Of a DNA stretch of 21,202 nt, positions 1 to 21,202 are shown one piece after another (positions within the stretch are counted from its first letter, which is position 1; each line of letters begins with the position of its first letter). The stretch lies in NCBI GenBank assembly GCA_016218905.1, contig JACRCS010000632.1, forward strand, positions 1 through 21,202, in the 5' to 3' direction. The notes under the pieces are model-generated. The model saw only the letters and a list, made by a program, of their open reading frames with translations, made no database searches and was not told the DNA's origin. Position numbers and translations under genes: made by a program. The stretch comes from Deltaproteobacteria bacterium. GTDB taxonomy: Bacteria; Desulfobacterota_C; Deferrisomatia; Deferrisomatales; JACRMM01.

Positions 1-57
1 GCGGATGCGCGCGAGGTGCGGGAGAGGACGTCCGAGATCTTCGAAAAGTACCGGTGA
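1..57 (+). CDS. C-terminal end of an unidentified protein (partial)
   Basis: The first bases read in frame 1 as ADAREVRERTSEIFEKYR and stop at TGA 55-57. The peptide is charged and helix-like with G/C-rich third positions, as in the neighbouring genes. It is too short to assign to a family. The overlapping frame-2 reading from base 5 is arginine/serine-rich and looks like a shadow. The gap to ftsH is 81 bp, so the two could be co-transcribed. Confidence 0.45.
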   Translation, partial: ADAREVRERTSEIFEKYR

Positions 58-138
58 GGACGGCCCTGTCGCCGGAAAGAAGCGTATCATGGGAGGTTCC
101 TACCGGCCCACTCTTGTCCGGTCCTACAGATCCGGTGA

Positions 139-2112
<1,974 letters not shown>

Positions 2113-2116
2113 ACGA

Positions 2117-2138
2117 CCGTGCCGAACCCCTCGGACGG
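2117..2138. terminator. Hairpin between convergent ftsH and PRC-barrel genes
   Basis: CCGT-g-CCGA, loop ACCCC, TCGG-ACGG forms an 8-bp stem with one bulged base, five bases after the ftsH stop and 30 bases from the end of the opposing gene. No U-tract follows on either strand, so it may be a bidirectional or factor-assisted terminator, or only an RNA 3' stabiliser. Confidence 0.35.
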
Positions 2139-2168
2139 GCGGACTGCGTCTGCTACGCCAGATCACGC

Positions 2169-2543
2169 TCATTCCCAGTACGGAGGCGCACGGTAGTACC
2201 AATGGATCTCGGAGGCCCATTTGAAGTCGCCCATCTTCGGCCAGTGGTCCCTGTCGAAGCCCGGCGCCTTCTCCAGGCGCTCCCGGTCCAGGCCGAGAAG
2301 GAACTGCTCGTTGTCCGGATAGAATCGGAGAGCCTTCCACGGGACGGCAAAGAGCTTGTCGCCGACCCCGAGGATGCCTCCGAAGGAGAGCACCGCGTAG
2401 GCCACCTTGCCTGTTCGCGTGTCGAACATGATCTCCTCGATCTTGCCCACGTCTTTGCCCTTCGCGTCCACGACCTTCTCCCCCACGAGCGTGCTCGCGC
2501 CCATCACCGGGGGTTCGGGCCGTGGAAAGTCCTTGTACGCCAT
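2169..2543 (-). CDS. PRC-barrel domain protein
   Basis: Small protein of 124 residues with one PRC-barrel-type domain. It begins MAYKDFPRPEPP and then reads GASTLVGEKVVDAKGKDVGK, EEIMFDTRTGKVAYAVLSFG, GVGDKLFAVPWKAL. This is the usual order of beta strands in PRC-barrel proteins of the photosynthetic reaction-centre H-subunit/RimM superfamily. Such proteins are often soluble and stress- or envelope-associated, but the role here is unknown. The start at 2543 is chosen because GGAGGAAGGAAG lies directly upstream. An in-frame ATG further out, at 2663, would add about 40 residues with no family resemblance and probably lies in the 5' region. The C-terminal tail is rich in aromatic residues (HWYYRAPPYWE). 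Confidence 0.85.
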   Translation of the reverse strand: MAYKDFPRPEPPVMGASTLVGEKVVDAKGKDVGKIEEIMFDTRTGKVAYAVLSFGGILGVGDKLFAVPWKALRFYPDNEQFLLGLDRERLEKAPGFDRDHWPKMGDFKWASEIHWYYRAPPYWE

Positions 2544-3052
2544 CTTCCTTCCTCCTCTGTCTCCGCCGGACTCGGGGGAGCACCGCAGTCGTAGTGCTGG
2601 CCTTAAAAGGGCAAAGTCGGTTGTCACCCAACTAGTATCAACAGGCGTCTCAAGCATACGCAAAGTTGCCGGCCCGATGAGTCAAAAGTGTGGAACGGAA
2701 GTATATAAACGGGCCCAGCAAGACTACCCTCTCTTATTCCGCCTCGTTCTTAGTCTCAGACCAGGACGGTCAAAAGCAGAGGCACGACGCGCGCCCAAAG
2801 CCGTCGCGAGGCTGACTGGCAGAAGAAAACCCCTGACTCCGGCAGAACAGTCCGAGCCCCCGCAGGACACGAGGGAGACCGCACCGGTCTCCCTCGCCCG
2901 CCCTCAGAGCTTCACGACACAGCGGATCTGCTCCGGCCACGTCCTCTCGGGCTCGCACGGGCGAGTTCCCTTGCACCTGTCACCGGGCTCAGGCACCCTG
3001 GGAAACCTGGAGCCTGTGACGGCGCCATCCATCTGCAGCACAACGGGGAAGA
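2544..3052. other. Divergent intergenic region of about 500 bp
   Basis: Gene-free stretch between the PRC-barrel gene (leaving leftward) and the CheB/CheR gene (leaving rightward). It is richer in A/T around 2600-2720, including TATATAAA at 2702-2709. A leftward TTGACT (complement of 2680-2685) lies about 140 bp before the PRC-barrel start and could be a -35 element, but no good -10 was found at normal spacing. I see no RNA gene or convincing reading frame. The long plus-strand frame across it has no codon bias or recognisable domain and runs on into cheB in another frame. Confidence 0.4.
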
Positions 3053-4450
3053 GTGCCCGAAGAGCATACGCCAGACCGCGAGAGCGGGGCGCCGACGGCG
3101 CCGGGATCTCCCGCGACCGAGCTCGACGAGCGTTCGGGAGGGGAAAGACCGCCCGGATCCTTTCCCGTCGTCGGGATCGGCTGCTCGGCGGGCGGCCTGG
3201 AGCCGCTGACCACGTTCTTGGCCGAGCTCCCGGCCGGCATCGGGGCGGCCGTCGTCGTGATCCAGCACCTCCACCCCACGGACAACCTCCTCGTTCCGAT
3301 CCTCCAGAAGCACTGCGCCCTTCCAGTGGTGACGATCCAGGACGGAATGCCGATCGAACCCGGCCGGGTCCACGTGACCCCGCCGGGATCCCGCGTCGCC
3401 CTCGAGCGGGGCTCCTTCCACCTGATCCCCTTCCGAGGGGCCAAGGAAGACCGCCTTTCCATCGACTTCTTTCTCCGAAGCCTCGCCGACGACAGGGGCG
3501 ACCTGGCGGTGTGCGTCGTGCTCTCGGGGGCGGGCTCCGACGGCTGCCTGGGCGTGCGCGCCGTCCGCGGCGCGGGCGGCGTGACCATGGCGCAGGATCC
3601 CGTCACGGCGAAGTTCGACTCCATGCCGCGCAGCGCCATCGAGACCGCGTGCGTCGACGTGATCGCCCCGCCCGAGGGGCTCGCGTCCGAGCTCCTCTCC
3701 TACCTGAGCCGATGGCCGAAGCACCGCCGGGCAGACCCGGAGCTCGCGGAGACCACGCTCTCCCGCCGGTGGACGAGGGAGATCCTCGCCCTCCTCCACG
3801 CCCGAACCGGCCACGACTTCGCGCTCTACAAGGCGAATACGGTGATCCGCAGGATCCAGAGGAGGATGGACCTCCAGCGCATCGAAGACCCCGCAGAGTA
3901 CCTGCGCTACCTCGGCGCGGAAGGTACCGAGGCCGAGAGGCTCTTCCAGGACCTCCTGATCGGGGTGACGAGCTTTTTTCGCGACGCCGACGCCTATGAT
4001 GCCTTGAAGGCGACCCTCGTGGCCGAAGTGCTGGCGAAACGGAGCGGCGCCGGGGACCCGGTTCGCGTCTGGGTGCCCGCCTGCTCGACCGGCGAGGAGG
4101 CCTACTCGCTCGCCATGCTTCTCGAGGAAGGCATGGCCGACCTCGGCCGAAGGATTTCGGCCCAGGTCTTCGCGACGGACCTGGATCCTGCGGCCATCGC
4201 AAGGGCACGGCTCGGGCTCTACCCGGAGAGCATCTCGGCCGACGTCCCGGAGGCTCGGCTCGCCCGGTTCTTCCGGCTCGAGGAGAGCGGCGCCTACCGG
4301 GTCACGAAGGAGATCCGGGAGGTGGTCATCTTCGCGACTCAGGACGTCCTACAGGACCCTCCTCCAAGGAAGAGCTCCAGTCGGTCAACGAGGAGCTCGC
4401 GACGCTCAACGCCGAGCTCCGGAGCAAGCTCGACGAGCTCACCGACGTGA
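3053..4450 (+). CDS. CheB-CheR fusion protein, truncated by deletion and frameshift
   Basis: N-terminal half of a CheB-CheR-PAS protein (chemotaxis-type methylesterase fused to methyltransferase). After a 35-residue polar leader, the CheB domain has GCSAGG (Ser45), QHLHP (His72) and SGAGSDG (Asp163), so the catalytic triad is intact. The CheR domain starts near residue 240 and has RRIQRRM, GVTSFFRD, the SAM-binding ACSTGEEAYSLAM and FATDLDP. It runs normally to IFATQDVLQDPP at about residue 436, then passes into a Ser/Arg/Thr-rich tail ending at TGA 4448-4450. That tail is the out-of-frame reading of the coiled coil that should follow. The C-terminal part of CheR (the usual LISCRNLLIYL region) is missing. 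The start is GTG at 3053 behind GGGGAAGA. It could still make a methylesterase plus partial methyltransferase. Confidence 0.85.
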   Translation: MPEEHTPDRESGAPTAPGSPATELDERSGGERPPGSFPVVGIGCSAGGLEPLTTFLAELPAGIGAAVVVIQHLHPTDNLLVPILQKHCALPVVTIQDGMPIEPGRVHVTPPGSRVALERGSFHLIPFRGAKEDRLSIDFFLRSLADDRGDLAVCVVLSGAGSDGCLGVRAVRGAGGVTMAQDPVTAKFDSMPRSAIETACVDVIAPPEGLASELLSYLSRWPKHRRADPELAETTLSRRWTREILALLHARTGHDFALYKANTVIRRIQRRMDLQRIEDPAEYLRYLGAEGTEAERLFQDLLIGVTSFFRDADAYDALKATLVAEVLAKRSGAGDPVRVWVPACSTGEEAYSLAMLLEEGMADLGRRISAQVFATDLDPAAIARARLGLYPESISADVPEARLARFFRLEESGAYRVTKEIREVVIFATQDVLQDPPPRKSSSRSTRSSRRSTPSSGASSTSSPT

Positions 4451-5211
4451 ACAACGACCTCGCCAATCTGCTCGCGAGCACGGACATCGCGACCCTCTTC
4501 CTCGGCCGGGAGCTCCGGACCGCCCGGTACACGCCGAGCGCGACCCGGCTTTTTCGCCTGATCCCCTCCGACGTGGGGCGGCCGATCGGCGACACGGTGA
4601 CCGAGATCGCCGGCGAAGACCTCGCCCGCGAGGCGCGGGGGGTTCTCGACACCCTGATCCCGAAGGAGGGCGAGGTGAGGACCCGGGAGGGCATCTGGTA
4701 CCAGATGCGCATCCTCCCCTACCGCACGACCGAGAACGTGATCGACGGCGTGGTCATCACGTTCCTCGAGATCGACCGCCTGCGGCGCGCCGAGGAGAGG
4801 CTCCGCGAAGCGGCCGAGGAGGCACAGGCCGCGCGGGAGTTCGCCGAGAACATCGTGAACACCGTGCGGGAGCCCCTGCTCGTGCTCCGCTCGGACCTGA
4901 CGGTGGAGGCGGCGAACCGCGCCTTCTACCGGACGTTCCGGGTAGAGGAGCGCGAGACCCTCGGCAAGCCCCTCTATGAGCTTGGAGACCGCCAGTGGGA
5001 CATCCCACGGCTGCGGGAGCTACTGGAGGAGGTGATCCCGAGGGACCGGGTCTTCGAGGGGTTCGAGGTGGAGAGCACCTTCGCCGGCCTCGGCCGGCGC
5101 ACCATGCTCCTGAACGCCCGGCTGCTCTCGGCGGGCCGAGGGAGCGACAGGATCCTCCTGGCGATCGAGGACGTCACCGGTCCCCCGCAGTCGAGCGAAA
5201 CAACGCACTGA
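4447..5211 (+). CDS. PAS-domain C-terminal portion of the split CheB-CheR-PAS protein
   Basis: The frame reads SKEELQSVNEELATLNAEL from base 4363, the typical coiled coil between CheR and PAS domains in CheB-CheR-PAS proteins. It then has a PAS domain (NNDLANLLASTDIATLFLG, ATRLFRLIPSDVGRPI, ILPYRTTENVIDGVVITFLEI), a short coiled coil, and a second PAS domain (REPLLVLRSDLTVEAANRAF to LLAIEDVT). There is no kinase domain. The homology therefore starts upstream of any start codon and in a different frame from cheB. The first usable start in frame is GTG 4447, which overlaps the preceding stop as GTGA, so coupled re-initiation is conceivable. The kinase gene begins 13 bp downstream, which suggests the two were built to work together. 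Confidence 0.75.
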   Translation: MNNDLANLLASTDIATLFLGRELRTARYTPSATRLFRLIPSDVGRPIGDTVTEIAGEDLAREARGVLDTLIPKEGEVRTREGIWYQMRILPYRTTENVIDGVVITFLEIDRLRRAEERLREAAEEAQAAREFAENIVNTVREPLLVLRSDLTVEAANRAFYRTFRVEERETLGKPLYELGDRQWDIPRLRELLEEVIPRDRVFEGFEVESTFAGLGRRTMLLNARLLSAGRGSDRILLAIEDVTGPPQSSETTH

Positions 5212-5224
5212 GAGGCAATCGGGC

Positions 5225-6565
5225 ATGGCCGAGCAAGAGGCAACCCCCAGGCGCGAGCAGCTCCGGCAGCTCGCCCGAAAAGCGGCCGGCGGGGCCCGCG
5301 CAGATCTCGAAGGGCTCTCCGCCGAGGACGTCGCCGCCCTTGTCCACGAGCTCGGCGTCTACCAGATCGAGCTCGAGACCCAGAACGAGGAGCTCCGAAG
5401 CGTCCAACTGCGGCTGGAGGCCGCCCGGGCCCGCTACCAGGACCTCTACGACTTTGCCCCGGTCGGCTACTTCACCGTGGACGCCGGCGGACGCATCCGG
5501 GAGGCGAACATCCGTGGATGCGAGCTGCTTGGCGTCGAACGAGCGCGTCTCCTCGGGCAGCCCTTCGCCCGCTTCCTTGCGCGCGAGTCCTCGGACGCCT
5601 ACCACCTGCATCTCACGTCGGTCCTCCGGAGCCGGTCCCGCGAGGTCTGCGAGCTGCGGCTGACCGCGGAAGGGGGCCGGTCTTTCGAAGCTCGCCTGGA
5701 GAGCCAGGCCGCCACGGACGCGGAAGGAAGGCCGGTGTGTCGCACGGCCCTGAGCGACGTCACAGGGCAGAAGGAGGCCGAGCGCGCCCTCGGGCGAGCG
5801 AAGGAGGCCGCCGAGTCGGCCAACCGGCAGAAGAGCAAGTTCCTCGCCCGCATGAGCCACGACATCCGCACGCCCATGAGCGGCATCATCGGCATGACCG
5901 AGCTCGCCCTCGCGGAGGACCTGCCGGACAAAGCCCGCGAGTACCTGGGCTACGTCGAGAGCTCGGGCAGGTCGCTCCTCGAGCTCATCAACGACCTGCT
6001 CGACCTCGCGAGGGTCGAGTCGGGAAAGGCCGAGCTCCACGAGAGCGACTTCGACCTGCGGGACTCCCTCGGCTCGCTCCTCTCAGCCATCGGCTCCCTG
6101 GCCACCCGGCGGGGCCTCGCGCTCCGTCACAGCGTCGCCCCGGAGGTCCCGCGGCTCGTCCGGGGGGACCGGGGACGGCTCGGGCAGGTCCTCGTCAACC
6201 TCGTGGGGAACGCGGTGAAGTTCACTCGGGCGGGCTCGGTCGGCGTCTCGGTCCGGCTGGACCGGCGGCAGCCCGGCGCCGAGGGGGGCGTCCGGCTCCT
6301 CTTCGAAGTCCGGGACACCGGGGGCGGCGTCCCCCCCGAGAAGCTCGCCGCCATCTTCGAGCCCTTCGAGCAAGCGCGGCGGGCAGACACGGTCTCCGAC
6401 GGCGGCACCGGCCTCGGGCTCGCGATTTGCAAACAGCTCGTGCAGCTCATGGGGGGGAGATCTGGGCCGAGAGCGAAACCGGGCAGGGCAGCACCTTTCG
6501 GTTCGCCCTTGAGTTCGGGCTCTGCGAGGGCGCTTGCGAGGCGGCACTCACCGAAGGCAACCTAA
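5225..6565 (+). CDS. PAS sensor histidine kinase (receiver domain split off by frameshift)
   Basis: Cytoplasmic sensor kinase. A coiled-coil N-terminus (VYQIELETQNEELRSVQ) leads to a PAS domain at about residues 70-190 (DLYDFAPVGYFTVDAGGRI to LSDVTGQKEAE). The dimerisation/phosphoacceptor helix follows with KFLARMSHDIRTPMSG. The ATPase domain has an N-box (VLVNLVGNAVKFT), G1 (DTGGGVPPEKLAAIFEPFEQ) and G2 (GGTGLGLAICKQLVQLMGG). G1 has DTGGGV where DTGIGI is usual. After LMGG at 6451-6457 this frame becomes arginine-rich nonsense and stops at 6565. The expected continuation (EIWAESETGQGSTFRFAL and a receiver) is in the -1 frame. The start ATG follows GAGGCAAT and lies 13 bp after the PAS gene. 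Either the gene is frameshifted or the assembly lost one G. Confidence 0.85.
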   Translation: MAEQEATPRREQLRQLARKAAGGARADLEGLSAEDVAALVHELGVYQIELETQNEELRSVQLRLEAARARYQDLYDFAPVGYFTVDAGGRIREANIRGCELLGVERARLLGQPFARFLARESSDAYHLHLTSVLRSRSREVCELRLTAEGGRSFEARLESQAATDAEGRPVCRTALSDVTGQKEAERALGRAKEAAESANRQKSKFLARMSHDIRTPMSGIIGMTELALAEDLPDKAREYLGYVESSGRSLLELINDLLDLARVESGKAELHESDFDLRDSLGSLLSAIGSLATRRGLALRHSVAPEVPRLVRGDRGRLGQVLVNLVGNAVKFTRAGSVGVSVRLDRRQPGAEGGVRLLFEVRDTGGGVPPEKLAAIFEPFEQARRADTVSDGGTGLGLAICKQLVQLMGGRSGPRAKPGRAAPFGSPLSSGSARALARRHSPKAT

Positions 6566-6966
6566 AAGACAGGGGACGAGGCCGGGGCCCGCTGCGCGTC
6601 CTCTTGGCTGAGGACAGCGCGGTGAACCGGCTACTCGGCAGGGAGCTCCTCACCAGAGACGGGCACCAGGTGGTCACCGCCGAGAACGGGCGCGAGGCCC
6701 TGGAGAAGCTCGCCCGCGAGCCCTTCGACGTCGTGCTCATGGACATCGAGATGCCGGAGCTCTCCGGTCTGGAGGCGACGCGGGCGATCCGCGCGGGCGC
6801 GGTCCCGGGCGTGCCGCGGGACCTCCCCATCGTCGCGCTCACGGCCCATGTGCTTCGGGGCGACAGGGAGCGCTTTCTGGCGGGCGGCATGGACGACTAC
6901 CTCGCGAAACCGATCGACTTGGGAGAGGTCTACCGGGTCTTGGACGAGATCGCCGCCAGAAAGTAG
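6457..6966 (+). CDS. Receiver-domain portion of the hybrid histidine kinase, out of frame
   Basis: In the frame beginning GAG at 6457 the sequence continues the kinase ATPase domain (EIWAESETGQGSTFRFALEF). A linker and then a complete receiver domain follow: LRVLLAEDSAVNRLLGRELL (acidic pocket ED), DVVLMDIEMPELSG (phosphoacceptor Asp), IVALTAHV (Thr) and GMDDYLAKPID (Lys). It ends at TAG 6964-6966. No ATG, and no start with a clear ribosome site, lies between the break and the receiver, so it is probably not a separate gene. With one G added to the run at 6451-6457, residues 5225-6966 form one hybrid kinase of about 580 residues. Confidence 0.8.
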   Translation, partial: EIWAESETGQGSTFRFALEFGLCEGACEAALTEGNLKDRGRGRGPLRVLLAEDSAVNRLLGRELLTRDGHQVVTAENGREALEKLAREPFDVVLMDIEMPELSGLEATRAIRAGAVPGVPRDLPIVALTAHVLRGDRERFLAGGMDDYLAKPIDLGEVYRVLDEIAARK

Positions 6967-6978
6967 TGTCCCAACTAC

Positions 6979-6996
6979 GGCCTCCGCGGGGAGGCC
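6979..6996 (+). terminator. Perfect hairpin after the hybrid kinase gene
   Basis: GGCCTCC, loop GCGG, GGAGGCC: a perfect 7-bp GC-only stem, 13 bases after the kinase stop codon. No T-tract follows, so intrinsic termination is uncertain. Confidence 0.4.
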
Positions 6997-7288
6997 GGGA
7001 GTGAACAGGGACGCTACGTCCCCCTGGGGTTCCGCGCTCGCATGTCAGTTCATCGTCTACCCCCTCGCGCGCTGGCCCTGGGCCATCCGACATGGAAAGG
7101 CTCTCCGGCCAAGATTACATTGGCTTGACGGCCTCTTAGAGCGTGGCGGTCGCAGGCGGGTTCCCGAAGAACTTCATGTGCGCGCGGACCATGCAGGGCG
7201 CTCTGATGCTAGCGTGGGAGGAACTCGGGCAAGTCAACGTCTGCTGGACAGAGGCCGATAGGTTGGTTACACTTCCGCGCGCCTTGGT

Positions 7289-7309
7289 TCCGAAACGGCC
7301 GTTTTCGGA
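7289..7309. promoter_or_regulatory. Near-perfect palindrome, candidate operator of the HEPN operon
   Basis: TCCGAAACGGCCGTTTTCGGA reads almost identically on both strands, with one extra T in the right arm. It ends 25 bases before the first island gene's ATG, where an autoregulatory repressor site would sit. No promoter boxes were recognised with confidence. It could also be an RNA hairpin. Confidence 0.35.
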
Positions 7310-7334
7310 CAGGCTTGTGCGAGTCTAGGGGACT

Positions 7335-7967
7335 ATGAAGAAGGCACTTGAGAGCGCAACAGTTGTTCTTGTCGCCCACCAGTTCAATCCATCTATTATA
7401 GATAAGCTGTGGCTCGTCAAGAATCTCATAGTTGAAGAAGGCGACTTGCTCGAAGGGGGCGTACAGGCGCCCGTCATTTCGCAAGTTGACACTCGCAAGT
7501 TCCGACTTCAGGTCATCCCTGAACAGTTGACATTTGAACTTAAAGATAGTGAGGATGGCTCGGCGTTATCGAGTCTTGGCCTATTGGTGAGTAGACTCCC
7601 GGAGACGCCATATAGTGCAATGGGGCTTAACTTTCTATGGCGGGCGCAGCCGGACGACAACGATCACGCCAGGCTTTCGAGAGAGCTATTCTTCAGAGCG
7701 GATTTGCCGCTATATCGTGCCTTCGATGAAGGGAATAGCTGCTTTGGGGCCTACTTTAGCAAAGGGTGGTTCGACGGAAGCAGACTAAAACTCGATGTCA
7801 AGCCTGTTGACGCGGCCGGCCGGAAACTAATCCAATTCGCGTTTAATTTTCACTTAGATCTGACTTCGCAAGAACGCCCGGCGGAGATCAATGCATTTCT
7901 AAAGAGATGGACTCAGGCACGAGAGATGTCCTTCGAGATTTTCACGTCAGCAGTGGGGGAGCGCTGA
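7335..7967 (+). CDS. Uncharacterised protein, first gene of the HEPN operon
   Basis: I do not recognise this 210-residue protein with confidence. It has no signal peptide or membrane segment and looks like a mixed alpha/beta cytoplasmic protein. The N-terminal part reads ATVVLVAHQFNPSIIDKLWL, which loosely recalls a conserved hypothetical family whose members begin with an FNP-type motif (from memory, unverified). Later motifs are ELFFRADLPLYRAF and a hydrophobic strand KLIQFAFNFHLDL. The start ATG 7335 follows AGGGG at 7327-7331. Codon use (ATA, TTA, CTA, AGA) and lower GC differ strongly from the flanking genes, indicating horizontal acquisition. Its stop overlaps the next gene as TGATG, so the two should be translated in a fixed ratio and their products may interact. 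Confidence 0.75.
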   Translation: MKKALESATVVLVAHQFNPSIIDKLWLVKNLIVEEGDLLEGGVQAPVISQVDTRKFRLQVIPEQLTFELKDSEDGSALSSLGLLVSRLPETPYSAMGLNFLWRAQPDDNDHARLSRELFFRADLPLYRAFDEGNSCFGAYFSKGWFDGSRLKLDVKPVDAAGRKLIQFAFNFHLDLTSQERPAEINAFLKRWTQAREMSFEIFTSAVGER

Positions 7968-8653
7968 TGGAAGGATCGGGATCAACGTCGACGACTGAAA
8001 TGGATCGATACCAGGGGCTGCTGGGGCAGCTCGTGCTTCGAGATCTCATGAGTCAAGGGAGCACGAACATCAGCAACAAACTCGGCGAGAGATCCATCGT
8101 TCGAACCTACCCTCAAGACGAGTGGCCCGCCAAGTCACTACTAGTGAACCTGCATCTTCAGAGAGAGCCGGGCTTCTCCTGCGCCGGTTGGGCCCAACCG
8201 CGGGCCTTTGAGCGAAGAAGTAACCCTGTAACTGACTTACTCACAGAATGGATTCGCTTCACAGAAGACCACGACACTTCCTTTCCATTTTACCCGTCCG
8301 AGGCGGTCGTAGCTCGTTTCGCGCATCATGGAGTACATCGGTCCGCAGCTTTAGGTGAGTACTACGAGTTCCTCAACACGGAGGAGATAGGCAGCTACCT
8401 GCGGCGAAATAAAGACCTTGAAGGTCACCTCATCGCGATTGCACAAAAGATTCCTGAATATCTCCCTGCAACGACTCTGCGATTAGAACTGTCAGACAAG
8501 GACCAGAATCTGCCTGAACAGCTGGTCATCTATTTGATACTGCCGGAAGATGCTCCCAATCCAGCTGAAGCCTTGTTTAGAATGGACATGGAATGGTGGC
8601 TCCCCCTCAAGTCAGAGCTCGGCAAGAGAGTCTCGATAAACTTTGATTTCTGA
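7967..8653 (+). CDS. Uncharacterised protein, second gene of the HEPN operon
   Basis: Protein of 228 residues, unidentified. ATG 7967 is chosen because it overlaps the previous stop as TGATG and has GGGGGAG seven bases upstream. An in-frame ATG at 7907 lies inside the preceding gene and lacks support. The N-terminal half (RYQGLLGQLVLRDLM, TYPQDEWPAKSLLVNLHLQ) and a middle section with FPFYPSEAVVARFAHHGVH match nothing I know. The last 60 residues (TTLRLELSDKDQNLPEQLVI, EALFRMDMEWWLPL, KRVSINFDF) resemble, from memory, small conserved hypothetical proteins with an FDEEWWL-type motif often encoded just before HEPN genes. If so, this is that domain fused to an extra N-terminal part. There is no signal peptide. 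Confidence 0.75.
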   Translation: MEGSGSTSTTEMDRYQGLLGQLVLRDLMSQGSTNISNKLGERSIVRTYPQDEWPAKSLLVNLHLQREPGFSCAGWAQPRAFERRSNPVTDLLTEWIRFTEDHDTSFPFYPSEAVVARFAHHGVHRSAALGEYYEFLNTEEIGSYLRRNKDLEGHLIAIAQKIPEYLPATTLRLELSDKDQNLPEQLVIYLILPEDAPNPAEALFRMDMEWWLPLKSELGKRVSINFDF

Positions 8654-9030
8654 TGGGCTTCGACTGGTCGGAGTATCTAGAACTAGCAAAGAACCTCGCC
8701 GGCCTTTCACAAACAAACGCTGGGGAGGAAGCGCGCAATCGGGCTGCAATAAGCAGAGCCTATTACGCCGCTTTCGGTAAAGCTTGCGAATTCCTGGAGT
8801 CGAGGGACGGCAAGCGGATCCCTCGAGACGGCAGCGCGCACGGGACGGTGATCCAAGCCTTCGAAGACCATCGAGACCTGAACAGGCAGCGCATCGGCGA
8901 AAACCTAAAGCGCCTGCGACAGCACCGAAACAAAGCGGACTATGATTCGATCGCGGACCCCAAGCGACCCCGCCTACAGACCATCGTCGACATCACCGTG
9001 GATGTTCTCCGGAGCCTTCGTTCCATCTAG
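8653..9030 (+). CDS. HEPN-domain protein
   Basis: All-helical protein of 125 residues with HEPN hallmarks (PF05168-like). Helix 1 is FDWSEYLELAKNLAGL, then AAISRAYYAAFGKACEFL, a short HGTVIQAF helix, and LKRLRQHRNKADYD at residues 85-98. HEPN proteins act as RNases, or as helical partners of nucleotidyltransferases in toxin-antitoxin and defence modules. The active-site motif of RNase members is Rx4-6H. Here the Arg92-Asn93 pair is followed by KADY with no His, so nuclease activity is doubtful. No nucleotidyltransferase is nearby; instead it follows two uncharacterised genes, joined by a TGATG overlap at 8651-8655. Its TAG stop begins the 35-bp sequence duplicated around the downstream inserted element. 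Confidence 0.85.
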   Translation: MGFDWSEYLELAKNLAGLSQTNAGEEARNRAAISRAYYAAFGKACEFLESRDGKRIPRDGSAHGTVIQAFEDHRDLNRQRIGENLKRLRQHRNKADYDSIADPKRPRLQTIVDITVDVLRSLRSI

Positions 9031-9062
9031 ATCCTCCAATTTGCCACGTGCGCGGAGAGCAG
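9028..9062 (+). repeat. Left copy of 35-bp duplication around element copy 1
   Basis: Begins TAGATCCTCC and ends GGAGAGCAG. It is identical base for base to 9185-9219 across 35 positions; the bases on either side differ (C/A before, T/A after). It overlaps the HEPN stop codon, so the original target lay at the 3' end of that gene. Confidence 0.85.
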
Positions 9063-9184
9063 TTGCCGTAGGGTGGGCGGTTCTCGCGCAACGAGGTTCG
9101 CCCACGCGTGGGGCAACCCGCCTGCGGCGGAACGCCCCACCCTACGCTCAGGGGCAGATGCGCAAACAATTGTGACGCTCTGTA
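9063..9184 (+). mobile_element. Short hairpin-plus-tail inserted element, copy 1
   Basis: The core, 9066-9184 (119 bp), matches 20229-20347 except for one base (A at 9091, G in the other copy). Three extra bases, TTG, precede the core in this copy only. The first 80 bp form a large imperfect cruciform with outer arms CGTAGGGTGGG (9067-9077) and CCCACCCTACG (9136-9146), plus an inner inverted repeat around 9095-9118. A 38-bp asymmetric tail follows, with a second small palindrome ACAATTGT. It encodes no credible protein. The outer-arm motif resembles widely dispersed REP-like palindromes (from memory). Locus-specific 35-bp direct repeats on both sides mark it as an insertion. Confidence 0.8.
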
Positions 9185-9219
9185 TAGATCCTCCAATTTG
9201 CCACGTGCGCGGAGAGCAG
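9185..9219 (+). repeat. Right copy of 35-bp duplication around element copy 1
   Basis: Exact repeat of 9028-9062 at a 157-bp offset. The bases after it (ACCCCTAAAG) are the natural continuation of the pre-insertion sequence. Confidence 0.85.
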
Positions 9220-9500
9220 ACCCCTAAAGCCCTCCGTCCCTAGCCGGGCGAGTCTTTGGCCGGTCCTTCCCTTCGGGCCAGCCAGATGAGCCTTCCTTCT
9301 GCGGCACATGTCTCGGCTCGGCTCGAGCTAACTTCCTCGCTGCCGCCGCCAGCCTTATCAGGGGACCTCAGAGCCATTGGGCGAACGGCGGAAGTGAATC
9401 GAGCTTCGGGGACGACCCGTCCTGAGGCGAACTCAAAGTCGGCGAGCCGTCGACCCGGATAGAGCCATCGCCGACCTTCGCCGGTACATCCGGCGCTCAT

Positions 9501-9521
9501 CCCGTGCAGGAAAGGCACGGG
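9501..9521. promoter_or_regulatory. Inverted repeat, possible activator site upstream of the lipid operon
   Basis: CCCGTGC, spacer AGGAAAG, GCACGGG: perfect 7-bp arms. The centre lies about 110 bp before the start predicted from the sigma-54-like element, within the usual range of enhancer-binding protein sites. It could also be a plain hairpin. Confidence 0.35.
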
Positions 9522-9596
9522 CAGGCCCCGGCCCCTCCACTCCTGCCCAGGGCGCAAGGCCTTGACTTCACGGGGTTTCTCCCGGCCTCCGCCTGC

Positions 9597-9612
9597 CGGC
9601 ACGAAGGTTGCT
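9597..9612 (+). promoter_or_regulatory. Candidate sigma-54 (-24/-12) promoter
   Basis: CGGCACGAAGGTTGCT compares with consensus TGGCACG-N4-TTGCW. The GG (9598-9599) and GC (9610-9611) are separated by exactly 10 bases, and only the leading T is missing. Predicted start is about 9623, giving a leader of about 120 nt to the first gene. Functional use is inference. Confidence 0.5.
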
Positions 9613-9742
9613 GACTCCTAGCGCATGCGGAAAGCGGCTGGAGCGGCCGTGGGCTCGCGGCGTTGACAACTCCGGCGGTTGTGATCCGCTTGCGTGCTCC
9701 ATGGGCACCGGAAGCGCTCCGACGGGTGTTGCGGGAGGTCGG

Positions 9743-10318
9743 GTGGACCCTTTGACGTGCGCTGCCTTTCTGATCCTCGCCTTCGTTCTGGCCGGCGTGG
9801 CCCAGACCGCGTGGTTTCGAAGCTCGCGGTCGCGCGGTCTCGCGATCCCCCTGGACCTGGGCGCCAAGCTCCGGGGCCGGCGGCTCCTCGGGGACAACAA
9901 GACGCTGCGGGGCTTCGCGGTGATGCTCCCGGCGGCGGCCGCGTCCTTCCTCCTCCTCCGGGCGCTCGCCTCCCTCGATCCCGTCCTGGCCGGCCGGCTC
10001 TGGCCTCTGAGCCCCGCTGCCTACGCGCTCCTCGGGCTCGCCGCCGGGCTCGGGTTCATGCTGGGGGAGCTCCCCAACTCCTTCCTGAAGCGCCAGCTCG
10101 ACATCCCGCCCGGCGAGGCCGCGGGGAAGCGCTGGGCCCGGCTCGTCTTCTTCGCCGTCGACCGGCTCGACTCGATCGCCGGAATGCTCCTGGCGGTGAG
10201 CCTCCTCGTGCCGACGAGCTGGCAGACCTGGGCCTACGTCGCGCTGGCGGGGCCCCCGATCCACTGGTCCTTCAGCCTCGCGCTCTACCGGCTCGGCGTG
10301 AAGAAGAGGCCCGCGTGA
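9743..10318 (+). CDS. CarS-like CDP-lipid synthase (integral membrane cytidylyltransferase)
   Basis: Membrane protein of 191 residues in the CDP-archaeol synthase (CarS, formerly DUF46) / CdsA superfamily. Members use CTP to activate a phosphorylated lipid as CDP-lipid for head-group attachment. The family signature is the GRRLLGDNKTLRG stretch (GDNKTLRG at about residues 50-57), followed by GELPNSFLKRQLDIPPGE and FFAVDRLDSIAG, the usual late Asp-rich motif. It has four or five hydrophobic segments. GTG 9743 is chosen because GGGAGG precedes it and the product then begins directly in the first membrane helix; ATG 9701 would add 14 poorly conserved residues. It is the first gene of the lipid operon, and its stop overlaps the next start as GTGA. 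Whether the substrate is isoprenoid, ether or acyl is unknown. Confidence 0.8.
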   Translation: MDPLTCAAFLILAFVLAGVAQTAWFRSSRSRGLAIPLDLGAKLRGRRLLGDNKTLRGFAVMLPAAAASFLLLRALASLDPVLAGRLWPLSPAAYALLGLAAGLGFMLGELPNSFLKRQLDIPPGEAAGKRWARLVFFAVDRLDSIAGMLLAVSLLVPTSWQTWAYVALAGPPIHWSFSLALYRLGVKKRPA

Positions 10319-13035
10319 GCGCCCCATCCTTCGTCTGCCCCCTCGACCGCGTCGAGGACGAACGCTCGGCCGGCGGGAAGGCCTGGAACCTCTTCCGGAT
10401 GCTGCGCCTCGGCGTGCCCGTCCCGCCCGGTTTCGTGGTGACCGACCTCGCCTTCCAGACCTTCCTGGACCGGAACGGTCTCCGCCCGGAGCTCGCCCGG
10501 ATCCTCGCCGGCCTCGACCCCGCGAACCTCGACGGCCTGAACCGAGCGGCGGGTTCGATCCGAGAGCTCCTGGGCACCGCCGGCCTCCCGGAGCAGATCC
10601 GCAGCGAGCTCCGGTCCGCTTGCGCGTCGCTCCTGCCGGGCCGCCCGCTCATCGTTCGAAGCTCCGCAGTCGGCGAGGATTCGGGACGTGCCTCCTTCGC
10701 CGGTCAGCTCGATTCGTTTGCCGATCTCGGCTCGCCGGAGGCGGTCGAGGAGGCCCTCCTGGGGTGTTGGGCTTCCTGCTGGTCGCCGAGGGCGCTCCAC
10801 TATCAGCTCTCCCGCGGCGCTCGGATCGAGCGGATGGGCGTCGTCGTGCAGGAGCAGGTCCGGTCCAGGGCGGCCGGTGTGCTCTTCACGGTCTCTCCCG
10901 AACCCTCCCCGGACGGCCCCGTGATGCTCGGCGAGTACTGCCTGGGGCACGGAGAGGCGTTGGTGGCCGGCCGCATCGATCCAGGCCGCTTCACCGTCTC
11001 CCGGCAGTCCTTCGCCTGGCGCCTCCTGGAGACGCCGGAGCGACCCCCGGCGGACGCCGGGGCGGGCCTCGACGAGGCGCACGTTCGGAGCCTCCACGGA
11101 ATCGGACTGCTGCTGGAGCGGGCCTTCGGCGGGCCGCAGGACGTGGAGTGGGCGATCGATCCGGAGGGGCAGGTCCGGGTGGTCCAGTCCCGCCCGATCA
11201 CGGCCGCGGCTCGCCCCGGTAGGGGAGGGCCCAGGCAGCCGACCGGGCGTCCGGTCGTCTGGTCCAACGCCAACATCAACGAGAACTACCCGGACCCCGT
11301 CTCCCCCTTCCTCTACTCCGTCGCCGCCGACGGGTACTACCACTACTTCCGAAACCTGGCCCTCGCCTTCGGGATCTCACGACGGCGCGTCCGGGCCATG
11401 GAGGGCGCCCTGCGCGGCCTCGTCGGCGTCCACGGCGCCCGCCTCTACTACAACCTCACGAACATCCACGCGGCGCTGCGGATGGCCCCCTCCGGGGAGC
11501 GCCTGATCGAAGCCTTCAACCTCTTCGTCGGGGCTTCGGAACGCCCCGGCCAGACTGCGGGCGCCGAGAGCTTCGGGAGGAACGGACGCGTGGGGCGGTG
11601 GGCGGAGCTCGCCCGGATCGCCTTCCAGTCCGCTTCGCGCTTCCTCTTCCTCGAGAGAGGGGTGAGGGCCTTCGAGCGGACCGTCGACGCGTACGCCGCC
11701 CGCACCCGCCCCGAGACGCTGGCCGAGGCCGACGTCCCGGCGCTCCGGGAGTTGCTCGGAGGGGTCCTCGAGATCCGCTGCCACCGTTGGACCGGCGCTT
11801 CCCGGGCGGACGCGGCGTCGATGATCGCCTACGGGCTCCTGGAAGCCGCCGTGGGGCGGGCCTTCCCCGAGCAGGGGCGCTCGGCCCGGCACAACAAGCT
11901 CCTGCAGGGGCTCCCGGAGCTCGTCAGCGCCCGGCCGGTCGTCGAGCTCTGGAGGCTCTCCCGCCGGATCCGCGCCGACGAGAAGCTCCTCGAGCTCTTC
12001 GCGCCGGCGGCGGGCGCGAAGGCGGCCGAGCCCCGGGACGTGTGGGCGACGCTCCAGGCCGAGCGGCGCTTCGCCGCGTTTCGGCAGGAGTTGGACCGCT
12101 TCCTCGAGGAGTGGGGCTTCCGCGGGTCGGGAGAGCTGATGCTCACGGTAAAGAGCTTGCAGGAGGAGCCGAGCGCACTCCTCGCGCTGCTCGCGAGGTA
12201 CGCGTCGCTCGAGGGGGAATCCCCCGGCGACGCCCTCCGCCGGCAGGCCCGGGAGCGGGAGGCGGAGACGCGGCGCGTCCGAAAGGCGCTCGGCCGGCGA
12301 AGGCTCCTGGGGCGCCTCCCGTGGCCCAACCAGGGGACCCTCGCGACGGTCGTGCTGCGGTGGACGCAGCACGCGGTCGGATTGCGGGAGCGCGCGCGGC
12401 TCAAGCAGTCGCTCCTCTACAGCCGTTGCCGCCTCGTTCTGCTCCGCCTGGGGGAAAAGCTCGCGGCCCTCGGCTACCTCCCGGGAGCCGAGGACGTCTT
12501 CTTCCTCACCCACCAGGAGCTGACGGCGCTCCTCTCCGGCACGGCCCTGTTCCCGGGAGGGATGGCCGAGCTGGTGAGAGTGCGCCGAAGCGAGCACGCG
12601 CGCCTCAGCCGCCTCGCTCCTCCCGAGACCCTCACGCTTCCGGAGGGCGGCTACTTCTCCCCTCCGGAGGGCGACGGCGAAGGCCCCGAGAGTCCGCCGG
12701 AGGGGCGCCCCGGCGAGGTGCTGACGGGCGCGGGAGCCTGCGGCGGCAGGATCGAGGCGCGGGCGACGGTGCTCAAGGAAGTCTCGCAGGCCGATCGCCT
12801 CGAGGCCGGTGACGTCCTCGTGACCCGCCAGACGGACCCGGGCTGGACGCCGGTCTTCTTCGTCGTCGGCGGCCTGGTGGTGGAGAGGGGAGGGATGCTC
12901 TCCCACGGCGCGATCCTGGCCCGCGAGTACGGGATCCCCACGGTCGTCGGGGTGCGGGACGCGACGCAGAGGATCCGCTCCGGTCAGAAGGTCCTCGTGG
13001 ATGGAGAGGCCGGCCGTGTCGAGCTCCTGGCTTGA
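10315..13035 (+). CDS. PEP-synthase-like phosphotransferase (ATP-grasp plus C-terminal phospho-His domain)
   Basis: Protein of 906 residues. The N-terminal third is a PEP synthase/PPDK ATP-grasp domain: GGKAWNLFRMLRLGVPVPPG near the start, IVRSSAVGEDSGRASFAGQ at about 110-130, and PQDVEWAIDPEGQVRVVQSR at about 275-295. The last 100 residues are the swivelling phosphohistidine domain: VTRQTDPGWTPVFFVVGG, then GGMLSHGAILAREYGIPTVV with His864. About 480 residues between them match nothing I can name. This order, with the His domain at the C-terminus, is that of rifampicin phosphotransferase and related enzymes, where the middle domain binds the acceptor. Classical PEP synthase has the His domain centrally. 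The reaction may therefore be transfer of phosphate from ATP to a lipid or small-molecule acceptor; that is inference. GTG 10315 overlaps the previous stop as GTGA, with GAAGAGG upstream. Confidence 0.85.
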   Translation: MSAPSFVCPLDRVEDERSAGGKAWNLFRMLRLGVPVPPGFVVTDLAFQTFLDRNGLRPELARILAGLDPANLDGLNRAAGSIRELLGTAGLPEQIRSELRSACASLLPGRPLIVRSSAVGEDSGRASFAGQLDSFADLGSPEAVEEALLGCWASCWSPRALHYQLSRGARIERMGVVVQEQVRSRAAGVLFTVSPEPSPDGPVMLGEYCLGHGEALVAGRIDPGRFTVSRQSFAWRLLETPERPPADAGAGLDEAHVRSLHGIGLLLERAFGGPQDVEWAIDPEGQVRVVQSRPITAAARPGRGGPRQPTGRPVVWSNANINENYPDPVSPFLYSVAADGYYHYFRNLALAFGISRRRVRAMEGALRGLVGVHGARLYYNLTNIHAALRMAPSGERLIEAFNLFVGASERPGQTAGAESFGRNGRVGRWAELARIAFQSASRFLFLERGVRAFERTVDAYAARTRPETLAEADVPALRELLGGVLEIRCHRWTGASRADAASMIAYGLLEAAVGRAFPEQGRSARHNKLLQGLPELVSARPVVELWRLSRRIRADEKLLELFAPAAGAKAAEPRDVWATLQAERRFAAFRQELDRFLEEWGFRGSGELMLTVKSLQEEPSALLALLARYASLEGESPGDALRRQAREREAETRRVRKALGRRRLLGRLPWPNQGTLATVVLRWTQHAVGLRERARLKQSLLYSRCRLVLLRLGEKLAALGYLPGAEDVFFLTHQELTALLSGTALFPGGMAELVRVRRSEHARLSRLAPPETLTLPEGGYFSPPEGDGEGPESPPEGRPGEVLTGAGACGGRIEARATVLKEVSQADRLEAGDVLVTRQTDPGWTPVFFVVGGLVVERGGMLSHGAILAREYGIPTVVGVRDATQRIRSGQKVLVDGEAGRVELLA

Positions 13036-13813
13036 GCCCCTCTTCGCCTACCTGAGGACGCGCCTGCCGGCGCGCCTCTATCTGCCCTGCACCGCCTTTC
13101 TGGTGCTCGCCAGCCTCGGCGGAAGCCCGTCCGCCGGAGCGGCTCGACTGGTCTGGGCGGGTGTGCTCGGCTGGGCCCTGCTTCTCCAGTTCCGGCTCCT
13201 CGACGACCTCTGCGATCTCCCCCACGACCGGCGGGCGCATCCGGAGCGCGTGCTCGTCCGGGCCGAGTCCTTGACTCCCTTCCGGGTCCTCCTGGGCCTC
13301 TCCTTCGCGGCCAATCTGACCCTCCTCCTCGGCCGTCCCGGCCCGGCACGCGCCTGGACCTTCCTGGCGCTCACCGCGGCGGCGGGGGCCTGGTACGGGA
13401 TCGGCCGGCGGATCTTCCCCGGCAGGGTCCTCGGCTATCACGTCGTGCTGGGGAAGTACCCGGTCTTCGTGCTCCTGCTCTCCGGAGAGGTCCGAGACCG
13501 GTGGCGGCTCGGCCTCTCCATGGCGCTGGTGTACCTCTGCTTCTGCATCTACGAGGCCCTCCACGACGAGGAACTGGCGGCTTCCGCCTCGGCCGCCCGG
13601 GCGCTCGCGGCCGAGGCCGTCGCGCTCTTCGCCGTCGCGGAGCTCACGGCCCTGGCCCTGCTCGGAAGCGGCGGTTCCGCGGCGGTGCAGGGGCTGCTCG
13701 GCCTCGGCGCCGTGCCGGCCCTGGTGCTCGCCCGCCGCGGTCGGCCCGAGGCGACCTACGTGCTCTTCGGGCTCGGCTTCGCCCTGGTGGCGAACCTCTC
13801 CATGGGAGAATGA
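13001..13813 (+). CDS. UbiA-family prenyltransferase
   Basis: Polytopic membrane protein of 270 residues with about eight hydrophobic helices. The first Asp-rich motif is FRLLDDLCDLPHDRRAHPER (Asp68, Asp69, Asp72, Asp76), a variant of NDxxDxxxD in which the leading Asn is replaced. The second is YEALHDEE near residue 184-191. UbiA enzymes move an isoprenoid diphosphate chain onto an aromatic or, in archaeal DGGGP synthase, onto a glycerol hydroxyl to form an ether. The subfamily with this DDLxDxxxDRxAHPER motif is common in bacteria, with mostly untested substrates. ATG 13001 overlaps the upstream gene by 35 bp. GTG 13016 has a better ribosome site (GGAGAGG, six bases upstream) and may be the true start. 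The stop forms ATGA with the next gene. Confidence 0.85.
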   Translation: MERPAVSSSWLEPLFAYLRTRLPARLYLPCTAFLVLASLGGSPSAGAARLVWAGVLGWALLLQFRLLDDLCDLPHDRRAHPERVLVRAESLTPFRVLLGLSFAANLTLLLGRPGPARAWTFLALTAAAGAWYGIGRRIFPGRVLGYHVVLGKYPVFVLLLSGEVRDRWRLGLSMALVYLCFCIYEALHDEELAASASAARALAAEAVALFAVAELTALALLGSGGSAAVQGLLGLGAVPALVLARRGRPEATYVLFGLGFALVANLSMGE

Positions 13814-14832
13814 AGGATGAAGGTATGAATTCGGTCCATTCGGTCCACTTCGTCCATTCCGTCCATGGCTCGACTGAGGCCCGGACGACGAACGGCCCAG
13901 GCGTTCGCGTCGAGGAGGTCCCCTGCCTCGCCTGCGGTTCGCGGCGCAGCCGGCCTCTGCTCGTCGCCGAGGACGACCTCACCGGAAAGCCGGGCCGTTT
14001 CCCCTTCGTCGTCTGCGCCGAGTGCGGGCTCGCCTACCAGAGTCCGCGGGTCGAGCTCGGGAGCATCAAGCTCTACTACGACGACGAGTACATCGCCCAC
14101 CGGAAGAAGCGCAGCTGGGGGCCGCTGGGCTTCCTCGTGGACCGCGCCCTGGACCGGCTCGACCGGCGCAAGCTCGAGCTCGTGGCGCGGTGGGTGGACC
14201 TCCGGCGTCCCGGCGCGGCCCTCGACGTCGGCTGCGGCGCGGGCACGTTCCTGCGGAAGCTTCAGTCGCTCCACGGCTTCCACCCCGTGGGGGTCGACTT
14301 CGTCGACCTGTCGCAGCTTCCCGGGTTCGACACCCTGGAGTTCCACTGCGGGCTCTTCTACGACGTCGAAGTGGGGCGGGAGCGCTTCGAGCTCATCACC
14401 ATGTGGCACTTCCTGGAGCACGACTACGACCCCGCCCGAAGCCTCCGCCGGGCTCGGGAAGCGCTGAAGCCCGACGGCCGCCTCGTGATCGAGGTCCCCC
14501 GGCTCGACAGCCTCTCCTACCGCCTGTACGGAGACCGCTGGCCCGGGCTCCAGGCGCCCCAGCACACCGTCCTCTTCAGCAAGGAGACCCTGCTCCGGCA
14601 GCTCGAGAAGAGCGGCCTCGAGGTGCTCGAGTACCTGCCCTACGGCGCCTATCCGGCGTACTTCTACCTCTTCGCCGGAGCCGCGTTCAAAGTCCTGAAG
14701 GGGAGGGGACTGGACCTCCGGAGAGCCGTGGTCCCCTACTTCCTCGGGCAGGTCCTCCTCGCCCCGCTGCTCGTCTTCGAGCGGCGGCTCAACCTCGCCA
14801 TGCAGACCGTCGTCTGCGGGAGGAGAGCGTGA
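13810..14832 (+). CDS. SAM-dependent methyltransferase with N-terminal zinc ribbon
   Basis: Protein of 340 residues. A CLAC (Cys39, Cys42) and CAEC (Cys69, Cys72) pair forms a probable zinc ribbon. It is followed by a class I methyltransferase fold: ALDVGCGAGTFLRKL (motif I, Asp139), HPVGVDFVD, FELITMWHFLEHDYDPARSL and LKPDGRLVIEVP. The C-terminal 90 residues are hydrophobic and may touch the membrane. This ribbon-plus-methyltransferase type occurs in many lipid and polysaccharide clusters, and its acceptor cannot be read from sequence. ATG 13810 overlaps the UbiA stop as ATGA; ATG 13825, with GAAGGA at good spacing, is equally possible. The first 20 residues (SVHSVHFVHSVH) come from a 9-bp tandem repeat and are unlikely to belong to the fold. 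The stop overlaps the acyltransferase start as GTGA. Confidence 0.85.
   Translation: MKDEGMNSVHSVHFVHSVHGSTEARTTNGPGVRVEEVPCLACGSRRSRPLLVAEDDLTGKPGRFPFVVCAECGLAYQSPRVELGSIKLYYDDEYIAHRKKRSWGPLGFLVDRALDRLDRRKLELVARWVDLRRPGAALDVGCGAGTFLRKLQSLHGFHPVGVDFVDLSQLPGFDTLEFHCGLFYDVEVGRERFELITMWHFLEHDYDPARSLRRAREALKPDGRLVIEVPRLDSLSYRLYGDRWPGLQAPQHTVLFSKETLLRQLEKSGLEVLEYLPYGAYPAYFYLFAGAAFKVLKGRGLDLRRAVVPYFLGQVLLAPLLVFERRLNLAMQTVVCGRRA
13830..13865 (+). repeat. Four 9-bp tandem units at the start of the methyltransferase gene
   Basis: TTCGGTCCA, TTCGGTCCA, CTTCGTCCA, TTCCGTCCA. Preceded by GAAGGATGAAGG, another short direct repeat. Together they encode the repetitive SVHSVHFVHSVH. Being multiples of three, copy-number changes would keep frame. 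Confidence 0.8.
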
Positions 14833-15704
14833 CCGCGCTGCAAGCTCCCGCGTCCCCGGCCCTTCCGCGCGACCTGGCGGCCTGGAGAGAGGACCGCCTC
14901 GAGCGGCGCCGCCTGTGGCTCGCCTCGCCGAGGGGACGGGCCTACGTCGCCTGGTCCGCCCTGGCGGGCTTCGGGCTCCTGAGCGCCGCCGCCGCCGTCA
15001 CCCTCGGGGTCGCGGCGGTCACGCTCTTTCGCAAGCGGCGCTTCTACACCGAGGTGATGGCGAAAGGGCTCGCCCGGGCCATCCTGCGCGCCAGCGGCGT
15101 CGAGCTCGTCCTCCACCGGGACCGCCCGTTCCCGCAGACCCAGACGATCTACACCGCCAACCACACTTCGACGCTGGACGCCTTCATCCTCCTCGCCCTG
15201 GGGCTCCCGAACACGCGGTACTTCCTGAAGGGGGAGTTTCGGAAGATCGTCCCCCTGGGGATCATGACGTACCTGATGGGGACCTTCTTCACTCCCCCGC
15301 AGTCGCGGCCCGACCTGCGCGTGCGCTGCTTCCAGAGGGCCGAACGGGTGCTGCGGCGCACCGGGGACTCGGTCTACTTGAGCCCCGAGGGGACGCGGGT
15401 CACCGACGGCACCATCGGCCCCTTCAACAAGGGCACGTTCCACCTCGCGACGAACCTCCAGGTCCCGATCGTCCCGCTCTACATCGACATCCCGCCCGAC
15501 GTGAACCCCGGGACCGGCTACGCGGGAATGCCGGGCACCGTCCACGTGTACGTCCTCCCCGAGGTCCGGACCGAGGGGTGGAGGCTCGAGGAACTGCTCG
15601 CGAACAAGGAGCGGGTGCGGGAGGTGTACGTCCGCTTCCACGAGGAGCTGGGGGCCCGCCGCCTCGGCGCCCGCCCCGAGGAGCCGCGGAGTCCTCTCCC
15701 ATGA
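14829..15704 (+). CDS. PlsC-like 1-acylglycerol-3-phosphate acyltransferase
   Basis: Protein of 291 residues with a cytoplasmic N-terminus and a hydrophobic anchor at about residues 38-62 (AYVAWSALAGFGLLSAAAAV region). The acyltransferase domain follows: motif I NHTSTLDAF (His112, Asp117), a middle motif around YFLKGEFRKIVPLG, motif III YLSPEGTR, and motif IV VPIVPLYI. These are the catalytic HX4D and glycerol-phosphate-binding elements of the LPLAT superfamily, which place an acyl chain on lysophosphatidate or a similar alcohol. GTG 14829 is chosen because of the GTGA overlap and the strong GGGAGGAGA upstream. With the ligase/ACP genes next to it, the acyl donor may be acyl-ACP. Exact acceptor unknown. 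Confidence 0.9.
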   Translation: MTALQAPASPALPRDLAAWREDRLERRRLWLASPRGRAYVAWSALAGFGLLSAAAAVTLGVAAVTLFRKRRFYTEVMAKGLARAILRASGVELVLHRDRPFPQTQTIYTANHTSTLDAFILLALGLPNTRYFLKGEFRKIVPLGIMTYLMGTFFTPPQSRPDLRVRCFQRAERVLRRTGDSVYLSPEGTRVTDGTIGPFNKGTFHLATNLQVPIVPLYIDIPPDVNPGTGYAGMPGTVHVYVLPEVRTEGWRLEELLANKERVREVYVRFHEELGARRLGARPEEPRSPLP

Positions 15705-17461
15705 CCCGACCTCCGCCCGCCTCCCTCGTCGAGCTCCTCCGCCGTCGCGCCGAGGGGGAGACCGACCGCGTCGCCTACACCTTCCTCGCGGACGGCGAGA
15801 CGGAGCAGGAGCGCGTCACGTACGGCGAGCTCGACCGCCGCAGCCGCGCCATCGCGGCCCTGCTCCGGCGCCGCCACCGGCCCGGCGAGCGAGCGCTCCT
15901 CCTCTACCCCTCGGGGCTCGACTTCATCGCCGCGTTCTTCGGCTGCCTCTACGCGGGCCTCATCGCCGTGCCCGCCTATCCGCCCCGGCCCAACCGGGAG
16001 CCTTCCCGCCTCCGCGGCATCCTGCGGGACGCGGAGCCGGCGGCCGTCCTCGGGACCGAAGCCGCGGTCGAAGGGCTCGCGGAGCTCGCCGCCGTCCTGC
16101 CGGAGCTCACGGGCGCCCGGTGGCTCGCGACGGACCACCTGCCGCTCTCCGAGGCCGAGCACTGGGAAGACCCCTCCCTCGGCCCGGACGCGACCGCCTT
16201 CCTCCAGTACACCTCCGGATCGACGGCGGAGCCCAAGGGGGTGATGGTGAGCCACGCCAACCTGCTGCACAACCTCGCCTACGCGAACCACGTCGAGGAG
16301 AACGACGCCTCGAGCGTCGGCGTCTCGTGGCTGCCCTTCTATCACGACATGGGCCTCATCGAAGCGGTGCTCCAGCCGGCCTACGGTGGGTACCCGGCGT
16401 TCCTGATGGCGCCGGCAGCGTTCCTCCAGGAGCCCCTGCGTTGGGTCGAGGCGCTCAGCCGGTACCGCGGGACCAACAGCGGAGGCCCGAACTTCGCCTT
16501 CGAGCTCTGCGTCCGGAAGACCGCGCCGGAGGAGCGCGCCCGGCTCGACCTCTCGAGCTGGCGCGTCGCCTACAACGGCGCGGAGCCGATCCGCTGGGAG
16601 ACGCTCGAGCGGTTCTACCGGGCCTTCCAGGGCTGCGGCCTGCGCTGGCGCTCTCTCTACCCGGTGTATGGGCTCGCCGAGGCCACCCTCCTCGTCTCCA
16701 GCGGCCGGCGGAGCTACGAGCCGAGGCCGGTCATGCTCGATGCCGAGCGGCTGGCCGAGGGCCGGGCGGTCGAGCCGCGGCCCGGCGCGGCGGCGGCCCG
16801 CTTCGCCGCCTGCGGGCCCTGCGGCTTCGGCACGAAGGTCGCGATCGTCCGGCCCGAGACGCGAGAGCGCTGCGGACCCGGCGAGATCGGCGAGATCTGG
16901 GTGCAGGGGCCGAGCGTCGCCCAGGGCTACTGGGGGAGGCCCGACGAGAACCGCCTGACCTTCGGGGCGGAGCTCGCGGAGGGCGAGGGGCCTTTCCTCC
17001 GGACGGGCGACCTCGGCTTTCTCGACGGGGACGACCTGGTCGTCACGGGGCGCCTGAAGGACCTGATCGTCGTTCGGGGGAGGAAGCACTACCCGCAGGA
17101 CATCGAACGGACCGTCGAGGCCTGCCACGCCTCGATCCGGACCGGGTGCGTGGCCGCTTTCGGGCTCGAGGCCGGAGGGGAGGAGGGCTTCGGCGTCGCG
17201 GCCGAGGTCGAGCGCACCGCCCTCCGGGCGAAGAACGGCGCCGGTCTGGACGGGGTGCTGGGCGCGGTGCGGGAGGCGGTCGGCGCGCAGCACGAGCTCC
17301 CGCTCCGGGCGGTCTTCCTCCTTCGGCCGGGGAGCCTTCCGAAGACCTCGAGCGGCAAGCTCCGGCGTCACGCCTGCCGGGAGGGGCTGCGCGCCGGCAG
17401 CCTCTCCGCCGCCGCGTGCTGGGTCGAGCGGCCGGCTACCGGCGGGGGAGTCCGGAGTTGA
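15701..17461 (+). CDS. Fatty-acyl-AMP ligase (FAAL)
   Basis: Adenylate-forming enzyme of 586 residues that activates a fatty acid with ATP and transfers it to an acyl carrier protein. Core motifs are LQYTSGSTAEPKGVMVSHAN at about 168-187, WLPFYHDMGLI, NGAEPIR, VYGLAEATLLVSS, FLRTGDLGFLDGDDLVVTGR and LKDLIVVRGRKHYPQDIE, ending with PKTSSGKLRR carrying the catalytic Lys. The SWLPFYHDMGLI and GRKHYPQDIE sequences are typical of FAALs rather than acyl-CoA synthetases. It overlaps the acyltransferase stop as ATGA and the next gene's start as TTGA. The next gene opens with an ACP domain, the natural acceptor. Confidence 0.93.
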   Translation: MTRPPPASLVELLRRRAEGETDRVAYTFLADGETEQERVTYGELDRRSRAIAALLRRRHRPGERALLLYPSGLDFIAAFFGCLYAGLIAVPAYPPRPNREPSRLRGILRDAEPAAVLGTEAAVEGLAELAAVLPELTGARWLATDHLPLSEAEHWEDPSLGPDATAFLQYTSGSTAEPKGVMVSHANLLHNLAYANHVEENDASSVGVSWLPFYHDMGLIEAVLQPAYGGYPAFLMAPAAFLQEPLRWVEALSRYRGTNSGGPNFAFELCVRKTAPEERARLDLSSWRVAYNGAEPIRWETLERFYRAFQGCGLRWRSLYPVYGLAEATLLVSSGRRSYEPRPVMLDAERLAEGRAVEPRPGAAAARFAACGPCGFGTKVAIVRPETRERCGPGEIGEIWVQGPSVAQGYWGRPDENRLTFGAELAEGEGPFLRTGDLGFLDGDDLVVTGRLKDLIVVRGRKHYPQDIERTVEACHASIRTGCVAAFGLEAGGEEGFGVAAEVERTALRAKNGAGLDGVLGAVREAVGAQHELPLRAVFLLRPGSLPKTSSGKLRRHACREGLRAGSLSAAACWVERPATGGGVRS

Positions 17462-20160
17462 GAGAGACTCAGGGCGCGCCGGCCCTTTCGGCCCTCCTGA
17501 CCTCGCTGGCGGCCCAGTGTCTGAAGGTCCCGGCGGGCGCGCTCTCCCGGAGCGTTCCCCTATGCCGCCACGGGATGGACTCCCTGGCGCGGGTCGAGCT
17601 CACGGCGGCCCTGGAGGCCGCCCTCGACCGCCGCCTGCCGGACTCCCTGCTGATCGAGCATCCCGACCTCGAGAGCCTGGAGCGCTACCTCCGCTCCGGT
17701 CCGGCGGCGGGGCAGGCTCCCGCGGGCGGGCTCGCCCGGATGCGCGCGGACAGCCGCCTGCCCGCCGAAGTCCGGCCCCCGCAGGCACCCCGGCCCGTGG
17801 GGGGCGAGGAACCGGTCCTGCTCACCGGCGCGACCGGCTTCCTGGGAGGATACCTCCTCCGGGCCCTCCTCGAGCGAGGCCGCCGACGCGTGCTCTGCCT
17901 GGTCCGAGCGGGCGCGCGACGAGGCGCGAAGGAGCGCCTGCGCGGGAGCCTCGAGCGCTCGGGCCCGTGGGACCCCTCCTGGGACGCCCGCCTGGAGGTC
18001 GTGGAGGGCGACGTCGCCCTGCCGCTCCTGGGCCTCTCCGAAGCCCGCTACGCCCGCCTCGCCGCCGAGGTGGGCGAGGTCTACCACTGCGCGGCCGAGG
18101 TGGATTGGGCCTCCCCCTACGGAGCGCTCCGGGCGGCCAACGTCCTCGGAACCCTGGAGTGCCTGCGGCTCGCCTGCGCCTGCCGAACAAAGGGGCTTCG
18201 CTTCGTCTCCACCGTCGCCGTCTGTTACTCGACGTCCGGGCCCCGGGAGATGGATGAGGACGAGGACCCGTTCCCGTACCTGCCGGGCCTCCACCTCGGC
18301 TATGCCCAGACGAAGTGCGTGGCCGAGGCCCTCGTGCGGGAGGCCGGGGAGCGAGGCCTCCCCGTGACGATCCTGCGGCCTTCGCTTGTCGCCGGCGACC
18401 GCGCGTCGGGCGCGTCGAGCGAGAGCGACCTCCTCTCGCGGCTCCTCCGGGGCGTCGTCCGGATGGGCACGGCGCCCGACCTCGACTGGACCGCCGACTG
18501 TCTGCCCGTGGATTACCTGGCCGGGGCCGTGCTGCACCTCGTCGGACAGCGCACGTCGCCCAGGGTCCTCCACCTGGTGAACCCCGCGGCGCGCCACTGG
18601 CGGGAGCTCGTCCTCTGGCTGAACCTCTACGGCTACCCGGTGCGCCTCGAGCCGTACCGGGAGTGGGCGGCACGGGTGGCGACGGACCCCGAAAACCCGC
18701 TCTGGCCCCTTCGGGGCTTCTTCCTCGGGAAGCCGGCCTCCGAGGGCGGCCTGACGCTCCCCGAGCTCTACGAAGACGGCCGCAGGACCCGCCTGCGGGC
18801 GAGCCGCACCGAGGAAGCCCTGCAGGGTGCCGCCCTCGGGAGCCCGAGGCTCGACGCGCGCCTGCTCGAACGCTACGTAGACGGGTTCATCTCGCGAGGC
18901 CTGCTTCCGTCGCCGAGCGCCGTCCGGCGCCCCGCAGGCCCGATTGGTGGGCGGGGAAGTCCTGAGCGGGAGGCGGCGGCACTGGACGCCTCCTTCTTCG
19001 CCGGCCTGCTCCGAGGCCCGGACGGCGAGGGGGCCGCCGAAGTCCGCCAGGCCCTCCCGGTGCGCGACGGGTCCGACCGGAGCATCATCTCGGAGCTCAC
19101 TTCGTGGCTGCACGGTAGCCCCGCCGGGCTCCGGCAGTACCGGCTGGGGGTCGAGAGGCGAGGGGAGCTGGAGTGGGTCTCGGCGGTGGTGAAACGGAAG
19201 GCGAGCGACGAGGAGGCGATCGACGTCGCCCGGCGGGTCGCCGAGCAGTGCAGCCCGGCGCTGGGCCGAGCCTTCGAGCGCTTCGGGCGGGAGCTCGGGC
19301 TCGCGGGCTCCCACGTGCGGGAGCTCGGAGTCTACGGGCAGGACGACCTGCGCTTTCGTCGCCACGCCCCGGCCCTGTACGGCGTCCGGCGCGACGACGC
19401 CCGGCAGGAGTGGACGCTGGTGCTCGAGGACGTCTCGGGGCTCGAGCTCCTGGACTCGGCCGACGACGCCTCGGGCTGGGAAACGGAGCACGTCGAGGCC
19501 GCGGTCCGGGGGCTCGCGGAGCTTCACGCCATCTGGTACGGGCGGGAGGAGGAGCTGCTCCGGAACGCCTGGCTGGGGCCCGTCACCTCGGCTCGCCGCC
19601 GCGCGGAGATGGCCGAGCTCTGGGCCGCGCTGGCCGAGAACGCCGCGAGCCGGTTCGCCTCGGTGCTGGGGGAGGGCGTGCGCGCTCTCCAGGCCCGGCT
19701 CGCCGAGGACGTGGGGGACCGGTGGCGTAGGCTCGAGAGCAGGCCGCGGACGCTCATCCACAACGACTTCAACCCCCGGAACATCGCCCTCCGAACGGGC
19801 GAGGCGGGGCGACGCCTCTGCGCCTACGACTGGGAGCTGGCGACGCTCGGGCCGCCCCAGCACGACCTGGCGGAGCTCCTCTGCTTCGTTCTTCCCCGGA
19901 GCTTCGGCCGCCCGGAAGTCGAGCACTACCTGGCCCTCCACCGGGAGGCCCTCCGGGACTCCTCCGGCGTCGGGGTCGACCTCCCTGCCTGGGCCGACTG
20001 GGAAGAGGGCTTCCGCCTCTCCCTCCACGACCTGCTGCTCGACCGGCTCGCCCTCTACGCGATGATCGGCCGCTTCAAACCCCAGCGGTTCCTCGACCGG
20101 GTCGTACGCACCTGGGGCGCGCTCTACGAGCTCTATCCCCTGGTGTCCCCGTGCCGTTAG
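17458..20160 (+). CDS. ACP - thioester reductase - APH-type kinase fusion
   Basis: Three-part protein of 900 residues. Residues 1-80 are an acyl carrier domain with the phosphopantetheine Ser42 in CRHGMDSLARVEL. Residues 118-480 are a short-chain-dehydrogenase-type thioester reductase: NAD(P)-binding LLTGATGFLGGYLLRALLER (122-141), YHCAAEVDW, STVAVCYS and YAQTK (Tyr282, Lys286). It would release the ACP-bound acyl group as aldehyde or alcohol. About residues 520-900 form an aminoglycoside/choline-kinase-like phosphotransferase with HNDFNPRN (768-775, catalytic Asp770, Asn775) and YDWELATLG (Asp791). The first two domains are common together; a kinase on the end is unusual. The start is TTG 17458, overlapping the FAAL stop as TTGA, with GGGGGAG seven bases upstream. 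No in-frame ATG precedes the ACP motif. Confidence 0.9.
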   Translation: MRETQGAPALSALLTSLAAQCLKVPAGALSRSVPLCRHGMDSLARVELTAALEAALDRRLPDSLLIEHPDLESLERYLRSGPAAGQAPAGGLARMRADSRLPAEVRPPQAPRPVGGEEPVLLTGATGFLGGYLLRALLERGRRRVLCLVRAGARRGAKERLRGSLERSGPWDPSWDARLEVVEGDVALPLLGLSEARYARLAAEVGEVYHCAAEVDWASPYGALRAANVLGTLECLRLACACRTKGLRFVSTVAVCYSTSGPREMDEDEDPFPYLPGLHLGYAQTKCVAEALVREAGERGLPVTILRPSLVAGDRASGASSESDLLSRLLRGVVRMGTAPDLDWTADCLPVDYLAGAVLHLVGQRTSPRVLHLVNPAARHWRELVLWLNLYGYPVRLEPYREWAARVATDPENPLWPLRGFFLGKPASEGGLTLPELYEDGRRTRLRASRTEEALQGAALGSPRLDARLLERYVDGFISRGLLPSPSAVRRPAGPIGGRGSPEREAAALDASFFAGLLRGPDGEGAAEVRQALPVRDGSDRSIISELTSWLHGSPAGLRQYRLGVERRGELEWVSAVVKRKASDEEAIDVARRVAEQCSPALGRAFERFGRELGLAGSHVRELGVYGQDDLRFRRHAPALYGVRRDDARQEWTLVLEDVSGLELLDSADDASGWETEHVEAAVRGLAELHAIWYGREEELLRNAWLGPVTSARRRAEMAELWAALAENAASRFASVLGEGVRALQARLAEDVGDRWRRLESRPRTLIHNDFNPRNIALRTGEAGRRLCAYDWELATLGPPQHDLAELLCFVLPRSFGRPEVEHYLALHREALRDSSGVGVDLPAWADWEEGFRLSLHDLLLDRLALYAMIGRFKPQRFLDRVVRTWGALYELYPLVSPCR

Positions 20161-20193
20161 TTCGGCCTCACCACCAGCAGGGCAGGGGCCAAC

Positions 20194-20228
20194 TAGCAGG
20201 AAGGAACTTTCCGAACGGGACACTCGAG
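20194..20228 (+). repeat. Left copy of 35-bp duplication around element copy 2
   Basis: Begins TAGCAGGAAGG and ends CACTCGAG. It matches 20348-20382 at 34 of 35 positions (C/T at the fifth base from the end). It is unrelated to the duplication at copy 1 except for the initial TAG and final AG. Confidence 0.85.
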
Positions 20229-20347
20229 CCGTAGGGTGGGCGGTTCTCGCGCAGCGAGGTTCGCCCACGCGTGGGGCAACCCGCCTGCGGCGGAACGCCC
20301 CACCCTACGCTCAGGGGCAGATGCGCAAACAATTGTGACGCTCTGTA
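20229..20347 (+). mobile_element. Short hairpin-plus-tail inserted element, copy 2
   Basis: 119 bp, 118 of them identical to 9066-9184 and in the same orientation. Outer hairpin arms are at 20230-20240 and 20299-20309, followed by the 38-bp tail ending CTCTGTA. It sits between the ACP-reductase-kinase gene and the phosphatidyltransferase gene. Removing it with one duplication copy would shorten that gap from 236 to 82 bp. Confidence 0.8.
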
Positions 20348-20382
20348 TAGCAGGAAGGAACTTTCCGAACGGGACACTTGAG
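20348..20382 (+). repeat. Right copy of 35-bp duplication around element copy 2
   Basis: Repeat of 20194-20228 at a 154-bp offset with one mismatch. It runs directly into the ribosome-binding region of the next gene. Confidence 0.85.
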
Positions 20383-20396
20383 ACCGGGAGCGCGGG

Positions 20397-21062
20397 ATGA
20401 CTCCGGCGGGTTACCTCCATCCTCGAAACATCCTCACCTACGGCTCGATGGCCACCGGGCTCCTGGCCGTCCTGGCCGCGAGCGAGCTCGGCTCCTGGCA
20501 CGCCTCGGGGGCCCTCCTCGCGCTCTCGGTCCTCCTCGACACCTTCGACGGGCGCTTCGCCCGGCTGTGGCCCCGCACCGCCGACGAACGCGCCTTCGGC
20601 GTCGAGCTCGACAGCCTCTCGGATGCGGTGGTCTTCGGCTTCGCGCCCGCCGTCTGCCTCGGGCTGCTCTCCGACTTCGGCCCGGCCGCGCTCGCCCCGC
20701 TCGTCTGGTCGGCCGCGGCACTGGCCTACCTGAGCGCCGCCGTGACGCGGCTCGGCTGCGACAACCTCCACCAGGTCGGGGCAGACCGCTTCGTCGGCCT
20801 CCCGACGACCCTCGCCGGCCTGCTCCTCTCCACGCTCTTCCTCGCGAGGCCCCTCCCGTGGGCTTCGGCCCTGGTGCTCGCCGCCCTGGCCGCCGGGATG
20901 CTCGCTCCCCTGCCGGTGCCTCGCGCGAGGGGCAAGATCCTCGTCGTCTTCGGCCTCTGGATCCTGGGGGTTCTCGCGTGGCACACCGTGGAAGCGGGAC
21001 GAGAGCTCTCCGCCGCATCCACCGTGCCCCAGGTCCGCTCTACGGCGGGGCCGAACCGATGA
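20397..21062 (+). CDS. CDP-alcohol phosphatidyltransferase, PssA-like
   Basis: Membrane protein of 221 residues. It has the family signature DxxDGxxAR...GxxxDxxxD: LLDTFDGRFAR (Asp48, Asp51) and GVELDSLSD (Gly68, Asp72, Asp76), followed by VVFGFAPAV. The latter resembles the SFGVAPA stretch of type II phosphatidylserine synthases. Such enzymes replace CMP on a CDP-lipid with an alcohol such as serine. The distance between AR and the central Gly is 11 residues rather than the usual 8-9. About six hydrophobic helices follow the signature. ATG 20397 has GGGAG six bases upstream. CarS, the likely source of CDP-lipid, opens the preceding operon, so this is probably the last visible step. The stop overlaps the next start as ATGA. 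Confidence 0.87.
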   Translation: MTPAGYLHPRNILTYGSMATGLLAVLAASELGSWHASGALLALSVLLDTFDGRFARLWPRTADERAFGVELDSLSDAVVFGFAPAVCLGLLSDFGPAALAPLVWSAAALAYLSAAVTRLGCDNLHQVGADRFVGLPTTLAGLLLSTLFLARPLPWASALVLAALAAGMLAPLPVPRARGKILVVFGLWILGVLAWHTVEAGRELSAASTVPQVRSTAGPNR

Positions 21063-21202
21063 GGCGGGGGCTCCTGAGGGGGCGTCTGACGCTCTTCCTC
21101 CTCCGTCACCACTTGCGAGCGCTCTTCGCCGGGAGAATGACGCCGGGGGAGGTGGCGCGGTCGCTGCGGCGGCAGATGAGGGTCTCCTCCCTCTTTCGGG
21201 AC
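21059..21202 (+). CDS. Start of an unidentified gene (partial, runs off the window)
   Basis: ATG 21059 overlaps the preceding stop as ATGA and the frame stays open to the last base (48 codons). The visible part begins MRRGLLRGRLTLFLLRHHLR and continues with TPGEVARSLRRQM, basic and helical. Too little is visible to assign a family. The overlap implies co-translation with the phosphatidyltransferase. Confidence 0.6.
   Translation, partial: MRRGLLRGRLTLFLLRHHLRALFAGRMTPGEVARSLRRQMRVSSLFRD

Follow-up and report, generated by a model that had tools for sequence, protein, structure and literature searches.

A REPIN-type repeat flanked by 35-bp target duplications at two sites of one bacterial contig

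The 21,202-bp stretch of DNA analysed here (the window) contains a short palindromic element enclosed by two copies of a 35-bp sequence, which raises the question of what kind of element this is and how it could have been inserted with so long a duplication. The element occupies 119 bp (9066-9184, forward strand) and lies between two occurrences of TAGATCCTCCAATTTGCCACGTGCGCGGAGAGCAG at 9028-9062 and 9185-9219 that are identical at 35/35 positions; three further bases, TTG (9063-9065), separate the left occurrence from the element. The first-pass annotation called this locus copy 1, implying a second, and we located that second copy at 20229-20347, again on the forward strand and with 35-bp repeats of its own at 20194-20228 and 20348-20382 (34/35 identical), with no extra bases at its left end. 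The two 119-bp cores differ at one base (118/119 identical), both copies are intergenic (2 in 21 kb) and the right-hand repeat is followed by ACC in each case. The right end of the element is fixed and the left end differs by 3 bp, as the annotation had observed: TTG is found in copy 1 only, and the tail ending CTCTGTA is identical in both.

The long direct repeats flanking both copies are real target duplications and not chance matches. When the left flank of one GTAG doublet (an inverted pair of GTAG-tagged REP hairpins) was compared with the right flank of another, the top repeat score was 11 in 294 control pairs, and larger sets of mismatched flanks gave top scores of 13 (597 pairs) and 12 (999 pairs). 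Set beside arms of 35/35 and 34/35, mismatched controls that reach at most 13 uphold the earlier claim of an inserted non-autonomous element with an unusually long 35-bp duplication, which is present in 2/2 window copies. The 35-mers of copies 1 and 2 agree at 10/35 positions and are thus unrelated, indicating that the duplicated sequence is the target and not part of the element. Since the two targets share as many as 3 bp on the left (TAG) and 2 bp on the right (AG) that may be part of the element, the true stagger lies between 30 and 35 bp.

An inverted pair of GTAG-tagged REP hairpins makes up most of the element, at 9068-9145 in copy 1 and 20231-20308 in copy 2, both on the forward strand; in copy 1 an outer stem (9068-9072/9141-9145) is accompanied by hairpins at 9073-9105 and 9108-9140. 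The sequence GTAGGGTGGGC occurs on the forward strand at 9068 and 20231, and in both copies GTAGGGTGGGG closes the pair from the opposite end, on the reverse strand. A GTAG tetranucleotide therefore stands 5' of an imperfect palindrome, as in REPINs and GTAG REP elements, and the two inverted REPs fold as one hairpin structure in RNA and DNA predictions alike, which is the arrangement that defines a REPIN. The 78-nt doublet had an RNA fold z score of -4.70, with none of 200 shuffles equally stable, and DNA folding of 9063-9184 gave z scores of -3.36 and -3.18 for the two strands. The whole 119-nt element also folds strongly as RNA (z -3.94), and the opposite strand folds equally strongly. The remainder is a 39-nt tail (9146-9184, forward strand), the same in both copies, which ends in CTCTGTA and contains a weak subterminal hairpin; its fold on its own is insignificant (z -0.75). 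Terminal inverted repeats are absent, the best match between the ends being 11/25 compared with a shuffled mean of 9.0 (P 0.12). The element is best read as a REPIN-type repeat without an enzyme, consisting of a 78-bp inverted GTAG REP pair and a 39-bp tail, and the tail is best read as captured flank. A third GTAG...CTAC inverted pair in the window (6963-7017) is probably due to chance and had no flanking duplication among the top-scoring repeats listed.

In a study that describes REPIN dissemination as unresolved, the HUH enzyme TnpA_REP, or RAYT, is the presumed agent of REPIN movement (PMC8266576). As described there, TnpA_REP cuts at C|T, with the attacking 3' end becoming joined to the T, and sometimes acts at distant sites; one variant of the enzyme also cuts C|A (PMC8266576). 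In the window, the duplication starts exactly at C|TAG at both targets (CCATC|TAG for copy 1, CCAAC|TAG for copy 2). At the far end of both duplications, AG at positions 34-35 places a bottom-strand C|T at position 34, one base inside the boundary, and ACC follows. Among 4,564 control repeats, C|T was found on either strand in 15.9% and on both strands in 0.6%. Our scoring script assigned C|T on both strands to copy 1 and on the top strand only to copy 2, the latter because the internal mismatch cuts the exact run short; the full 35 bp of copy 2 ends in AG. On the top strand the element itself has GTA|T and not C|T at its 3' end, which counts against a RAYT reading; C|T is present at the bottom-strand junctions. 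Across 402 ends of REP pairs, CT was enriched 2-5 nt beyond the pair (0.08-0.15 versus 0.056), which counts for little because other dinucleotides are uneven there too (GA 0.24, CC 0.17). The motif consists of two bases only, and since CT had been noticed before the published exact position of C|T was consulted, these comparisons are partly after the fact.

As a yardstick for REPINs in general, we assembled a set of 281 distinct non-window GTAG doublets, at 225 loci of which some are homologous, from viral contigs, 398 genomes, two single-genome searches and fetched regions; the window pair at 6963-7017 was excluded. The REP-pair layout was present in 48 viral-contig stretches and in 19 of the 398 genomes. 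Long direct repeats adjoined the doublet in only two of the 281 cases, at loci L043 (39 bp) and L057 (27 bp). Three further high scorers were set aside because they are not single duplications next to the doublet: the repeat of L169 (score 21) lies 99 bp away from it, that of L271 (79) belongs to a repeat-rich region and that of L249 (16) to a REP array. Collapsing similar flanks left 249 non-window doublets, among which near repeats of at least 8 bp occurred at 10 (about 3.5 expected from the 1.4% in controls), of at least 9 bp at 5 (about 1.2 expected from 0.5%) and of at least 12 bp at 2 (0 in 4,000 control pairs). Repeats of at least 9 bp being few and about 1.2 of them expected, the 9-bp repeat of L255 could be chance. 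A boundary C|T was found in four of these five (L043, L057, L251 and L255); the 10-bp repeat of L175 is without C|T. Neither the L255 nor the L043 flanks matched phage records.

Of the two long cases, L043 has the arrangement flank-REPIN-flank-REPIN. At L057 (501-694) a REPIN was inserted immediately next to another one that differs from it in sequence, and the 27-bp repeat ends within the GTAG of this neighbour. Because the second repeat adjoins another REPIN in both, rearrangement of a REPIN cluster is possible at these loci. A REPIN family represented at L013, L035, L042, L045, L046, L051 and L054 has constant ends, which read CCCTACAAAAC|T for one strand and CCCTACGAAGC for the opposite strand; despite these clear C|T ends, members of the L013 type have no duplication, none scoring above 9 in the duplication test. 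Within this family, L051 and L045 differ in length by 35 bp, and an extra AGTTTTGTAGGGTGGGCTTT... REP unit lies beside the REPIN in L051 only. The rarity of duplications at GTAG doublets elsewhere indicates that a long duplication belongs to the window variant or to young insertions and not to REPINs generally. Copies without flanking duplications had been named beforehand as the observation that would count against the first-pass interpretation: within the window there are none, both copies being duplicated, and among the 281 doublets elsewhere they are the rule, with long duplications at L043 and L057 only and shorter ones of 10 bp at L251 and, perhaps, of 9 bp at L255.

The clearest independent evidence that a REPIN can duplicate its target comes from L251, where a REPIN at 2096-2158 is missing from three related contigs (L256, L247 and L162) whose flanks could be compared. 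The empty sites contain CGGGGAAAAG once, and in L251 this sequence stands on both sides of a unit composed of CCAT, the REPIN and a 13-nt tail, so that the insertion amounts to a 10-bp duplication with three empty sites. L162 agrees with L251 downstream, where L256 and L247 differ from it, and the empty state is therefore probably ancestral; alternatively, a deletion between the 10-bp repeats would leave an identical empty sequence. Comparison of L251 with its empty sites thus indicates that REPIN insertion can duplicate the target and carry a tail along, and this one insertion contradicts the expectation, stated in the annotation, that REP elements duplicate nothing. L251 was the sole clean case among the length differences examined across loci. 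Two REPIN-rich genera, as well as L057, offered no readable empty sites, the intergenic regions being too diverged or occupied by REP clusters in both species.

Taken as a whole, the element is best read as a variant of the REPIN with a long target duplication and as a putative member of a RAYT system. We favour, at about even confidence, an account in which a REPIN variant was copied into the two sites by a RAYT/TnpA_REP-like HUH tyrosine transposase acting in trans, with duplication of the target. The identity of the enzyme is conjectural because the 15 ORFs scanned in the window gave no transposase. The same 35-bp spacing in two insertions of one element argues for this account, and the lack of such a duplication at most GTAG doublets elsewhere argues against it. 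Of the mechanisms listed in the annotation, the unusual enzyme acting in trans comes closest, the inverted GTAG REP pair that would link it to RAYTs not having been named there.

Under the RAYT account, the enzyme would be placed by the REP hairpins on both strands and would cut after the C at the top-strand C|T; the bottom-strand C|T, which lies about 34 bp away in the targets, would presumably be cut as well. The 3' ends of the element could then attack the 5'-phosphotyrosine, each becoming joined to a T, by a joining chemistry known from in vitro work on TnpA_REP (PMC8266576); junctions of this form are present in the window, and the same chemistry may have produced them. Host polymerase would finally fill the staggered gaps and so produce the 35-bp duplication. 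Use of either C|T or C|A in the donor (...CTACGGCAAC or ...CTACGGC on the bottom strand) may account for the presence of TTG in copy 1 only. A single strand transfer at C|T followed by strand-displacing synthesis of about 35 nt would be an alternative route to the same product. We suggest more tentatively, and with appreciable doubt, that REPINs spread in general by a two-strand reaction, in which a dimer or pair of RAYTs, directed by the REP on each strand, would cut both target strands at C|T and transfer the two 3' ends of the element, and in which the spacing of the C|T sites would set the duplication length (10 bp in L251, 27 bp in L057 and 35 bp in the window). If true, HUH transposases would gain a new mode of action; their IS200/IS605 relatives are regarded as working on a single strand and leaving the target unduplicated. 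Any mechanism has to account for the junctions of young insertions whose duplications can be read and for which an empty site is available, and such insertions make the long-open question of how REPINs spread directly testable.

The main rival explanation treats the element as a MITE mobilised by a DDE transposase that acts in trans and makes a very long duplication, as in the IS1202 group; staggered cuts 35 bp apart would be followed by gap repair. The occurrence of 35 bp in both insertions suggests a fixed stagger such as this enzyme would make, and duplications of 16-28 bp are described for the IS1202 group (PMC10132070). Nevertheless, we consider it unlikely: the terminal inverted repeats of an IS1202-type element are missing (11/25, P 0.12), the duplication of 35 bp, or at least 30 bp if the shared end bases are the element's, falls outside the 16-28 bp range, the two copies differ by 3 bp on the left, and the element contains a REPIN for which a DDE transposase would have no need. 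The repeats could also have arisen by rearrangement of a cluster, with a REPIN inserted without duplication, the flank and REPIN then doubled in tandem and the second REPIN lost to leave flank-REPIN-flank. Tandem repeats of REPIN plus flank are known in P. fluorescens (PMC3116915), and the L043 arrangement is what the intermediate would look like; yet exactly 35 bp at both sites, extending from the fixed 3' end to the 5' end, would demand two identical two-step accidents, and the two REPINs of L057 differ in sequence, which makes this explanation improbable for the window.

Two further mechanisms raised by the annotation gained no positive evidence. Retroposition, in which a structured RNA of 119 nt would be copied by target-primed reverse transcription, would accommodate a constant 3' end adjoining the shared target motif CCAWC|TAG, a variable 5' end and the strong fold of the element as RNA, and still has rather less than a one-in-ten claim on our belief: no reverse transcriptase was recognised among the 15 scanned ORFs, no Rfam family matches at gathering score, the other strand folds just as strongly and C|T appears on the second strand as well. 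Nor would target-primed reverse transcription be expected to give an equal length of 35 bp twice. Cas1-like integration, which copies a target of repeat length, is very improbable, even though 35 bp falls within the range of CRISPR repeats, because no cas gene was recognised in the 15 scanned ORFs and the targets are unrelated (10/35); the 119-bp insert is also far longer than CRISPR spacers. Equally remote is an assembly artefact, in which overlapping contig ends would have been joined around a repeat. The window appears to be one single 21,202-bp contig, but the internal one-base mismatch of copy 2 and the three extra bases that copy 1 has on its left side make an overlap unlikely and show that one k-mer was not simply counted twice.

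Comparison with known systems places the element nearest to REPINs, the presumed substrates of RAYTs, with which it shares GTAG on both strands, the inverted REP pair, the hairpin fold, an intergenic location, the lack of an enzyme and C|T at the target and left junction. It differs from them in the 35-bp duplication at both copies, in the 39-nt tail that forms part of the mobile unit and in the GTA|T top-strand end. Like IS200/IS605 elements (HUH Y1), it has no terminal inverted repeats, carries subterminal hairpins and sits at a target that would be cut at a short motif; that family is described, in the account we draw on, as being without larger target duplications (PMC2817692), whereas the window element has 35 bp in 2/2 copies. 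The IS1202 group, the long-duplication part of the IS1202 family, shares an unusually long target duplication with it and is distinguished by a length of 16-28 bp, terminal inverted repeats and a DDE transposase of its own (PMC10132070); in the same source, ISAjo2-type relatives have terminal inverted repeats of 24-26 bp and those of the IS1202 group are similar (PMC10132070). The GTAG-tagged REP super-family likewise comprises GTAG-tagged palindromes and dimers, often near the 3' ends of ORFs, and the word duplication is absent from the main text of the paper describing it (PMC3733652). Literature on REPIN, RAYT or BIME in combination with duplication yielded, in the portions of text available, no report of REPIN target duplications; one paper describes an IS481 element inserted in REPs (PMC11708052).

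Close relatives of the element were sought in several collections, by scans that require exact words or close similarity and may therefore miss diverged relatives. Viral contigs gave 0 matches to the tail, head and head-tail patterns, and the sole match of the two-end pattern in genome contigs (L001) was rejected as a different repeat beside a chance GACGCTCTGTA. Distant blastn searches returned short matches only, in 6 plasmid records covering at most 30% of the element and in 1 phage record covering 20%. The 8 matches in 398 Pseudomonadota genomes (E 0.0035-0.008, 21-37 bases covered) were at chance level. In Rfam, 0 families reached gathering score and one miRNA appeared at E 0.11.

Finally, the gene context shows that the insertion of copy 1 spared the ORF upstream: the first three bases of its duplication, from 9028, are the TAG stop codon of an ORF at 8653-9030, so this reading frame remained intact after insertion. 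A Pfam scan of 15 ORFs (6 + 9) out of the 76 mechanical ORFs in the window detected no RAYT, other transposase, reverse transcriptase or Cas protein. For one window protein, the best other match was 50% identical, and the top identity was 55%, across 85% of its length. At 7335-9030, three ORFs that adjoin or overlap one another (210, 248 and 125 aa) had no Pfam or NCBIfam match. The region from 9608 to 21062 holds a run of lipid-like biosynthesis genes, encoding a CarS-like protein, a PPDK/PEP-utilising enzyme, a methyltransferase, an acyltransferase, an AMP-binding enzyme, a carrier with an NAD_binding_4 reductase, a kinase-like protein and a CDP-alcohol phosphatidyltransferase.
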